Shown piece after piece: positions 1 to 64,000 of a DNA stretch of 64,000 nt. The stretch is from Shouchella miscanthi (GTDB lineage Bacteria; Bacillota; Bacilli; Bacillales; Bacillaceae_D), in NCBI RefSeq assembly GCF_007725405.1, contig NZ_CP042163.1:2728001-2792000 (forward strand). The letters are read 5' to 3'. The notes below the pieces were generated by a model, which saw only the letters and a program-made list of their open reading frames with translations, was not told the origin of the DNA and made no database searches. A program made the position numbers and the translations under genes. The stretch's first letter is position 1. Each line of letters begins with the position of its first letter.

Positions 1-1
1 G

Positions 2-439
2 AAACAAGCTCAAGAAGGAAATCAGCTGGACAAAGGAAGCGATTCGTTTAGACAATTAAAAGCATTAGCCAGGCAACATGATACTGTTGCTTCCTTTCTC
101 CATTATATTGACTGTATGACGGTAAAAATAAAAGAACATAAGTACCGTCCCCATTCTTCAGGTGTACAGTTATTAACCATTCATCGTGCAAAAGGGCTAG
201 AGTTTGAGCATGTCTATATTATTGGCTGTGTGGATCGGTCTCTTCCACATGATTATGCCTTAGACGCTTTAAAAGAAGGAGACGAAGCCCCTCTACAAGA
301 AGAGCGACGCTTGTTGTATGTAGCGATGACACGAGCAAAATCACGCTTGTACCTTTCTTCTCCTCTTTATTATTTTGAGAATAGAAGCTTCGCGTCTCGC
401 TTCTTGCTTCCTGTATTAAAAAACCGCTCACGGTCGTGA
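2..439 (+). CDS. UvrD/PcrA-type DNA helicase, C-terminal fragment
   Basis: The reading frame is open from the left edge, so this is only the last 145 codons of a superfamily 1 helicase. Two motifs are visible: TIHRAKGLEF (motif V, ATP and DNA contact) and EERRLLYVAMTRA (motif VI with its arginine finger). An internal ATG at 116 falls mid-domain and is not a start. SF1 enzymes of this class unwind DNA 3' to 5' in repair. Position beside a yjcA-like gene suggests the YjcD helicase of B. subtilis, but that rests on remembered gene order. The stop codon lies inside the downstream terminator hairpin. Confidence 0.85.
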   Translation, partial: KQAQEGNQLDKGSDSFRQLKALARQHDTVASFLHYIDCMTVKIKEHKYRPHSSGVQLLTIHRAKGLEFEHVYIIGCVDRSLPHDYALDALKEGDEAPLQEERRLLYVAMTRAKSRLYLSSPLYYFENRSFASRFLLPVLKNRSRS

Positions 440-449
440 GCGGTTTTTT
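421..449 (+). terminator. Rho-independent terminator of the helicase gene
   Basis: A 12-bp perfect stem (421-432 with 435-446) around a 2-nt core, ending in T444-T449. It overlaps the helicase stop codon. Confidence 0.85.
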
Positions 450-489
450 CCTTTGGACTAGTACAACCTTCCCTGCTCATAGATTGATA

Positions 490-519
490 AAGGAGAAAAA
501 AATGAAAGGTAGGAAATGA
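490..519 (+). other. Possible 5-codon leader cistron coupled to the next gene
   Basis: AAGGAG at 490-495 sits 6 nt before an ATG at 502, which opens a five-codon frame (M-K-G-R-K). Its TGA (517-519) overlaps the ATG at 516 of the glycosyltransferase gene. The best ribosome site of the region therefore serves the mini-frame, and the large gene would be translated by re-initiation. The alternative is initiation at the ATG at 522 using the weaker AGG inside the mini-frame. The layout is seen; its function is inferred. Confidence 0.4.
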
Positions 520-1904
520 CAATGAAGCGACTAACAAGCATTATTATGTTAACGTACAATCAGTGGTCTTTAACGAAGCTATGCTTAGATAGTTTGTTTA
601 AGCATACTGATCAGTCAATGATTGAAGTAATCGTAATTGACAATGGATCCACTGACGAAACCAAAAGCGAATTGGAAAAAGAAGAACGTATTACTTTTAT
701 TGCCAACGACCATAATAAAGGATTTGCAGGCGCATGTAACCAGGGAGCCGATCTAGCAAAAGGAGATGAGCTGCTCTTTTTAAACAACGATACAATTGTT
801 ACCCCACAGTGGCTCACTCGTATGCAACAAACATTAGACTCGGACCAGCATATTGATTTAGTTGGACCGGTTAGTAATTACGTTAGCGGAGAACAGCTTA
901 TTCAAGATCCATACCATTCTCTTGATGACATTGATGAGTACGCTAAGAAAAGACGCGATGTATACGACAAACAAAAGAAATACGTCATGCGTCTCGTCGG
1001 CTTTTGTTTACTCGTTCGTAAAGCTGTTTTTGATCAAATCGGTGGATTTGATGAACGGTTTGCCATTGGCTCCTTTGAAGATGATGATTTTTGCTTACGA
1101 GCCGTTCAATCTGGTTCTCGATTAGCGATTGCCCTTGATGCTCATGTGCATCATCACGGTCATGCTACGTTCACCGGTAGCCCAGAAATTAATTTCAATC
1201 AAACTTACGCAGAAAATTACGCACGCTATGTAAATAAATGGGGCACCGATCTCTCTTATTTTATGCACGGAAGACCAGAGCTTGTTCAAGTCGTGCCTCA
1301 AGATGCAAAACGTATTTTAGATATTGGATGCGGCGCAGGTGCAACTGGTCTACAGTTACTAAATCGGCAGCAATGTAAGCTGGTTGGCATAGAAGGAAAT
1401 GAAAAGATGGCACAGATTGCTCGTAGCTATTATGAGTCCGTCTATACCATCAACATTGATGAAACGATCCCTCCACTGGAAACAGAATCCTTTGACGTTC
1501 TTTTATTCGCTGACGTTTTAGAACATTTAAAAGACCCTTGGAAAACGATTCAAGAATATAGCAAGTTTCTAAAAAAAGACGGAGCTATTATTGCGAGTAT
1601 CCCAAATATTGCTCATGCTGAAGCACTAATTCCACTTTTAACTGGCCGTTTTGATTATCGTGATGCCGGTATACTAGACCGCACACATTTACGCTTTTTC
1701 ACACCACAAACATTGTATACGCTGTTTCCAACTGACCAATTCTCTATTCGCCAACAATTTTCCACACACATTCCTGTCGATGCTAAAATAAGTACATTTT
1801 TTCATGAAGTTAGTTTATTAGGCAAAAAGTTCGATTTAGAGTTAAGTGGATTGTCAGACTTAATCAAAACCTACCAATCAGTCGTTTTGTTTAAGAAGTT
1901 GTAG
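516..1904 (+). CDS. Bifunctional GT2 glycosyltransferase / SAM methyltransferase
   Basis: Two domains. Residues 1 to about 245 form a family 2 glycosyltransferase (GT-A fold) with DNGSTD at 42-47, the LNND metal-binding loop near 89-92 and EDDDF near 188-192. Residues 262 to about 400 form a class I methyltransferase with LDIGCGAGATG at 268-278 and a later FADVLEHL motif. The protein probably adds a sugar and methylates it, or methylates a carrier-linked glycan. It faces the glycosyltransferase on the other strand, and the two genes overlap by 27 bp at their 3' ends. The start could be 516 or 522. Acceptor and donor cannot be told from sequence. Confidence 0.85.
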   Translation: MTMKRLTSIIMLTYNQWSLTKLCLDSLFKHTDQSMIEVIVIDNGSTDETKSELEKEERITFIANDHNKGFAGACNQGADLAKGDELLFLNNDTIVTPQWLTRMQQTLDSDQHIDLVGPVSNYVSGEQLIQDPYHSLDDIDEYAKKRRDVYDKQKKYVMRLVGFCLLVRKAVFDQIGGFDERFAIGSFEDDDFCLRAVQSGSRLAIALDAHVHHHGHATFTGSPEINFNQTYAENYARYVNKWGTDLSYFMHGRPELVQVVPQDAKRILDIGCGAGATGLQLLNRQQCKLVGIEGNEKMAQIARSYYESVYTINIDETIPPLETESFDVLLFADVLEHLKDPWKTIQEYSKFLKKDGAIIASIPNIAHAEALIPLLTGRFDYRDAGILDRTHLRFFTPQTLYTLFPTDQFSIRQQFSTHIPVDAKISTFFHEVSLLGKKFDLELSGLSDLIKTYQSVVLFKKL

Positions 1905-2966
1905 TTGTTCTTTAAAATAAGAACGGTTGTATTCAATTCGGCTATCATCCGGAAGAAACGTTGCTGCCTGTTCATTGTGCTCGTTTGCTTTTTCTGTAAA
2001 CCCAAGCTTGTCGTAACATACCGCTAGTTGAAGATTTGGAATCCATGTTTCGCATGCGACATTTTGGAAGTAAGCATTTTCTTCTTTATTACGTATCGCC
2101 ATTTCATACCAGAATACCGCCTCTGAAAATGCTTGCTTCTCCATAAAGGAGTGACCAATACGGCAGCACGTTTCTGGTTTTGGTTTTCCGTATTCTAATG
2201 CTCGAAATGTCCAATCTTTTGCTACTTTCGGCAAGCCTAGGTTTATATAGCAATCAGCTAATTTGTTACAAGAACGAATGAGGTCTTCTGACCAACCTTT
2301 ATCCGTTTTAATGAATTTCAAATAATACTCAACAGCATCTTCAAACCGACGATGATCTGTTAACTCATTCGCGTAATAAAGCAAGTCTCTTGGAGTAAAC
2401 GCTTCCCCTGACGCTTTCATCCCTTCATAAATATCAAGGTTGCGTGTTAAATCGTGGCCATCATCAGCCGATAAGTGGGTTACAGCAATATCACTATGAT
2501 GCAATTCTCCGTATACTTCTAAATATTCGTGAACCGCTCCGTGCCAGACAAAGCCACGTTCTTTCTTTACGATTCGAAATCGTCTGATACTCGATGTCAC
2601 CCCTCCATTCCCATCAAAAGCTAAATGATAATCCATTGATACAGCATCAACCTTTTCTTCCAGGGTAGACTTTAGTAATTTAAGCTTTTGACGGTCCTCT
2701 TCCTTTAAAATATCATCCGCATCTAGCCACATGACATACGGTTTCGTTGCATAAGAGAACGCTTTGTTTCGTGCTTTAGCGAAGTGATTTACCCAAGTAA
2801 AGTCATACACTTTATCTGTAAACGAAGTAGCAATCTCTTTTGTCCGATCAGTAGAACCTGTATCTAGAATAATAATCTCATCTACTACCTCTTTCACGCT
2901 GGACAAGCAGCGCTCTAACACGGCTTCTTCGTTTTTCACAATTAAGCATAAACTGATTTCAATCAT
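1878..2966 (-). CDS. GT2 glycosyltransferase with TPR-like C-terminus
   Basis: Predicted cytoplasmic glycosyltransferase, 362 aa. The N-terminal GT2 domain opens with the family signature SLCLIVKNEE, then DTGSTD (35-40) and the metal-binding LDADD (81-85). The C-terminal half (about 190-320) is helical with TPR-like pairs, a layout known from peptide or protein glycosyltransferases of Bacilli. The ATG at 2966 is chosen because GGAGGTG lies 6 nt upstream; the GTG 15 nt earlier would place that site inside the gene. A sigma-K-like promoter is upstream, so expression during spore-coat formation is likely. Substrate unknown. Confidence 0.85.
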   Translation of the reverse strand: MIEISLCLIVKNEEAVLERCLSSVKEVVDEIIILDTGSTDRTKEIATSFTDKVYDFTWVNHFAKARNKAFSYATKPYVMWLDADDILKEEDRQKLKLLKSTLEEKVDAVSMDYHLAFDGNGGVTSSIRRFRIVKKERGFVWHGAVHEYLEVYGELHHSDIAVTHLSADDGHDLTRNLDIYEGMKASGEAFTPRDLLYYANELTDHRRFEDAVEYYLKFIKTDKGWSEDLIRSCNKLADCYINLGLPKVAKDWTFRALEYGKPKPETCCRIGHSFMEKQAFSEAVFWYEMAIRNKEENAYFQNVACETWIPNLQLAVCYDKLGFTEKANEHNEQAATFLPDDSRIEYNRSYFKEQLQLLKQND

Positions 2967-2985
2967 CCGAAACACCTCCACAGCC

Positions 2986-3013
2986 CATTTTATGTGTCAG
3001 CATGCTGGGATGT
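2986..3013 (-). promoter_or_regulatory. Sigma-K-like promoter before the TPR glycosyltransferase
   Basis: On the minus strand, GGCAC (AC at 3013-3012), a 17-nt spacer, then CATAAAATG (2994-2986). The sigma-K consensus is AC-N16/17-CATANNNTA; only the last base differs. Confidence 0.5.
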
Positions 3014-3078
3014 GCCTGTATACACATAGGATAAAGATAGCTTTCTACTGTCTACCTTAAGTCTAGATTCTTCGATTG

Positions 3079-4626
3079 CTACATTTTGGAGTAGCTCTCG
3101 TCTCCTTCCCTCATCACTAAAGCCACCTCGAACGGTTTTTTTGTAAATAGATAACGAAAGCCGAGAAGCAACTCACGTATAAGTTCATCCTCAAACATAT
3201 GAAGAAATGGCTGCACATTTACCTCTGGCCCAGCAAACATTGATACGTCTTCAAGTAAAAGGTCAATCTGCAATCTTTCAGGTATACCAACTTGTTGTGC
3301 CTTCATTTGCGGCAAAAGAAACGGCGGTAGAAGCAGGCTTGATAGATGCGCACTTGCTGTAAGATTTAACATGGTTACTAACTGCTGGCCAGAAAAAAAC
3401 ACTGACATGTCTTCGAGTGAAGTAAACAACTGCTCTTGGTTATTGTAAATAAGTGCATCTGGGTGAATCATCGCTTGTTCAACAAACTGAGCGATATGGT
3501 AAACGGTTAATGGTATACAGCCGTGATGAAAGAGACAATAATCTCCTCGCGAAAACCGCTGACCAACTTTAAAAGCAGGCCCCATTTTTTCAATTTGTTG
3601 AAGGCGGAGGTAAGGTTGTTTCATTTGCTCTAGTTGCCAGCATAGTACAGAGCATTCTCCTGAAACAACTGGAATCACTTCTACCGTTTCATTGTGCTGT
3701 AATTGAGCAATCGTTGTTACAAGTGAAGTGTCGTAATGATCATCAATATAGACGCCAAAAGACACAGGTTTTTTCGGCTGATCTTTGCACCACGCCTCTC
3801 TGCATTGTTCAAGCTCTTGCTCATCCCACACTACTTGTATTTCTACGAGATCACGATTACCGTGATGAATTACGTAATGAAGGGCTTCTAACATATCACC
3901 TTGCATACGCTGCATCGCAGTAGAAAGCTGACCGCTTCCTTTTGCTACATGATTCTTTCGAGGTTTATTCATTTTTAAGACATCAATTGTAAAAGGGACT
4001 GTTACGTTCTTTGTTTTCTGTAAAGCCATACTGTTGGCAAGCATCGGATTTACCAATGCAGAAACGCCGATTTCTTGAATTAAGTGATGGCTCATTGTAT
4101 GTGGAATGGTTAAGAGATTTTCTGCTCGAAGGTCTTTTCGACCCTGGATGTGATTTAAAAAATAGCGTCCAGCTGAAATCGTATCTGCTTTATCAAAATG
4201 GGTAATCCAATCAATAGAGTTTAAACTTAAATCTTCTCCGTTTTCAATGGCTACTATAAAAGGGATGTATTGCTCTGCCTGTATAACAATATCGGCGTCT
4301 GTAAACAAATAAATATCTGCATTTGCTGCTTCTGCACCGATAGCACGACCTACATCATTTCCTAGCGGGTAATGAAATTGAATGACTTTAGCACCTTTTT
4401 CACTGGCAACAGCGGCTGTCTGGTCCTTCGAGCCATTTACAACAACAATCAATTCATCAGGCATGAGCCGATTGATTTCATCCAGCACTGCGCCCAGCGT
4501 ATCTTCTTCATTCATAGCCGGCACAATAACAGCTAATCGATAGGCATGATTCCGCTGGACTGGCTGTTTTTGCAGGGGGTGCTCTTTCTTAACACGGTTT
4601 TGATTTTTGCGCTGGAAATATTGCAT
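3079..4626 (-). CDS. GT2-like glycosyltransferase with long C-terminal extension
   Basis: A 515-aa protein. Residues 30-180 look like a GT-A glycosyltransferase: LAVIVPAMNEEDTLG (31-45), VVVNGSKD (61-68) and FTDADI (108-113). The N-terminal 28 residues are basic and rich in Q and K. The region beyond about 240 is unlike any domain I recognise and may bind the acceptor. No membrane segments are seen, so it is cytosolic. AAGGAAGGCGG lies just upstream of the ATG. Its location among sugar-nucleotide and glycosyltransferase genes suggests spore-surface glycan synthesis. Confidence 0.75.
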   Translation of the reverse strand: MQYFQRKNQNRVKKEHPLQKQPVQRNHAYRLAVIVPAMNEEDTLGAVLDEINRLMPDELIVVVNGSKDQTAAVASEKGAKVIQFHYPLGNDVGRAIGAEAANADIYLFTDADIVIQAEQYIPFIVAIENGEDLSLNSIDWITHFDKADTISAGRYFLNHIQGRKDLRAENLLTIPHTMSHHLIQEIGVSALVNPMLANSMALQKTKNVTVPFTIDVLKMNKPRKNHVAKGSGQLSTAMQRMQGDMLEALHYVIHHGNRDLVEIQVVWDEQELEQCREAWCKDQPKKPVSFGVYIDDHYDTSLVTTIAQLQHNETVEVIPVVSGECSVLCWQLEQMKQPYLRLQQIEKMGPAFKVGQRFSRGDYCLFHHGCIPLTVYHIAQFVEQAMIHPDALIYNNQEQLFTSLEDMSVFFSGQQLVTMLNLTASAHLSSLLLPPFLLPQMKAQQVGIPERLQIDLLLEDVSMFAGPEVNVQPFLHMFEDELIRELLLGFRYLFTKKPFEVALVMREGDESYSKM

Positions 4627-4714
4627 TTGCCGCCTTCCTTTCTCTTTTTTGCATCATGAATCGCCTCTTTCGTTCATAAGATGATAGAAATGCCAGCTGA
4701 GAGGACTGAGTAAA

Positions 4715-5125
4715 ATGACACAATCCACTTCACGGCTAACACCCGTACAGCTTCATCAACGTCTCATCCATGCAGAATCAGAAATTGTCCGCTTAAATAA
4801 AGAACTAGAGCGTTATAAAAATGATTATCACTACAACATGATTGATGAATTGCTTGCAGAAAATCAAGACCTTCTTGAAGAGTGCGCGCGATTAAAAGAA
4901 CAGGCATCGGATAACAAGTCGCCTAAAACAAGCCAACAAACGGAAAGTGTTGAACCCGCACCTAAAGTTGAAAAGAAACAGGATGAACAGCAGCATCCTC
5001 ATTCACCAGATGAATCCGTCTTCTTTTCTAGTAAAGCCAGTTTACCGAAGCAACAAGATACGCAAGAAGATTCAAGTCAAACTAGTTGGTTCGCTCGAAA
5101 TATGAAAACTAGATCAAAGAAATAA
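4715..5125 (+). CDS. Small coiled-coil protein of unknown function
   Basis: A 136-aa protein not matched to a family. Residues about 10-65 form a heptad-rich coiled coil (QLHQRLIHAESEIVRLNKEL onward). The rest is polar, rich in Q, S, P and K, and probably disordered, ending in a basic tail. GAGAGGA precedes the ATG. Its 3' end overlaps the epimerase on the other strand by 12 bp. A CATAAGATG box at 4673-4681 resembles a sigma-K -10 but has no good -35. A scaffold or coat-associated role is plausible from location only. Confidence 0.6.
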   Translation: MTQSTSRLTPVQLHQRLIHAESEIVRLNKELERYKNDYHYNMIDELLAENQDLLEECARLKEQASDNKSPKTSQQTESVEPAPKVEKKQDEQQHPHSPDESVFFSSKASLPKQQDTQEDSSQTSWFARNMKTRSKK

Positions 5126-6070
5126 GCGATAATACCGAATAGTGTCTTTTAGCCCATCTGTTAAGGAAACAGATGCCTGATAGTGAAGTATCTTTTCCAT
5201 CTTTTCCGTACAAGGTACGCGCTTCCTCATATCTTCAAAGCCACTCTTATAAACCTGTTTATATGGTATAAACTGGATATCTGATTGGCTATTTGTGAGC
5301 TGAATAATCGACTGTGCAAGTTGTAAAATGGATATTTCCGTGGAAGACCCAATATTAATCACTTCACCATTGCAATGATGGCCAACTGTTCGACTCGTCG
5401 CTTCCACTGTATCTTTCACATACGTGAAGCACCTTGTTTGCTTACCATCGCCATGAACAGAAAGGGGCTCATTTCGTAAAGCAGCTGAAATGAAAATTGG
5501 AATGACCCCTCCATACAAACCCGACTTTGCCCTCGGTCCATACGCATTAAAATAGCGTAAAATTGTCACCGGCAATCCTTTCTTTGCAGCGGCCAAAAAC
5601 ATGTGCTCTTCTAACGCTTTAACTGTCGCATAGCACCAGCGATGGGTACTCGTTGCTCCCACTAACCGATCACCATCTTCTTTATAGGGCAAGTTCTCAC
5701 TTTTTCCGTATACTTCAGAAGTGGATGCAAAAACGACTTTCGTCTTGGAGTTGACTGCTTTCTTCAACACGACTTGCGCAGGGATTAAGTTTCCTGCAAT
5801 AATTTCATCTGGTTCCTCTACACAACGGCGAACACTAAGTGAAGCAGCTAAATGAAACACGACATCAGCCCAGTTAATCCAGCGCTCGGATACATCAGCA
5901 TCTTCTACCCGACTTTTAATAAAAAAGAACCGTTTTGAGCGAACGAATTCTTCCACTAGACGTGTATCTTCCACTTGATCCATGACGCATACCGTGTGCC
6001 CTTCCTGAAGTAGCTTTTCTGTTAAGTGAGAACCAATAAACCCCAGTCCCCCTGTCACCAATATGTTCAT
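5114..6070 (-). CDS. NAD-dependent nucleotide-sugar epimerase/dehydratase
   Basis: Extended short-chain dehydrogenase of 318 aa, the usual length for UDP-sugar 4-epimerases and related decarboxylases. The Rossmann signature GGLGFIGS is at 7-14, FASTSEVYG at 115-122 (catalytic Ser/Thr), the Tyr-x3-Lys pair at Y147 and K151, and RYFNAYGPR at 172-180. It lies 9 bp after the nucleotide-sugar dehydrogenase gene, so the two form an operon and probably act in sequence on one UDP-sugar, oxidation at C6 followed by epimerisation. AGGAGGAG precedes the start. The exact substrate cannot be read. Confidence 0.88.
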   Translation of the reverse strand: MNILVTGGLGFIGSHLTEKLLQEGHTVCVMDQVEDTRLVEEFVRSKRFFFIKSRVEDADVSERWINWADVVFHLAASLSVRRCVEEPDEIIAGNLIPAQVVLKKAVNSKTKVVFASTSEVYGKSENLPYKEDGDRLVGATSTHRWCYATVKALEEHMFLAAAKKGLPVTILRYFNAYGPRAKSGLYGGVIPIFISAALRNEPLSVHGDGKQTRCFTYVKDTVEATSRTVGHHCNGEVINIGSSTEISILQLAQSIIQLTNSQSDIQFIPYKQVYKSGFEDMRKRVPCTEKMEKILHYQASVSLTDGLKDTIRYYRLFL

Positions 6071-6079
6071 ACGCTCCTC

Positions 6080-7333
6080 CTATAACTTGTGAATATGCGG
6101 ACCTTCGACGCTCAAACATTGTTTTGTATCAAAAATGCATTTACTGTGCTGTACAACCTTGTCATAATCAAGATCATCATGATCGGTCAGTAAAACAACA
6201 AGATCAAAGACAGCCAACGTATCTTCTGCGATCGTAATAGATTGATACGCTTGATCGCACAAGGTGTAAACCGGTACAAAAGGATCGTGGTAAGCAATAG
6301 TAAAGCCTGCTTGAATGAGTCGCTCCGCCACTCCTATCGATTTAGACTCTCTCGTATCCCTAGTATTCTTTTTGTAAGAAAGCCCAATTAATAAAATGGC
6401 AGCCTCTTCCACCGAATGAATGAGGGACCGTATTCGCTTGACAATATAATCCGGCTGCTCATCATTAACCGCTTTAGCTAGATCAATAAACCGTGTTGTC
6501 GCTCCAACTTGATTAACCTTCCATTTAAAATAAAGAGGATCAACTGGTATACAGTGCCCCCCTACACCTGGTCCAGGACGATATGCTGAAGATCCATATG
6601 GCTTCGTTTCAGCAGCGAGTAAGACTTCTTCAACGTTAATCTCTAATTCGTAACAGGCACGCGCCATTTCATTCACAAACGATAGATTAATAAAACGCTG
6701 GGTGTTTTCAAACATCTTCACCGCTTCTGCCACTCTTGTTGAACTGACAGGCACGAGCTCTTTAAATATGGTTTCATAAACATCTTTCACTCTCTGTAAA
6801 CATTCCGAAGTCATGCCACTTATTACTTTTGGAACATCGGTTAAATGGAATTGCTTATTCCCTGGGTCGATTCGTTCTGGTGAATAGCCAACAAAAAACG
6901 TTTTTCCGATAAGAAATCCTTCTCTTTCAATAAGAGGCACAACGATTTCTTCTGTTGTTCCTGGAAACGTAGAACTTTCCAATATAAGAAGCTGACCTTG
7001 TTGCAAGTGTGGTGCTAATTGTTTTAAAGCGGTTTGCACATAGCATAAATTGGGAGTCCCGGTACTAGCTAATGGTGTAGGGACACACAAAATAATAACC
7101 GTCGCTTGTTTTGCTTCTTCACACTGGTCTGTTACTGTGAACGATTCGTTCATCAACGCCTCAATCGCTTTATCGTCCACTTCGTTTATATACGAGCGGT
7201 GTCGATGTAAGTCATGTACCTTCCCTTGATCTTGATCAATGCCAATGACACGGTGCCCTCTACGACTACATTCAATGGCTAAAGGCAGCCCAACGTATCC
7301 TAAGCCAACAATGGCTATATTCTGTTTCTTCAT
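6080..7333 (-). CDS. UDP-sugar 6-dehydrogenase (UDP-GlcNAc/ManNAc type)
   Basis: A 417-aa enzyme of the UDP-glucose/GDP-mannose dehydrogenase family that oxidises the C6 alcohol of a UDP-sugar to a uronic acid with two NAD+. GLGYVG at 10-15 binds NAD; GVGGHCIPVDP carries the catalytic Cys (about 261). SPERIDPG favours the UDP-N-acetylhexosamine branch (WecC/WbpA-like) over UDP-glucose. The ATG at 7333 is preferred to a TTG at 7342 because GAGAGG is 10 nt from the ATG but touches the TTG. First gene of the pair with the epimerase. It would supply a uronate donor to the local glycosyltransferases. Confidence 0.88.
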   Translation of the reverse strand: MKKQNIAIVGLGYVGLPLAIECSRRGHRVIGIDQDQGKVHDLHRHRSYINEVDDKAIEALMNESFTVTDQCEEAKQATVIILCVPTPLASTGTPNLCYVQTALKQLAPHLQQGQLLILESSTFPGTTEEIVVPLIEREGFLIGKTFFVGYSPERIDPGNKQFHLTDVPKVISGMTSECLQRVKDVYETIFKELVPVSSTRVAEAVKMFENTQRFINLSFVNEMARACYELEINVEEVLLAAETKPYGSSAYRPGPGVGGHCIPVDPLYFKWKVNQVGATTRFIDLAKAVNDEQPDYIVKRIRSLIHSVEEAAILLIGLSYKKNTRDTRESKSIGVAERLIQAGFTIAYHDPFVPVYTLCDQAYQSITIAEDTLAVFDLVVLLTDHDDLDYDKVVQHSKCIFDTKQCLSVEGPHIHKL

Positions 7334-7487
7334 GTCACACAAACCTCTCTTATTTATCTTTCTGGTACATTTGCCTAATGATCTACACTATTCACCTCAA
7401 AAACAAAACGTTCAGTAAAGCCCTTTTTTAGCGAAAAATGCTTTTCATAAAGAAACGATTTTAGAGAACTGGAGAGCCGAGAGAAAC

Positions 7488-7529
7488 AAAAAACCGTTTA
7501 TCTCTATAGAATAGAAACAAACGGTTTTT
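7488..7529 (-). terminator. Terminator after the 36-aa gene
   Basis: An inverted repeat of about 11 bp (7488-7499 with 7519-7529) with a run of T on the minus strand, starting 4 bp beyond the stop at 7534. A on the other side could let it work both ways. Confidence 0.7.
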
Positions 7530-7533
7530 CTCA

Positions 7534-7644
7534 TTAAGGTCTTTTCTTACCACAACAGCCAGTGTTGTGTTTCTTATCTGCTGCTGGCTTAGCGACTGGT
7601 CTTTGTGTCACGAAATACCCATGTGGATTCTTTTTATATTGCAT
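7534..7644 (-). CDS. 36-aa Cys-containing small protein, candidate coat peptide
   Basis: A short gene found by its signals: AAGGAGAG 7 nt before the ATG, a 36-codon frame and a terminator directly after the stop. The peptide is basic, begins M-Q-Y-K-K-N-P-H-G-Y and ends with a G-C-C-G-K-K motif. I know no family for it. A sigma-K-like promoter lies upstream, divergent from that of the 233-aa Cys-rich protein. Small Cys- and Lys-bearing peptides are typical of cross-linked spore coats, which makes a structural role likely. That function is inference. Confidence 0.65.
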   Translation of the reverse strand: MQYKKNPHGYFVTQRPVAKPAADKKHNTGCCGKKRP

Positions 7645-7680
7645 TATAATCTCTCCTTATCTAGAAAAATGAACGCCTTC

Positions 7681-7708
7681 TATTCTATGCAAAGAAAAGA
7701 AAGTTTGT
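7681..7708 (-). promoter_or_regulatory. Sigma-K-like promoter for the 36-aa gene
   Basis: Minus strand: AC at 7708-7707, a 17-nt spacer, then CATAGAATA at 7689-7681, a full match to CATANNNTA. The ATG is 37 nt downstream of the -10 box. Confidence 0.6.
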
Positions 7709-7729
7709 TTAAGGTTTAAAAATAAGCGC

Positions 7730-7756
7730 ACATATTTAGACAACAGTCATACTATA
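7730..7756 (+). promoter_or_regulatory. Sigma-K-like promoter for the Cys-rich 233-aa gene
   Basis: GCAC with AC at 7730-7731, a 16-nt spacer and CATACTATA at 7748-7756, a full match to the sigma-K pattern. Predicted transcription would start near 7763 and give a leader of about 75 nt. Confidence 0.6.
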
Positions 7757-7836
7757 CAGTAGTCCGAACGCCTTTAGTTGCTTTGTTATTTTTAACAACT
7801 GCCTACTAACGGTTAAAATTAAAAGGAGGTCCCTCC

Positions 7837-8538
7837 ATGAGTCACGATCATGAAAAACACAATGTTTGCATTAGTGTCCCGAAGGTCTTTGATTGGGTGA
7901 CACGTCAAGTTGATTTACCAACACTTAGCTTTAGAGAGCCTGAACTTTCAACGCTCTTCCCTGATTGCACAGGTCCAACACCGGGACCAGGCTCACTATG
8001 CGCTTTACTACAGGCATTCCCGAACTACCAAACGGTTTGCCGTGTGTTAGAAAATTCACTTCTAACAAACGAAGTAACAAACCCATTCGGCCGTACAGAA
8101 GTTGAAGTTACGTTACCGAACGGTGAAGAAGTATGCTTAGAAAAAGTAAAAGTATTAGCGAAAGGATTAATCGAGGTTGATATTCTAGATGAGCTTGGGA
8201 ACCTAATCTGTACCTCAGATCCAATTGATTTCGCAACGATTCAAACGTTTTATCTTTGTGCTCCTGAGGGCACATCTGTAGATGCATTTATTTCTGCAGG
8301 TCAGTGCGACGCGGAAGTAGTTTGTGATGCCAACTTCTCCCAACTCGATATTTCATTCTCGTTCTGCTTAGATGTTCACGTATTTGCTGATGTTCGCTTA
8401 GAAATTGAAGCAGCTTACTGTAAGCCAAGACATGAGTTCCCAGTATCTGATGTCATTTGCAGCGAGAACAAATTCCCACCTCAGTGCCCGGTTGTATTCC
8501 CTGGCAAAGGGTTCGGAAAGAAATCGCCTGTTAACTAA
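7837..8538 (+). CDS. Cys-rich 233-aa protein, candidate spore-coat or surface protein
   Basis: Not assigned to a family. It has 13 cysteines spread along its length, no signal peptide and no membrane segment. A proline/glycine stretch (TGPTPGPG) lies near residue 50; the body alternates hydrophobic and polar residues as in beta-rich proteins. The C-terminus is short and basic (KGFGKKSPVN). AAAAGGAGG is 7 nt before the ATG. Late mother-cell expression is supported by a sigma-K-like promoter. It lies where B. subtilis has its Cys-rich CotXYZ proteins, but I see no clear homology to them. Coat or exosporium function is inferred. Confidence 0.7.
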   Translation: MSHDHEKHNVCISVPKVFDWVTRQVDLPTLSFREPELSTLFPDCTGPTPGPGSLCALLQAFPNYQTVCRVLENSLLTNEVTNPFGRTEVEVTLPNGEEVCLEKVKVLAKGLIEVDILDELGNLICTSDPIDFATIQTFYLCAPEGTSVDAFISAGQCDAEVVCDANFSQLDISFSFCLDVHVFADVRLEIEAAYCKPRHEFPVSDVICSENKFPPQCPVVFPGKGFGKKSPVN

Positions 8539-8548
8539 ACAAGCGTAG

Positions 8549-8576
8549 GTCGCACTCGAATAGTGCGGCTTTTTTT
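8549..8576 (+). terminator. Terminator after the Cys-rich gene
   Basis: An 8-bp stem (8549-8556 with 8562-8569), 5-nt loop, then seven T (8570-8576). Confidence 0.85.
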
Positions 8577-8680
8577 CTGTTCTTACGTTCCAAATGGACA
8601 GATGCACAGCTTTTTCTTCTTATTTTCGAAACTGTCTCATAGACTGTAGCAAGGGAAATTAAAAAAGTGAGGCGGTTTAA

Positions 8681-9409
8681 TTGACGGAAAAACGAATGAA
8701 TACGTTAGATAAAAAAATCATTCAACTTAATCAAAAAATTCTTCACTATCGTTCAGAGGTAGTAAAACAAGATCGACTATTAACAGATCAACGTAAACGA
8801 ATTCATGACCAAGATGCGGTGATTGAAGAATTAACACTTCGTTTAGAGGAATTAGCGAATGATCCGGCTGTTTCGGAAGCGATCTCCTCACCAAAAGTAG
8901 AGGATCCCCCTTCATTAGGGGACAATGACATTCAAGTAGACTCGTTTTTCACGTATGCAATTATGGCCCCCTTTGAAACAAATGAAGAGGAGCCCTTCGT
9001 CATTAAAGGACATATGATCATTGAAAACCGAGGAGCATCTCCTTTAGTTAATCCAGTAATTTGTTTAAGTTTCAATAAACCCGAACTCGCCAATTTATCA
9101 GGAAGGATCGAACGTTCAAAGAACAATCTGCAGCACTATTCCGTATCTCGAGAAGGCGTAACAGATACGTGGAAATTTGTTGAGGAACAAGCCGATAAGC
9201 ACGCAAAACAAACAGGACAATTCTGGCTATCACCTCCTATTGACGAAATCCCACCACGATCATCTATAACCTTTTCCGACTTTGAAGTGGTGATTCCAGC
9301 AGTTAAAAAAAACACTTCCCTTTCTTTACAAATTACAGGGTTTGTATATGGAGCGGATTTAACTGAAGGAAAAGCGTCTTTAAATACGATTGCCTTAACC
9401 GTGTCATGA
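8681..9409 (+). CDS. Coiled-coil plus beta-domain protein of unknown function
   Basis: A 242-aa protein. Residues about 5-70 form a coiled coil rich in K, Q, L and E. Residues about 90-240 alternate hydrophobic residues with turns, like a beta-sandwich with no catalytic motif visible. TTG at 8681 is taken as start because GAGGCGG lies 6 nt upstream; the in-frame ATG at 8696 has no site. The last codons overlap the ATG of the CgeB-like gene as ATGA, so the two are translationally coupled and their products may act together, perhaps as spore-surface scaffold and glycosyltransferase. Confidence 0.65.
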   Translation: MTEKRMNTLDKKIIQLNQKILHYRSEVVKQDRLLTDQRKRIHDQDAVIEELTLRLEELANDPAVSEAISSPKVEDPPSLGDNDIQVDSFFTYAIMAPFETNEEEPFVIKGHMIIENRGASPLVNPVICLSFNKPELANLSGRIERSKNNLQHYSVSREGVTDTWKFVEEQADKHAKQTGQFWLSPPIDEIPPRSSITFSDFEVVIPAVKKNTSLSLQITGFVYGADLTEGKASLNTIALTVS

Positions 9410-10345
9410 ATCTTTTATTCCTTACATCTCCTTTTGGTGGGGTCTATCCTTTTTTTGAAAACGCATTAAAAAAAGGATTAACGGTATTTGCTACTGTCTA
9501 CACCCAATCTTATACTGCCTGTAACGGTCAAACACTGGTCCGGTTTTGTCGACAAAACCAGGTCGATTGGATCGTAACATTTAATGGTTATTTTTTTTCA
9601 GCTAAAGACAAAGACCTTTTTCATGCAAATCAGCTTCCTCCATTAGCAGTTTGGTTAACGGAAGAGCCTTATTACACTTCATCTTCGCTCGATGTGCTTA
9701 CATTCGCTACAGTAGCATGGTCTGTCGAATCTGCGTCCGCTGCATTTTACAACAATCATTCTACACCCATTTCTGTCACTTATGTACCCCTTGGTTACGA
9801 TGATCAATCGTTTTATCCTGCAAAGAACAACGGTGTTCCACACTATGATCTTACGTTTGTTGGCTACCCATATGAAAGTCGAATGACTTGGTTAAAGCAA
9901 ATTGACCAGCACTTTTCGTTAAAGGTGGCCGTTGTTGGACCTTGGCAGAAGGATGACCTTCCATCTAAAGCCGACCACATCGCCACCTGGTTATCACCTG
10001 AAAAGGTAGGCAGGCTCTATCGCCAATCGCGCGTTGTCTTAAATAGTTATCGAACTGGAAACAAAGACATTGAAGCTAGAAGTATAAACAATCGTACGTT
10101 TGAAATTGCCGCTACAGCAACATGTCAACTTAGTGAATACCGAAGTGGAATTCGAGATTTTTTTTCACCAACGGACATTGCCACATTTACGAATTCAGAG
10201 AATTTGCGAACCCAACTTCAGAAATTATTAGAAAACGACGATATTCGTACTCAGTACGCCCTTTCAAGCCCAAAAAGTTGCAGAGCATACGTTTTACCAT
10301 CGGGCTCAGCAACTTTATAAAGAGCTTCACTCTTACTACTCGTAA
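9406..10345 (+). pseudogene. CgeB-like spore maturation glycosyltransferase, frameshifted near its C-terminus
   Basis: The intact frame runs 9406-10320 and resembles the CgeB family of glycosyltransferases that modify the B. subtilis spore surface. The C-terminal signature NRTFEIAATATCQLSEYR is at codons 227-244. After codon 288 the sequence departs from the family. One base removed from the CCCAAAAA run (10269-10276) restores A-L-S-S-Q-K-V-A-E-H-T-F-Y-H-R and carries the frame to TAA at 10343-10345. EHT(F/Y)xHR is the expected family ending. So one inserted base (real, phase-variable or a read error) replaces the last 22 or so residues with 15 unrelated ones. The catalytic core could still fold. 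Confidence 0.75.
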
Positions 10346-10362
10346 GAGTGAAGCTCTTCTTT
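10320..10362 (+). terminator. 17-bp hairpin between converging genes
   Basis: A perfect 17-bp inverted repeat (10320-10336 with 10342-10358), 5-nt loop, followed by CTTTTG. It covers the restored stop of the CgeB-like gene and the stop of the GT4 gene opposite, so it probably terminates both. Confidence 0.75.
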
Positions 10363-11393
10363 TGTTAAGCATCTTTTTTTGAGCTGTTCATAAAGAGCTG
10401 CTCCTGAGACCTCTTCCACGACCCATCCTCTCCCAATGGTTTTAACAGCTTCTGCTTGTGCACCTAAATTGAAAACAAGAACAGGATAACCTAACTTAAT
10501 TGCTTCGTGTGTGGTGTAAGAAAAGGTTTCTGGAACGACGGACGGGATACAAATCAAATCAATTTGATCTTCGATTAACAGTGCTTCTAAATTTTCTCCA
10601 TTATAAGGACCACGCTCAATGATTCTTCTTCTCTGCTTTAATGATGATGCGAGATCCCCATAGGAATAGAGTGCTAACGGAAGAGGGGCTTGATCAAGGT
10701 GATCTAGCAGTTGAGCCACAACATCCTCTCCCTTATGTAAAAAGAGGTTGCCCAGAAAGCCAAGACGAAGTTGCTTATGGTTCTGTTGGTCATGCTTTCG
10801 AATTTGTTTTTGTTTCAATGGGGCAAGGAGTGGGGAATAACAGTAATTTGTAAATCAGGGAAATAGGTTAGGTACATCTCTTTTGTCGAGACACTAGGGG
10901 CAACAATGGCAGATGCTTTTTTATAAAGCGAGTGGTAGCGATTTCTCCATTCATCGACCGTAAAAGAAGGACCTCCTGCTTTTACCAATATAGATCTAGT
11001 TGCTGTTTCTGTTATGCAACCTTCGCAAACTGTACTATCTTTTTCCATTCCACAATAGCGACGGTTATTATTAATAAAAAAAACATTTGGACAAACCCCA
11101 AAAAAATCATGAAGACATACCGTATACGGACAACCAAGCACTTGCAACAGCATCTCAACGTCACCAAATGGAAAGCCCCATAAATGATGAAGCTCTATTT
11201 TTTTAATGGAGAGATTTTTTAATCGATTGATAAGCGGATAAATGGATGAGTAGGTTTCCTTTTTAGCATTGCTCCATACAAGTCGGAACTGGCGCGCAGT
11301 TGCAACGCATTAAATTGTCATATCATCTAATCGTGTTTGGATATACTGACTAACGCCCCCGCCACCGTTATGGTGCATAAGAAGGGTGTACAT
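10336..11393 (-). pseudogene. GT4-family glycosyltransferase broken by a stop and a frameshift
   Basis: Three collinear pieces rebuild one glycosyltransferase of about 350 aa. From ATG 11393 the first 27 codons hold a GGGG sugar-nucleotide loop (MHHNGGGGVSQYIQ), then TAA at 11312-11310. The same frame continues past it with conserved sequence (IELHHLWGFPFGD, then HDFFGVCP) to a TGA near 10817. One base short in the CCCC run at about 10818-10821 shifts to the final frame, which carries LRLGFLGNLFLHKGED and the C-terminal PSVVPETFSYTTHEAIKLG motif. The gene starts 3 bp after yjcA and was presumably co-transcribed with it. Two separate lesions make a true pseudogene likelier than one read error. 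Confidence 0.75.
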
Positions 11394-11396
11394 TTG

Positions 11397-11723
11397 TTAA
11401 ATCCTTCTTGAGACGGACTCAATAATAGCGGCTCCATACGCAATGCTGAGACAAAGAAAAATCGGAAAAAAGAAGCTTGGCAGGCACCAAAAGCCAATAA
11501 AAAAGAATACTGCTACCCACACACTTGTACACCAATAACACGACAGTAATGAGCCAATAAACTTACGTAAACCTTTCCCTTTCGGGTATGCATACAAGGT
11601 TCCATCTTCTTCTTTCAACTGAATAAAAGAATTGCGAAACCATTCCATAATATCGTCGGTGACAAAGAGCCTTGTCATTCTTGCTGTTGCTAATAATAAA
11701 ATCAACCATTCAAACCACGTCAT
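11397..11723 (-). CDS. yjcA: DUF1360 sporulation membrane protein (YjcA-like)
   Basis: A 108-aa protein with an N-terminal membrane helix (about 3-17) and two more after residue 60. The SCYWCTSVW motif is typical of DUF1360 proteins, known in B. subtilis as sporulation-expressed YjcA and YngL. ATG 11723 is chosen for the GAGGAGG site just upstream; the longer frame to 11789 would run through this site. Its stop lies 3 bp before the start of the broken GT4 gene, so both share a transcript. Molecular function unknown. Confidence 0.75.
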   Translation of the reverse strand: MTWFEWLILLLATARMTRLFVTDDIMEWFRNSFIQLKEEDGTLYAYPKGKGLRKFIGSLLSCYWCTSVWVAVFFFIGFWCLPSFFFPIFLCLSIAYGAAIIESVSRRI

Positions 11724-11793
11724 TGCCGACGCCTCCTCTCCTTTATATATATGAGTATATGAAAGGAGATATGAAGATAGGGTTTGCATAAAA

Positions 11794-11821
11794 CAAAAAA
11801 GCGACCGATTACTTCGGTCGC
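11794..11821 (-). terminator. Terminator of fabI
   Basis: Stem of about 8 bp (11801-11808 with 11814-11821) with a T run on the minus strand (11800-11795), 8 bp after the fabI stop. Confidence 0.85.
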
Positions 11822-11829
11822 ATTAAAGA

Positions 11830-12609
11830 TTATACAAGAGATAGCGTGCTATAACCGCCATCTACATGAATGATTTCACCTGTAATTCCACGAGATAAAT
11901 CGCTAGCAAGAAAGAGGGCTGTGTCGCCAACCTCTTCTTGTGTCGTCGTTTTACGTAATGGTGCTTTTTCTTCAATCTCTTTTAGAACATCATTAAAGCC
12001 GCCAATTCCTTTTGCAGCAAGGGTACGAATCGGTCCAGCTGAAATGGCATTAACACGAATACCATCTTTTCCTAAATCATTTGCTAAATATTTTACACTT
12101 GCATCAAGTGCTGCTTTCGCTACGCCCATCACATTGTAGTTTTTCACAACGCGTTCGCCACCTAAGTACGTTAACGTCATCACGCTTCCACCTTCTGTCA
12201 TAAGCGGACGTGCTGCTTTACAGACAGCTGTTAGTGAATAGGCACTAATATTTTGAGCTAAAAGGTAGCCATCACGGGTAACGTTTAAATACTCGCCTTC
12301 TAATTCCTCTTTATTGGCGAAAGCAATACAGTGCGCAACACCAGAAATGGTTCCAACTTGTTCTTTAATGTCGTTAAACGTTGCATCAATTTCTTCGTCA
12401 CTCGAAATGTCACAAGGAAGAACGAGATGCTCTCCTTCAAGAGATTCAGCTAATGTTTTTACATTTTTTTCTAATCGTTCTCCTGCGTATGTAAAAACGA
12501 GTTTTGCACCGGCTTCGTCTAGTGATCGTGCAATTGCCCATGCAATGCTTCGCTTGTTCGCTACACCCATTACTACATATGTACGTCCAGTTAAATCAAT
12601 TGATTTCAT
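11830..12609 (-). CDS. fabI: Enoyl-[ACP] reductase FabI
   Basis: NADH-dependent enoyl-ACP reductase, last reductive step of each fatty-acid elongation round and the target of triclosan. At 259 aa it has the family length. Y148 plus the Tyr-x6-Lys pair (Y158, K165) are the active-site residues; GVANKRSIAWAIA (15-27) replaces the usual glycine-rich loop. A FapR-type operator lies between the start and the upstream gene, so malonyl-CoA-responsive control together with fabHF is expected. A GGAGGC site precedes the ATG. Confidence 0.97.
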   Translation of the reverse strand: MKSIDLTGRTYVVMGVANKRSIAWAIARSLDEAGAKLVFTYAGERLEKNVKTLAESLEGEHLVLPCDISSDEEIDATFNDIKEQVGTISGVAHCIAFANKEELEGEYLNVTRDGYLLAQNISAYSLTAVCKAARPLMTEGGSVMTLTYLGGERVVKNYNVMGVAKAALDASVKYLANDLGKDGIRVNAISAGPIRTLAAKGIGGFNDVLKEIEEKAPLRKTTTQEEVGDTALFLASDLSRGITGEIIHVDGGYSTLSLV

Positions 12610-12629
12610 CTGTTAAGCCTCCAATTTTT

Positions 12630-12646
12630 ATTATCAGGTACTAATA
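12630..12646 (-). promoter_or_regulatory. FapR operator in the fabI promoter region
   Basis: The minus strand reads ATTAGTACCTGATAATA. It matches the FapR pattern ATTAGTACCTGATACTAAT at nearly all positions and is the same core as the site before fabH at 39.6 kb. TTGACT at 12671-12666 may be the -35 box, within the end of the upstream gene. Confidence 0.75.
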
Positions 12647-12663
12647 GTTTATCACATTATTAA

Positions 12664-13605
12664 TCAGTCAACTAGCTTAGAAGGGAAAAAATCTTGATTC
12701 GTATCTTCTATCGCCATATCGGCACAAACCCGTTTCCAAGCTTTAGGCAGTGGGCTTTTGATTACATACCTTTCTCCAGTTAGCGGTTGTGTGAATGTTA
12801 GCTGGTAACAATGCAATGCTTGATGGGAAAAACATCGTTGATCGCCTCCGTATAAGCCATCTCCTAAAAGAGGAAAACCGATCGATTGAAGGTGAACGCG
12901 AATTTGATGCGTTCTCCCTGTTTGCAATTCAAGTTGAAGAAGACTTTCTTTCTGATTAGAGGCAATTCGTCTGTAATATGTAAGAGCTGGCTTGCCGTCA
13001 GCCCGTACTTCTCTTTCAATAATGCTTGAAGCTTTGCGACCGATTGGTGCGTTTATCGTTCCCTTTAATTTCGGTACACCCGTGACTACTGCTGAATAAT
13101 AACGTTTCAATTCACCTTGTTGCTGCGCTTTAGAAAGTAGATCGTGCGCATGACGATGTTTGGCAATCATTATTAATCCACTCGTTCCCCGATCTAGTCT
13201 GTTAACCGCATGAAACGTTGCCGCAATATCTTGTTTTTGGTAATAGTTCAACACTGCATTGGCTAGCGTATGATCAGGATGATCGTGGGAAGGAATGGTT
13301 GCCATCATGGCTGGCTTTTCCACGACGAGAAGGTCTGTGTCTTCATAATGAATGGTGAGTGCTATGTTTTGTGGCTTTAAAGATGAACTCACCTGCTCAT
13401 TAGGTAGACAAACTCGTACGTGATCTCCTTCTTTCACATATGCTCTAACAGTAACAGGCACATCGTTTAGAAAGATTTCGCCACCTTGAAACTTTATCGC
13501 AGACAGCAAACGCTTGGAGAGCTGTTTTTCTTCACGTAAAAAAGCGCGCAGTGAGAGATTTGCCTCACTTTTCCTAACGCGCCATTTTAGCTCCTTTTTA
13601 TTCAC
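12664..13605 (-). CDS. yjbO: RluA-family 23S rRNA/tRNA pseudouridine synthase (YjbO)
   Basis: Converts uridine to pseudouridine in structured RNA. A degenerate S4-like RNA-binding segment (about 14-75) precedes the catalytic domain. [13 protein letters not shown] carries the catalytic Asp (D138) of the RluA/RluD family; RTHQIRVHL follows near 225-235. 313 aa is normal for the group. The ATG overlaps the end of nadK by 8 bp, giving translational coupling in the sasB-nadK-yjbO unit. The exact target uridine cannot be told from sequence. Confidence 0.93.
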
Positions 13606-14398
13606 TGATAAACGACTCCTTCACACGCTTCCAAAACGGAAACGGACGAAAACGTGCAAAACGAACTTTTTCTTCCGCTACTCGACATTGAACGGTATCA
13701 ACATTTTCCTCATAATTTGGCACATTGAAATGATCAATCGTTACTTGAACGGATACATCATTTAATAATTTCAATAAACACGTATGATGTTGAGGCAACA
13801 CAAGTGGCGAACCCAACGTACGATAAACTCGATTATTAATCGAAGCCATCTCAGAAAGCTGAATCGATGCTAAGGATGGATGCAAAATAGCCCCACCTAA
13901 TGCTTTGTTATAAGCTGTGCTTCCTGACGGAGTTGACATACAAAGCCCGTCTCCTCTAAACGTTTCAAAGACCTCACCTTTTATTTCGACATTACATACT
14001 AGAGATCCTTCTGAACTTTTAATCGTTGACTCATTCAACGCTAAGTAGCGCCTTGAGGCTCGTCCATCTCGATACCGTATCACCACTTCTAATAAAGGAT
14101 ACTCAACAATTTGATAGGGCGTTTTAATGATATGTGTGACTAAGTGATCCGCTTCTTCTGGTACCCAATCTGCATAAAAACCAAGGTGCCCCGTATGTAT
14201 ACCTACAAAAGCCGTTTCTTCTAACCGGTGTGCATATAAATGAAATGCTTCAAGTAACGTGCCATCTCCACCTACAGTAATGACAATGTCTGGTTCTTCA
14301 TGATCGAGAATTAAATCCGCCTTAAGCAACTTTTCTTTCATTGACTCACATAAATCATTCGAAAGGTTATCCCCTCTCGAAGCAACTGAGAACTTCAC
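13598..14398 (-). CDS. nadK: NAD kinase
   Basis: Phosphorylates NAD+ to NADP+ (also called PpnK or NadF in bacilli). GGDGT at 43-47 is the nucleotide site; [10 protein letters not shown] and [16 protein letters not shown] follow. GTG at 14398 is the start: AGGAGG lies 8 nt upstream and the protein then begins V-K-F-S-V-A-S like its B. subtilis counterpart. The longer frame (to 14497) lies inside sasB in another frame and is not used. 266 aa. The gene lies 16 bp after sasB. Confidence 0.96.
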
Positions 14399-14414
14399 GC
14401 CATTAGCCTCCTGC

Positions 14415-15038
14415 CTATCCTCTATTTTGGCGTTGTTTCGCGGTAATAATCCGCTGCGCCTCTTGAACTTCATCCCGAATAATGGACATTTCCTCATCTA
14501 GCCAAAATGCAGCTTCAGACGCTCGTTGCAACCGCATGTTAATATCATCAGGGATCTCTCCACTGTACTTATAACGTAATGAATGCTCAATCGTTGCCCA
14601 AAAGTTCATTGACATCGTTCGAATTTGCAATTCGACAATGACATTTTCTCTACCCTTAATCGTATGAACAGGATATTGGAGCATCATATGATAGGACCGA
14701 TAGCCACTCGGTTTCTTTTCTTTTATATAATCACGCTCAGAAACAATCACGAAATCCGTTCGAGATCGAATTAAATCAATAACTTTATCAATATCTTCTA
14801 CAAATTGGGTGACAATCCGAACACCACCAATATCTTGCATTTCCCCTAAACGATCAAGAGGGATTTGCTTGCGTTCTGCTTTATTTAAAATACTAGATAT
14901 TGGTTTTACTCGACCAGTAACAAATTCAATCGGTGTATGGAGAGATGTTTTTTGATATTGCTCACGAATTCCCTTTAATTTCACTTTTAACTCGTCTACC
15001 GCTTGCTTATAAGGAGTTAAGAAAGAATCCCAATCCAT
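14415..15038 (-). CDS. sasB: Small alarmone synthetase (RelQ/SasB type)
   Basis: A 207-aa single-domain (p)ppGpp synthetase, YjbM in B. subtilis. It transfers pyrophosphate from ATP to GDP or GTP. Synthetase motifs are visible: [22 protein letters not shown] and [17 protein letters not shown]. The hydrolase and TGS domains of long RelA/SpoT enzymes are absent. The C-terminal helix is rich in charged residues, as in tetrameric RelQ. It is followed closely by nadK and yjbO on the same strand. Confidence 0.95.
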
Positions 15039-15059
15039 TTTTCATCACCTGCTTTTTCG

Positions 15060-15437
15060 CTATTCAAACACAGACTTCACAGCCAGTTCAAATGCTTCTC
15101 CGTAGTTTCCATTCCCTTGTATATTTTCTAACAAAAACGTCATTTCATCATTAAATTGCGCTAATGTCAAACGAGTACTTTCGTTCAATTTTAAATAGAA
15201 GGTTGTTTCGCTTTCATAACCTTTTTTCAACTCGGGCCAAACTTGTTCATCGAACCGTATGCCACGGAAGCCTTTATGATCTTCAATAATATACAAAAAT
15301 GCAAATTGATCAGAGTCCACTAAGATCCGCTCGCCGTCCTTTAAGTCATTCGCACTACGCTCGCTAACCTCCTGATTTAAATAGACCGTTGTTACCTCGT
15401 TTCCTACTTCAATTGATTGTACGTGTAAGTATTCCAT
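15060..15437 (-). CDS. yjbL: YjbL-like protein of unknown function
   Basis: A 125-aa acidic protein with no signal or membrane segment. Mixed alpha/beta pattern, no catalytic motif recognised. GGAGGGG precedes the ATG. Identity rests on position between sasB and the CYTH gene, as in B. subtilis. Confidence 0.7.
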   Translation of the reverse strand: MEYLHVQSIEVGNEVTTVYLNQEVSERSANDLKDGERILVDSDQFAFLYIIEDHKGFRGIRFDEQVWPELKKGYESETTFYLKLNESTRLTLAQFNDEMTFLLENIQGNGNYGEAFELAVKSVFE

Positions 15438-15537
15438 CTGACCCCTCCAACTTGCCTCTTTTTCCGATTATATCTTATCATAAATGAGAGCCAAAACACA
15501 CATGATGAGTATAAGCGAACGAAGGGTGAGACGATTA

Positions 15538-16119
15538 ATGACAACAGAAATGGAATATGAAGCGAAATCTCTTCTGACAAAAGAAGAATACGAGCAATTA
15601 CAACACGTCCTCGGTAAGAAACAACCACTTACTCAGCGAAACGAATATTTTGATACACAAGCATTTCATTTAAAGGATAAAACGGCCGCATTACGCATAC
15701 GAACGAAGGCAGGAAAAGCTGTCTTAACGTTAAAGCAACAAACAGACGAAGGTATGGTGGAAACCCATCAAAAACTAGAAGAAACCGATCAAGCTTTATT
15801 CCTTTCAGGAACATTGCCTGAAGGGGCTGTAAAAATAGCCATAGAATCCCTTCTTCCAAATACGTGCGTTTTTTATCCATACGGACAGTTGACTACACAC
15901 CGAATTACGTATCCATATAAAGACGGGTTACTTTGTCTCGATCACAGTGAATACAACCATCGAGAAGATTATGAGATTGAGTATGAAGGTACCTCGATGA
16001 TCCAAGCAGTTGAAGTGCTGACAGAGCTGTTACATCAACAGCAGATAACGTGTAAACCTGCTGCCAACAAAGTCGCTCGCTTCTTTTCCACCTCTCCTCA
16101 CTTTACCGATAGTAACTAA
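15538..16119 (+). CDS. yjbK: CYTH-domain triphosphatase-like protein (YjbK)
   Basis: A 193-aa protein of the CYTH/triphosphate tunnel family, which hydrolyses or binds polyphosphorylated substrates with a divalent metal. The hallmark ExExK is at E6-E8-K10 (EYEAKS); charged tunnel strands follow (LRIRTKAGKAVLTLKQQ, EYNHREDYEIEYE). ATG 15538 is chosen because AAGGGTGAG lies 7 nt upstream and it places ExExK at the N-terminus; the ATG at 15484 is too early. Divergent from yjbL. Confidence 0.9.
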   Translation: MTTEMEYEAKSLLTKEEYEQLQHVLGKKQPLTQRNEYFDTQAFHLKDKTAALRIRTKAGKAVLTLKQQTDEGMVETHQKLEETDQALFLSGTLPEGAVKIAIESLLPNTCVFYPYGQLTTHRITYPYKDGLLCLDHSEYNHREDYEIEYEGTSMIQAVEVLTELLHQQQITCKPAANKVARFFSTSPHFTDSN

Positions 16120-16130
16120 TTCGCAAGTAA

Positions 16131-16170
16131 CAAAAGGAACCAAGCGCACGAAACGTTTGGTTCCTTTTTG
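16131..16170. terminator. Bidirectional terminator between yjbK and the transglycosylase
   Basis: A 13-bp inverted repeat (CAAAAGGAACCAA, 16131-16143, with its complement at 16157-16170), A-rich at left and T-rich at right, between converging genes. Confidence 0.85.
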
Positions 16171-16812
16171 TTAGGCTTGCTGATAAGTACTCATTACTTT
16201 CGGTACATACGCTTGAGTTTCTTTAAATGGCGGTATTCCGTTGTATTTATCAACGTTACCTGGACCTGCATTATAGGCGGCTAGCGCTAGAGATACATTA
16301 CCATCGTAACGATTGAGCATATCTTTTATGTAACGTACGCCGCCTCGGATATTTTGTTCCGGATCAAATATCGATGTCACGCCAAGCCCTCTTGCAGTTC
16401 CGGGCATAAGCTGCATTAACCCGCTCGCCCCAGCAGAACTTACCGCTTTTTCATTAAAATTTGACTCATGCTTTATTATAGCCATCGTCAGCTTCGGATC
16501 CACTTGATATTCATTCGAAATCCGTTCAATTAAAGGCATATAGGCTTGAGCGTTTGCATCGACATTTTTAGATAAAGAAGCCCCATTTATCGATGAAGAG
16601 GCACCACTTCCTGCAGGCACCTGCTCTAACTGCTGATTAAATAAGGGCAATAAAAAAGGTAACGATAAAGAAGAAGATTGCGCAGAAGATGTTTGTTGCA
16701 TCGCCGTTGCCAAAAACGTGCTAAAATCAGTTTGATTCAAGGGCACTGTTTGAGCAGTGCTAGTGCTCACGCTATCATACCCTTGTGCTAGTGGCCAAAA
16801 ATGAATAGTCAA
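16171..16812 (-). CDS. yjbJ: SLT-family lytic transglycosylase (YjbJ-like)
   Basis: A 213-aa protein ending in a goose-type SLT domain (about 88-213): [14 protein letters not shown] with catalytic E116, then [21 protein letters not shown] and [15 protein letters not shown]. Such enzymes cleave peptidoglycan to 1,6-anhydro-MurNAc. The N-terminal 85 residues are Ser/Gln-rich with no clear signal peptide, so export is uncertain. The TTG start at 16812 has only a moderate AGGTGA site. Confidence 0.88.
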
Positions 16813-16980
16813 CCTAGTTCACCTGCTTTTCACGTACATTTTCTTCTATTGTACAGGGATCTCCAAAAATAGACAATATGATTACCCTTTTTACTCGTTC
16901 TAAAACACATGATTTGCCCAACGTCGTAAACGTTGCTACAATAGAACTATGGTATTGATGTAAAAGGAGCGAGGGTAACC

Positions 16981-17376
16981 GTGCCTGACCAAAACAAAAC
17001 TAGCCCTTATGCTTTAATCGGTGGAGAAGCGACACTTGATTCTCTCGTTGAAGCTTTCTATGGCTACGTAAAAAACCATAGTGATTTAACTCATTTATTT
17101 CCTGACGATTTAACAGAAACAAAAGATAAGCAAAAAAAATTCTTAACGCAATTTTTTGGTGGTCCACAAGCATATACAGAGGAGTACGGTCATCCACGAC
17201 TGAGGGCTCGTCACATGCCATTTGTCATTAGCCCTGTTCAAGCGGATGCTTGGCTTGCCTGTATGGAAAAAGCGATGGACGACGTGCATTTATCAGGTGA
17301 TATTCGTGAATTTATGATGCAGCGACTTACACTTACCGCTCATCATATGGTAAATCACGCATCAGCACCAAGGTAA
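16981..17376 (+). CDS. yjbI: Group II truncated hemoglobin (YjbI)
   Basis: A 131-aa 2/2 globin that binds haem and O2. The proximal His is probably H78 in HPRLRARHMPF. The GTG start follows AAAGGAG and GAGGG. It sits 17 bp before spxH on one transcript, as in B. subtilis, where the pair links thiol-stress signalling to a haem protein. Confidence 0.93.
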   Translation: MPDQNKTSPYALIGGEATLDSLVEAFYGYVKNHSDLTHLFPDDLTETKDKQKKFLTQFFGGPQAYTEEYGHPRLRARHMPFVISPVQADAWLACMEKAMDDVHLSGDIREFMMQRLTLTAHHMVNHASAPR

Positions 17377-17393
17377 AAGAAAGGAGTTGTACC

Positions 17394-18287
17394 ATGAACC
17401 TTAAACGTCATTCTTTCGAAGAGTGTAATCAAGAAATGGGTATTTGTGGCATCTCCGACTCACGTGAGCAATTGCCACTAAAAAAGCCGATTGAAATTTA
17501 TTTCTTCATTGATCCACTTTGCCATGATTGTTGGACCATTGAGCCGATTATAAAAAAGTTTCAGATTGAATATGGTCATTACTTTAAAGTACGAATTCTT
17601 TTAGCAGGGAAATTATCGTATTGGAACGCTTTTAACCGCTCTTTAAAAAAGAAAAGCAAACAAGAAACACAACTTGATCCTACGATGTGTTGTGCAGGTA
17701 AAGTTGAACTAAACAAAATGGATATCAATCCATATAACGCGTACATTGCGGTTAAAGCAGCCGAACTTCAAGGACCTCGTGCTGGTTTACGTTTCTTAAG
17801 AAAACTACGGGAAGCGTTGTTTCTCCGAAAATGTAACGTGACAGATGAAGCCATTTTAAAGCAATGTTCTAGAGAAGCTGGACTAGATGTAGATGTCTTT
17901 TTAGATGACCTGCATTCTGCGACTGCTACAAAAGCGTTGCAATGTGATATTCAGACAACATCAGAAATGGATGTTGAGTCTGTACCGAGTCTCGTGTTTT
18001 TTAACGGCAACTCTGAAGAAGCCGGTATAAAAATTTCTGGTCATTACCCTTATCACATTTACGTACAGCTATTGGAAGACATGTTAGGTTTTACTCCTGA
18101 GCGCGCATCCCATCCAAACTTGGAGGCGTTCCTTTGTCATTATGGATTTTTAGCAACCTCAGAAATTGCTACTGTTCTTGATAAATCGCCTGAAGAAGTA
18201 GAGCGTTCATTAAAATCGTTAATGCTCCAGCAAAAAGTAGAAGCGGTCCCGTTTAAATATGGCACTTTTTGGAAATGGATTGCATAA
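17394..18287 (+). CDS. spxH: SpxH (YjbH), ClpXP adaptor for Spx
   Basis: A 297-aa thioredoxin-fold (DsbA-like) adaptor that delivers Spx to ClpXP; disulfide stress aggregates or inactivates it and stabilises Spx. PLCHDCW holds the Cys pair C43 and C46; an N-terminal Cys cluster (C11, C18) may bind zinc, as proposed for the family. Follows yjbI after 17 bp with AAAGGAG. Its substrate gene, spx, is 4.3 kb away in this window. Confidence 0.95.
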   Translation: MNLKRHSFEECNQEMGICGISDSREQLPLKKPIEIYFFIDPLCHDCWTIEPIIKKFQIEYGHYFKVRILLAGKLSYWNAFNRSLKKKSKQETQLDPTMCCAGKVELNKMDINPYNAYIAVKAAELQGPRAGLRFLRKLREALFLRKCNVTDEAILKQCSREAGLDVDVFLDDLHSATATKALQCDIQTTSEMDVESVPSLVFFNGNSEEAGIKISGHYPYHIYVQLLEDMLGFTPERASHPNLEAFLCHYGFLATSEIATVLDKSPEEVERSLKSLMLQQKVEAVPFKYGTFWKWIA

Positions 18288-18288
18288 G

Positions 18289-18326
18289 AAAAGCTACGTA
18301 TCTTTGACTAGATACGTAGCTTTTTT
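18289..18326 (+). terminator. Terminator of yjbI-spxH
   Basis: A stem of about 14 bp (18289-18302 with 18311-18324) followed by T; begins 2 bp after the spxH stop. Confidence 0.9.
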
Positions 18327-18342
18327 ATATTGCAAAGAGAAT

Positions 18343-18373
18343 GTGACATGCAAAATCTATCTTAACGTATAAT
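18343..18373 (+). promoter_or_regulatory. Probable sigma-A promoter for the 61-aa membrane protein
   Basis: GTGACA (18343-18348), 19-nt spacer, TATAAT (18368-18373). The -10 is perfect; the spacer is long. Confidence 0.45.
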
Positions 18374-18440
18374 GAAAGTAGAATGCAAGTTTTTCTTTAT
18401 GATCCTTCGCTATCTCGTTTAACAAAGGAGCGTTTAACCA

Positions 18441-18626
18441 ATGAAAAAAAGCATGTTTTTCCTTCGTTTAGTGCTATTGTTTGTTGCATTTGGCCTTTAC
18501 TTGATGAGTTTGTTGCATTTATTTCCCATTTGGATTGCAACACCGTTATTATTTGGTGCCAGCTACTTTCTCTTTCGACCGAATCAAAAGAAAAACCGGT
18601 TTAAAGGCTATCGATCTCGGGGTTAA
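18441..18626 (+). CDS. Small two-helix membrane protein
   Basis: A 61-aa protein with two hydrophobic helices (about 5-26 and 29-46) and a basic cytoplasmic tail (PNQKKNRFKGYRSRG). AAAGGAG lies 10 nt before the ATG. It lies between spxH and pepF where B. subtilis has the small gene yizD, but I cannot confirm homology. Function unknown. Confidence 0.75.
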   Translation: MKKSMFFLRLVLLFVAFGLYLMSLLHLFPIWIATPLLFGASYFLFRPNQKKNRFKGYRSRG

Positions 18627-18629
18627 CTA

Positions 18630-20435
18630 TTATTCAGCAAGCATTCTCTCAAGCTCATCTAATGTTTCTTCAAAGCGCTTCATCGTCACTTGTACAGGTT
18701 CTTTTGCTGTCATATCAACACCCGCTTCTTTCAGAAGCTCAATAGGAAAATCTGTCATACCTGATTGTAAAAACGTGATGAATCGGTCAGCTGCAGGCTT
18801 TCCTTCTTCATGAATGGCATCTGATAAAGCGACAGCAGCACTATAACCGGTTGCATACTGATACACGTAGTAGTTCATAAAGAAATGAGGTATTCGTGCC
18901 CACTCATAGGCGATGGCGTCATCTGTAATCACATCTGGCCCATAATACTTTTCATTTAACTCTTTATAAGCTTTTGCTAGTACGTCTTTTGTAATCGCCT
19001 GACCTTTTTCATTTTGACTATGAAGGAAATGCTCAAATTCTGCAAACATTGTTTGACGAAAAACAGTTGTTCTCATCCCATCTAATAATTGATTTAGTAA
19101 GTAAATCTTCTTTTGTTTATTTGTTTCTTTTTTTATTAAATAATCGTGTAACAACAGCTCATTTAAGGTTGATGCTACTTCAGCCAGAAAAATGGTGTAG
19201 CGTCCATACACAGGAGGCTGATTTTCTCTCGTGTAATAGCTATGAACACTATGCCCAAATTCATGTGTGAGAGTCGACAAACTCGTATGCGTGTCCTGCC
19301 AATTCATTAAAATGAACGGTTTCGTTCCGTAGCTCCCTCCACTATAGGCACCACTATCTTTCCCTTTATTTTCATACAAATCGACCCAACGTTCATTTAG
19401 ACCTTTTTGAACAATGGATACATACTCTTCTCCAAGAGGCGCAAGGGATGAGAGCATCGTTTCTTTCGCTTCCTCATAGGTAAAAGGCAGTTGAACATCT
19501 TGTACAATGGGCGTGTATAGATCGTACATATGTAAATGTTCAAGTTTTAACAAGCGTTTTCTAAGGCGCATATAGCGGTGTAAAAGCGGCAAACTCTTTC
19601 CAACCGTTTCAACTAGCTGGTCATACACACGTTCTGAGATGTAATTTTCATCAAGGGCTGCTGCTCTTGCTGAATCATAGCCTCTCATCGTTGCTTCAAA
19701 CTGCTTTGCTTTTACCTCTCCACTTAAAATTGACGCGATTGTATGGCTAAATTGCTCATAAGTAGCATAGTAAGACTCATATACTCGCTTTCGGACAAAA
19801 CGATCCGGTTGCGCCATAAGCGTTATAAATCTTCCAGGCGTTACAGTAATGTCTTCTCCCTTTTCGTCTTTAACCGTCTTAAACGTAATATCAGCATTTG
19901 TTAGCAATGAATAGGTTTTTCTAGATGCTGCAAACGGTTCTTGCAAACGGGATAATAACGCTTCTTCCTTCTCCGATAAAATATGGTCTTTTCGATGATG
20001 CATGAAAGCAACATATTGCTTGTACTTTTGTAACGGCTCATACGATTGTAAAAAGTGGGCTAAGTTCGACTCATTCATTTGCAAGATCTCTGGTTGCAAA
20101 AAGGCGGTCTTATCATTAAAATTTACATAGAGCTGTGATCCTTTTTCACTGCGCTCTTGTAAAACAGAGTTGGTCGTGTCTACATCACTACTATGACGAG
20201 CATAAACCAAGATCTTTGTAGCCTCTACCTCCAAATCATAATACCCTTCTAAAACTTGAAACAACATGTTTGCTGAAGAGACCACTTTCCCTTTATACTT
20301 TTGGAAATCCTCAACTTTTTCACGCAACTGCATACAAGCGTGTTCCCATTCTTCAGGTGTACTATAAATGGACTCCAAATCCCAAGTTGACTCTTTCGGA
20401 ATTTCTTCTCGTTTTAACACTGTTTCTTCTGCCAT
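18630..20435 (-). CDS. pepF: Oligoendopeptidase F (PepF, M3 family)
   Basis: A cytosolic zinc peptidase of 601 aa that cuts oligopeptides of about 7-17 residues. The zinc site HEFGH is at 391-395, with the third ligand Glu in the AEVASTLNE segment about 25 residues on. The N-terminal helical half is typical of the PepF/M3B group. AGGAGG precedes the ATG. In B. subtilis (YjbG) it affects sporulation when over-expressed. Converges with the small membrane gene at 18626. Confidence 0.95.
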   Translation of the reverse strand: MAEETVLKREEIPKESTWDLESIYSTPEEWEHACMQLREKVEDFQKYKGKVVSSANMLFQVLEGYYDLEVEATKILVYARHSSDVDTTNSVLQERSEKGSQLYVNFNDKTAFLQPEILQMNESNLAHFLQSYEPLQKYKQYVAFMHHRKDHILSEKEEALLSRLQEPFAASRKTYSLLTNADITFKTVKDEKGEDITVTPGRFITLMAQPDRFVRKRVYESYYATYEQFSHTIASILSGEVKAKQFEATMRGYDSARAAALDENYISERVYDQLVETVGKSLPLLHRYMRLRKRLLKLEHLHMYDLYTPIVQDVQLPFTYEEAKETMLSSLAPLGEEYVSIVQKGLNERWVDLYENKGKDSGAYSGGSYGTKPFILMNWQDTHTSLSTLTHEFGHSVHSYYTRENQPPVYGRYTIFLAEVASTLNELLLHDYLIKKETNKQKKIYLLNQLLDGMRTTVFRQTMFAEFEHFLHSQNEKGQAITKDVLAKAYKELNEKYYGPDVITDDAIAYEWARIPHFFMNYYVYQYATGYSAAVALSDAIHEEGKPAADRFITFLQSGMTDFPIELLKEAGVDMTAKEPVQVTMKRFEETLDELERMLAE

Positions 20436-20518
20436 TCCGCCTACCTCCTTCTATATGTTTTTTCATTATAACAAGTATTTTGAACAATAGCACGACTGTT
20501 CCATAATAGATGGTACCA

Positions 20519-21697
20519 TCACGACAAATACGCCTCTTGCTTTTTATTTACTTCTGACCATTTTTGCACAAGAACCGTTTCACTTTCAATCGTTTCTTTT
20601 GCCGAATAGACTCGTTTATATACGAGGGACGAAACAGCTGATTTTTCCAAATAACGGAAGGAAATGAGAAGATCCATGTATTGTGTGACTAATTTGGGAA
20701 CAACACTACTGTAGGTACATTGGGCTCGCAGCCCCCATTGAAATCGTTGAACTAGGGCAGTCAATCGTTGGTTTATAGTTGTATAGGAGAACGGTTTATG
20801 AAGGGGAAACTGTTCTAAAATATCAAAAACGAAAAAGGTTTGCCATACATGAGGGGGAGCTGTCACATATAGTTGAGCTGGTAATGACCATCCAATCAAC
20901 GGAGGTATTCGATCTAAACGCATTTGTTGGTAATAAGGAAGGAGGAAGGGATATTGAAGCATCATTTGTGTAGCTGCTTTTTTACGGTATCGTACATATT
21001 CATCGTTTAAAGAGATCGCGGATCGCCAAGGAGGTGAGAATAAGCGCTGCGGCGTTAATTGATTCAATTTGATATAATCACAACTAGCAAGCACGACGTT
21101 GCCATGAAGACTAAACAAATTTGATAAAAAGCAAAACAAGTTACATAGGGGGTCAAAATAATAGAGGTATCGACGGTGGTTGTATAGATAGATGGCGTAA
21201 AATTCAAATTCATGAAGAAGAAATTGAGCAGCTCGTTTTCGCTTTAATCGCTGTGCACCGAGTACCCATACAGGCACAATATTTAATGAACGGTAGGCAT
21301 CGTTACGCGAAATCATATCTTCAGCACTTATAGCAGAACACTGATATTCAATCGCAATACTTGTATTGCCAGCTTGGATGTGAATATCTGGTCGTTGTTT
21401 TGTTTGGGGTAAGTAATGTTCCAGTGACGTTTTTGGGAAGGTGTGTAAGAAGAAAGCGTGGAGTAGTTCCTTTCCTTGTTGGTGAAGTAGCGATTCGTTC
21501 GTTGAGCTCCCTTTGCACGCAGTTAATTTGCGATGAGCAAAGTGCCAACGACGTTTCTTTCCTAGTCGTACGACAACTTCTTGCTTACAACTTTGACAAA
21601 AGAACGTCTCTTCTCGTCTTTTTTTTAACCAGTATTGTTTTGATTGCGAATTGTGAATGTGGACTTGCGCGTCGTTTTGATTTTTCGCAGTGTACAA
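20519..21697 (-). CDS. coiA: Competence protein CoiA
   Basis: A 392-aa nuclease-like protein needed for processing incoming DNA during competence in related Firmicutes. The N-terminal zinc-type motif CQSCKQEVVVRLGKKRRWHF and a restriction-like core (RPDIHI followed by IAIEYQCS) match the family. The TTG at 21697 is taken as start because AAAGGAG lies 7 nt before it; the ATG at 21730 lies before that site. No ComK box (AAAA-N5-TTTT) is visible upstream. Lies between mecA and pepF as in B. subtilis. Confidence 0.88.
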   Translation of the reverse strand: MYTAKNQNDAQVHIHNSQSKQYWLKKRREETFFCQSCKQEVVVRLGKKRRWHFAHRKLTACKGSSTNESLLHQQGKELLHAFFLHTFPKTSLEHYLPQTKQRPDIHIQAGNTSIAIEYQCSAISAEDMISRNDAYRSLNIVPVWVLGAQRLKRKRAAQFLLHEFEFYAIYLYNHRRYLYYFDPLCNLFCFLSNLFSLHGNVVLASCDYIKLNQLTPQRLFSPPWRSAISLNDEYVRYRKKAATQMMLQYPFLLPYYQQMRLDRIPPLIGWSLPAQLYVTAPPHVWQTFFVFDILEQFPLHKPFSYTTINQRLTALVQRFQWGLRAQCTYSSVVPKLVTQYMDLLISFRYLEKSAVSSLVYKRVYSAKETIESETVLVQKWSEVNKKQEAYLS

Positions 21698-21765
21698 ACC
21701 ATCTCTCCTTTCTTTCTTAATAAGACACATTCTCGCTATCGTCTCATTAATCCTTCTTCCATCAC

Positions 21766-21795
21766 GAAAAAAAGGAACGTCAACGGACGCTCCTT
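21766..21795 (-). terminator. Terminator of mecA
   Basis: A 10-bp stem with one G-U pair (21772-21781 with 21786-21795), minus-strand T run, 1 bp after the mecA stop. Confidence 0.85.
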
Positions 21796-21796
21796 A

Positions 21797-22426
21797 TTAA
21801 AACGCTTGCTTAATAACACTTAATGCATTTGTAACAGCAATTTCTTTTCCATACTCTTTTAGCCTATGGATCGTCAATTCTGATTCATATCCAAACTCTA
21901 ACATACGACTTAATAAGTTATCTTGTTCATCTTCTGTATAATGATCGTTATTAAAGTGGATATGCAAATAGTAACGACCTTCGTAATGATACAAGCTATT
22001 TGTCAAAAACTCAGGCTGAACGGATTGACTCAGAGAAATAACATCTTCGAATTCTCTGAAACCAATAATAATCTCAAGTTGGTCGTACTGTGAGTCCACT
22101 TGCTTATTTAATTCGTCTAGCTCCGTGTTTTCTTCCTCAACATCTTCTTCTTTAACAGGAATCTCAAGCTTCATATTTCCATCAGAGATTTGGCCACGTG
22201 TCACGAGAATTTCTAAGCCTTTATCGTGTGCATGGACTTGAATCCATAGAGGCCCATCAAGCTCAAAATCATCACGATCACTTGCTTCATTCATCATGTC
22301 ATAAAAGAGTTCTTCTCCTCGTTCACGATTATACCAGATCTCTTCACGCTCGAAACCACGTTCCTCAATATCTTTATAGGTAATAAAAAATCGAATTGTT
22401 GTATCGTTTACGCGTTCAATCTCCAT
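21797..22426 (-). CDS. mecA: ClpC adaptor MecA
   Basis: A 209-aa adaptor that targets ComK (and other clients) to ClpCP. The N-terminal domain starts MEIERVNDTTIRFFITYKDI; an acidic linker (about 100-118, KEEDVEEENTELDEL) joins it to the ClpC-binding C-terminal domain with FREFEDVISLSQ. This two-domain layout and length are standard. GGAGGGG precedes the ATG. With coiA downstream and comZ at 40 kb, the window carries several competence functions, which suggests that the transformation pathway is retained. Confidence 0.96.
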   Translation of the reverse strand: MEIERVNDTTIRFFITYKDIEERGFEREEIWYNRERGEELFYDMMNEASDRDDFELDGPLWIQVHAHDKGLEILVTRGQISDGNMKLEIPVKEEDVEEENTELDELNKQVDSQYDQLEIIIGFREFEDVISLSQSVQPEFLTNSLYHYEGRYYLHIHFNNDHYTEDEQDNLLSRMLEFGYESELTIHRLKEYGKEIAVTNALSVIKQAF

Positions 22427-22586
22427 TCTCGCTCCCCCTCCTAACGGATTATGGTTGTCACACTCAAGAAGTGAGCAGATCCTCTATTTCTATTGTATGA
22501 TAGATCAGAAAAAAATGAAATGAATCTGCATGCTTTCGGCGAGATTATTGATTAATAATTTTCTCTTATTGAAAGAAAAAAGTCAA

Positions 22587-22615
22587 GAAAAAACCTTCTG
22601 TATCCAACAGAAGGT
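22587..22615 (-). terminator. Terminator of spx
   Basis: A 9-bp perfect stem (ACCTTCTGT, 22593-22601, with 22607-22615), T run on the minus strand, just after the spx stop. Confidence 0.88.
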
Positions 22616-22617
22616 CA

Positions 22618-23067
<450 letters not shown>

Positions 23068-23085
23068 TCACTTAATCACATTCTT

Positions 23086-23114
23086 ATTATACAATTTTGT
23101 CTAATAGTTGTATA
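23086..23114 (-). promoter_or_regulatory. Sigma-A promoter of spx
   Basis: Minus strand: TATACA (23114-23109), a 17-nt spacer, TATAAT (23091-23086). About 70 nt before the ATG. Confidence 0.65.
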
Positions 23115-23169
23115 GTGTTGAACCGTAAAACTTATACAAAGATTAAACAAAAAGTATGTGAAAGACTAC

Positions 23170-23185
23170 AACTATTTGTATAGTT
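23170..23185. promoter_or_regulatory. Perfect dyad AACTAT-TTGT-ATAGTT upstream of spx
   Basis: An exact 6-bp inverted repeat with a 4-nt centre. A related imperfect copy (CACTATACAACTATTAG on the minus strand, about 23101-23117) overlaps the spx -35 box. B. subtilis spx has a promoter repressed by PerR and YodB; these boxes have the look of a MarR/DUF24 operator, but assignment to YodB is inference. Confidence 0.45.
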
Positions 23186-23301
23186 ACCCCGAATTGTTTT
23201 TATTTAAACCTGTTTTCTTTTCCTCATTTGTTGCTTTTAATGATTACAAAGGGATTTTTCACATACATTACGATCTAACCTAAAAAAGACAGATACAGAA
23301 C

Positions 23302-23342
23302 AACGCTCTCCAATTATGACAGATGTCATTCTAGAGAGCGTT
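23302..23342. other. Hairpin between spx and the 45-aa basic gene
   Basis: Outer arms AACGCTCTC (23302-23310) and GAGAGCGTT (23334-23342), with an inner ATGACA/TGTCAT pair. It follows the stop of the small basic gene on the minus strand but lacks a clean T run, so it may be a weak terminator or an RNA 3'-end stabiliser. The remaining stretch 23115-23300 shows only AT-rich sequence and the dyad. Confidence 0.45.
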
Positions 23343-23358
23343 GCTTGCCTATCTATCG

Positions 23359-23496
23359 TTAAGCACTACATTTTTTTGATTGAGGATACGGATGGTCATG
23401 TAGACGACGTTTCCGAAACTTGCCAAAACGCTTCCGCAATAAATCTTCCCAAATCCGACGTTTCTTTTTATTTTTTTGCTTCTTTTTCTTTTGCAC
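23359..23496 (-). CDS. 45-aa highly basic small protein
   Basis: Starts at GTG 23496 with GGTGG 7 nt upstream, 15 bp after the yjbC stop, so it is probably the last gene of that unit. More than 40% of residues are Lys or Arg: a Lys-rich run at 2-12, then RRIWEDLLRKRFGKFRKRR, an amphipathic basic helix. It ends K-K-C-S-A. Such composition suits RNA or DNA binding, or a ribosome-associated peptide. I know no family. Low complexity means a chance frame cannot be excluded. Confidence 0.45.
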   Translation of the reverse strand: MQKKKKQKNKKKRRIWEDLLRKRFGKFRKRRLHDHPYPQSKKCSA

Positions 23497-23511
23497 ACAA
23501 ACACCACCTTT

Positions 23512-24081
23512 TCAAGAAGGTTTCAAAGGTTTGCTTTCTTCCTCATACGTTAATACTTTATTTACTGGCTCATAGGATTCTCCATATAAATGTTTATCTT
23601 TATACGTATGAATCGTTTCGTACGTGTGCTTCATTTGTTCATAAATTGTATTCTCATCATCGTTCTCTGGTGACCAAAAAAGAATCTCTAATTCATTGAC
23701 TTCATTCGTCGCTAGAGAACGCCGACGATAGCCGATTGATTTAGCATGAGTAAAGCCTTCTCGCTTATAGAACCGCTGTCTTTTTTTTGTATCTGTGTCT
23801 TCGTAATCAATGGGCTCTACTTCTAGTATAATCGGCTTCTTCTTATTTTTCAATTGGTCCAACAATTTTTTCCCTAAACCTTCCCCTCTCGCATTGCTTG
23901 AAACAAACAGATAATCAACAAATACAAACTCGTCTGTTTCCACATACATTAGTACATGTTGATCACTCTCGTCTTTGTGATAAATATCGCTTTTTTCCTT
24001 TAACAAAAGCTTCATATGCTCTTCCGATTTCATTTCCTCAATAGGGAAATACTCTGCAAGTTTATCATACCAAGTTTTCAT
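23512..24081 (-). CDS. yjbC: GNAT-family acetyltransferase YjbC
   Basis: A 189-aa protein with a GNAT acetyl-CoA site (FVDYLFVSSNARGEGLGKKL, the GEGLGKK loop binding pyrophosphate). A C-terminal extension beyond about 130 is typical of YjbC. In B. subtilis it lies directly upstream of spx and one spx promoter precedes it; here about 500 bp and a small gene separate them. Acceptor unknown. Confidence 0.88.
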   Translation of the reverse strand: MKTWYDKLAEYFPIEEMKSEEHMKLLLKEKSDIYHKDESDQHVLMYVETDEFVFVDYLFVSSNARGEGLGKKLLDQLKNKKKPIILEVEPIDYEDTDTKKRQRFYKREGFTHAKSIGYRRRSLATNEVNELEILFWSPENDDENTIYEQMKHTYETIHTYKDKHLYGESYEPVNKVLTYEEESKPLKPS

Positions 24082-24186
24082 TACACATTTCCTCCTTTTT
24101 ATTTACTATACCGTCATTTCATTATTTACAAACCTACTCTCTAGTAGTATTTCCTGACGAGACCATCTTATGAATAAGCGGTTCCT

Positions 24187-24228
24187 AAAAAAAAGTTGTT
24201 CAACTAGGTTTACACCTAGTTAAACAAC
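24187..24228 (-). terminator. Terminator of the DUF4015 gene
   Basis: A 15-bp near-perfect stem (24195-24209 with 24214-24228), 4-nt loop, minus-strand T run of eight, 13 bp after the stop. Confidence 0.9.
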
Positions 24229-24241
24229 CTCTTTGTTTTGT

Positions 24242-25471
24242 TTAAGGATTCACGTAATTAACGCCTTCTGTATACGTGTTACTTGCATTCCAAAGTAAAA
24301 ATTCATGAATATCATTGTCATGAAGTGCTTTAATTTGTGCTTCAACTTCATTTACACCATAGTTTATATAGTTCCCAGACCCTAAATAACTGGCTGTAAA
24401 ATCTTGCAACCAAGGTCTTTGAACAGGTTTTTCATCACCTAATTCAGCTAACACATCGTTTTCTAACTGAGAATACTCGTCCATAACTTCATATGGATAC
24501 AAATCAGGCTTATCAATATCTCCAATGGAAAATGGTCCCCAGTGACTCGGATACGGCATTGACGAAATAACGTCAACATTTCTAGAGATTTTCACGAAAT
24601 CTTGTCCAACATTTTCTTCAAAGCCACGAGCTGCAGCACCGAAGATATCAACAGATACATCTACACCAAATGGCTGTAATTCTTCTCGTGCATAGCCAAC
24701 AAAATCTGCAACTGCATCAATTCGGCTTTCAACGGTAGCCCCATTACCGTCATCATAGTTTCCTAAACCATACTCTAAGCTGTCTGAACGACTTAAGAAA
24801 CCTTCTGGGAAGCGAACATAATCAAATTGAATGTCTTTAAAGCCCATTTTCGCAGCTTCTTTTGCGACTTCTACATTGTAATCCCACACTTCTTCTAAGA
24901 ATGGATTTACAAATGCATCATTATTTCGGTTTTTCCATAATTGACCATTGCTTTCTCTAAAAGAAAGCTCTGGCCTTAAGTCAGCAAGTACCGAGTCTTT
25001 AAACACAACAATACGCGCAATAGGATAAATATCATTCTCTTCTAATACTGACATCATTGCCGCTGGATCATCAATATAGTTTTTGGCAATATCGTAAAAT
25101 GGTGAATCCTCTTCAGGCATGTACGTAATGTTTCCAGTATCATCCTTAATATCGATGACCATTGAATTAATGTCTGTCTCATTTACAAAGTCAACAAGTG
25201 TATTTAACCTGGAGCCGCCTGCAGAGTGAGCTGTTAAAAAGATCCCTCTTACACCGTCCTCAGGATAGTCAAATTGATAGCCAGATTGATAGACAAATCG
25301 AGCAGATGACGAAGGGATTTCAAATGCTTTGCTGTCGCTTGTTACTTTTTGTGAATGCATCAATGCCACACCAGAATCTGCCTTTGCTTCTGATGTTGCC
25401 ATTAATAACAACGCAGATCCTAGTGCCCCTGCACCGATGGTATAACATGTTCGTTTTAAAAAGTTATTCAT
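24242..25471 (-). CDS. Secreted DUF4015 putative glycoside hydrolase
   Basis: A 409-aa exported protein. Residues 1-32 are a signal peptide (basic N-end, hydrophobic core, A-x-A near 29-31). The rest is the DUF4015 TIM-barrel type: RGIFLTAHSAGG near 79-90, NSMVIDIKDDTG, DIQFDYVRFPEG with acidic barrel residues, and VSVDIFGAA. The family is related to polysaccharide deacetylases and glycosidases with unproved substrates; cell-wall or exopolysaccharide cleavage is likely. The HTH gene upstream on the same strand ends 25 bp before it. Confidence 0.88.
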   Translation of the reverse strand: MNNFLKRTCYTIGAGALGSALLLMATSEAKADSGVALMHSQKVTSDSKAFEIPSSSARFVYQSGYQFDYPEDGVRGIFLTAHSAGGSRLNTLVDFVNETDINSMVIDIKDDTGNITYMPEEDSPFYDIAKNYIDDPAAMMSVLEENDIYPIARIVVFKDSVLADLRPELSFRESNGQLWKNRNNDAFVNPFLEEVWDYNVEVAKEAAKMGFKDIQFDYVRFPEGFLSRSDSLEYGLGNYDDGNGATVESRIDAVADFVGYAREELQPFGVDVSVDIFGAAARGFEENVGQDFVKISRNVDVISSMPYPSHWGPFSIGDIDKPDLYPYEVMDEYSQLENDVLAELGDEKPVQRPWLQDFTASYLGSGNYINYGVNEVEAQIKALHDNDIHEFLLWNASNTYTEGVNYVNP

Positions 25472-25495
25472 ACCTACACTCCTTATTTTTAATCG

Positions 25496-25723
25496 CTAAT
25501 CTTCGTCTTTAGCATCCCAATCTTCTTCTAACTCTAGCTGCTCTTTTAAAAGCTGTTTTCGTTTTTGTTCTAGCCGATCTTTATGCTGAACAAATTGTTC
25601 TTTGTTAAAAAGCCATCGATTCCCGTCGTAAACACCTTTAATGTTTCCTAAAAGAAGCTGTTCTTTTATGTACGATTCAGTAAGTCCTAAATATGTGGAT
25701 AACTGCTCTAACGTAATATACAA
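25496..25723 (-). CDS. Small excisionase-like helix-turn-helix protein
   Basis: A 75-aa protein. Residues 1-48 have the winged HTH of the excisionase/MerR type (TLEQLSTYLGLTESYIKEQL, then GNRWLFNKEQF). Residues 49-75 are a charged helix ending in an acidic tail. It lies 25 bp before the DUF4015 gene in the same direction and may regulate it. No phage genes lie nearby, so a role as a true excisionase is unlikely. Confidence 0.7.
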   Translation of the reverse strand: MYITLEQLSTYLGLTESYIKEQLLLGNIKGVYDGNRWLFNKEQFVQHKDRLEQKRKQLLKEQLELEEDWDAKDED

Positions 25724-25932
25724 ATTACGAGCCTCCTCGACATAAAGTATAACGTCCTTGGTTCATTTATGCCATCAAAAAGGCAGAAAAAAATCTAATT
25801 TTTTTCAAGAACCTTCCTTTTTTCCCAACACGCTTTTTTCAACTAATTGGAAATCGGTAAACCTTCTTGCAATTTTTCTCGATTTGAATAAATTCTTTTT
25901 ATTCGTCGCAGCCACTTGCCCTTTTGCTCAAA

Positions 25933-25974
25933 AGAAAAAAGCGCATTTGACATGGCACATACGTCAATGGCGCT
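25933..25974 (-). terminator. Terminator of the PAQR gene
   Basis: A 13-bp stem with two mismatches (25939-25951 with 25962-25974), minus-strand T run. The stretch 25724-25932 shows no gene; it contains GAATAAA-TTC-TTTTATTC-like dyad sequence near 25885-25904 and is otherwise AT-rich. Confidence 0.7.
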
Positions 25975-25993
25975 TCGTTTTTTTATTACTTCA

Positions 25994-26644
25994 TTACAAA
26001 CCTACTGGTAACACATGATGGAGGATTAAAAAGAAATGGAAAACCGAGCCGGCTATAACAAACAAATGCCATACCGCATGATGATAGGGAAATCCTCTCC
26101 ACATATAAAAAATCGTACCAACTGAGTAAAAGATACCACCAATGAGTAAATACCAAATACCCGTAGTTGAAAGTGAATGAAAAATCGGCCCTATTGCAAG
26201 CAATGCAAGCCATCCCATTAATAAGTAAATCATTGTTGATATGAACAAGAATTTTTTCACGAAAAAGATCTTAAAGATCACGCCACCAATGGCAAATCCC
26301 CAAGCAATTCCAAATAACGTCCATCCTAAGCCGCCACCTACTAGAATAAGTGCAATAGGCGTATACGTCCCTGCAATAAACACGTAAATGGCTGCATGAT
26401 CCATTATTTCAAACACATCTTTTGCTTTACCAGGTGGAAAGCTATGAACCATTGTTGAGGAAATATATAGGAGCAACATACTTGCCCCATAAATGGTAAA
26501 TGTCACAACATGCCAAGCAGTACCATACAAGCTCGAATAGACAATGAGCAACGTTAGGGCAGCGATACTCAGCAGTGTACCAACACCATGTGTAATGGCA
26601 TTTGCAATTTCTTCTCGTTTTGTAAAAATATGCGTCTCCGCCAA
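25994..26644 (-). CDS. Hemolysin III / PAQR-family membrane protein
   Basis: A 216-aa protein with seven hydrophobic helices and the metal-site motifs of the HlyIII/PAQR (CREST) superfamily: SSTMVHS, MDHAAIYVFIAG and HHAVWHLFVIAGSVFHF. Bacterial members (YplQ in B. subtilis) sit in the cytoplasmic membrane; hydrolase activity is proposed by homology to adiponectin receptors but not settled. Monocistronic, with its own terminator. Confidence 0.9.
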   Translation of the reverse strand: MAETHIFTKREEIANAITHGVGTLLSIAALTLLIVYSSLYGTAWHVVTFTIYGASMLLLYISSTMVHSFPPGKAKDVFEIMDHAAIYVFIAGTYTPIALILVGGGLGWTLFGIAWGFAIGGVIFKIFFVKKFLFISTMIYLLMGWLALLAIGPIFHSLSTTGIWYLLIGGIFYSVGTIFYMWRGFPYHHAVWHLFVIAGSVFHFFLILHHVLPVGL

Positions 26645-26725
26645 CTAAACCTCTCCTTTACAAACGCTTTAAACCATTATAGCATAGGTAATTAAAACTG
26701 CATATTGCTTGGAAGGAGTGAAAAG

Positions 26726-27241
26726 ATGAGAGATGTTACATTAACTCAAGTCTTTGACCATCATATTACACAAAAATACATTAATCGTTCAGGTATGGCT
26801 CATGCAATTCGTGTGGCTTATCACGCGTACGCCTTAGCCATTAATCATAAAGTTGACGTTGATTTAGCTACTAAGGCGGCATTCTTGCATGATATCGGCC
26901 ATTACACATGGTATAAAAATGGAAAATGGGACTATTCACTTTATAAAGCGTATGACATTCATCCCATAAAAGGTGCTGAACGTGCCCATAAACTATTAAT
27001 TCGACTTGGTGAACATCCAAAAAAAGCAAAAGAAATTGCCATTGCTATTCTTCTTCACACCGATTCACATTTACCTCCAAGTCAGTTATCTTTAACACCG
27101 CTTCAACAAATTGTTGCTCAAGCGGATACGCTCGATGAAGAACCAGGAGGCGATCACCATTATCGTTCAATTACAATGGAACGCGCCCGTAGCCTTCTTC
27201 AAGACCTTGATGTTCAAATTGATGCGCTTTTGAATGAGTAA
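26726..27241 (+). CDS. HD-domain phosphohydrolase
   Basis: A 171-aa metal-dependent phosphohydrolase. His in SGMAHAIRVAYHA, then HD at 55-56 (FLHDIGHY), and later HTDSHLP and ADTLDE complete the HD pattern. Likely hydrolyses a nucleotide or phosphate ester; substrate unknown. ATG 26726 is used because GGAAGGAG lies 7 nt upstream, not the TTG/CTG-like start at 26705. Ends 3 bp from the converging thiol-disulfide gene. Confidence 0.85.
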   Translation: MRDVTLTQVFDHHITQKYINRSGMAHAIRVAYHAYALAINHKVDVDLATKAAFLHDIGHYTWYKNGKWDYSLYKAYDIHPIKGAERAHKLLIRLGEHPKKAKEIAIAILLHTDSHLPPSQLSLTPLQQIVAQADTLDEEPGGDHHYRSITMERARSLLQDLDVQIDALLNE

Positions 27242-27244
27242 GCT

Positions 27245-27754
27245 TTACGATTGTTCGCTAATGGATAAAAACTCTTCTTTATTAATAGGACCGTTTATCC
27301 GTTGAATAATCGTTCCATCGGCATTAATCACAATCGTTGTGGGTATGCCAAAAATTTGAAACCCCTTTTGCAAAGATCCGTCATTATCTAAGAGTGGATC
27401 AAATGTTGCCTCATATTGTTGTAAAAATGGGGTTAACGCTTTTACGCTATTTTCCGAGCTAGTTAAATTTATGGGGATAAATTGACTCTTTGGTTGCTGG
27501 TTTAATTGTTCACTTAAGCTAACAATAGCAGGCATTTCTTCTTGACAGGGATAGCACCAAGTCGCAAAAAAATGAATTACCGTTTTATCATATGCACCAA
27601 TCTCATAATGGATTGTTTTTCCATTTAGTGTTGAGCCACTAAAGGGTGCCAATACTTGATTCATGTGAGGCCCTTCTTCCCGAGCTTCAGCTGTAGATGT
27701 CACGAGTAGAAGCCCTATTAGCCAAAGTACGCCGAGCCATTTTCCTTGCTTCAT
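27245..27754 (-). CDS. Secreted TlpA/ResA-like thiol-disulfide oxidoreductase
   Basis: A 169-aa thioredoxin-fold protein outside the membrane. Signal peptide at 1-24 (GVLWLIGLLLVTSTAEA). Active site WCYPC at C67 and C70, then the cis-Pro segment GIPTTIVI. These proteins reduce disulfides in apocytochromes or other exported proteins. Divergent from a small membrane protein gene 31 bp away. Confidence 0.88.
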   Translation of the reverse strand: MKQGKWLGVLWLIGLLLVTSTAEAREEGPHMNQVLAPFSGSTLNGKTIHYEIGAYDKTVIHFFATWCYPCQEEMPAIVSLSEQLNQQPKSQFIPINLTSSENSVKALTPFLQQYEATFDPLLDNDGSLQKGFQIFGIPTTIVINADGTIIQRINGPINKEEFLSISEQS

Positions 27755-27785
27755 TTTATCCCTCTTTCTCTTAAGGAGCTTTTTT

Positions 27786-27947
27786 ATGACCCTATTACAT
27801 GTGTATCAGTTCGTCGCTGTTCTTGCTTTCTTACTATTTGTTTTCTTTTTTCAAGATATACCTTTTTCTTTATTTTGGTTTTCGCTATTACTTGCACTAA
27901 ACATCGGTCTTTTTATTTTGCGAAAGAAAAAGAGTCAGCATCGTTAA
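27786..27947 (+). CDS. 53-aa two-helix membrane protein
   Basis: AAGGAG is 7 nt before the ATG. The product has two hydrophobic helices (about 4-22 and 26-46) and a basic end (RKKKSQHR). A longer overlapping frame (27746-28015) has no site and different composition. Divergent from the thiol-disulfide oxidoreductase, so it may share its promoter region. Function unknown. Confidence 0.6.
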   Translation: MTLLHVYQFVAVLAFLLFVFFFQDIPFSLFWFSLLLALNIGLFILRKKKSQHR

Positions 27948-27989
27948 TGGACACCCTTCACAAACCTGAGATAAACAGAATAGGTCCAT

Positions 27990-28018
27990 TTGCAATTATA
28001 GATAAACTGAATTAGGAT
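27990..28018 (+). promoter_or_regulatory. Probable sigma-A promoter of trpS
   Basis: TTGCAA (27990-27995), 17-nt spacer, TAGGAT (28013-28018). Only 32 nt separate it from the ATG, leaving no room for a T-box leader. Confidence 0.5.
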
Positions 28019-28020
28019 AA

Positions 28021-29040
<1,020 letters not shown>

Positions 29041-29046
29041 GTCATT

Positions 29047-29077
29047 GCCCCCTCATGAATCATGTGGGGGGTTTTTT
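29047..29077 (+). terminator. Terminator of trpS
   Basis: A 10-bp stem with one mismatch (29048-29057 with 29061-29070), then a T run. Confidence 0.85.
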
Positions 29078-29135
29078 ATAGTTGGAACACAAATAAAACG
29101 CCTTCTCTAATTGAAAGCGTTCTGTGTCGATCGAT

Positions 29136-29612
29136 CTATTTATCAAGCGATTGCTTGTGTTCGCTAATTTTCACTGAGCTATATTGGCGCAATCTGTCCC
29201 TAATTTTATTCATTAATTGATAAAACTGAGCCACTTCTTGTGCCTCAAAATCTGAAAACAAAGCGGTAAAGTAAGTATGTACCTCTTCTTGGTACGCCTT
29301 CATTTTCGCTTTTCCCTCTTCTGAGAAATGAACATATTTTAAGCGACTATCTTTGTCACTCTCTTTAAATTGAATTAACTTTTTTTGTTGTAATTTTTTC
29401 AATCGATTGGATACTGCGCTTTTATGTGTCCGTTGGTATTCTGCAATCTCTTTTGATGTTAATGGTCCTGTTAAATCAATTATAATTAGTACAGCAAGCT
29501 GTTCAGGAGAAAGCTCCCTGAATTCATGCGAAAGTTCTTCTTCAATTATTTGATGGCCATAAAAAAATACATCTTTAAAGACATCCATAGCTTCTAAAAG
29601 CGTATTTTTCAA
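29136..29612 (-). CDS. MarR-family transcriptional regulator
   Basis: A 158-aa winged-helix regulator. HTH at about 55-85 (LTSKEIAEYQRTHKSAVSNRLKKL), wing with KDSRLKYVHFSEEGK. Probably starts at TTG 29612 after GGTG. No exporter or target gene directly beside it; the 39-aa membrane peptide gene upstream is separated by a terminator. No cysteine redox switch is visible. Confidence 0.88.
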   Translation of the reverse strand: MKNTLLEAMDVFKDVFFYGHQIIEEELSHEFRELSPEQLAVLIIIDLTGPLTSKEIAEYQRTHKSAVSNRLKKLQQKKLIQFKESDKDSRLKYVHFSEEGKAKMKAYQEEVHTYFTALFSDFEAQEVAQFYQLMNKIRDRLRQYSSVKISEHKQSLDK

Positions 29613-29651
29613 GTCACCACATCCTTTTATCTATCCATTTTTAACATGATG

Positions 29652-29684
29652 AAAAAAAGGCTTCCGACTATGGAACCCTTCTTT
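29652..29684 (-). terminator. Terminator after the 39-aa gene
   Basis: A 9-bp stem with one mismatch and a minus-strand T run, 6 bp beyond the stop at 29690. Confidence 0.7.
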
Positions 29685-29689
29685 TTTGT

Positions 29690-29809
29690 TTAATAGCCGT
29701 TTTGCTTTTTCAATACTTTTCCAACAAAAAATGACAATCCGAGTGTACCGACTAATAAAACAACTGAAAAGATTTGCATGACTAAATAGGCCATATCGTT
29801 TGTATCCAA
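29690..29809 (-). CDS. 39-aa single-helix membrane peptide
   Basis: Found by AAGGAGGGG 7 nt before a TTG at 29809, a 39-codon frame and a terminator after the stop. Residues about 8-30 form one transmembrane helix (LVMQIFSVVLLVGTLGLSFF) and the tail is basic (GKVLKKQNGY). No family known to me. Type I toxins have similar shape but no antisense RNA is evident, so a regulatory or membrane accessory role is as likely. Confidence 0.6.
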   Translation of the reverse strand: MDTNDMAYLVMQIFSVVLLVGTLGLSFFVGKVLKKQNGY

Positions 29810-29887
29810 CCGACTTCCCCTCCTTCTTACTTATTATTATTATAAGAGAAAGCCGATTTGATGTAAATAAAACGCTTTAGAAAAGAT

Positions 29888-30634
29888 TTACTTTACTCGT
29901 TCAGGGTGCTCAAGCTCCCACAGTTTTTCAAAAAACGTATGGCCCTTAACCATCCCCTTGCACAACTGATAGTGTTCAGTAGACCAACCTGCGCCTACAC
30001 CATCTAATAAGTAGGCCCAAACATCTTCCCGTGCCTTATTTTTCAATTGTTCATAGGCATTTGGATCCCATTCCGTACACCAATAAATCAGCTCAGCATC
30101 AGAAGCAGTGGTATAGAGTTGATCCAATACCATAAACAATAATTGTTTTAATTGACGCTCACTTCTTGTTAAGCCTTGTAAATCATTTGGGCTCAATGAC
30201 AATAAGTGATAGTCTTTGTCAGGCAAAGGAGCCAATAATTCAAAATATTGAACTTCTTGATCGTTCAGTGCATCGTAGACGAGCTGTTCCTGCCTTGGCG
30301 TTAACCGGCTCTTTCGTATCGGTGTTTTATATCCCATCGTATCAACCGCTAAAATTCTTGTGCCATCTGTTATGATAAAACAGTAGTCTAACTGAATACG
30401 AGACATGTTCTTTCTTAAATAGCTCTTTTGATGCACAGCATCTAACAGGTTCTGTGGTAAATCCAGCAACTGATTTTCAATATAGGAAAAAAGATCGCTG
30501 CTTCCACGGATTAGTTTTACTTGATCCAACACTTCAACACGATCTACACTTCGCCACTCATGGAACTCGCACACATTATAGCCGTTTTCTTCACCTTCAA
30601 ACCAGTTAACCCAAACATCACGCATCATCACCAT
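29888..30634 (-). CDS. yjbA: YjbA-like UPF0736/DUF3603 protein
   Basis: A 248-aa cytosolic protein beginning [17 protein letters not shown], as in B. subtilis YjbA. No catalytic motif recognised. The ATG at 30634 follows GAGGAGG by 7 nt. Lies between trpS and yjaZ, as in B. subtilis. Function unknown. Confidence 0.88.
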
Positions 30635-30675
30635 ACTTTTTCCTCCTCGCTAGTTTGTTCTTGATCACAGTATGG

Positions 30676-31515
30676 TCATGGCTTATCGTTCTTAAACCCA
30701 TTTTCTATAGATCCATAGCGATAGATTTTTTCTGCAGGTGTTGTAAGAAGCCCAATCGTTTCTTCTTTTAAATGAGAGGCAGCCTGTTGACATAATTGAT
30801 AGCCAAAGTAGTAGCCAAGCATAGGGGGTATGTGCTTTTTGGCATTTCCATATAAATGATCCTTATACCTTCTCCTGCCCTTTAATTGGAGCTTTTTATG
30901 AATAAAGATGACCGCCCATTTATCGTTCCATGTCTTGTCATATAAAGAAGTCCACGGTGCTAAATACGCTTCTCCTAACCATTCCTTCACAGCTAGCTCT
31001 GCCAATCCCTCCATTACCATCGATTCCAATAACGTAATGGTTTCTTCATTCTCTTTTGTATGAGACAGCCTGCAAACATGGTGATATTCATGAATTAAAA
31101 GGGCAAAAAGATCGTTTGCTTCAATGGTTTCCGGAACAATTAAAACAATGCCATTTTGAAAACTGAGACCCATCATACCTTTCACATCGGTCTGTCTTTT
31201 CTTTAATTGCTCGTTGGCAAGTAAAAGATATACAGGTACATTTGGCCCATTCCAGGCCTCTTTTAGCTGTAAAAACTTTTCTTGTAAAACGGACCAATAG
31301 TTTTTAGTAATAAACAGAGAAAGTGCATCTGTATCTTTTATTGTAAATAAACCTACTTTCTCCAAATACATGGCCAGCTCCGTATCCGTTCCAAACTGAA
31401 AAAGCGGCTGCAACGGTTGAGCAAATAAACGTTGATACGTTAATTCACTGTCCTTCTGAGCACGAACATGCTTTAAAAACATTTCACCCCATTTATTTGT
31501 GCGAATAACAGCCAT
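30676..31515 (-). CDS. yjaZ: DUF2268 putative zinc protease YjaZ
   Basis: A 279-aa protein with a zinc-protease-like HEYHH (142-146, LIHEYHHVCRL) and a following Glu-containing segment (MVMEGLAELAV). No signal peptide, so probably cytosolic. ATG 31515 has AAGGAGGAG just upstream; the frame to 31581 is too long. Proteolytic activity is inferred from family motifs. Lies 42 bp before yjbA on the same strand. Confidence 0.85.
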   Translation of the reverse strand: MAVIRTNKWGEMFLKHVRAQKDSELTYQRLFAQPLQPLFQFGTDTELAMYLEKVGLFTIKDTDALSLFITKNYWSVLQEKFLQLKEAWNGPNVPVYLLLANEQLKKRQTDVKGMMGLSFQNGIVLIVPETIEANDLFALLIHEYHHVCRLSHTKENEETITLLESMVMEGLAELAVKEWLGEAYLAPWTSLYDKTWNDKWAVIFIHKKLQLKGRRRYKDHLYGNAKKHIPPMLGYYFGYQLCQQAASHLKEETIGLLTTPAEKIYRYGSIENGFKNDKP

Positions 31516-31678
31516 CTTCTCCTCCTTATGCTTTCTTACGTCTCCAATGGACAAACTTCTGTATAAAACATACGCTTTCATTTACACTATGCAAGAAAGA
31601 CTCCGATCTTGATTATCCGATCTGACCATGCTACGCTTCTCATACACATGTTAAGAATTGGCCGTAAAGGAGATCCAT

Positions 31679-32629
31679 ATGACAACGGATGAGCTGACAA
31701 AAACACTAGATGCTTTTACACGGCTAACTCGAAAAGAGTGGGCCACATTGAATAAAGGATTGCGTTCAAATTTAACGGAACAAGAGCGAAAAGAGATAGA
31801 AGGAATTTATGAGACGATTTCCGCTTCTGAAGTAAACGATGTGTATATGCCATTATCTGAATTACTTTACAAACGAATGTATCATAATGTAAAACTACAT
31901 CAAGATATGAATGAATTTTTACAAAGGAGCCGAAAACGGGTTCCCTTTATTATCGGCATCGCTGGAAGCGTCTCTGTTGGAAAGAGCACCACGGCTCGTT
32001 TAATTCAAGCACTTGCAAAAAGGTGGCCGAATCAACCAACTGTCTCGCTTGTGACAACCGATGGCTTTTTATATCCAAATGAGGTTCTAGAAGAAAGAGG
32101 TTTAATGAAACGAAAAGGGTTTCCGGAAAGTTATGATATTCGTCGCCTGATCTCATTCCTAACTGAACTTAAATCTGGGGTAAATGAAGTTGAAGCGCCT
32201 GTCTATTCCCACCTAACATATAATATTGAAGCAGCTCAAACACAGAAAATCGTTCAACCTGATGTTGTCATTGTTGAAGGGATTAACGTTTTGCAAGTAA
32301 ACCGCAAAGGAAAACGGATGCCGCCTCTATTCGTATCTGACTTTTTTGATTACAGTATTTATGTTGATGCTGATGAGGAAGACATTATTTCCTGGTATGT
32401 GGAACGATTTCACTTACTAAGAAATACTGCCTTTCAAGATCCAAGCTCTTACTTTCATCGCTACAAAAACTTAAATGATGCAGAGGCAACAGAAATGGCT
32501 AAATCGATTTGGCACTCAATTAACGGTGTAAATCTTGAGAAGAATATTAAGCCGACACGATTGCGCGCAGACTTAATCTTAACAAAAGGAAAGCAACATC
32601 GGGTTGAACACATTCAACTTCGAAAATAA
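31679..32629 (+). CDS. coaA: Pantothenate kinase, type I (CoaA)
   Basis: First step of coenzyme A synthesis, 316 aa. Walker [10 protein letters not shown] is at 96-104; [18 protein letters not shown] and VEGINVLQ match the type I enzyme and not the unrelated type III enzyme. ATG 31679 has AAAGGAG 7 nt upstream; the frame to 31658 starts before the site. Feedback by CoA is expected for this type. Divergent from yjaZ. Confidence 0.96.
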
Positions 32630-32668
32630 AAAACACCTTATTCCGTTAAAACGGAATAAGGTGTTTTT
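32630..32668. terminator. Terminator between coaA and the CAP-domain gene
   Basis: A stem of about 16 bp centred on 32647, A run at left and T run at right; serves converging genes. Confidence 0.88.
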
Positions 32669-32672
32669 GTCA

Positions 32673-33326
32673 TTACCCTTTAAATAATTGAACGAACATT
32701 TTTCCATAAGGACCGCCATCAACAATGCCGATTCCTACTTCTGAATAGCTACTACTTAAAATATTTTCTCTATGACCTTGAGAGTTCATTAAAGCAGTAT
32801 GAGCTTGCTCAACCGTTTGATTTCCTGCCAAATTTTCACCAGCTGTCTGGTATGTAATACCAAAGTGGTCCATCATTTGAAAAGGAGAACCATAAGTAGG
32901 AGATTCATGAGCAAAATAGTTGTTGTCAATCATATCTTGAGCTTTCACACGAGCTACTTCTGTTAACTCTTGATCAATTTCAAGCGGAGCTAAGCCGCTT
33001 TCAGCGCGTGCTGAGTTAACAAGATCAACCATTTGCTGCTCTTCTTCGCTAACGTCGCTTGCTTCAGCAACCTCTTCACTAGCATCTGACTCTTCTTCTA
33101 CTACTTCAGTTTCTGACTCTGGTGCCTCTTCTTCTACTTCAGGCTGTTGCCAATCGCCAGTAGACCAATTTATATCACCATATGATGGAGCTGAGGAAAA
33201 ACAATCGCCACTCCATTGTATTGGTGCAGTGTTATATTGATGACCTGTTGACGCCTCTGCACGATCAACGTGGTTCAATCCTAGAGCTAGTGTTGCTACG
33301 AATGTTGCAATCGCAAGTTTCTTCAT
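32673..33326 (-). CDS. Secreted CAP/SCP-domain protein (YkwD-like)
   Basis: A 217-aa exported protein: signal peptide 1-25, an acidic low-complexity linker rich in E, V and S (about 60-95), and a CAP domain (about 96-217). QGHRENILSSSYSEVGIG, GENLAGNQT and YFAHESP match the family. In bacilli such proteins are secreted or spore-associated; the biochemical role is unproved. AGGAGG precedes the ATG. Confidence 0.88.
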   Translation of the reverse strand: MKKLAIATFVATLALGLNHVDRAEASTGHQYNTAPIQWSGDCFSSAPSYGDINWSTGDWQQPEVEEEAPESETEVVEEESDASEEVAEASDVSEEEQQMVDLVNSARAESGLAPLEIDQELTEVARVKAQDMIDNNYFAHESPTYGSPFQMMDHFGITYQTAGENLAGNQTVEQAHTALMNSQGHRENILSSSYSEVGIGIVDGGPYGKMFVQLFKG

Positions 33327-33705
33327 TCCAGTATCCTCCTAAAATAGATCAAGTTGCGTTGCCCAATTACTTGAGCACATGGCAATCCTAGCATAGCTTT
33401 TTTTTTGAGACGATGGAAAAATGTTCATGTGTATCCATGTTGAAATGAATTGTAATAGTGGTTTTGGCTCGATAATACAGGTCTTTTTTGCTGTCAACTT
33501 TTCTTTTTTTAACTGGAAATTGCGTCGATAATGTTATGAAGCTGTAATCTTTGTTTTATCTGTTACATACTTGTCATATTTGGTACAGACCCACTGCGAT
33601 CATACTCTTCACTAATTGGAAAACATTCCTAGGTGCAACGGCTTCTTTTTTTGTTAAAGTTAGATCGTGCGTTTTTTACTAAACATTCTAGGAGTGAATC
33701 ATGTT
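33327..33705. other. Intergenic region with no recognised gene
   Basis: About 380 bp between divergent genes. It is AT-rich with several T runs (33399-33407, 33500-33510, 33648-33655) and must hold promoters for both neighbours, but I find no convincing paired -35/-10 boxes, RNA gene or riboswitch. Confidence 0.5.
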
Positions 33706-34299
33706 ATGTTAAAAAAAATAACTCTTTCATTCGTTGCTTTTTTTGGTATCAGTTTGTTTTCATCTACTTCAATAGATGGTAAAACGATTAAGCATCCGGT
33801 ACAAGCTGGAGAATCACTGTATACAATTAGCGAACGTTATGGCGTATCACAAGCTTCTATCCAACGAATTAATCAGTTACAAACGAATCAGCTTGAAGCT
33901 GGAACTACCTTAACCATTCCGACAGCCATCACAGCTTCCGATCGTGAATGGATGGCGAAACTCGTTTATGCTGAAGCAAAAGGAGAATCCTATGAAGGAA
34001 AAGTCGCGGTAGCTACTGTTTTACTCAATCGACTCGACCACCAAGATTATCCTGATACAATGTATGATGTGATTCATCAAGTAACACCATCAGGTCACTA
34101 TGCTTTTTCTCCTGTATTAGATGGTGCCATTCATAACGATGCCGATGAAGAATCACGTCGAGCTGTCAATGAAGCCATTGCTTATCGAGGGTTAGGTCAA
34201 CAGTCCCTGTATTTTTATAATCCTGCTACCGCAACAAGTGGTTGGGTGGCTACAAGAGAGCAAACAATTGTTATTGGTAACCACGTCTTTGCAAAATAA
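33706..34299 (+). CDS. LysM plus SleB/CwlJ-type cell-wall hydrolase
   Basis: A 197-aa exported enzyme: signal peptide (1-24), one LysM peptidoglycan-binding repeat (about 28-72, HPVQAGESLYTISERYG) and a Hydrolase_2 domain (about 78-197) of the kind found in spore-cortex lytic SleB and CwlJ, with VYAEAKGES and SLYFYNPA. It may act in cortex hydrolysis or wall turnover. ATG 33706 with TAGGAG 10 nt upstream is preferred to the longer frame from 33667. Confidence 0.88.
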   Translation: MLKKITLSFVAFFGISLFSSTSIDGKTIKHPVQAGESLYTISERYGVSQASIQRINQLQTNQLEAGTTLTIPTAITASDREWMAKLVYAEAKGESYEGKVAVATVLLNRLDHQDYPDTMYDVIHQVTPSGHYAFSPVLDGAIHNDADEESRRAVNEAIAYRGLGQQSLYFYNPATATSGWVATREQTIVIGNHVFAK

Positions 34300-34304
34300 A
34301 TAGT

Positions 34305-34344
34305 GAAAAAAACACATTGTCTGCAAAAGCAATGTGTTTTTTTC
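34305..34344 (+). terminator. Terminator of the LysM-SleB gene
   Basis: A stem of about 13 bp (34306-34319 with 34330-34343) ending in a T run. Confidence 0.88.
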
Positions 34345-34382
34345 ATAGATATGGGTATGGATAAACGAAAGAGGTGATTACA

Positions 34383-34808
34383 TTGAAGACGATTACACGT
34401 TATGATCGAATGGTGGCTGGTGCTCTTAGTAGCCGTTTTGAACCACAAGGGGTTGAAACCATTAAACGTATCTCAAAAACAAGTCCTACGTTACGAACAG
34501 CAAGATCCGTTTCTGAAAACGACATTTACAGTTATGGCTTCGCTTTTTATAAGAAAGAAGCGCAAAATCCTTCGAAACGAGCCTATTCGTTGCCGAATGA
34601 ATCCCTTCATCTTTTGCAAAATCACTACATTTTTAACACTCTTTATCATAAAATCAAACCGTTCATTCACTCATTATCGACAAGCCCGTTTCACAATGAT
34701 CAACAGCATGACATCAAAGTTCTCGCAACTCACATTCACGGGTTTAACGAAACATCGAAGCTGACACCCTTTGTTCAGGATGGCTTTGTTATCGACTCCT
34801 ACCGATAA
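34383..34808 (+). CDS. Hypothetical 141-aa protein
   Basis: TTG at 34383 has AGAGGTG 6 nt upstream, followed by a 141-codon frame and a terminator right after the stop. The product is basic, rich in S, T, H and K, with no membrane segment or motif I recognise. A second frame (34402-34764) overlaps it but has no ribosome site. Confidence in the coding frame is moderate. Confidence 0.5.
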   Translation: MKTITRYDRMVAGALSSRFEPQGVETIKRISKTSPTLRTARSVSENDIYSYGFAFYKKEAQNPSKRAYSLPNESLHLLQNHYIFNTLYHKIKPFIHSLSTSPFHNDQQHDIKVLATHIHGFNETSKLTPFVQDGFVIDSYR

Positions 34809-34809
34809 G

Positions 34810-34836
34810 AACAGCGGCTAAAACCGCTGTTTTTTT
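34810..34836 (+). terminator. Terminator after the 141-aa gene
   Basis: An 8-bp GC-rich stem (34810-34817 with 34824-34831), then seven T. Confidence 0.88.
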
Positions 34837-34887
34837 GTTATACTAATATGATAAGTGAATCGCCTAGGGCATGAAAGGAGTGGTGAC

Positions 34888-37347
34888 ATGAGGCTCATTG
34901 TTAGCCATACTAATCTTGATTTTGACGGGCTCGCCTCGTTAGTAGCTGCGCATAAATTCGATCCTAAAGCCGTTTTAGCGCTCCCACCTAGTCTAGGAGA
35001 GCGAGTAAAACAATTTTTACATTTTTACAGCGATTCCTTTGATTGGTACACGTATAAACAGATTGACTGGAGTAACGTCAGTGCTATTACGTATGTCGAT
35101 TGCTCCACAGATGAGCGAGCGGGCGTTGCCTCTTTTTTAGTTAATAATGAAATCGAGCGTTCTTATATTGACCACCACCAATCAGAAGCTACTGGTGCAA
35201 ATATTACATTATTACTCCAACCAATTATTCATCAAGGAATCGCCGTATCCCCTATAGAAGCTACGTTATTCGGCTTAGGCTTATATAGCGATACAAATCG
35301 ACTTACAAATGATACTGTTACGATTGCCGACATGAAAGCGGCGGTCTTTTTACATGAAAATGGTATGGATTTAACGGTTATACGGGAGTTTTTACAAGCA
35401 CATGCCGGCGAACACCCTTTGTTCAAGACACTTTTTAATGCGGTCGATATTCAGACGATTGCAGAAAAACGAATTGTTTTTTCAACTTGTATAGCCGATC
35501 AGTATATCGCCGATATCGCAACGGTAGTAGAAGAAATTCACAGCCTGTATGCACCAGATGCAACCATTGTTCTTTGCCAACTGCACCATCACACGTATAT
35601 GATTGCACGCGCTACGAGTGCAGACATTCCCATTCAAATTCTTGCGCAACAGTTAGGTGGAAATGGGCATGATTATGCAGCTTCTGCCATTTGTCGAAAC
35701 GAGCCACTCGCTAAAGCCTATGCAACCGTACGCCATTTGCTCACAGCGTGCATCCAAGTTAAAACCCCTATCCGTTCTATTATGCACTGGCCAGTTCAAA
35801 CTTTTTTTGCTTCCTCTACTGTAGCGGAAGTATTTCATGAAAGTAACCACTTACCGTATAAGGGATTTCCTGTTGTGAATGATAGGAAGCAGGTTATAGG
35901 AATGCTAACAGCAGCAAAGCTTAAAAAGGCGATTGATTTAAACCAAGGCACTGAATTAGTAGCATCAATCATGTCTAAAAAAGTTCTTACATTAAAGGCA
36001 ACCGATTCAATTGAACAAGGAAAAAAAGTAATGATGGAAAACGAAATTGGTCGCATCCCCATTTGCCAGAGCGATGGAACATTAGAAGGAATCATTACTC
36101 GCAGTTCGATCATTACGAGTCCATTTGAACATCCGCCTCATTACAGCGATAGCGAACTCACTCGCTACTTCGGGGAGAAACGCTTTACCTTTTTGCGGAA
36201 AATTGGAGAGCTTGCTGATGCACAAGATGTGCAAGTATACATCGTTGGCGGTATTGTGCGTGATTTTATTTTAAACCGTCTTTCAAAGGATATTGATTTG
36301 GTTGTAGAAGGAGATGCGATTTCGTTTGCACGTACCCTCGCCAATCAATTTGGAGGAGAGGTACAACAACACGATCATTTCTTGACTGCCACGTGGATCA
36401 TTCATAGCGTTTCCATTGATCTTGTAACAGCAAGAAGGGAACACTATCGCACACCCGGTGCTCTGCCAGACGTTCAAGCAGCTAGCATAAAGGATGATTT
36501 AGCTCGCCGTGACTTTGCAATAAATGCGATTGCCGTTTCGCTTAACGCGTCCTGCTTTGGTGAAATATTGGATCCGTTTCAAGGTCGTCAACAGATTCAA
36601 GCAAAAACCGTTTCCATTTTGCATCCATTAAGTTTTATTGAAGACCCGACACGCTTGTTTCGAGCACTTCGCTTTGCAAAAAGACTAGGCTTCCAATTAG
36701 GCGACGAAACAAAAAAACAGGCAAAGATAATGGGACATGCTATCCAGACTATTAGCAAGCAACGTCTTTATCATGAGTTGGAGCTCAGTCATAGAGAAGA
36801 TCAGCTTCCTTGGTTGTTTAAAGCACTTAATGAATATCACGTTTGGAAAATCTTCTTTGGTGCAAACATGAGTGAAAATGCGTATAAACACATTCAACAC
36901 TTGTTTCGTGAAGGTGTTAACGAATCCATTTTTTTGGCTATTGCCGCCATTGCTTACGAGCAACATTCGTTAGAGTCCCTGCACGCATTCGCATTAACCA
37001 AGTTAACTAAAAAGCTTTTAACCGATATCCAACTTATTGAAGACTATCAAGACGAAACCTCTCTCGACAACTTACATGGCTCACTTTTTTCAGTAAAGGA
37101 CGCCGCCATTTTCTTTTTTATTACCCTACCAAATAAAGAGAATTCGATGCTGTCACAGTATCGGAATGCACGAGAGATGCTAACACCTCTCGTTACTGGA
37201 AGAGATTTAATTGCACTAGGGTTTAAGCCGAGTCCACTCTTCTCAACATGGCTTTTAGACATTGAAAAACGACAGTTAACTGGAGAAATAAAAACGAAAG
37301 CAGATGCGCTAGCATGGGTAAGCAAAAAAAACAAGCATGAGAGCTAA
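34888..37347 (+). CDS. DHH-CBS-nucleotidyltransferase fusion (tRNA CCA/A-adding or poly(A) polymerase class)
   Basis: An 819-aa protein of three parts. DHH/DHHA1 phosphoesterase: HTNLDFDG (7-14), VDCS (70-73), DHH (95-97), GGNGHDYAAS (257-266). Two CBS repeats, about 295-350 and 358-412, which may sense adenylates. Class II nucleotidyltransferase: VGGIVRDF (453-460), catalytic Asp pair D468 and D470 (KDIDLVVEGD), RRDFAINA (540-547) and RALRFAKRLGF. The last adds nucleotides to RNA 3' ends; the DHH part may remove them or cleave signalling nucleotides. ATG 34888 has AAAGGAG upstream. Which tRNA step it performs cannot be told; species with split CC- and A-adding enzymes exist. Confidence 0.88.
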   Translation: MRLIVSHTNLDFDGLASLVAAHKFDPKAVLALPPSLGERVKQFLHFYSDSFDWYTYKQIDWSNVSAITYVDCSTDERAGVASFLVNNEIERSYIDHHQSEATGANITLLLQPIIHQGIAVSPIEATLFGLGLYSDTNRLTNDTVTIADMKAAVFLHENGMDLTVIREFLQAHAGEHPLFKTLFNAVDIQTIAEKRIVFSTCIADQYIADIATVVEEIHSLYAPDATIVLCQLHHHTYMIARATSADIPIQILAQQLGGNGHDYAASAICRNEPLAKAYATVRHLLTACIQVKTPIRSIMHWPVQTFFASSTVAEVFHESNHLPYKGFPVVNDRKQVIGMLTAAKLKKAIDLNQGTELVASIMSKKVLTLKATDSIEQGKKVMMENEIGRIPICQSDGTLEGIITRSSIITSPFEHPPHYSDSELTRYFGEKRFTFLRKIGELADAQDVQVYIVGGIVRDFILNRLSKDIDLVVEGDAISFARTLANQFGGEVQQHDHFLTATWIIHSVSIDLVTARREHYRTPGALPDVQAASIKDDLARRDFAINAIAVSLNASCFGEILDPFQGRQQIQAKTVSILHPLSFIEDPTRLFRALRFAKRLGFQLGDETKKQAKIMGHAIQTISKQRLYHELELSHREDQLPWLFKALNEYHVWKIFFGANMSENAYKHIQHLFREGVNESIFLAIAAIAYEQHSLESLHAFALTKLTKKLLTDIQLIEDYQDETSLDNLHGSLFSVKDAAIFFFITLPNKENSMLSQYRNAREMLTPLVTGRDLIALGFKPSPLFSTWLLDIEKRQLTGEIKTKADALAWVSKKNKHES

Positions 37348-37365
37348 TTCTCATGCTTGTTTTTA
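37327..37365. terminator. Terminator between the fusion gene and fabF
   Basis: A 13-bp stem (37330-37342 region with 37349-37361) overlapping the stop codon; A and T runs on either side serve both converging genes. Confidence 0.85.
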
Positions 37366-37368
37366 TTA

Positions 37369-38610
37369 CTACTCTTCAAAGCGTTTAAAGACGAGGGATG
37401 TGTTATGCCCTCCAAACCCTAATGAGTTGCTTAATACAGCTTCTACATTCATTTTGCGTGCTTCATTTGGTACATAATCTAAATCACACGCTGGGTCTGG
37501 TTCCTCTAAGTTAATTGTCGGTGGGACAATCCCTTCTTCTATTGCTTTAACAGAAAAGATTGCTTCTACTGCACCTGCAGCACCAAGCAAGTGACCTGTC
37601 ATCGATTTTGTCGAGCTAACAGCTACTTTATACGCATAGTCACCTAACACCGTTTTAATCGCGTTTGTTTCATAAGGATCGTTTAAATCCGTACTTGTTC
37701 CATGTGCATTAATGTAGCTAATTTGCTCATTCTTTAAACCAGCATCTGCAATTGCAGCTGCCATTGCACGAGCTCCACCCTCACCATCTGGTGCTGGCGC
37801 CGTCATATGATGTGCATCACCAGTAGAGCCGTAACCAACGATCTCAGCATAGATTTTCGCTCCACGGGCTTTCGCAGACTCTAAGCTTTCTAAAATAAGA
37901 ATTCCCGCACCTTCACCCATGACAAAACCACTTCGATTTACATCAAACGGTCGTGACGCTTTCTCCGGATTATCAGACGTTGTAATGGCCTTTGCAGATG
38001 AGAATCCGGCTACTGCCATGTTTGTAATAGGTGCTTCACTTCCACCAGCAATCATAGCATCTGCATCGCCACGCTGGATTGTTTTAAACGCATCACCAAT
38101 TGAGTTTGCGCCAGAAGCACATGCTGTTACAGAGCAAGAGTTAGGTCCTTTTGCCCCAGTAAAAATGGAGACTTGACCACTTGCCATGTCAGGAATCATC
38201 ATTGGCACAAAAAATGGACTTACCCGTCTTGGACCTTTTTCAAGTAATGTCCGAAACTGTGTTTCATACGTTTCCATTCCACCTATACCGGAACCAATCC
38301 ATACACCGACACGTGCAGCATTATCATCGTTTATTTCTAGTCCCGAGTCGGCAAGTGCCTGTTTTGCCGAGGCCACGGCAAATTGTGTAAAGCGGTCCAT
38401 GCGTCTTGCTTCTTTTTTATCAATAAAATCCGCTGGATCGAAGTCATTAATTTCGGCAGCTACTTTCATTGGATAAGACTCCGCATCAATCCTTGTTAAA
38501 TAACCAATCCCTGACTTGCCAGCAATAGCGGCTTCCCAAGAGCTTGCTGCATTTAGTCCCAATGGTGTAACAGCACCAATACCTGTAACAACTACTCGTC
38601 GTTTCTCCAC
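37369..38610 (-). CDS. fabF: 3-oxoacyl-[ACP] synthase II (FabF)
   Basis: Elongating condensing enzyme of fatty-acid synthesis, 413 aa. Cys164 ([10 protein letters not shown]) holds the acyl group; histidines in [12 protein letters not shown] and [12 protein letters not shown] complete the Cys-His-His triad. It follows fabH in one transcript under the FapR-type operator at 39.6 kb. Confidence 0.97.
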
Positions 38611-38653
38611 TATAGTTCGCTCCTTTATTTACGTTTAATAATCTAACTTTTCA

Positions 38654-39589
38654 TTAACGTCCCCAGCGCAAAGCAACAGAACCCCATACAAGACCTGCTC
38701 CAAAGCCTACTAGCACTAGTACATCACCGTCTTTAATTTTCCCAGCCTCAAGTTCCTCTACCATAGCCATTGGAATGGATGCGGATGAGGTATTTCCAAA
38801 TTTATTTACGGTGACTGACATTTTTTCTTTCGGTAATTCTAATCGTTCACGAGATGCTTCCATAATTCGAATATTCGCTTGGTGAGGAACAAGGAAATCA
38901 ACATCTTCCTTTGTTAAGCCAGCTTTCGTTAGTGCTCGAATGGATGAATCTCCCATTTGACGAACAGCAAACTTAAATACTTCGCGACCATTCATTTCAA
39001 TAAATTCATTTTTCTTATTAATATGCATGCCGCCAGATCCATCTGAACCTAGGTCAAATGCTAGGATACCACGATCTTCTGAGACTGGTCCTACGACACA
39101 CGCACCTGCTCCATCACCAAATAGAACGGCTGTATTTCGATCGTTCATATCAGTTACTTTTGTTAACTTCTCCACGCCTATAACAAGAACATGTTGATAA
39201 GCACCTGTTTCAATAAACTGTTGTGCTGTAGCAATTCCGTATATAAAACCAGCGCAAGCAGCACTAATATCCATTGCTGCTGCTTTTGTCGCCCCTAAGC
39301 GATTTTGTACAATCGACGATACACTTGGAAACGGCATGTCAGGTGTAACAGTTGCAACTAAAATTAAATCAATCTCTTCTGCCTTTACTTCTGCCGATTC
39401 AAGGGCTTTTCTTGCTGATTGATAAGCCATTTCTGACGTTTCTACGTCTTCAGCAAAACGTCGTTCTTCAATACCGGTTCTTGTACGAATCCATTCATCT
39501 GACGTTTCTAAAAAGGATTCAAAATCTTTATTTGTAACTACTTTTTCAGGAACAAAGCGTCCCATACCGAGTAAGCCTGCTTTAGCCAT
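38654..39589 (-). CDS. fabH: 3-oxoacyl-[ACP] synthase III (FabH)
   Basis: Initiates fatty-acid synthesis by condensing acyl-CoA with malonyl-ACP, 311 aa. Cys112 ([10 protein letters not shown]), His in VPHQANIRI and Asn in [10 protein letters not shown] form the triad. Gram-positive FabH prefers branched primers. Upstream lie a strong promoter and a FapR-type operator. Confidence 0.97.
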
Positions 39590-39617
39590 GGATATTCCCC
39601 TTCCATATCGAACAGAA

Positions 39618-39664
39618 ATTAGTACCTGATACTAATATTAGCAAACAATTTAAGAAACTGTCTA
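39618..39664 (-). promoter_or_regulatory. fabHF promoter with perfect FapR operator
   Basis: Minus strand: TAGACA (39664-39659), 18-nt spacer, TAATAT (39640-39635), overlapped by the perfect dyad ATTAGTA-CCTGA-TACTAAT (39618-39636). FapR represses at such sites until malonyl-CoA binds. A further half-site (TAGTACTAAT, 39663-39672) lies at the -35. Confidence 0.85.
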
Positions 39665-39699
39665 GTACTAATTCTATTCAATTAGAATGGAACCCTTTT

Positions 39700-40011
39700 T
39701 TAAACGTCATTTAGCCCTTTTAACAGCGCCTCAAACCATTTATCCAAATCTGTTTTCATCTTCTCTTCCGCTTCATTTGCAGCCGTTTGCTGTTTTATTT
39801 TTTCATACGAAGACATAAAAGGTTCGATTTGACCTGTTTTAAATTGAGCGACTGCATAATAATAGAAGATTTGAATTGGTAAGTGATCCGCTTGCTCTAA
39901 CATGCCAATAAATGGCGCCATCGTCTCTAGTCCTTTATCATACTCACCTTTCTTTATGTATGAAATCCCTTCCTGAACCGGCTTCATAAAGCGCTGCAAT
40001 GGCTGTGTCAT
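39700..40011 (-). CDS. Small TPR-like protein coupled to comZ
   Basis: A 103-aa helical protein with a pattern like one to two TPR repeats (GEYDKGLETMAPFIGMLEQA and FYYYAVAQFKTGQIEPFMSS). Its start overlaps the comZ stop as ATGA. B. subtilis has a small gene (yjzB) at this place, but I cannot show relation. Function unknown. Confidence 0.7.
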   Translation of the reverse strand: MTQPLQRFMKPVQEGISYIKKGEYDKGLETMAPFIGMLEQADHLPIQIFYYYAVAQFKTGQIEPFMSSYEKIKQQTAANEAEEKMKTDLDKWFEALLKGLNDV

Positions 40012-40196
40012 GCTTCTTCGCTATCTTTCTGCCCTAACTCATACGCTTCATTCATCACTTTGGTAAACAATGCTAACATGGGCTGCAAATCGTCAAATCC
40101 TAGTTCAATCCCTTTTCCTTCTAACAATTCTTTAGCCTCTGGCACATATTTCATTGCAATCTGCATAAATGCCATGTTTTTTTCTTGTTCAGTCAT
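40008..40196 (-). CDS. comZ: ComZ, regulator of late competence genes
   Basis: A 62-aa protein with IAMKYVPEAKELLEGKGIEL and LFTKVMNEAYELGQKDS, closely similar to B. subtilis ComZ, which represses comG expression. AAGGAGG precedes ATG 40196. B. subtilis has med directly upstream; here the divergent prfC is upstream and med is absent. Confidence 0.88.
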   Translation of the reverse strand: MTEQEKNMAFMQIAMKYVPEAKELLEGKGIELGFDDLQPMLALFTKVMNEAYELGQKDSEEA

Positions 40197-40300
40197 CTGT
40201 ACAGCCTCCTTTTTATCTTTCTTAACGTAACTGATTGTATTTTGATTCGCAAGTGAATTGCCCCAATCTAAAAAAGGAAAGTGAAACGGAAAGAAAAACT

Positions 40301-40309
40301 TGTTATAAT
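40301..40309 (+). promoter_or_regulatory. Extended -10 promoter of prfC
   Basis: TGTTATAAT: perfect -10 TATAAT (40304-40309) with the TG of an extended -10; no good -35. Confidence 0.5.
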
Positions 40310-40341
40310 AGGTAAATCGACGTTTGGAAATGAGGATGAAC

Positions 40342-41946
40342 ATGAACGGAACATTAACAGATAAAATTAATTCAAGACGCACATTTGCGATTATTTCTCA
40401 CCCAGATGCAGGAAAAACAACGCTTACGGAAAAACTATTGCTTTTTGGTGGTGCGATTCGTGAAGCTGGAACTGTAAAAGGAAGAAAGAACGCGAAACAT
40501 GCAACAAGTGATTGGATGGAAATAGAAAAGCAACGTGGGATATCTGTAACAAGCTCTGTACTTGAATTTTTGTACAACGGCTACCATGTCAATATTTTGG
40601 ATACACCAGGACACGAAGACTTTTCAGAAGATACGTATCGGACTTTAACTGCTGCTGATTCAGCAACCATGTTAATTGATGCCGCTAAAGGAGTAGAAGC
40701 CCAAACAAAGAAATTGTTTAAAGTGTGTAAGCTTCGCGGTATCCCCATTTTTACGTTTATTAATAAATTGGACCGACAAGGTAGAGACCCGTTTGAACTA
40801 ATGGAAGAACTTGAAAATCTGCTAGGAATTCGATCTTTTCCAATGGGATGGCCAATTGGGATGGGCCAGTCATTCAAAGCCGTTTACGATCGTGTAAATA
40901 AACGTTTAGAACTCTACAACCCAAACAACCCGAAGGATATTGATATTATTAGCGTCACTGGTCCAGATGATCCGAAAATTGACGAAGTTGTTAAAGACGA
41001 AGGGCTTGTACAGCAATTTCGTGAAGAGTTAGAGCTTCTTGACGTAGCTGGTGATGAGTACGATTTAGAGCGAATTAACAATGGCGAGCTCACACCTATT
41101 TTCTTCGGATCCGCTATTTCTAGTTTTGGAGTACAGACTTTTCTTGAACACTTCTTAAGCTTATCACCTGCGCCTAGCCCGCGCGATAGTTCTATTGGAA
41201 CGATCGATCCGATGGAACGCGAACAATTCTCTGGCTTTATATTTAAAGTACAAGCGAATATGAATGCCAAACACCGTGATCGGGTAGCGTTTTTACGGAT
41301 AACGTCAGGTACATTTAAGCGAGGCATGTCTGTTAAGCATGTCCGAACGAATAAACCATTGAAACTTGCACAGCCTACACAATTTTTGGCGCAAAGTCGG
41401 AGCATTGTAGACGAGGCGTATGCGGGTGATATTATTGGCTTATTTGACCCAGGGCATTTCCGGATTGGCGACACATTGGTTGAAGGCGATTCATTTGAAT
41501 TTAGCGAGATGCCACACTTTTCACCTGAGCATTTTTCAGCTATCACAGTAAAAGAAGCGCTTAAGCATAAATCGTATGAAAAAGGGCTACAGCAGCTGAC
41601 AGAAGAAGGGGCTATCCAGCTCTTTCGTACGTATAATAAATACGTTGAACAACAAATTGTTGGCGTTGTTGGCGTTCTTCAGTTTGAAGTGCTCGAACAT
41701 CGATTGAAAAGCGAATATCATGTAGATATTCAAATGAGCCGTCAGCCATTTTCTTTTGCACGTTGGATTGATGGTGATGAAAAAGAGTTGAGCGTATTTA
41801 AAGAAAAACAGCGAAATTTAGTTACAGATCGTGAAGATCGTATCGTTGCTTTATTTGAAAATGAATTTCAAATGCGGACAGCGCAGGAAAAATACCCTAA
41901 CCTACAGTTTTATGAAAACTCGTTTTATAAGAAAACCGTTGAATAA
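40342..41946 (+). CDS. prfC: Peptide chain release factor 3
   Basis: RF3 GTPase (534 aa) that recycles RF1/RF2 after peptide release and helps post-error quality control. G1 SHPDAGKTTLTEK (19-31), DTPGHEDFSEDTYR (G3), NKLDRQGRDPFEL (G4). ATG 40342 is used: GAGG lies 6 nt before it; earlier in-frame TTG and ATG codons overlap the site. Absent from B. subtilis as far as I recall. Confidence 0.95.
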   Translation: MNGTLTDKINSRRTFAIISHPDAGKTTLTEKLLLFGGAIREAGTVKGRKNAKHATSDWMEIEKQRGISVTSSVLEFLYNGYHVNILDTPGHEDFSEDTYRTLTAADSATMLIDAAKGVEAQTKKLFKVCKLRGIPIFTFINKLDRQGRDPFELMEELENLLGIRSFPMGWPIGMGQSFKAVYDRVNKRLELYNPNNPKDIDIISVTGPDDPKIDEVVKDEGLVQQFREELELLDVAGDEYDLERINNGELTPIFFGSAISSFGVQTFLEHFLSLSPAPSPRDSSIGTIDPMEREQFSGFIFKVQANMNAKHRDRVAFLRITSGTFKRGMSVKHVRTNKPLKLAQPTQFLAQSRSIVDEAYAGDIIGLFDPGHFRIGDTLVEGDSFEFSEMPHFSPEHFSAITVKEALKHKSYEKGLQQLTEEGAIQLFRTYNKYVEQQIVGVVGVLQFEVLEHRLKSEYHVDIQMSRQPFSFARWIDGDEKELSVFKEKQRNLVTDREDRIVALFENEFQMRTAQEKYPNLQFYENSFYKKTVE

Positions 41947-41974
41947 AAAAACCAGCCAAATGGCTGGTTTTTTT
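41945..41974. terminator. Terminator between prfC and the STAS gene
   Basis: AAACCAGCCA with complementary TGGCTGGTTT, A run left and T run right, overlapping the last codon of the converging STAS gene. Confidence 0.88.
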
Positions 41975-42716
41975 ACATATGCTTACGAATCATTTCAGCT
42001 AAACTACCGTTAAATTGAGTTCGTTTCTGAATATCATTTCCGTGTAATAGCTGTGCATGTTCTGGTCTTAAACCGATAACTCGTGTTTCAATTCCCATGA
42101 TTTGTAGAGCTTGGACTAAACGTAGCAACTCTCTCATCCCTAGGTTAGTGATGTTACCAACACCACTAAAGTCGAAGAAAAGATAGTCATAATCGGCTTG
42201 ATACACATTTTTTGAGATGACTCCCTGATTTTGCTTAATTAAATGTTCATCTAAGTCACCAAAAAACGGTACAAATGCAAGCTCAGCTGATATGGCAATA
42301 AACGGAGCTGAAAGTTGTTTAATCATACTTAAAGATTCTTCAAGCTCTTCTTTTTTCTCAAGCAGTTCAAAGTCTGTCTGTGCCAAGCGTCTGCTTTGCT
42401 TTTGAACCTTTTCAATCAGCTCTGTTAAGTTTCCATCTTGTTTAATACAAATAATATGGAAACGCTCTTCGTCCCAATTTGCAAACAATGTATGCAGTAC
42501 ATAAGGAGCTTCTATTGTATCCATATTTAATTCGATCTTCCCGTTTTCTTGTTTAGAAAGAAAGCGGGTTACTTTATCCACACTTCCTATATCTAAAAGA
42601 TCGATAAACGAATCAGCTAGTTTAAACGCTTGTTTAGCTACAGTGGATCGATTCAAAATTCGATACGTTTCGTCTAACTCAAAATAGGGAACTGGTAAAC
42701 GATTAATTGCGGACAT
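41973..42716 (-). CDS. RsbR-like PAS/STAS-domain signalling protein
   Basis: A 247-aa protein: PAS-like N-terminal domain (about 8-95), coiled coil (about 100-135) and C-terminal STAS domain (about 137-247). FDFSGVGNITNLG (181-193) and GLRPEHAQ (215-222) match the stressosome RsbR family. The usual second phospho-Thr after PEHAQ is Leu here; Thr190 lies one place from the first. ATG 42716 follows AGGGGTGAG by 5 nt. It overlaps the cobalamin-binding gene by 14 bp, so translation is coupled and the products are likely partners. No RsbS, RsbT or RsbU gene is near. Confidence 0.82.
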   Translation of the reverse strand: MSAINRLPVPYFELDETYRILNRSTVAKQAFKLADSFIDLLDIGSVDKVTRFLSKQENGKIELNMDTIEAPYVLHTLFANWDEERFHIICIKQDGNLTELIEKVQKQSRRLAQTDFELLEKKEELEESLSMIKQLSAPFIAISAELAFVPFFGDLDEHLIKQNQGVISKNVYQADYDYLFFDFSGVGNITNLGMRELLRLVQALQIMGIETRVIGLRPEHAQLLHGNDIQKRTQFNGSLAEMIRKHM

Positions 42717-43362
42717 CCGCACTCACCCCTAATTGTCTTTCCTGCCATTTAGCTAGTTCTGTTAAGTTTCCAATTAATACGGTCTGATTATTACAGAGCG
42801 GACTTAAGTCGTACATTGAGACAAGTCGTCCACCAATTACAATCGTTGGTTTATGGGGTAATTTTTCTAACGTATCAACATACAAATTCAAACTACGGGC
42901 GTGATAGGGAATAGACACTGAAATGGCAATGGCATCGGGCTGCCATTTCTTCGCCATCATCTCCGCTTGCTCGAGGGGGACACTTGCTCCTAATAGACGT
43001 GTCGTCCAGCCAAGCTCTTCCAATAAACAGGCGCACATTTTGATGCCTAGATCATGTTGCTCTTGATCTAAACATAGAAACATGACGCTTTTACCGTTTT
43101 TAGGCGCTCGCCATTTTCGTATATAATAGTGATAGCGTGTCAATACAAAATCGCACGTTGACGTAGCTAAGTGCTCATCAGCAATTGTAATTCGATTCTG
43201 TTCCCATAGCCATCCAGTATGAACCATTGCTTTCGTTAATAATTTTTCATATATCCAAATACTATCATACCCAGCATCAGAAAGGCGACGGACACAATTC
43301 CAAGCACGATCTTCATCTCCATCAAGCAAGGCGTCTACTAACACTTCCCATGACTGCTCCAT
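42703..43362 (-). CDS. Cobalamin-binding photosensor-like protein without DNA-binding domain
   Basis: A 219-aa protein. Residues 1-85 match the helical cap domain of B12 photoreceptors, with the exact W-x9-EH signature (W53, E63, H64) that in CarH/LitR contacts the upper face of adenosylcobalamin. Residues 90-219 are the Rossmann B12-binding domain with ExHxxG (E101, H103, G106), H103 as likely lower axial ligand, then SVSIPYHA and IVIGGRL. There is no MerR HTH. Output probably passes to the overlapping RsbR-like protein. Binding of cobalamin is well supported by motifs; light sensing is inference. Confidence 0.85.
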   Translation of the reverse strand: MEQSWEVLVDALLDGDEDRAWNCVRRLSDAGYDSIWIYEKLLTKAMVHTGWLWEQNRITIADEHLATSTCDFVLTRYHYYIRKWRAPKNGKSVMFLCLDQEQHDLGIKMCACLLEELGWTTRLLGASVPLEQAEMMAKKWQPDAIAISVSIPYHARSLNLYVDTLEKLPHKPTIVIGGRLVSMYDLSPLCNNQTVLIGNLTELAKWQERQLGVSADVRN

Positions 43363-43463
43363 TAAACGTTCCGCCTCCTCCCAACCATTGTCCTTATTTA
43401 CCTAGTTTAAGAGTAAAGGTTTTGTCCTACGAACGCAAGTACGAACAGCTGCTGGAAAACCAG

Positions 43464-44132
43464 TTATTTTAAGTCATTTTGTCGGATCCACTTTTTTTCT
43501 GCCTCCTTGTATGCTCTGCGCCCCTCATCAAGAGACCATTTTGGCGAAAAAGGGAGAAAGTCCTCATTTTCTTCGTCACTTCCAATTACCGAATACGTCC
43601 CATTCTCTTTTTCAATAGCAGCATACACATAATCCACTAAATCGTTAATGTAAAGCAAATCCCGATTGCCTTGATTTATTTGTTCATCAATATACGAAAA
43701 CGATAGATTGCTGTGTAATCCGTACGCTTGTGGACTACGCAAAATAATAAGAGAGAATGGTGTGGAAGATGCCAATGCCTTTATCTCTTCTTCCATTGTG
43801 GTGCGCGTTTCCCCTTTTCTTGTTGTTGATAGATAAAGCAGACGATCATGCTGATGTAAGCCAGAAGCAAATGCGAGTACTTCTTCTTTCTTTTCATTAT
43901 CTGCGACGTACACATAAGTAGCATTCTCGCTTAACGGTCTAAACTCGTTTACGTTTTTATGGATAAACGTAAAGTGTGCATTCCTCCCCATACTCATTTC
44001 AATCATTTGTTTTTCCTGTGTCTTTTCTACCATGTGGTCAACAGCGACCACTTCCCAACCTTCATCAAGAAATTTCGCGCACACATGACTCCCAATAAAA
44101 CCCAAACCACCAATAACCGTTAGTTGATTCAT
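43464..44132 (-). CDS. NAD-dependent epimerase/dehydratase-like protein
   Basis: A 222-aa Rossmann protein with GGLGFIGSH at 8-16, shorter than classical sugar epimerases. The Tyr-x3-Lys pair is not evident (YLSTTRKGETR occupies the strand), so it may bind a dinucleotide without acting on sugar. ILRSPQAYGLHS and YINDLVDYVYAAI are family-like. May correspond to B. subtilis yjaV by position; unproved. Lies 32 bp from the hydrolase-like gene in the same direction. Confidence 0.75.
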   Translation of the reverse strand: MNQLTVIGGLGFIGSHVCAKFLDEGWEVVAVDHMVEKTQEKQMIEMSMGRNAHFTFIHKNVNEFRPLSENATYVYVADNEKKEEVLAFASGLHQHDRLLYLSTTRKGETRTTMEEEIKALASSTPFSLIILRSPQAYGLHSNLSFSYIDEQINQGNRDLLYINDLVDYVYAAIEKENGTYSVIGSDEENEDFLPFSPKWSLDEGRRAYKEAEKKWIRQNDLK

Positions 44133-44164
44133 TTTACTAACTCCTTTCCTTCGTCAGAGCACCA

Positions 44165-44821
44165 TTACGTTGCTGAGATAAAGGTTTGATAAAAGCCACT
44201 TAGCTCGTTCGCCAACGTGCGAGTTCTAGATAAATTCACTTTCGTTGACTCTTCTGCGCTGTCTCTTTTCACATTCTGTAAAAACGACTGGACTGGTAAA
44301 TGGTAGGCTGTAAATAGTTTTTTATCCAAATTTGCTACTATCTTTCTATCACAATGCTTTAACCCATATTGTCTACTCATTTCTTTTTTAAATCGTTTTA
44401 ACGTGACCTCGTCATCTTGGTAATGAAGAAAACAGTCTTCTAAGGACAAGAGTGGATTAATAAAGGCTGCAGCTCGTATATGAATGTCATCTGAGCAACA
44501 TAACTGCTGCGCTATAAGCGCCCCTGTTCCTTCCGCACATAAGAATATTTTTTCGTTAATGGTTTCTTGACGCAATAAAAGCTGAATTAAATGTTCAGCA
44601 TGCTTTACCGCTTTTTTTGAACCCCATTCAGCAATTAAGAGCCCTGAAGAAAATACGGTATACCCTTTTTTTACAAATGGATCAATAAAGTGCTCAGCAT
44701 GACCTGAATGGAGGGTTTGATAATCAAGTAACATAAATATGGCATAGCCGTTAGGCTTCTCCGGAATACAATAGCTATTTTTACAGCCATTTAAGTCAAT
44801 GTAGCGGACATAAACAGGCAT
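44165..44821 (-). CDS. Alpha/beta-hydrolase-like protein with altered nucleophile elbow
   Basis: A 218-aa protein with an alpha/beta-hydrolase pattern: YAIFMLLDYQTLHSGHAEHF, then FLCAEGTGALIAQQL at the nucleophile elbow. In active enzymes the elbow reads G-x-S-x-G; here it is A-E-G-T-G, so Ser is replaced by Glu or the elbow is degenerate. A Ser-independent or non-catalytic role is possible. ATG 44821 has AGGAGA 10 nt upstream, against only 1 nt for the ATG at 44830. B. subtilis has yjaU near this place. Confidence 0.65.
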   Translation of the reverse strand: MPVYVRYIDLNGCKNSYCIPEKPNGYAIFMLLDYQTLHSGHAEHFIDPFVKKGYTVFSSGLLIAEWGSKKAVKHAEHLIQLLLRQETINEKIFLCAEGTGALIAQQLCCSDDIHIRAAAFINPLLSLEDCFLHYQDDEVTLKRFKKEMSRQYGLKHCDRKIVANLDKKLFTAYHLPVQSFLQNVKRDSAEESTKVNLSRTRTLANELSGFYQTFISAT

Positions 44822-44914
44822 AGTGTCCATCTCTCCTGAACGATATAGATTCGTAATAGCTTATGTTTTTCCAGCAAAAAGTGAAAGCAAATTAGAAAAG
44901 AAATTCATCAATCC

Positions 44915-44957
44915 ATAAAAAAAAGCTATACACACCTATTGAAAGGGTGTACAGCTT
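44915..44957 (-). terminator. Terminator of yjzC
   Basis: A 12-14-bp stem with a bulge (44923-44937 with 44945-44956) and a minus-strand run of eight T, 16 bp after the yjzC stop. Confidence 0.75.
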
Positions 44958-44972
44958 GGTCATGTGAGATGG

Positions 44973-45152
44973 TTATGGCTTACGTTTTTGCGTCCATTTT
45001 CGATCATCATTTGTTAATTCTGGAAAAACATCTCCAGCTTGCAAATGAACCGATTTTGGACGAGTAACCATACTTCCGGTTTCACCAATTTCGACGTAAA
45101 TTCCATTATTAGGCGCTTTTTGTCCAGCAGTAAATTGTTTGTTTTGGCCCAT
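44973..45152 (-). CDS. yjzC: YjzC-like small protein
   Basis: A 59-aa protein starting M-G-Q-N-K-Q-F-T-A-G-Q-K-A-P and ending RKWTQKRKP, close to B. subtilis YjzC, which also lies beside argF. One beta-rich domain with a basic tail; function unknown. GGTGGTGGAG precedes the ATG. Confidence 0.88.
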   Translation of the reverse strand: MGQNKQFTAGQKAPNNGIYVEIGETGSMVTRPKSVHLQAGDVFPELTNDDRKWTQKRKP

Positions 45153-45187
45153 TTCTCCACCACCTTTAACAAAAAGGATTCCCTACA

Positions 45188-46144
45188 CTAGCATCCATTA
45201 TGTGAAATTACAGAGGCCAAAATAGCTTTTTGAACATGAAGTCGATTTTCTGCTTGATCGTATACAACAGATTGTGCACTATCAATGACTCCGCTTGTCA
45301 CTTCTTCATCTCGATGTGCAGGAAGACAATGCATAAATATCGCCTTCGAATCAGCTTCAGCCATTAAGCCTTCATTTACTTGATAGGGTTTCAAGTCTTG
45401 ACTATGTTTGCTTTGCTCGTTTTCATAACCCATACTCGTCCATACGTCTGTATAGATGATGTCAGCTCCTTTAGCCGCGACGAGTGGATCCTGCTCCACC
45501 TTAATGATCGCACCGGTCTCCTTTGCTTGTTCCTTCGCTCGAACGAAAATTTCGCTATCAACTTCGTAACCATCAGGGCTTGAAATCGTAACATTCATCC
45601 CTGTTTTGGCACCCACAGCCATTAAAGAGTGAGCTACATTGTTTCCATCACCAACATATACAAGGGTGAGGCCTTTCAAAGCCCCTTTTTTCTCTTTAAT
45701 CGTCAGAGCATCAGCAAGCGCTTGACAAGGGTGATAGGCGTCTGTTAAAGCGTTAATAACAGGAACCGTTGCATGGGTTGCAAATTCCTCTACAGTTTGA
45801 TGTGAGTTCGTTCGAATCATGATGGCGTCAACATAACGAGATAGTACATTTGCCGTATCTTTTATTGGCTCTCCTCGACCAATTTGTAAGTCTTTCGGGC
45901 TTAAAAATAATGCATGCCCACCTAATTGTGTCATCCCTACCTCAAACGACACTCGAGTTCTTGTTGACGCGTTCTCAAAAATCATACCGAGTGATTTCCC
46001 GCGTAAAAGTTCGTTTAACTCTCCCTTTTGAGTCGCTTGTTTTAATTCACTTGCTTTCATTAACAAATAATCAATTTCCTCGACGGTATAGTCAAGCAAG
46101 GTTAACATATGTTTTCCGGTTAAATTGATGGCAGTGCTTTGCAT
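45188..46144 (-). CDS. argF: Ornithine carbamoyltransferase
   Basis: Condenses ornithine and carbamoyl phosphate to citrulline, 318 aa. STRTR (FENASTRTRVSF) binds carbamoyl phosphate; HPCQALAD and MHCLPAHR complete the active site. ATG 46144 has AAGGAG 9 nt upstream and lies 25 bp inside the carB 3' end. Last gene of argCJBD-carAB-argF. Confidence 0.97.
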   Translation of the reverse strand: MQSTAINLTGKHMLTLLDYTVEEIDYLLMKASELKQATQKGELNELLRGKSLGMIFENASTRTRVSFEVGMTQLGGHALFLSPKDLQIGRGEPIKDTANVLSRYVDAIMIRTNSHQTVEEFATHATVPVINALTDAYHPCQALADALTIKEKKGALKGLTLVYVGDGNNVAHSLMAVGAKTGMNVTISSPDGYEVDSEIFVRAKEQAKETGAIIKVEQDPLVAAKGADIIYTDVWTSMGYENEQSKHSQDLKPYQVNEGLMAEADSKAIFMHCLPAHRDEEVTSGVIDSAQSVVYDQAENRLHVQKAILASVISHNGC

Positions 46145-49100
46145 AGTGTCGACTCCTTTTTCACATTTAATGGGTCTCGCCACTCCGCTATTGACTTTAA
46201 TCGGAAGGACGGATGATCATAATAATAAAGACTGGCAGCAACGGTAGCTTGTTCTGTAAAGACCGACAATTGCTGTGCAAGCGCTTGATGGCGATACCTT
46301 TCATTGCCTGGTTGCCCTGGTAGTGTTAGGTCAATTAGCGCCTTCGCGCCAGTTGTTTCAATCCACTTTTCAAATTGGTCCGTTTCAATGGTAAAGCCAG
46401 CTTCTTGCAGTAAAGGTGAGACGTATTCTTCTATGCCAGCTTCTACCTGTAAGAAAACGGATTTGTTCAGATGATCTTCAAACAATGATGGCAACGTCTC
46501 AAATGGTGCACTTACTTTCGCTAGAGCCTCTTCTGGCGTTTCACCGATCATTAATAATTCTCCCGTTGATTTCATTTCTGCTCCTAATTTTGGATCAAGA
46601 CCAGACAATTTCCCGTATGAGAATACAGGTGCTTTAGCCGCAAAGAAGGACGGCTTCTGTTTTCTTATAGGAAGCTGATCAATGGTTTCCCCTAGCATTA
46701 ATCTTGTTGCATAAGCAACAAATGGTTCACCTGTTAGCTTTGCGAGGAGTGGCACTGTACGAGAAGCACGAGGATTTACTTCAATAACATAAATGTCCTC
46801 TCCTTGCACAACAAATTGAATGTTAAAAATGCCCTTGAAGGCCATCGCATCGGCTAGTTTTTTGGCGATGATTTCTAAACGATTCTGAATCGCATTGCTT
46901 ACACGATAAGGTGGCGTAATAGCCAAACTATCGCCAGAGTGAACGCCTGCTTGTTCCACATGTTCAAACATACCAGCGACATAAATCTCTTCTCCATCTG
47001 TTAACACATCCACATCTATTTCAACACCTTGTACATACGTATCCATAAGGAGTGGAAATAACCCTTTATACGGATGATCCTTTAAATAATCTTCCACTTG
47101 TTCTTTCGTTTGTAATATGGCCATCCCTTGACCTCCAATAACAAACGAAGGTCGCACTAATATTGGAAATGTTGCTTCATCACAATAATCGAACGCTTCC
47201 TCTATCGATGAAACGGCCACACCAGGAATCGGTTCCACGCCAATTGTTGAAAGTAATGTATAAAAAGCATCACGTTCTTCCAGCTCATCTACACAAGCGG
47301 AAGAAACACCAAATACATGAATTCCTGCTTGTTCAAGCTCCTTTGTCAGTTTTATGCCAGTCTGACCACCTAGCGTTACAACAACGCCTTCAACATGTTC
47401 ATGATTTACAATAGCCACTACATCTTCAAGAGCGAGAGGTTCAAAGTAAAGGCGGTCTGCGGTCATGTAGTCTGTGCTAACAGTCTCTGGGTTGTTATTA
47501 ATGATAATGGCTTCATAACCAAGCTCACGAATCGTCTTTGCGCCATGAACGGAACAATAATCAAATTCAATCCCCTGACCAATTCGAATAGGGCCTGAAC
47601 CAATAATGATAATTTTTTTGTTGGGTGAAGGAAGACTTTCATTTTCGCCAAAGTAGCTTGAATAAAAGTAAGGTGTTTGTGCTTCAAATTCTCCAGCACA
47701 TGTATCAACCATCTTATAAACAGGTTTGATTCCCATTTCTAGACGCGTGTCTCTTACTTCCACTTCAGTGACTCCCCATAGATTGGCTACGTTTTGATCG
47801 GAAAAACCTGCTTTTTTGTAGTCTTCCATTTGGCTTTTCGTTACAGATTGTAAAGAACCGGCCTTCAAATCGTTCTCTACTTCAATTAGGCTTGCAAAAC
47901 GTTGCAAGAAAAAGCGATCTATTTTCGTTTCTTGATGAAGCTCTTCAACATTTATTCCACGGCGAAGAAGTTCAAACAGAATAAAGAGGCGACGATCATC
48001 AGCTTGACTCATTAACGTCCAAAGGTAGGACGTCTCGTCTTTATCAAACTCGCCTCTTGCTAAATCTTCAATACCAATCTCCAGTGACCGAATGGCCTTT
48101 TGCAGCGCAGCACCAAAAGACCGCTCAATTGCCATCACTTCACCTGTAGCTTTCATTTGTGTCCCGAGGGTTCGATCAGCTTGATAAAATTTATCAAATG
48201 GCCAGCGTGGAAATTTTACAATGCAATAATCCAAGGCTGGTTCAAAGCTTGCGTACGTGTGACCTGTAACAGGATTTAACAGTTCGTGTAAGTGATAACC
48301 AACCGCTAACTTGGCAGCAATACGGGCAATGGGATATCCTGTTGCCTTTGATGCAAGTGCCGAAGAACGTGAAACCCGAGGATTCACTTCAATTAAGTAA
48401 TATTGATCACTATGCGGATCAAGCGCAAATTGAATATTACAACCACCGATAATGCCTAGCGCGCGAATGATTTTTGTTGAAGCCGAACGAAGCATTTGAT
48501 AATCCCGGTCAGTCAACGTTTGTGATGGTGCTACAACAATTGAATCTCCTGTGTGAATGCCAACTGGGTCAATGTTTTCCATATTACAAATCGTAATACA
48601 CGTATCGTTCGAATCACGCATCACTTCATACTCAATTTCTTTAAACCCTGCAATGCTTTTTTCAATCAAGCATTGATTAATCGGGCTCTGTCTAATTCCA
48701 TTGGCCACAATTGTACGCAACTGATTCACATTCTGGGCAATTCCGCCCCCGGAACCACCAAGGGTATAGGCAGGTCTAACAATAATAGGAAAATCAATTT
48801 TCTCAGAAAAAGCAACGGCTTCTTCAACCGTGTGGATAATGTCACTTTCAGGGACAGGTTCTTGTAATTCATTCATTAAATCACGGAATCGTTCTCGATC
48901 CTCCCCTTTTTTTATTGACTCAATGGGTGTGCCCAACAAGCTCACGCCATATTTCTCAAGGGTTCCTTCATCATGAAGTTTTAACGCTAAATTTAATCCT
49001 GTTTGACCACCAAGCGTAGCCAATAGACCATCTGGTTTTTCTTTTTTTATAATATTTTCTACTGTCGCAGCCGTCAATCGTTCAAAATAAACAACATCAG

Positions 49101-49278
49101 CACAGTGCTCATCTGTCATAACGGTTGCTGGGTTAGGGTTTAGTAAAATTACGCGAATGCCTTCTTCTTTTAATGCAAGACATCCTTGTGTCCCCGCATA
49201 ATCAAATTCTGCTGCCTGACCAATCACAATGGGTCCTGATCCGATGACTAACACGCTTTTTATGGAATGGTTATGCAT
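46120..49278 (-). CDS. carB: Carbamoyl-phosphate synthase large chain (arginine-linked)
   Basis: Synthesises carbamoyl phosphate from bicarbonate, ammonia and two ATP; 1052 aa. Two ATP-grasp halves, each opening with a Rossmann motif (LVIGSGPIVIGQAAEFDY, IIIGSGPIRIGQGIEFDY). The short C-terminal allosteric domain and operon context mark the arginine-regulated isozyme. Overlaps carA by 8 bp. Confidence 0.97.
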   Translation of the reverse strand: MHNHSIKSVLVIGSGPIVIGQAAEFDYAGTQGCLALKEEGIRVILLNPNPATVMTDEHCADVVYFERLTAATVENIIKKEKPDGLLATLGGQTGLNLALKLHDEGTLEKYGVSLLGTPIESIKKGEDRERFRDLMNELQEPVPESDIIHTVEEAVAFSEKIDFPIIVRPAYTLGGSGGGIAQNVNQLRTIVANGIRQSPINQCLIEKSIAGFKEIEYEVMRDSNDTCITICNMENIDPVGIHTGDSIVVAPSQTLTDRDYQMLRSASTKIIRALGIIGGCNIQFALDPHSDQYYLIEVNPRVSRSSALASKATGYPIARIAAKLAVGYHLHELLNPVTGHTYASFEPALDYCIVKFPRWPFDKFYQADRTLGTQMKATGEVMAIERSFGAALQKAIRSLEIGIEDLARGEFDKDETSYLWTLMSQADDRRLFILFELLRRGINVEELHQETKIDRFFLQRFASLIEVENDLKAGSLQSVTKSQMEDYKKAGFSDQNVANLWGVTEVEVRDTRLEMGIKPVYKMVDTCAGEFEAQTPYFYSSYFGENESLPSPNKKIIIIGSGPIRIGQGIEFDYCSVHGAKTIRELGYEAIIINNNPETVSTDYMTADRLYFEPLALEDVVAIVNHEHVEGVVVTLGGQTGIKLTKELEQAGIHVFGVSSACVDELEERDAFYTLLSTIGVEPIPGVAVSSIEEAFDYCDEATFPILVRPSFVIGGQGMAILQTKEQVEDYLKDHPYKGLFPLLMDTYVQGVEIDVDVLTDGEEIYVAGMFEHVEQAGVHSGDSLAITPPYRVSNAIQNRLEIIAKKLADAMAFKGIFNIQFVVQGEDIYVIEVNPRASRTVPLLAKLTGEPFVAYATRLMLGETIDQLPIRKQKPSFFAAKAPVFSYGKLSGLDPKLGAEMKSTGELLMIGETPEEALAKVSAPFETLPSLFEDHLNKSVFLQVEAGIEEYVSPLLQEAGFTIETDQFEKWIETTGAKALIDLTLPGQPGNERYRHQALAQQLSVFTEQATVAASLYYYDHPSFRLKSIAEWRDPLNVKKESTLCKALPSI

Positions 49279-50347
49279 ATAGATGATCTCTCTCCTTTAG
49301 CGCCACAGTTTGAATAAACTCATCAAAAATGGCGTTTGAATCCATTGGTCCGGGGCTTGCTTCTGGGTGAAATTGTACTGTCATGATTGGTAAATGCTTG
49401 TGCATAAGCCCCTCAACGCTTTTATCGTTCACATTAACATAGCGAACGTCAAAATCAGTCTTTTGAATGGATGCCTCGTTTACAACGTAACTATGATTTT
49501 GACTTGTCATATAGACTCGGTTCGTTTGATAGTCCAAAACGGGTTGATTTGCTCCTCGGTGACCGAACGTTAGTTTTTCTGTTTCACCGCCAAACGCTAA
49601 AGCTAAAAGCTGATGACCTAGGCAAATCCCTAATGATGGATACGTAGTTGCCAGTTCATAGATAGTCGTTAAACAGGATTCTAGTTTTTTGGGGTTTCCG
49701 GGACCATTTGAGAAGATCAGTCCATCTGGTTTTAAAGCATCAATGGCTTCTTTTTTTGTCTCATAAGGCACTACGGTTACTTTCATTCCTTTTGCGACAA
49801 GTTCAATGGCAATAGACTGTTTATAACCGTAATCGATAAGAACAATGTGTTTTGTTCCTTCCTCGTTGAAGATCTTTTGATCTTTCGTACTGACAAATGG
49901 GACAACATCTTTGTGTTCAAGTCCTTCGTTTTCTTTAACTGACTGACTAGCGTCTGTTGTCATTGTTGCTTTCATATCTCCATGTTTACGAATACGTTTG
50001 ACGATTGCTCTTGTATCTACTTGCGTCATATATGGAATGCCATGTTTTTCTAAGTACATACAAAAGCTCTCTACTTGACTATAATGGGAAGGATTTTCCT
50101 CTACTTCAGCTAAAATGACGCCCTCTACTTTCGGACCTTCGCTTTCAAAATCCCTTTCATTTACGCCATAGTTTCCAATCATTGGATACGTAAAGACAAC
50201 AATTTGTCCTTTAAATGAAGGGTCACTAACTACTTCTTGATAACCCGTCATTCCTGTAAAGAAGACAATTTCTCCGTTAACAGGTTCCTTCCCGTGCCAC
50301 AAACCTTCAAATTGCTCTCCACTCTCTAATAAAACGTACCCTTTCAC
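49271..50347 (-). CDS. carA: Carbamoyl-phosphate synthase small chain
   Basis: Glutamine amidotransferase subunit, 358 aa, releasing ammonia for CarB. N-terminal domain FFTGMTGYQEVVSDPS; class I amidotransferase with nucleophile Cys in SLGICLGHQLLALAFGG and the catalytic His in QFHPEASPGP. GTG start with GAGGTG 7 nt upstream. Confidence 0.96.
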   Translation of the reverse strand: MKGYVLLESGEQFEGLWHGKEPVNGEIVFFTGMTGYQEVVSDPSFKGQIVVFTYPMIGNYGVNERDFESEGPKVEGVILAEVEENPSHYSQVESFCMYLEKHGIPYMTQVDTRAIVKRIRKHGDMKATMTTDASQSVKENEGLEHKDVVPFVSTKDQKIFNEEGTKHIVLIDYGYKQSIAIELVAKGMKVTVVPYETKKEAIDALKPDGLIFSNGPGNPKKLESCLTTIYELATTYPSLGICLGHQLLALAFGGETEKLTFGHRGANQPVLDYQTNRVYMTSQNHSYVVNEASIQKTDFDVRYVNVNDKSVEGLMHKHLPIMTVQFHPEASPGPMDSNAIFDEFIQTVALKERDHLYA

Positions 50348-50362
50348 ACTCTATCACCTCGT

Positions 50363-50404
50363 AAAGAATAAATATTCTTTTTATCGGATAAAAATACATT
50401 TATG
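50363..50404 (-). promoter_or_regulatory. ARG-box-like sites upstream of carA
   Basis: AAAGAATA-AA-TATTCTTT (50363-50380), a perfect 8-bp dyad, and beside it GATAAAAATACATTTATG (50387-50404), resembling the AhrC/ArgR box seen before argC. They fall in the 75-bp gap between argD and carA, so carAB-argF may have separate arginine control. Confidence 0.5.
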
Positions 50405-50422
50405 TGTAAAAAAAATGCCCGT

Positions 50423-51574
50423 TTATCCGTTTTGTTCAATGTCTGTTAAAACAGTCTTTAGTATTAGTTGAGCTTCTTTCCACTCTTGTTTCGTTATTGT
50501 AAGTGGCGGTAATAATCTAGTTACATGAGCACCTGCAGGCAATAATAACAATCCTCTTTCTTCACACCTATGAATAACTTGCTGTGCTTCCACTGTCGTT
50601 TCAAGTCCAATAAGGAAGCCACTGCCACGGATGTCTTTCACAATAGAACATGTGGATAGCTCTTTTTTTAATTCTTTTACCCATTCGTCTGCATGCGTGC
50701 GGATCGTTGTCAAGAACGCAGGTTCATAAATGTCTAAAACAGCTTTTACAATAGCCATTCCTAACGGATTTCCACCGAACGTTGAGCCGTGTGAGCCTGC
50801 TTGAAACGATTCAATTAATGGTTTCTTTCCTAACATGGCGCCGACTGGGAACCCGTTTCCTAGTCCTTTAGCGACCGTCACAATATCCGGATCCAACCGA
50901 TAGTGTTCATAAGCAAAAAACGTACCTGTTCGACCGATTCCTGTTTGGATTTCATCAATGATTAGCAAAAGATTGTGTTTTTCTTTAAGGGTGTTGATGG
51001 CTTCCACATACGCTTCGTTGATCACATGTACGCCACCTTCTCCTTGAACAACTTCAATCATAATGGCGGCTGTATCCTCTTGCACGGCTAATTCGAGTGC
51101 ATCGGTATCGTTAAAATCAACATAGGTAAAGGAAGATAGTAAAGGACCGTATCCTTCATGAATAGCGGCTTGACCTGTGGCGGCCATAGAACCTAGCGTT
51201 CTTCCATGGAACGATTGCTTCATCGATATAATATGTGACTTGCCAGTAGCTTTTCTAGCAAGCTTGATTGCTGCTTCATTTGCTTCTGCACCGCTATTGC
51301 AGAAAAACACCGCATCACAACTACTTTTTTCAACAAGCTGTTTTGCTGCTTGTTCTTGAACTTCATAATGGAATAAGTTGGAGCCATGCCATAATAAATC
51401 TGCCTGTTTGTGCAATGCTTGCACGATACTTGGGTGATTATGCCCTAAATTCGTAACGGCGATGCCAGACATAAAATCAAGGTATCGTTTGCCGTCTTGA
51501 CTGTATAAAAACGCTCCCTTACCTTGGGTTAACTGGATATCTTTCTTTTTATAAGTAGGAAATAAATAGCTCAT
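50423..51574 (-). CDS. argD: Acetylornithine aminotransferase
   Basis: PLP-dependent class III aminotransferase, 383 aa, converting N-acetylglutamate semialdehyde to N-acetylornithine. FFCNSGAEANEAAIKLARK, LIIDEIQTGIGRTG (Asp to PLP) and TVAKGLGNGFPVGAM with the Schiff-base Lys. ATG 51574 is used, GGAG lying 6 nt before it. Follows argB by 15 bp. Confidence 0.95.
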   Translation of the reverse strand: MSYLFPTYKKKDIQLTQGKGAFLYSQDGKRYLDFMSGIAVTNLGHNHPSIVQALHKQADLLWHGSNLFHYEVQEQAAKQLVEKSSCDAVFFCNSGAEANEAAIKLARKATGKSHIISMKQSFHGRTLGSMAATGQAAIHEGYGPLLSSFTYVDFNDTDALELAVQEDTAAIMIEVVQGEGGVHVINEAYVEAINTLKEKHNLLLIIDEIQTGIGRTGTFFAYEHYRLDPDIVTVAKGLGNGFPVGAMLGKKPLIESFQAGSHGSTFGGNPLGMAIVKAVLDIYEPAFLTTIRTHADEWVKELKKELSTCSIVKDIRGSGFLIGLETTVEAQQVIHRCEERGLLLLPAGAHVTRLLPPLTITKQEWKEAQLILKTVLTDIEQNG

Positions 51575-51589
51575 AATCGACTCCATTCT

Positions 51590-52354
51590 TTATGGGACAA
51601 GCGTTCCTTTCTCAATAACCGTGCCACTTTCTACAGTTAATCGCTCTTTTCCACTTACAATACGCACTCGCTGCAAATGTTCAGAAAGACTATCCAGTGC
51701 ACCTGTCACTTTAGGAATCATTCCGCCTGTAATGTCCCCTTGTTCAATAAATTTCTTAATGTCTATTTCATTTAGTTTAGCTTGTTTCTCGGCTTTAATA
51801 TAAACACCATCTACATCAGTCACAACAATAAACTCTTCTGCAGCTAAAGCTTTTGCCACGGATGAAGCAACTGTATCTGCATTAATATTTACTTGCTTGC
51901 CACATGCCGTTAAGCCTAACGGAGAAACAACCGGAACCATTTGTTCACGAAGTGCCGTTTCTAACACTTCTGTATGAACCATCTTCACATCACCAACTAA
52001 GCCTAATCGTTGTTCATCCATTAAAGTTGCATGAATGAAACGGTGATCATACCCGTTTAACGAAATCGCGTTCATTCCTAGAGCTTGAAGTTGATTAACA
52101 ATGGATTGGTTCACCTGATGAAACAAGACATCCTTTACAATCGTTAGCACCGGTGCAGTTGTCTTTCGTAACCCTTGTTCAAATTCGACTTCAATGTTGG
52201 CTTTCTGCAATTGGTCATTAATAGCTGGCCCACCACCGTGAACGATAATAAGTTCCTCACCTGAGCGCTGACGCTCAATTAGACCATTGTAAAAATCTTC
52301 ACTAAGTTCAGCTAGCATGCTTCCACCAATTTTTATAACCGTTCGTTTGCTCAC
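51590..52354 (-). CDS. argB: Acetylglutamate kinase
   Basis: Phosphorylates N-acetylglutamate, 254 aa. Glycine-rich KIGGSML and VHGGGPAIN bind ATP and substrate; NINADTVASSVAKAL and GGMIPKV are conserved. GTG 52354 is the start, AGGAGG lying 8 nt before it; the ATG at 52417 lies in argJ. Confidence 0.96.
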   Translation of the reverse strand: MSKRTVIKIGGSMLAELSEDFYNGLIERQRSGEELIIVHGGGPAINDQLQKANIEVEFEQGLRKTTAPVLTIVKDVLFHQVNQSIVNQLQALGMNAISLNGYDHRFIHATLMDEQRLGLVGDVKMVHTEVLETALREQMVPVVSPLGLTACGKQVNINADTVASSVAKALAAEEFIVVTDVDGVYIKAEKQAKLNEIDIKKFIEQGDITGGMIPKVTGALDSLSEHLQRVRIVSGKERLTVESGTVIEKGTLVP

Positions 52355-52367
52355 GTATGATGACCTC

Positions 52368-53597
52368 CTAAGTACGATACCCTGCATTGATACGAACATA
52401 GTCATAGGATAAATCACAGCCCCATGCTTTCCCTACTCCTGTACCTACATGGAGATTAACTGAAATAACGATCGTTTCTTCATCTGTCATATAAGTCGTT
52501 ATCGCTTTATCGTTCGTTCCGCATGGTTCGCTTTCCTTTAGCGTTGCATATGGACCAATAGCAATATCAATTAGATCCGGAGAAATCGTGCAACCACTAT
52601 AACCAATTGCACAAATAATCCTACCCCAATTGCCATCTTTCCCAAATACTGCTGTCTTCACTAAATCGGAACCTACTATTGTTTTCGCTATTATTCCTGC
52701 TTCGTCATTGGATTTTGCACCAACTACCTGTACCTCAATAAGCTTTGTCGCACCTTCTCCATCTCGAGCAATCATTTTAGCAAGCTCTGTTGCACAAAGC
52801 TGAAATGCTTCTTGAAAAACAGCCCATTGTGGATGGTCTTGGTTAAGCTGATTATGCTGCACCTTGTTAGACGCCAAGGCAAGAACCATATCATTTGTAG
52901 AGGAGTCACCGTCTACGGTTATTCGATTGAATGTTTTATTTGTTACGTCTTTTAATAATTGTTGTAGCTCGTTGCCTTGAATCGTTGCGTCTGTAACTAA
53001 AAAACTAAGCATCGTCGCCATATTTGGATGTATCATCCCCGAACCTTTTGCAACCCCAGCAATACGAACTGCCTGCTCATCGATAACAAATTCTACACAA
53101 ATTTCTTTTGTTGTCGTATCTGTTGTTAGAATGGCTTCCGCAAAGCTTGCTTGGCTTTCTGTTAATGATAACGTTTTGATTCCTGTTCTTACTTTCTTCA
53201 TTGGCAACGGTTCGCCAATCACACCTGTCGAAGAAACAGCCACATCGGTTTCATTGAGATTTAATTTCTCTGCTACACATTTTTGCATTTCCTCGGCATC
53301 AATCATCCCTTGTTTACCCGTACAAGCGTTGGCATTGCCGCTATTTACAACGACTGCTTGTAACGTACCTGTAGTTTCAATAAGAGATTTCGTAAGACGA
53401 AGCGGCGCTGCTTGGATTTGATTTGTCGTAAATACACCAGCTGCCTCTGCTACGTTCGAACAATAAATGAGTCCAAGATCAGGTTTTTCTCGTTTTAACC
53501 CGCAATGAGTGCCAGCTGTATGAAACCCTTGCACATCGTCAATACAGCCGTTTTTTATTATGTTTATCTGTTCATGTTGTTGCTCATTTAAAATCAC
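52368..53597 (-). CDS. argJ: Bifunctional ornithine acetyltransferase / N-acetylglutamate synthase
   Basis: Recycles the acetyl group from acetylornithine to glutamate, 409 aa. Self-cleaves before Thr in GMIHPNMATMLSFLVTDA to give two chains, the Thr being the nucleophile. Begins at GTG 53597 with GGAGG 7 nt upstream. The cyclic pathway explains the absence of argA and argE here. Confidence 0.96.
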   Translation of the reverse strand: MILNEQQHEQINIIKNGCIDDVQGFHTAGTHCGLKREKPDLGLIYCSNVAEAAGVFTTNQIQAAPLRLTKSLIETTGTLQAVVVNSGNANACTGKQGMIDAEEMQKCVAEKLNLNETDVAVSSTGVIGEPLPMKKVRTGIKTLSLTESQASFAEAILTTDTTTKEICVEFVIDEQAVRIAGVAKGSGMIHPNMATMLSFLVTDATIQGNELQQLLKDVTNKTFNRITVDGDSSTNDMVLALASNKVQHNQLNQDHPQWAVFQEAFQLCATELAKMIARDGEGATKLIEVQVVGAKSNDEAGIIAKTIVGSDLVKTAVFGKDGNWGRIICAIGYSGCTISPDLIDIAIGPYATLKESEPCGTNDKAITTYMTDEETIVISVNLHVGTGVGKAWGCDLSYDYVRINAGYRT

Positions 53598-53610
53598 GGC
53601 TTTACCTCCA

Positions 53611-54648
53611 TTACGGATAAATAGGAAGCATCGTTAAACCTGTATGCTCATCCCATTCATTCATTAAATTCATATTTTGAATGGCTTGCCCTGCAGCGCC
53701 TTTGACAAGATTATCAATGACGGAAACAAGGATAACCCGGTTCGTACGCTCATCATAAGCGACACCAATATCACAATAATTACTCCCATACACATGTTTG
53801 GTCTGAGGAAAATCGCCAATGTCACGAATACGAATAAATGAATGTTGCTCATATGCTTGTTTCAGACAATCGTAGAGCTTCTTATTAGTGACACCTTCTA
53901 TTCCTGATGCATAAATGGTCGCCATAATGCCTCGCACCATCGGAACAAGGTGTGGCTGGAAGCTTACTTTCACTTCTTCGTTTGTAAATGATGTCAGCTC
54001 TTGTTCAATTTCAGGTGTATGCTTATGGGAAGCAACGCCGTAAATCTTAAAATTCTCATTCATTTCACTGAAATGCGTCATTTGTGTTGGGCTCTTCCCT
54101 GCTCCAGATGTGCCTGTCTTTGCATCAATGATAATGGATGTTGGATCAATCAATTCTGCTTGTAGTACAGGTCCCAGCGCTAGCAATATTGCAGTTGGAA
54201 AACACCCGGGGTTCGCAATGAGCTGTGCCGTTTGGATTGTCTCTTTATTCCATTCACTCAATCCATAAGACGCTTGTTTTATCAATGAAGCAGATGCAGC
54301 TTCTCGTTTGTACCAAGTTTCATAGATTGATTGTGAATGTAACCGCAAGTCCCCCGACAAATCAATGACCCGAATGCCTTGATCTAGTAGCCATTGACTC
54401 CACTTGCTTGACACTCCTGGTGGTGTCGCTAAAAAGACCGTGTCTACTTGACCACTCAGCTCTGATTCGACTAGTGGCCGAAGCTTATATGTATCGCCAT
54501 TACGTAAATGAGGATAGTGATTGGTTAACAGTACTCCTTCTTCACTAGATGTATAAAGATTAATGGAATTTATTTTTGGATGCTGGTTCAAAAAACGGAT
54601 TAACTCCACCCCTCCGTATCCACTAGCACCGATAATACCAACATTCAT
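53611..54648 (-). CDS. argC: N-acetyl-gamma-glutamyl-phosphate reductase
   Basis: NADPH-dependent reduction of acetylglutamyl phosphate, 345 aa. GASGYGGVELIRFL at 8-21 binds NADPH; NPGCFPTA holds the catalytic Cys. First gene of the operon. Confidence 0.96.
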   Translation of the reverse strand: MNVGIIGASGYGGVELIRFLNQHPKINSINLYTSSEEGVLLTNHYPHLRNGDTYKLRPLVESELSGQVDTVFLATPPGVSSKWSQWLLDQGIRVIDLSGDLRLHSQSIYETWYKREAASASLIKQASYGLSEWNKETIQTAQLIANPGCFPTAILLALGPVLQAELIDPTSIIIDAKTGTSGAGKSPTQMTHFSEMNENFKIYGVASHKHTPEIEQELTSFTNEEVKVSFQPHLVPMVRGIMATIYASGIEGVTNKKLYDCLKQAYEQHSFIRIRDIGDFPQTKHVYGSNYCDIGVAYDERTNRVILVSVIDNLVKGAAGQAIQNMNLMNEWDEHTGLTMLPIYP

Positions 54649-54686
54649 CGTCTCACTCCCGAATCATTTTCTTTTGATATTTACCT

Positions 54687-54715
54687 ATTATAAATATGAA
54701 TAAAAATAAATTCAA
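54687..54715 (-). promoter_or_regulatory. Arginine operon promoter with ARG box in the spacer
   Basis: Minus strand: TTGAAT (54715-54710), exactly 17-nt spacer, TATAAT (54692-54687). The spacer carries the AhrC/ArgR-type sequence TATGAATAAAAATAAATTCA (plus strand, 54695-54714), so arginine-bound AhrC would block RNA polymerase. A weaker AT-rich copy lies at about 54719-54740. Confidence 0.8.
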
Positions 54716-54859
54716 CTGTATTTTTATTTTATTTATACTCTTTTTTCATAAGTGGTAAACAGAATTGATTTAAACTGTAATGCTCTAAACACTTTCATTA
54801 CTTACTCAGGAACCACCTCTCGTATTTCCTTCTTATTGAGATTAAATCGTTTAAGCAAA

Positions 54860-54909
54860 ATAAAAAAAGCACGATCGGTAACCGCTCTAGTGCGATTGAC
54901 GATCATGCT
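54860..54909 (-). terminator. Terminator of ctaG-SCO
   Basis: A 10-bp stem with one G-U pair (54868-54877 with 54900-54909), large loop, minus-strand T run of seven. 32 bp after the stop of the SCO gene. Confidence 0.75.
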
Positions 54910-54941
54910 CTTCCATTAAAAACGCTGAGAAACGACTTGCA

Positions 54942-55538
54942 TTACTCATTTTCTGATACATATCTAATAATATCTTCTAGAATGTCAGCTTGGTTCATTT
55001 CAAGTCCATTGTACTTCCTTACAACCTGTCCCTCTTTATTGACTAAAAAGAAACTTGTGGAATGGATAATATCTTCTGGTGTATCACCATACGCATAAGG
55101 TACACGAAAGGCTTCATTTGAAAATGTTTCAAGTTCGTCGATGTCATACCCTGTAAGAAAATCCCAACTTCTAGAACCAACACCGATGTTTTCCGCATAT
55201 TGCCTTAGTTGCTCAGGTGTGTCTAAAATCGGATCAGCTGTGAAGGTAATAAACTGAAGAGGATAGCCCTCTGAAGCTAAATCTTGTTGCAATTGATTCA
55301 TATTTGGCATCATAGTCAAGCATACAGTTGTACAGTTTGTAAATGCGAAATTAGCAAGCCAATGCTCTCCTGCTACATCATCCGATCCAAATGCTTGCTC
55401 ATCCTGATTGGTAAACGTAAATTCTGGTACATGAATAGCAGCTTCTGTTAAATCGAATTCAGATGATTGGCCCATCCCATACATCCAACCGCATCCAGAT
55501 AATAAAAATAAGGTTATTATACTTATAATCGTTTTCAT
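54942..55538 (-). CDS. SCO1/SenC-family copper chaperone lipoprotein
   Basis: A 198-aa lipoprotein (LLSGC lipobox) of thioredoxin fold that inserts copper into the Cu-A centre of cytochrome c oxidase. Copper ligands are the CxxxC pair in NCTTVCLTM and the His in IIHSTSFF. ATG 55538 is preferred, leaving 5 nt from GGGTGG. It follows ctaG by about 18 bp, so the two oxidase-assembly genes are co-transcribed. YpmQ is the B. subtilis counterpart. Confidence 0.92.
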   Translation of the reverse strand: MKTIISIITLFLLSGCGWMYGMGQSSEFDLTEAAIHVPEFTFTNQDEQAFGSDDVAGEHWLANFAFTNCTTVCLTMMPNMNQLQQDLASEGYPLQFITFTADPILDTPEQLRQYAENIGVGSRSWDFLTGYDIDELETFSNEAFRVPYAYGDTPEDIIHSTSFFLVNKEGQVVRKYNGLEMNQADILEDIIRYVSENE

Positions 55539-55556
55539 CATAACCACCCTTCGTCT

Positions 55557-56444
55557 TTAGGATCGAGGAATATCGCTAATAGTTAATTCACCGTCTTGAA
55601 GCTTTTCTTTCTTTAACCATTGTTTAAAGACGTAACCAATTGAAATGCCATACACTATTTCTTGGAATACTTTCATTAGAACACCGGCCAATTGTTGATC
55701 TGTTCGTGCATCCAAAAATTGCAATGATTCAGGACTACCGAACGCTGTTAATAACGCTTCTGGACCTGTTCCACCGGGTAAACAATACGCCATCACATTT
55801 GCCCAAATGAGTGGATCCGTATATACAGCATACATTGCATTAGGTGCGAATATAATCAGTGCACAAGCTGGCGTAATTAATAACCCATTAGCAAAAATAT
55901 AAAAAATGCGTCGTAATTCTCGAAGCTTGTACGAACTTGGTACAGGCGCTAGAATAAACCACCACATTAAAGCTGCTGTAAGAAGCAATACCCATTGATA
56001 GAGGCTATGTAAAAATGGTGCTTGCATGAGCGTGTCAAACATGAGCGGAACATGATAAAATGAAAAAAGACCATTAAACAGAAGTAGCGCAGCAACGGGA
56101 TTCCATATGTAACGTAACGGTCGAAATGCCCATTTGCTTTTGAGAAAAGTTTCGTACCATTTTGTTGGAATACCGAGTATTAGCAAAGGCACCGCAACAA
56201 AATAGGCGAAGACCATTTGTAACATATGAATCGTCATCATGACGTGACCAAATACATAAAGTGGACTCCCCCAGCCTAAATAAAGCGCTAGCAAGCCGCT
56301 CATAAAAAAGAAACTCTTTTTAACAGAGCCTGTTTTTGTTTTTCGGATCAACCAACAATAAAAAATGGCAACTATCACAATGGATACAAGCAATTCCGGT
56401 GTCCATAATGCACGGAATCCTAAGCTTGAAGCAAACGTTTCCAT
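55557..56444 (-). CDS. ctaG: CtaG cytochrome c oxidase assembly protein (Bacillus type)
   Basis: A 295-aa membrane protein with about seven helices needed for active caa3 oxidase. It belongs to the Bacillus CtaG group, distinct from the Cox11 proteins also called CtaG. Motifs include HMLQMVFAYFVAVPLLILG and FYHVPLMFDTLM. ATG 56444 has AAGGAGG 6 nt upstream; the frame to 56489 is too long. Confidence 0.93.
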   Translation of the reverse strand: METFASSLGFRALWTPELLVSIVIVAIFYCWLIRKTKTGSVKKSFFFMSGLLALYLGWGSPLYVFGHVMMTIHMLQMVFAYFVAVPLLILGIPTKWYETFLKSKWAFRPLRYIWNPVAALLLFNGLFSFYHVPLMFDTLMQAPFLHSLYQWVLLLTAALMWWFILAPVPSSYKLRELRRIFYIFANGLLITPACALIIFAPNAMYAVYTDPLIWANVMAYCLPGGTGPEALLTAFGSPESLQFLDARTDQQLAGVLMKVFQEIVYGISIGYVFKQWLKKEKLQDGELTISDIPRS

Positions 56445-56561
56445 CTGCGTCCTCCTTCCAAGCAGGAACTTCTTATACGTACCTATCATAGCACATCGAG
56501 GTCTTATTCCATATGTGCATCCGTGTATTTTTTGTTACTAATTTAAATTAAAGGAGAACGT

Positions 56562-57374
56562 ATGTTACCAAGACATTTAATCGCACTAGACTTAGACGGC
56601 ACGCTACTACCAGGGAACCAGACTATTTCAACACGTACAAAAACAGCCTTATTAAGCGCTAAAAAGGCTGGACACCTCGTTGCTATCGCAACAGGACGGC
56701 CGTATCGCGCAAGTAAACGTTATTATCAAGAACTTAATTTAACAACACCCATTATTAATTTTAATGGAGCAAGCGTTCACCACCCACTGGATCAACATTA
56801 TCCTAAAACAAAGGCCACAATTGATTTGGAAACGAGCCGTCATCTTATTAAAACGTGTCAGCAAGTTGGCATTGAGAACATGATGGTTGAAATTGATGAT
56901 GCTTTTTATATGGCTAAAAATGAAGGGTTCTTCGCTAACTTCCTAACAGAAGGTATTGAGCCCATTGCATCTGGAACAGTAGACGACTTACTCACTGCTC
57001 CACCAACAGCAATTCTAGTTGAGCCCCTTGTAGATAAAACGTTGGAGCTACGGGCTGCATTAGAAGGTACCAAGAGCGAGACAACTTTGCAACGTTGGTG
57101 GAAAGGGCAAGTGCCGGTGTTAGAAATAGCCCCTAACCATGTCACCAAGGCTACTGCTTTACAAGAATTGGCTAACCACTATAATGTGTCAACTGAACAT
57201 ATTATCGCTTTTGGGGATGAAGAAAATGATTTAGAAATGATTCAATTTGCTGGACAAGGTGTTGCCATGGGTAACGCCATCCCTGAACTTAAGGAGATTG
57301 CCCACGCGATTACTGACACAAATGAAAAAGATGGGATTGCGAAATACATTGAACAAGCACTTCAACTGAGGTAA
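56562..57374 (+). CDS. HAD-superfamily (Cof type) phosphatase
   Basis: A 270-aa HAD IIB phosphatase. Catalytic DLDGT is at 10-14 (LIALDLDGTLL), Ser/Thr in IATGRPY, Lys near the end and GDEENDLEMI binding Mg2+. Likely acts on sugar phosphates or flavin/pyridoxal phosphates; substrate unknown. AAAGGAG before the ATG. The GNAT gene follows after 22 bp. Confidence 0.92.
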   Translation: MLPRHLIALDLDGTLLPGNQTISTRTKTALLSAKKAGHLVAIATGRPYRASKRYYQELNLTTPIINFNGASVHHPLDQHYPKTKATIDLETSRHLIKTCQQVGIENMMVEIDDAFYMAKNEGFFANFLTEGIEPIASGTVDDLLTAPPTAILVEPLVDKTLELRAALEGTKSETTLQRWWKGQVPVLEIAPNHVTKATALQELANHYNVSTEHIIAFGDEENDLEMIQFAGQGVAMGNAIPELKEIAHAITDTNEKDGIAKYIEQALQLR

Positions 57375-57396
57375 CTATTTCTGGGAGGGGACAATC

Positions 57397-57852
57397 ATGA
57401 TTGACATTGTTGAACTTTCAGCGGATACAACGGCTGAAACAAAAAGAGAGCTAACCTCTCTCTTTGAAAAACAACTGCATAACATTGCGGGGAAACAAGC
57501 CATTACGCAAATTGAAACGCTATTAAACGAAGCCCTACTTCCCCATTCTCAAACGTATTTCTTTATTGCACGCTATGAAGGAAATGCAGTTGCCTTTGCC
57601 TTCTTTAACACAATGACAAGTTTCCAAAAAGGCGGTCAATACATTTGGTTAAATGAAATTTATGTAGACGAAGCGTATCGGAACCAAGGTATTGCCAAAA
57701 AACTGTTGCTCCGCATTATTTACTGGGCAGAGAATCGAAAAATAAAAGGAATTGAATTGGAAACAGGATTACATAATGAAGCGACAAAAGCATTATACAA
57801 TTCACTTGGCTTTTATGACGTCGTTTCAAAACGATACTCTTTCCGTTTTTAA
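57397..57852 (+). CDS. GNAT-family N-acetyltransferase
   Basis: A 151-aa acetyltransferase. IYVDEAYRNQGIAKKLL carries the acetyl-CoA binding R/Q-x-x-G-x-A loop; ALYNSLGFYDV is the usual C-terminal strand-helix. Second gene of a unit with the HAD phosphatase, GGGAGGGG upstream. Acceptor unknown. Confidence 0.9.
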   Translation: MIDIVELSADTTAETKRELTSLFEKQLHNIAGKQAITQIETLLNEALLPHSQTYFFIARYEGNAVAFAFFNTMTSFQKGGQYIWLNEIYVDEAYRNQGIAKKLLLRIIYWAENRKIKGIELETGLHNEATKALYNSLGFYDVVSKRYSFRF

Positions 57853-57856
57853 CAAT

Positions 57857-57907
57857 AAGCTATGCGCCTATTTTCTTGAGAACTAGGCGTATAGCTTCTT
57901 TTTTTTT
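57857..57907 (+). terminator. Terminator of the HAD-GNAT unit
   Basis: A 14-bp stem (57857-57870 with 57884-57897), then CTTCTTTTTTTT. Confidence 0.88.
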
Positions 57908-57970
57908 ACGATTTTACATAGACTAAAGCAATCTCTTATTTAGTGCCTTCTGCAAAAGGAGTGTAAGAAC

Positions 57971-58576
57971 ATGTCTGCAATTCCTTGGCCGACAGAATTT
58001 CAAGAACTTTCAATCAAAATCACAAAGCGCACACTGCATCAGTTTATTAAAAAAATGATGGCACATGAATATGCTCTTTACTGGCGCTATGATTCAAGCT
58101 TTATCTATCTCATTATTGAGTTGGAAGACTTGGTTCATGAACTTCCTTTCATTCGCAATGATCAGTTTCTAACCCTAAAAGCAAAAAAGCTATATGTTTA
58201 TGATTCCATTCTTTCTGATGTGATTGAAGAACTCTTACAATCTGAAAAAGGAACAGGCGTCGTGAAAAGAATGACGGAAGGACCACAGTATGTAACAACA
58301 TACGAACATGGCGATATTGCCTCTACAGTTGAAATTGAAGGGAGTGAGCAAGGTATGGCGAATAAAAATGTACCGATGATTCAATATAAAGAGAACGGAA
58401 AATCCCTTGGTCCAAAAACAATGATTAATGTAATGAATTTAGAAATCAATTATATTTTAATGGAGCTGTTTGAAGCAATGGAAGAAAGCAACGAAGAAGC
58501 CATCGCTGAACACAAGCACCGTCTGAAAAAATTAGTAAACCGTCGCTCACAAGTAGAAAAACTTCTTAAACTTTAA
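57971..58576 (+). CDS. Hypothetical 201-aa protein
   Basis: Cytosolic, no membrane segment or known motif. Mixed alpha/beta first half; the C-terminus (about 155-201) is a long charged helix (LFEAMEESNEEAIAEHKHRL then RSQVEKLLKL), likely a coiled coil for oligomerisation. AAAAGGAGTG precedes the ATG. Monocistronic. Not recognised. Confidence 0.75.
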   Translation: MSAIPWPTEFQELSIKITKRTLHQFIKKMMAHEYALYWRYDSSFIYLIIELEDLVHELPFIRNDQFLTLKAKKLYVYDSILSDVIEELLQSEKGTGVVKRMTEGPQYVTTYEHGDIASTVEIEGSEQGMANKNVPMIQYKENGKSLGPKTMINVMNLEINYILMELFEAMEESNEEAIAEHKHRLKKLVNRRSQVEKLLKL

Positions 58577-58590
58577 TGCATTTTACCCTT

Positions 58591-58613
58591 AGCACATCAT
58601 GTGCTTTTTTTTT
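58591..58613 (+). terminator. Terminator after the 201-aa gene
   Basis: AGCACA-TCA-TGTGCT with a run of nine T. Confidence 0.8.
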
Positions 58614-58710
58614 GAGTTTACACCATTTACAGCAAATCATTGGCTAGGCTTTTTTTTCATCGCTAAAACAGGTAAAATAGAGAGATACTGTTTTATCATG
58701 AGGTGAAAAA

Positions 58711-59964
58711 TTGACGAACACCTATCGCCGGTTGCGTACTGAAATGGAACCGTTTCTAAAAGGAATGAACCGAAAGCTAAAATCATCTCGATACCTCTCC
58801 CCTAATCAGATTGAGACATTTGGGCTAGAGGTGAAATCAGAATTACAATCATATAAAGAAGACGAACAGTTACAAGGATTCTTTGTCATCATTGATTTTG
58901 TCTATGAACAAGCTCAACAAGACGGACAATGGTCTTCCCTTGAACGGAGGCTTAATCCTTTTTTTGATACAGTCGCTCATTATTTATATACAGCTTACTT
59001 TTCTAAATCAAAGAAACTAAAAGCACGCTTTGCAAAAATGTTAGGAACGTATGTGGTACAGGCTATGCAAGATGATGACGCCCCTTATGCTCGACTTTTT
59101 TCCGCATATATGAAGACTTTCTCAGCGGATCAAATTGACAAACTGGATCATTACTTTATTGGACAAGATATGAAAGATGCTTCACGCAGCTTTTGCATTG
59201 CGATTAGCTACTTCTATTTATACATCGGTAAAGAATCTCAAGCAATCACTTTAATGAAGCAAGCAAGCCCATTAACAGCAAGTGAAGCCGAGGCACATAT
59301 CGCATTATTAACACAGCGTGAACGATATGAGCAAGTGCTGCGTTGGTTTGATACCTTCTTTCCAAACAAATCCGACAAACTTGGCACGCTACAAGAGTAT
59401 TATGATCAGTCAACTTCCTTACATGACTCATCGTCAATTCAGTATGAAACATGGGATCGGTGGTTAAAAGCCCCTTCTTTTAAACGCTTTAAGACGCTAA
59501 TGAGTCATTATTCGGCTAAACAAAAGGAGTTAGTGCTCGATTATTTATTGCCACATCTAGAGGAACGGCTTTTTAATGAGGCCAATAAACTCGTTTATAT
59601 ACAAATGCTACTTGAAAAGGAAGACTTTGAACGAATTCAGCGCTATTTCCTTTTGCATGAAACCAACCCATTAGAGTTACATGAGCAGAAACAGCTGCTG
59701 TTGCAACGACTTGCTGAAGCGCGACCTGCACTTTCACTTCCTGTGTATCACCAGTTTATTATTCGTCTAGCAGAAAAACGCTCACGAAAATATTATGTTG
59801 AAGCAGCTGAATATGTTGACAAGCTCGCCTTTATTTATAAGCGGTTAAATGAACCAAATCGGTACAAGCAATTTAAGCAAACTTTACTGAAACGATATCA
59901 ATCGTATCGTGCGTTTATTGAGGAGTTGAAACGTCGTGAACCAAACATCAATATGGATTCATAG
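58711..59964 (+). CDS. Partner protein of the SNF2 helicase, helical repeats, unknown function
   Basis: A 417-aa, helix-rich protein with HEAT/TPR-like pairs (SYFYLYIGKESQAITLMKQA, then LLTQRERYEQVLRWF). In B. subtilis an SNF2 helicase (YwqA) neighbours a SWIM zinc-finger protein (YwqB). This protein lies in the same relation and may match its C-terminal part, yet has one Cys and no CxC...CxH, so SWIM is absent. TTG start after AGGTG. Overlaps the helicase by 29 bp. Confidence 0.7.
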   Translation: MTNTYRRLRTEMEPFLKGMNRKLKSSRYLSPNQIETFGLEVKSELQSYKEDEQLQGFFVIIDFVYEQAQQDGQWSSLERRLNPFFDTVAHYLYTAYFSKSKKLKARFAKMLGTYVVQAMQDDDAPYARLFSAYMKTFSADQIDKLDHYFIGQDMKDASRSFCIAISYFYLYIGKESQAITLMKQASPLTASEAEAHIALLTQRERYEQVLRWFDTFFPNKSDKLGTLQEYYDQSTSLHDSSSIQYETWDRWLKAPSFKRFKTLMSHYSAKQKELVLDYLLPHLEERLFNEANKLVYIQMLLEKEDFERIQRYFLLHETNPLELHEQKQLLLQRLAEARPALSLPVYHQFIIRLAEKRSRKYYVEAAEYVDKLAFIYKRLNEPNRYKQFKQTLLKRYQSYRAFIEELKRREPNINMDS

Positions 59965-62902
59965 TGGCTGGGTGGATCAGTCCTTTTTCATTTGGGCTGA
60001 ATCAAAAGGACAAACAACTCAAGGAAGAAGCGGGTTTATTTACCCTTTTCTCTATTCTCCTTTTGAATTAAAGCTCCGACTCTTTCAAACCGATCCGATT
60101 TCATTTTATGGCACATTCTTGACGTTATCAAGAGCCATCATTCATGTTCCTCTCGCTTCACGTGAGTTCCAATCTTATGTGGGCTCGACCATTATTTATC
60201 AATCGGCTGATTCATGGAAGACGCATTTTTTTCCTATAGAAGGCATTGAGCTGTCGCTACAAGAATTTGTTCAGTTTTATCCATTATTCCGTACTTGGAA
60301 ACATGATTTTCAATTAGCGGATGATTTTCACGTATGGCTTCGTTTTTTGGATGATGTGTACAGGCTTATTGAAGAAGGTTTTTTTGAACCAAATCAACAT
60401 GGTCAGTGGATACTAAAGGTGAAGGATAGCTGGTATACAAACTGGATGAACGCCATGCCAAAATCGACTTTTTCTATAGCAGCAACTCAAGAGGGGCAAC
60501 AATTTGCTCAACAAGAAGATGACGATTATGATTTAGCACGAAAAGCCATTATGGAAGCGATTATTGATGCCGCAATTCGCAGCATTGTACTTGAAGAAGA
60601 CGTTGCTCCTGTTTACGATCAATGGCAACAATCCGTAGATGAACCGATTCAGCCATTCTTGAAATCATTAAAGAATAGAGAAATAACACCGATGATGAAG
60701 CACTGGCACACGCATTCGTTTCAGCACCAACTCGGACTGAAACAGGAAGAACCATTTAAAACGGCAATTGTGTTAAATGAACCTCAAGACAATCAAAACT
60801 GGACCTTGTCTCTTGCTTTAATTGATCGAACGAATCAAGAACAACTTGTACCGGTGCAGCAGTTGTTAACGGGAGAACACCCATGGTTAACGAATCCAAT
60901 TCCGCAGTTAAAAAAAGATTTAACCTATGTACAAGATGCGTTTACAGTACTCTCGGGCTTAAATTTATCTTCACCTACTGTTCATGTTAGCAGTGATGAA
61001 GCGTATGAACTCTTTATGCAGCATGAACAGTTTGAGCAAGTGGGCATTACATTAATTGTTCCTAATCAATTAAAACAAACACCATCTATTCAAGTGAAGC
61101 TCAAAGATTTGCAACAAGAGACGTATAATAGCGTCGATCCACTATTAAATTGGCAAAGTTTATCGCGATTTGATTATTCTATTATGATCGGTTCTGAAGA
61201 AATGAGCCAAGCCGATTTTGAAGCCTATGTCAATGAGCAAAAATCGCTCCTGAATATTAATAACCAATGGCTCGTTTGGGATCCAAACCTTGCCGAACGA
61301 CTAAAGCAGTTCCTTGATAAACTACAACATCAGTATACGTACTTAGATGCATGGCGACTCGATCAGCAAGAAGAGTTTGATGAGCTAGAAGACATTGATG
61401 TATCCATTGAATGGTCGCAAAAAATACAGGAAAAGCTGCCTCATTTATATCGAAATGAGCCTAGCATTGTCTCTATTCCTTCTACATTAGAAGGAGATTT
61501 GCGCACCTATCAACAGCAAGGGTTCAGTTGGCTGGTTCATTTAAGACAAATTGGCTTTGGTGGCTGTCTTGCAGATGACATGGGGCTTGGAAAATCCATT
61601 CAGACGATCACGTATATTCTATATGTTCTCGAACAGCAAGAGGAAAAAAAGGAGCCATTTCTTCTTATTTGTCCCACCTCGTTACTTTATAACTGGGAAG
61701 CGGAATGTCAAAAGTTTGCTCCAGATTTAAATGTGTTTATTCATCATGGAAATGACCGTCTTCTAGAACAAGATAAGCGACTCTATGAGTACGATCTTAT
61801 TATTACGTCTTACACACTTGCATTACGTGATGAGAGCATGCTTCACGCTCATTATTGGAATGGCCTTATCCTTGATGAAGCGCAGCATATTAAAAATAAA
61901 GAAACAAAACAGCGTAAAGCGATTCGTAAACTGAACGCGACTCATCGAATTGCTTTAACGGGAACACCTATTGAGAATCGCTTAACGGAACTTTGGTCAT
62001 TGATGGATTTACTAAACCCTTCTCTACTTGGAACGTACAAACAGTTTTATTCAAACTATATTAAACCGATTGAAAAAGATCGAGACGAAGTTCGTCAGCA
62101 CCAACTAAGAACGGTTATCCAGCCATTTTTACTTAGACGTACGAAAGAAACAACAGAAGCAGAATTAAACTTGCCAGCCAAGCATGAACGATTAACACAC
62201 GTTCCTCTTTCTATTGAACAAATTAGCTTATACCAAGCGATTGTAAACGATATTGAAGATCAAATTCATACCGTTTCAACAATGGAACGTCGAGCGCTTA
62301 TATTGCGAACAATCACCCGGCTAAAGCAAGTTTGCAATCATCCAGCTCAGTTTCTAAAATCGTCCTTAGATGAACATACTTCTGGTAAATGGCAAGCCTT
62401 TCAATCATTGATACAAGACATCTATGAACGTGGTGAAAGCACCCTTATCTTCACACAATATAAAGAGATGGGTAAGCTGATTCGTACGTATCTAGAAGAA
62501 ACATACGATGCATCTACTTCTTTTCTTCATGGGGGATTAACAAAAAAACAGCGACTTGAAGCCGTTCAAACATTCCAAGAAAGTCAACAGCCTTCTTTCT
62601 TTGTTCTATCTTTAAAAGCAGGCGGCGTTGGCTTAAATTTAACAAAAGCTACAAATGTGATCCACTATGATCGTTGGTGGAACCCTGCAGTTGAAAACCA
62701 AGCAACTGATCGAGCATATCGTATTGGTCAAACCGATGATGTGCATGTCTACAAATTGTTAACAGAGGGTACAATCGAAGAAAAAATAGATCGGATGATA
62801 GTAGGTAAACAACATTTAGCCGACGGTATTTTAGCATCTTCTTCACAAGTAACAGAACTTAGTGATGATGAATTACTAGCGTTGCTACGGTTATCTTCTT
62901 AA
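59936..62902 (+). CDS. SNF2-family DNA-dependent ATPase/helicase
   Basis: A 988-aa SF2 protein with an N-terminal domain of about 530 residues, then the two RecA-like lobes. Walker A in CLADDMGLGKSIQT (about 540-553), DEAQ box (LILDEAQHIKN), ALTGTPIENRLTELW, and lobe 2 SLKAGGVGLNLTKATNVIHYDRWWNPAVE with QATDRAYRIGQT. It is related to RapA/YwqA-type ATPases that move on DNA or displace proteins. GTG start in the upstream gene's end, GGAG 10 nt before. Coupled translation suggests a complex with that protein. Confidence 0.92.
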   Translation: MNQTSIWIHSGWVDQSFFIWAESKGQTTQGRSGFIYPFLYSPFELKLRLFQTDPISFYGTFLTLSRAIIHVPLASREFQSYVGSTIIYQSADSWKTHFFPIEGIELSLQEFVQFYPLFRTWKHDFQLADDFHVWLRFLDDVYRLIEEGFFEPNQHGQWILKVKDSWYTNWMNAMPKSTFSIAATQEGQQFAQQEDDDYDLARKAIMEAIIDAAIRSIVLEEDVAPVYDQWQQSVDEPIQPFLKSLKNREITPMMKHWHTHSFQHQLGLKQEEPFKTAIVLNEPQDNQNWTLSLALIDRTNQEQLVPVQQLLTGEHPWLTNPIPQLKKDLTYVQDAFTVLSGLNLSSPTVHVSSDEAYELFMQHEQFEQVGITLIVPNQLKQTPSIQVKLKDLQQETYNSVDPLLNWQSLSRFDYSIMIGSEEMSQADFEAYVNEQKSLLNINNQWLVWDPNLAERLKQFLDKLQHQYTYLDAWRLDQQEEFDELEDIDVSIEWSQKIQEKLPHLYRNEPSIVSIPSTLEGDLRTYQQQGFSWLVHLRQIGFGGCLADDMGLGKSIQTITYILYVLEQQEEKKEPFLLICPTSLLYNWEAECQKFAPDLNVFIHHGNDRLLEQDKRLYEYDLIITSYTLALRDESMLHAHYWNGLILDEAQHIKNKETKQRKAIRKLNATHRIALTGTPIENRLTELWSLMDLLNPSLLGTYKQFYSNYIKPIEKDRDEVRQHQLRTVIQPFLLRRTKETTEAELNLPAKHERLTHVPLSIEQISLYQAIVNDIEDQIHTVSTMERRALILRTITRLKQVCNHPAQFLKSSLDEHTSGKWQAFQSLIQDIYERGESTLIFTQYKEMGKLIRTYLEETYDASTSFLHGGLTKKQRLEAVQTFQESQQPSFFVLSLKAGGVGLNLTKATNVIHYDRWWNPAVENQATDRAYRIGQTDDVHVYKLLTEGTIEEKIDRMIVGKQHLADGILASSSQVTELSDDELLALLRLSS

Positions 62903-62917
62903 AAAGGTGGTATGACT

Positions 62918-63064
62918 GTGAGAGAAGAATTTGAAATGTATTGGAAAGCAAAAAACAGAGAGCAAGGGGCTAAAGAAGAAACTCTCCCGCAAACACCTGC
63001 AGGCTCACCTGAATGGAAGGCGCTCAAAGAAGCCATTCAACAAAAGGCAAAAGGAAAAAGGTAG
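62918..63064 (+). CDS. 48-aa charged small protein
   Basis: GTG 62918 has AAGGTGG 7 nt upstream; the ATG at 62912 is a less well spaced option. Begins V-R-E-E-F-E-M-Y-W-K-A-K, holds P-Q-T-P-A-G-S-P-E-W-K, and ends basic (QQKAKGKR). Follows the SNF2 gene by 15 bp and precedes a terminator. Probably a helicase-operon accessory peptide; no family known to me. Confidence 0.55.
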   Translation: MREEFEMYWKAKNREQGAKEETLPQTPAGSPEWKALKEAIQQKAKGKR

Positions 63065-63092
63065 GCACTTCATCTGTGCACTACCTTTTTCT
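63055..63092. terminator. Terminator between the 48-aa gene and the lipoprotein gene
   Basis: AAAAAGGTAG-GCAC with complementary GTGC-CTACCTTTTT around a 7-nt loop; overlaps the stop of the small gene and serves converging genes. Confidence 0.75.
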
Positions 63093-63593
63093 TTATTCTG
63101 ATTCACTTATTTCAACTTCTATTGACTTTGTAAACGTACCTGGATCACTTAGTGATTCTACAGTACTGTCGTCAACCATTAGCTCTACAGTCATCATATA
63201 GGAACCGGCTGGTATATCCTCTGTGGGAATCTCTTCTCTTAAATCTTGTGTTTCGCCTGGTTCATATGTCTTTTCGGTTACACTTTGTGCAAACATATGC
63301 TCATTTGAATAACGGAACACTTCTTCTTCTTGTGCGTTTACAAGGGTAATTTCATACAGCTGTTGCGAAGGAAACGTTAGTGTCTGGGCTTCCTCTGAAT
63401 CGTTTTCAATATACATTTCCACATAGAGCATGTCGTCTGAAAGTTGATGATCAACTGTAAATAACCACTCACCACTCATCGTTGAATCTCCTCCGGCAGG
63501 TATATCTTGATTTTCTTCTTCATCAGCCTGTCCTCCACATGCGGCTAACGTAAAGGCAAGTGATATACCTACTAATACATTCCACGTCTTCAT
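63093..63593 (-). CDS. BsuPI-domain lipoprotein
   Basis: A 166-aa lipoprotein: signal peptide with LAAC lipobox (Cys 19), acidic linker, then a beta-sandwich like the intracellular proteinase inhibitor BsuPI (LYVEMYIENDSEEAQTLTF, then SQQLYEITL, EEVFRYSNEHMFAQ). In bacilli the domain occurs in membrane-anchored proteins of unproved target. A protease-inhibitor role is inference. GGAGGG precedes the ATG. Confidence 0.85.
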   Translation of the reverse strand: MKTWNVLVGISLAFTLAACGGQADEEENQDIPAGGDSTMSGEWLFTVDHQLSDDMLYVEMYIENDSEEAQTLTFPSQQLYEITLVNAQEEEVFRYSNEHMFAQSVTEKTYEPGETQDLREEIPTEDIPAGSYMMTVELMVDDSTVESLSDPGTFTKSIEVEISESE

Positions 63594-63607
63594 CGCAATC
63601 CCTCCTA

Positions 63608-64000
63608 TTAATCTTTCCGGAACAAACCAAAGATACTAGCCGTTTCTACAATATTGGTAAATGCTCCCGGATCAACTTCCTCCACAATATTTTTCAACTC
63701 ATACAATTCGTATCGTGTTAACACGATAACGAGCATTTCTTTTTCTTCAAATGTATAGCCGCCTTTTGCAGGTATACGAGTAATTCCCCGTGTAAGCCGC
63801 TGATGAATGGCTTTATTTAACACGTCCGCATTTTTCGTCACGATCATAGCTGTTAGCTTTACATACCTTGTATGGATGGCATCAATAAAGCGTGATGTCA
63901 CATAAATGGAAATAAGGGTAAATAACGCTTTTTCTGGATCGAGCATGACACCTGAAGCAATGACTATGATCGAATTTAAAATAAAGAAAAAGCTTCCAAC
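63608..64000 (-). CDS. YitT-family membrane protein, partial
   Basis: The frame is open at the right edge; 130 codons are present. The first visible part is a membrane helix (FFFILNSIIVIASGVML), then TSRFIDAI and a DUF2179 cytosolic domain (about the last 90 residues) with FEEKEMLVIVLTRYEL and VDPGAFTNIVETASIFG, the ending of YitT/YqfU/YvjA proteins. DUF2179 may bind nucleotides. Precedes the lipoprotein by 14 bp, so both are in one unit. Confidence 0.85.
   Translation of the reverse strand, partial: VGSFFFILNSIIVIASGVMLDPEKALFTLISIYVTSRFIDAIHTRYVKLTAMIVTKNADVLNKAIHQRLTRGITRIPAKGGYTFEEKEMLVIVLTRYELYELKNIVEEVDPGAFTNIVETASIFGLFRKD

Follow-up and report, generated by a model that had tools for sequence, protein, structure and literature searches.

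A 64,000-nt stretch of the Shouchella miscanthi genome (GCF_007725405.1, NZ_CP042163.1 positions 2,728,001-2,792,000, forward strand), referred to here as the window, carries two overlapping genes whose products raise the question of whether a B12-based photosensor could deliver its signal to the stressosome. The upstream gene (42703..43362, minus strand) was recognized from its open reading frame and Pfam matches as coding for a B12-binding photosensor-like protein of 219 amino acids, hereafter the sensor. The downstream gene (41973..42716, minus strand, ATG start) codes for a 247-amino-acid partner with a PAS-linker-STAS architecture, as judged from its open reading frame, Pfam and a predicted model. 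With this start the two genes overlap by 14 bp, exactly as an initial annotation of this DNA had described, and an alternative GTG start would yield a partner of 249 amino acids (41973..42722, minus strand). A Shine-Dalgarno-like sequence, GGGAGGAGG, can be read ahead of the sensor ATG (43374..43382, minus strand).

The sensor consists of a four-helix cap (residues 7-74) and a Rossmann B12 domain (residues 93-182), and is matched by the Pfam families B12-binding_2 (51.2 bits, cut-off 23) and B12-binding (44.6 bits, cut-off 32.1). The residues singled out by the initial annotation, namely W53, E63 and H64 of a W-x9-EH signature and H103 of an ExHxxG motif (E101-x-H103-x-x-G106), are all present where they had been placed. 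Its reading that the protein has no MerR domain likewise agrees with the Pfam search, which found no DNA-binding or helix-turn-helix domain of the type present in CarH and LitR. Because the sensor lacks such a domain, a plain CarH-like transcription factor is ruled out. Each of the best 80 loci (out of 307 relatives) encodes the same residue at the positions of W53, E63, H64, E101, H103 and G106, and this motif set is not a chance occurrence. The W-x9-EH and ExH elements are common to the sensor, photocobilins and CarH, and the same fold is also found in metabolic corrinoid proteins.

The closest solved relatives of the sensor are structures of the photocobilin SasPcob (8j2w/8j2x, 1.2e-26), with CarH behind at 4.8e-11, and the sensor scores 45.9 bits with the NCBIfam model for CarH, whose cut-off is 400. 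Residue 54, which directly follows the Trp, is Glu in 71, Gln in 6 and Leu in 3 of the best 80 loci, and is His in none of them. In CarH, this position is occupied by the His that serves as the upper ligand after light exposure. Since the sensor is closer to photocobilins and carries Glu rather than His after the Trp, the bis-His light state of CarH is unlikely to form. The earlier description of the sensor as CarH-like is therefore apt for the cap, the W-x9-EH signature and the lower His, but not for its nearest relatives or for the residue after the Trp. SignatureFinder defines its light-responsive B12 set by four motifs (GxxW, EH, GxxH and GxxxP), of which the sensor has GxxW, EH and GxxxP; GxxH is missing (residue 100 is Gln), and the glycine position of this motif holds Gly in 27 of the best 80 loci. 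From its sequence, we infer that the sensor binds cobalamin and responds to light.

For the partner, Pfam detected a STAS domain at 23.4 bits, barely above the cut-off of 22.6, and no PAS domain. The predicted model comprises a PAS-type N-terminal domain (residues 1-94; 42435..42716, minus strand), a weakly modelled helical linker that leads into an LSAP motif (residues 95-135; 42312..42434, minus strand) and that had earlier been called a coiled coil, and a STAS domain (residues 136-247; 41976..42311, minus strand) whose resemblance to YtvA and RsbR is seen in Pfam, alignment and structural matches. Full-length YtvA is the best solved match to the model, SpoIIAA structures are among the best matches of its STAS domain, and the closest relatives by sequence are YtvA and RsbR, with a score of 61.9 bits against the NCBIfam YtvA model (cut-off 250). 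The segments FDFSGVGNITN and GLRPEHAQ, previously noted as RsbR-like, are present and both align with RsbR. Thus, the proposed combination of PAS and STAS domains is upheld, the latter through Pfam and the former through the predicted model with YtvA as its best match. Because this model is only of moderate quality (pLDDT 76, pTM 0.48, linker below 50), no mechanism was drawn from its geometry.

A LOV-type partner was ruled out because the photoactive cysteine is missing, there being no NCRFLQ-type motif in the sequence. The phosphorylatable threonines of RsbRA, T171 and T205, correspond to Asn and Leu in the partner from the window. Among 73 STAS partners, Thr occupies the T171 column in 7 and the T205 column in 2. 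The column preceding T171 holds Thr in the window's partner and in 31 of the 73, which leaves the alignment register open by one residue. Given that the RsbR Thr positions are not kept, control of RsbT via textbook phosphorylation of the partner is doubtful.

The pairing of the two genes, which had been put forward for a survey of genomes, is conserved: a PAS partner lies directly downstream of the sensor gene in all of the best 80 loci. The partner carries STAS in 73 of these, and some relatives have a histidine kinase or a degenerate kinase in place of STAS, with the PAS-type N-terminal domain common to these outputs. Two further genes are frequently found close by, as a globin of ~120 amino acids is encoded near the sensor in 57 of the best 80 loci and an IsdG/HmoA-like haem monooxygenase in 56. 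The order monooxygenase-globin-sensor is contiguous on one strand in 48 of the best 80 loci by the rule applied and in 4 more that this rule missed. Where nearby, the globin and monooxygenase genes are usually in one operon with the sensor gene.

Profile searches with the globin returned phycocyanin alpha (1.4e-4) and photocobilin (3.1e-4). The top Foldseek rows for its predicted model (pLDDT 93) are phycobiliproteins, photocobilin and smURFP, with a probability of 1.00 but a best E-value of only 0.037. The columns corresponding to Asp270 and Trp296 of SasPcob, which are bilin/corrin residues, hold Asp and Trp in 57 of 57 globins. For the globin from the window's genome, the Pfam Phycobilisome match (0.053) is below the cut-off, and Thr occupies the phycocyanin Cys position, as in SasPcob. 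By sequence, fold and the bilin-holding Asp, this protein is a match to the bilin-binding globin group (photoglobin/BBAG/phycobiliprotein), and it presumably carries a bilin. The monooxygenase has an ABM fold with haem-degrading relatives, and its profile search ranked the haem-degrading monooxygenase 8avh first (1.4e-8), with IsdI/IsdG and HmoB among the next matches. In an alignment of 16 sequences, H75 is invariant and W65 is present in at least 90%; this Trp and His stand at the spacing of IsdG. Such an enzyme could make the pigment of the globin.

In six Shouchella loci, no globin gene resides beside the sensor gene. The genome of the window carries its globin and monooxygenase genes together at C1:1882.5-1883.2 kb. 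The distance from there to ytvA is 2.4 kb, and that to the sensor gene is ~0.89 Mb. Among 41 genomes of the family, the globin is encoded in 14 of the 14 that bear the sensor, separately from it in 11, and the two are jointly present or absent in 40. Across 398 Bacilli, the globin is found in 34 of 37 sensor genomes, a set obtained by dropping one genome with a fused protein from 38; counts of separate globins leave out 22 fused-globin genomes and one with a broken gene, and all co-occurrence statistics count related genomes. In another Bacilli family, globin and B12 domain are fused in 9 of 9 loci examined. In two genomes (G030 and G168), the sensor gene stands without an adjacent partner gene.

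The distribution of the stressosome kinase RsbT bears on the output. RsbT is encoded in 25 of 25 genomes with a STAS-type partner versus 1 of 10 with a non-STAS partner (Fisher 1.4e-7, related genomes counted; three genomes with several sensor copies were each entered once, as STAS-type). Seven of the nine non-STAS genomes without RsbT belong to one family, and one genome has RsbT yet a non-STAS partner. In three genomes (G295, G428 and G030), the neighbourhood of the module holds an rsbS-rsbT pair, the sigB operon or an rsbR paralogue. The window's genome has an rsbR-S-T-U-V-W-sigB-rsbX operon (genes named by eye) as well as a LOV-STAS ytvA with the LOV cysteine motif. Because STAS outputs go with RsbT, it is likely that the STAS partner gives the stressosome and sigma-B a light input in this genome. 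The initial proposal that a B12 photosensor feeds a stressosome-like STAS protein therefore stands as regards the conserved pair and the STAS form that tracks RsbT. However, that scheme was incomplete, since the sensor stands closer to photocobilins than to CarH, the bilin-type globin and haem monooxygenase belong to it, and STAS is one of several outputs.

On balance, we consider it probable that the pair belongs to a split photocobilin that feeds the stressosome, in which the sensor and its partner form the half for reception and output and the globin is separate. In this scheme, where we infer the bound cofactors, the response to light, the protein contacts and the direction of the effect, the sensor would bind adenosylcobalamin in a base-off/His-on form via H103. 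The adenosyl group would stack on W53, and E63 and H64 would hold it across the dimer. Green or blue light, and also red light if a bilin is present, would break the Co-C bond, after which the dimer state of the sensor would shift without forming a bis-His adduct. The separate bilin-type globin would dock on the B12 domain in the manner of the fused photocobilin globin and widen the colour range, and the IsdG/HmoA-like monooxygenase could supply its pigment. The altered sensor would then act on its partner through contact with the PAS-type domain. From there the signal may travel along the helical linker to the STAS domain, which resembles those of YtvA and RsbR and would sit within the RsbR-RsbS-RsbT stressosome, such that RsbT would be released and sigma-B activity would change. 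The best reading of the different outputs is that those linked to the PAS domain may be exchangeable.

In the lineage of the window, the sensor might instead work with adenosylcobalamin alone, responding to green and blue light and still addressing the stressosome, while the globin and monooxygenase do another job. This would account for the distance between the genes in this genome, for the Shouchella loci with no globin beside the sensor and for the 3 of 37 sensor genomes without a globin. We nevertheless regard it as unlikely, because sensor and globin come and go together across the family even where they are apart, and because a different family of Bacilli encodes the two in fused form. 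A sensor that reports cobalamin level or a redox/oxygen (ligand) state to the stressosome, rather than light, seems distinctly improbable to us. The fold shared with metabolic corrinoid proteins and the missing GxxH motif are compatible with such a role, and supply of adenosylcobalamin could vary given that an adenosyltransferase is encoded in the genome. However, this enzyme is present in 40 of 41 family genomes, including that of the window, and does not track the sensor; furthermore, the motifs held in common with photocobilins and CarH are invariant, and it is hard to see what a bilin-type globin would contribute to the sensing of B12 levels.

There is also a small chance that the partner acts outside the stressosome, with its STAS domain targeting, for example, an RsbW/SpoIIAB-type anti-sigma factor or a two-component system. 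The unconserved RsbR phosphosites, the SpoIIAA structures among the best STAS matches and the relatives that replace STAS by a histidine kinase or degenerate kinase are consistent with this possibility. The phosphosite argument is weakened by the YtvA of the same genome, which likewise has no Thr at the T171 column (Ala). Moreover, the presence of RsbT in STAS-type genomes, the ranking of YtvA and RsbR as best matches by sequence and of YtvA by structure, and the three modules located near stressosome or sigB genes argue for the split photocobilin feeding the stressosome.

Several known systems resemble parts of this arrangement. Photocobilins (SasPcob and AbDPcob) share with the sensor the B12 domain with W-x9-EH and ExH, and share with the globin the counterparts of Asp270 and Trp296, but they hold globin and B12 domain in one chain, whereas here the genes are separate and the sensor has the B12 domains only (PMC10979010). 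Unlike photocobilins, many of the relatives add a monooxygenase and a PAS-output gene to the same operon; as no His follows the Trp, a water/hydroxide light state like that of SasPcob is expected (PMC10979010). The 2024 Nat Commun report on photocobilins describes predicted contacts of SasPcob with STAS/SpoIIE/PP2C proteins, and its main text makes no mention of Bacillus, Rsb or the stressosome (PMC10979010). BBAG-2 globins, for which biliverdin binding was reported (PNAS 2023), are encoded apart from a B12-binding protein in the same cluster, as here (PMC10151467). In contrast, a bilin reductase is part of their three-gene clusters, in some cases along with a haem oxygenase, where the present loci have the IsdG/HmoA-like gene and PAS-STAS output; Bacillus and Firmicutes do not appear in the main text of that paper (PMC10151467). 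Of their RGMC motif, the globins studied here share G-M in 56 of 57 and the Cys in 0 of 57. In Rhodobacter, the stand-alone B12 protein AerR modulates the PAS protein CrtJ by contact, based on a modelled complex, which is similar to the action proposed for the present pair, but CrtJ is a DNA-binding regulator and no globin or STAS protein is described in the abstract or section 3.4 of that source (PMC9144470).

YtvA and RsbR paralogues have the PAS-linker-STAS architecture of the partner. YtvA has a LOV cysteine, whereas the partner lacks it and would receive its input from a second protein. The man-made swap of YtvA to a kinase output in YF1 mirrors the natural exchange of STAS and kinase among the partners (PMC10949197). 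CarH and LitR have the same B12 cap, W-x9-EH signature and lower axial His as the sensor, but possess a MerR domain and a His after the Trp, both of which the sensor lacks. A literature search of titles and the beginnings of abstracts returned no description of the pair or operon in Bacilli; photoglobin work (Schneider et al. 2022), the likeliest source for part of it, lies outside that scope.

A broader interpretation, whose prospects we place just short of even, is that many Bacilli have a two-colour photoreceptor (B12 plus haem-derived bilin) distributed over several proteins. Such a receptor would produce its pigment itself and couple, by way of a PAS adaptor, to whatever signalling core its host offers, which may be a histidine kinase, a degenerate kinase or the sigma-B stressosome. 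Together with YtvA, the receptor of Shouchella would provide blue, green and red inputs to the stressosome. If true, the stressosome has a second, non-flavin light input, bilin photobiology near the phycobiliprotein family occurs in common Bacilli, and the PAS-STAS proteins of many genomes gain a partner and a signal. A report on B. subtilis describes activation of sigma-B by red light (PMC3019169), and the module would be a candidate explanation of how red light affects sigma-B in the organisms that have it. A modular split photoreceptor with naturally swapped outputs would also be useful for optogenetics.

Regarding the surroundings of the pair, Rfam gave 0 matches at gathering scores in window positions 40000-46000, on which basis a known RNA such as a cobalamin riboswitch was rejected. 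A promoter scan returned one sigma-70-like site, on the opposite strand, compared with a mean of 3.8 in shuffles, and thus offers no promoter evidence. A palindrome resembling a bidirectional intrinsic terminator (CCAGCC-AAAT-GGCTGG with A/T runs; 41945..41974) was read from the sequence between prfC and the partner gene, and is absent from the output of a consensus scan. An SDR gene (43464-44132) and a hydrolase gene (44165-44830) neighbour the pair and are kept in the Shouchella loci compared; these were left out of the module because other genes take their place in most non-Shouchella loci.

The sensor gene (43362-42703, minus strand), encoding a 219-aa B12-binding protein, and its PAS-STAS partner gene (42716-41973, minus strand) overlap by 14 bp, as the initial annotation had stated. 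By eye, a strong ribosome-binding site precedes the sensor gene, and a bidirectional terminator common to prfC lies 3' of the partner gene. A Pfam search of the sensor found B12-binding_2 and B12-binding, each exceeding its cut-off, and the reported absence of a DNA-binding domain was borne out. The window's own genome is one contig of 4.25 Mb (window at C1:2728001-2792000) with two B12-binding_2 domains (E≤0.001), one in the sensor and one in a 1152-codon frame taken to be methionine synthase. Sensor orthologues are 94% (S. oshimensis) and 73% (S. xiaoxiensis) identical.

The sensor had been described as CarH-like. CarH does match a profile of 14 sensor sequences (4.8e-11), although it ranks below some metabolic corrinoid proteins, and the photocobilin SasPcob is closer (8j2w/8j2x, top among solved structures at 1.2e-26). 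Other matches are 8jbs, a 'putative cobalamin binding protein' (1.2e-20), and AerR (1.4e-7), which works together with the PAS protein CrtJ (PMC9144470). A pattern-based scan of 84,980 species, one genome per species, yielded 307 stretches encoding sensor relatives; locus counts cover the best 80 of these 307, a few of which share one genome (e.g. L082 and L137). In the best 80, the signature noted earlier (W53, E63, H64 and H103) is invariant, as are E101, G106, P129 and R179, and residue 54 is E in 71, Q in 6, L in 3 and His in none. SignatureFinder ties four motifs, GxxW, EH, GxxH and GxxxP, to light response (PMC11796333). The window sensor carries three; GxxH is absent, Q100 standing where G is found in 27 of the best 80 relatives. 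In SasPcob, AdoCbl is held by Trp61, Glu71-His72 and His108, and light leaves a water/hydroxide ligand and monomers, in contrast to the bis-His state of CarH (PMC10979010). By analogy, the window sensor would be expected to hold AdoCbl in the same manner and, on illumination, to become monomeric with a water/hydroxide ligand and not to adopt a bis-His state.

For the partner, a PAS, coiled-coil and STAS architecture resembling RsbR had been proposed. Pfam shows STAS alone, barely exceeding its cut-off, and the best NCBIfam match, YtvA, scores 61.9 bits, far below the cut-off of 250. However, the structure predicted from 44 sequences (mean pLDDT 76, pTM 0.48) contains a PAS-type domain and a STAS domain joined by a helical linker, the PAS-type domain being modelled well and the linker poorly, and Foldseek places full-length YtvA first (2.7e-12), followed by SpoIIAA, RsbS, the Listeria stressosome and LOV/PAS domains. 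The effect of YtvA, itself an RsbR paralogue, depends on RsbRA (PMC8508746). Where RsbRA has its two Thr, the window partner has N and L, and among the 73 STAS partners of the best 80 loci Thr occurs at the first of these columns in 7 and at the second in 2. A T lies one column ahead of the first in the window partner and in 31 of these 73; the own-genome YtvA has Ala at the T171 column.

The pairing, for which a genome survey had been suggested, proved to be conserved: among the best 80 loci, HMMs detect a PAS domain in all 80 partners and STAS in 73. By a simple rule, an ORF lies directly 3' of the sensor at 75 of the best 80, overlapping it in 67 (first possible start taken) and separated by 3-16 bp in 8. 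The other five also carry a partner, four with over-extended ORF starts and one (L138) recognized by HMM; the L086 partner is broken across two frames. A sensor match (E≤1e-20) occurs in 38 of 398 evenly sampled Bacilli genomes. Leaving out G265, which has a fused globin-B12 protein, a PAS partner adjoins a sensor copy in 35 of 37 (25 with STAS, 10 without) and is absent beside the sensor in G030 and G168. Three sensor copies occur in G223, in G242 (L159, L222, L226) and in G093 (L155, L223, L224); in the latter two genomes, one copy has a PAS-STAS partner, one a PAS-kinase and one a monooxygenase-globin pair but no PAS partner, and only one globin match is present. A Bacillaceae-type operon also lies on a contig assigned to Chryseobacterium sp. 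ISL-80 (L101), probably through mislabelling or misassembly.

The two-gene unit first described comprises the receptor and output half of the module, but misses a second half. Within the flanks of up to 6 kb covered on either side of the sensor, a ~120-aa globin is encoded at 57 of the best 80 loci and an ABM-domain protein at 56. ABM, globin and sensor genes are contiguous on one strand at 48 of the best 80 by rule and, from coordinates, at L091, L106, L120 and L130. The ABM-globin pair is on the other strand at L114, L133, L135 and L146, and L138 has a globin, without ABM, on the opposite strand. The top solved structures for a globin profile (24 sequences) are phycocyanin alpha (1.4e-4) and SasPcob (3.1e-4). 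Foldseek with the globin model (pLDDT 93) is led by phycobiliproteins, photocobilin and smURFP; these have probability 1.00 but weak E-values (0.037 at best), and haemoglobins rank lower. In SasPcob, Asp270 holds the bilin and Trp296 contacts bilin and corrin (PMC10979010); these columns are D and W in all 57 globins of the best 80 loci. The phycocyanin-Cys column has Cys in 53 of the 57 and Thr in 4, Thr also being present in SasPcob and the own-genome globin. BBAG-2 globins that occur with B12-binding proteins bind biliverdin (PMC10151467); their RGMC Cys is found in none of the 57. Among solved structures, the ABM profile (16 sequences) ranks the haem-degrading monooxygenase 8avh first (1.4e-8), ahead of a hypothetical protein, IsdI, IsdG and HmoB. 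These profile and structure matches suggest that the set likely encodes a pigment maker and a pigment holder.

In the own genome, two mutually overlapping genes at C1:1882.5-1883.2 kb encode the ABM protein and the globin. The sensor is ~0.89 Mb away, and a ytvA containing the LOV cysteine motif is located 2.4 kb upstream of this pair (in locus L148, C1 ~1.879-1.883 Mb: ytvA, with LOV NCRFLQ and STAS, at 5220-6017; the pair at 8460-9174). Two light systems are therefore near neighbours in this genome. In another Shouchella (G009, L235), a frame at 1941-3032 with a STAS match (65 bits) adjoins the monooxygenase-globin pair.

Sensor and globin are nonetheless inherited together. Among 41 genomes of the family (sensor E≤1e-37), 14 have the sensor, 15 the globin and 26 neither. 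All 14 share the globin, although the two are apart in 11, and ABM adjoins the globin in all 15; the 15th globin (G026) is broken and its ABM fragmented. In the 398 Bacilli genomes, 34 of 37 with the sensor have a separate globin, and 34 of 35 with a separate globin have the sensor. The exception, G136, is broken: no sensor was found at its locus (L227), where a PAS relic (5938-6534) and globin fragments lie near an rsbS-rsbT pair. Fisher values (4e-10 for the family, 1e-44 for the Bacilli) ignore relatedness and overstate the evidence because the genomes are related. In family f19, perhaps Paenibacillaceae, globin matches fall within 357-391-codon frames in 22 genomes. All nine loci read (L255-L262 and L228) encode globin and B12 domain in a single frame, globin first, followed on the same strand by a histidine-kinase H-box frame; two are preceded by an ABM gene. 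Contact between globin and sensor is likely, given that they are fused in relatives, linked in operons and inherited together even where unlinked.

Partner outputs vary. The PAS domain precedes HisKA-HATPase at L225, L226 and L224 (84% identical to L226) and a sub-threshold HATPase at L177; other non-STAS partners end in a short helical segment. Over 199 columns, this short form can be aligned with the kinase form (probability 99.8%, to which the shared PAS part contributes much). The second DHp helix (LIEIGK region) is included, so that the short form resembles a kinase stump. Such degenerate DHp-like ends replace STAS at L021, L022, L023, L088, L114, L129, L133, L135 and L146; at L021-L023, a convergent histidine kinase gene, incomplete at the locus end, adjoins the partner. 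With the same PAS domain before STAS, kinase or short end, the sequences indicate that PAS is the constant part and the output exchangeable.

RsbT (E≤1e-20), present in 134 of the 398 Bacilli genomes, occurs in 25/25 genomes with STAS-type partners vs 1/10 (G392) with non-STAS partners (Fisher 1.4e-7), although independent switches are few because a single family (f22) accounts for seven of the nine genomes lacking RsbT. In G295, an additional rsbS-rsbT pair is found ~6 kb from the module (rsbT by search, the other name by eye); in G428, the module is 4.7 kb ahead of the sigB operon (names by eye); and in G030, it adjoins an rsbR paralogue (STAS by search, name by eye). An rsbR-S-T-U-V-W-sigB-rsbX operon is present in the own genome (named by eye, its STAS members by search). 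The RsbT tie, these neighbours and the own operon favour the stressosome as the output in the window's genome, with moderate confidence.

Photocobilins are the fused form of this module, and SasPcob is predicted to meet STAS, SpoIIE and PP2C proteins (PMC10979010). The SignatureFinder passages covered include no stressosome among outputs of light-responsive B12 domains (PMC11796333), and the main texts of the photocobilin (PMC10979010) and BBAG (PMC10151467) papers leave Bacillus unmentioned. A literature search of titles and abstract openings, with the photoglobin paper outside its scope, gave no account of the operon in Bacilli. The module is a real, widespread and coherent system. Judged from sequence, it probably senses light and B12, a bilin part is reasonably well indicated, and the whole scheme, with stressosome output, is somewhat favoured. 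Elsewhere in the window, an 830-aa ORF (34855-37347) combines DHH, CBS and tRNA nucleotidyltransferase-like parts (by eye).
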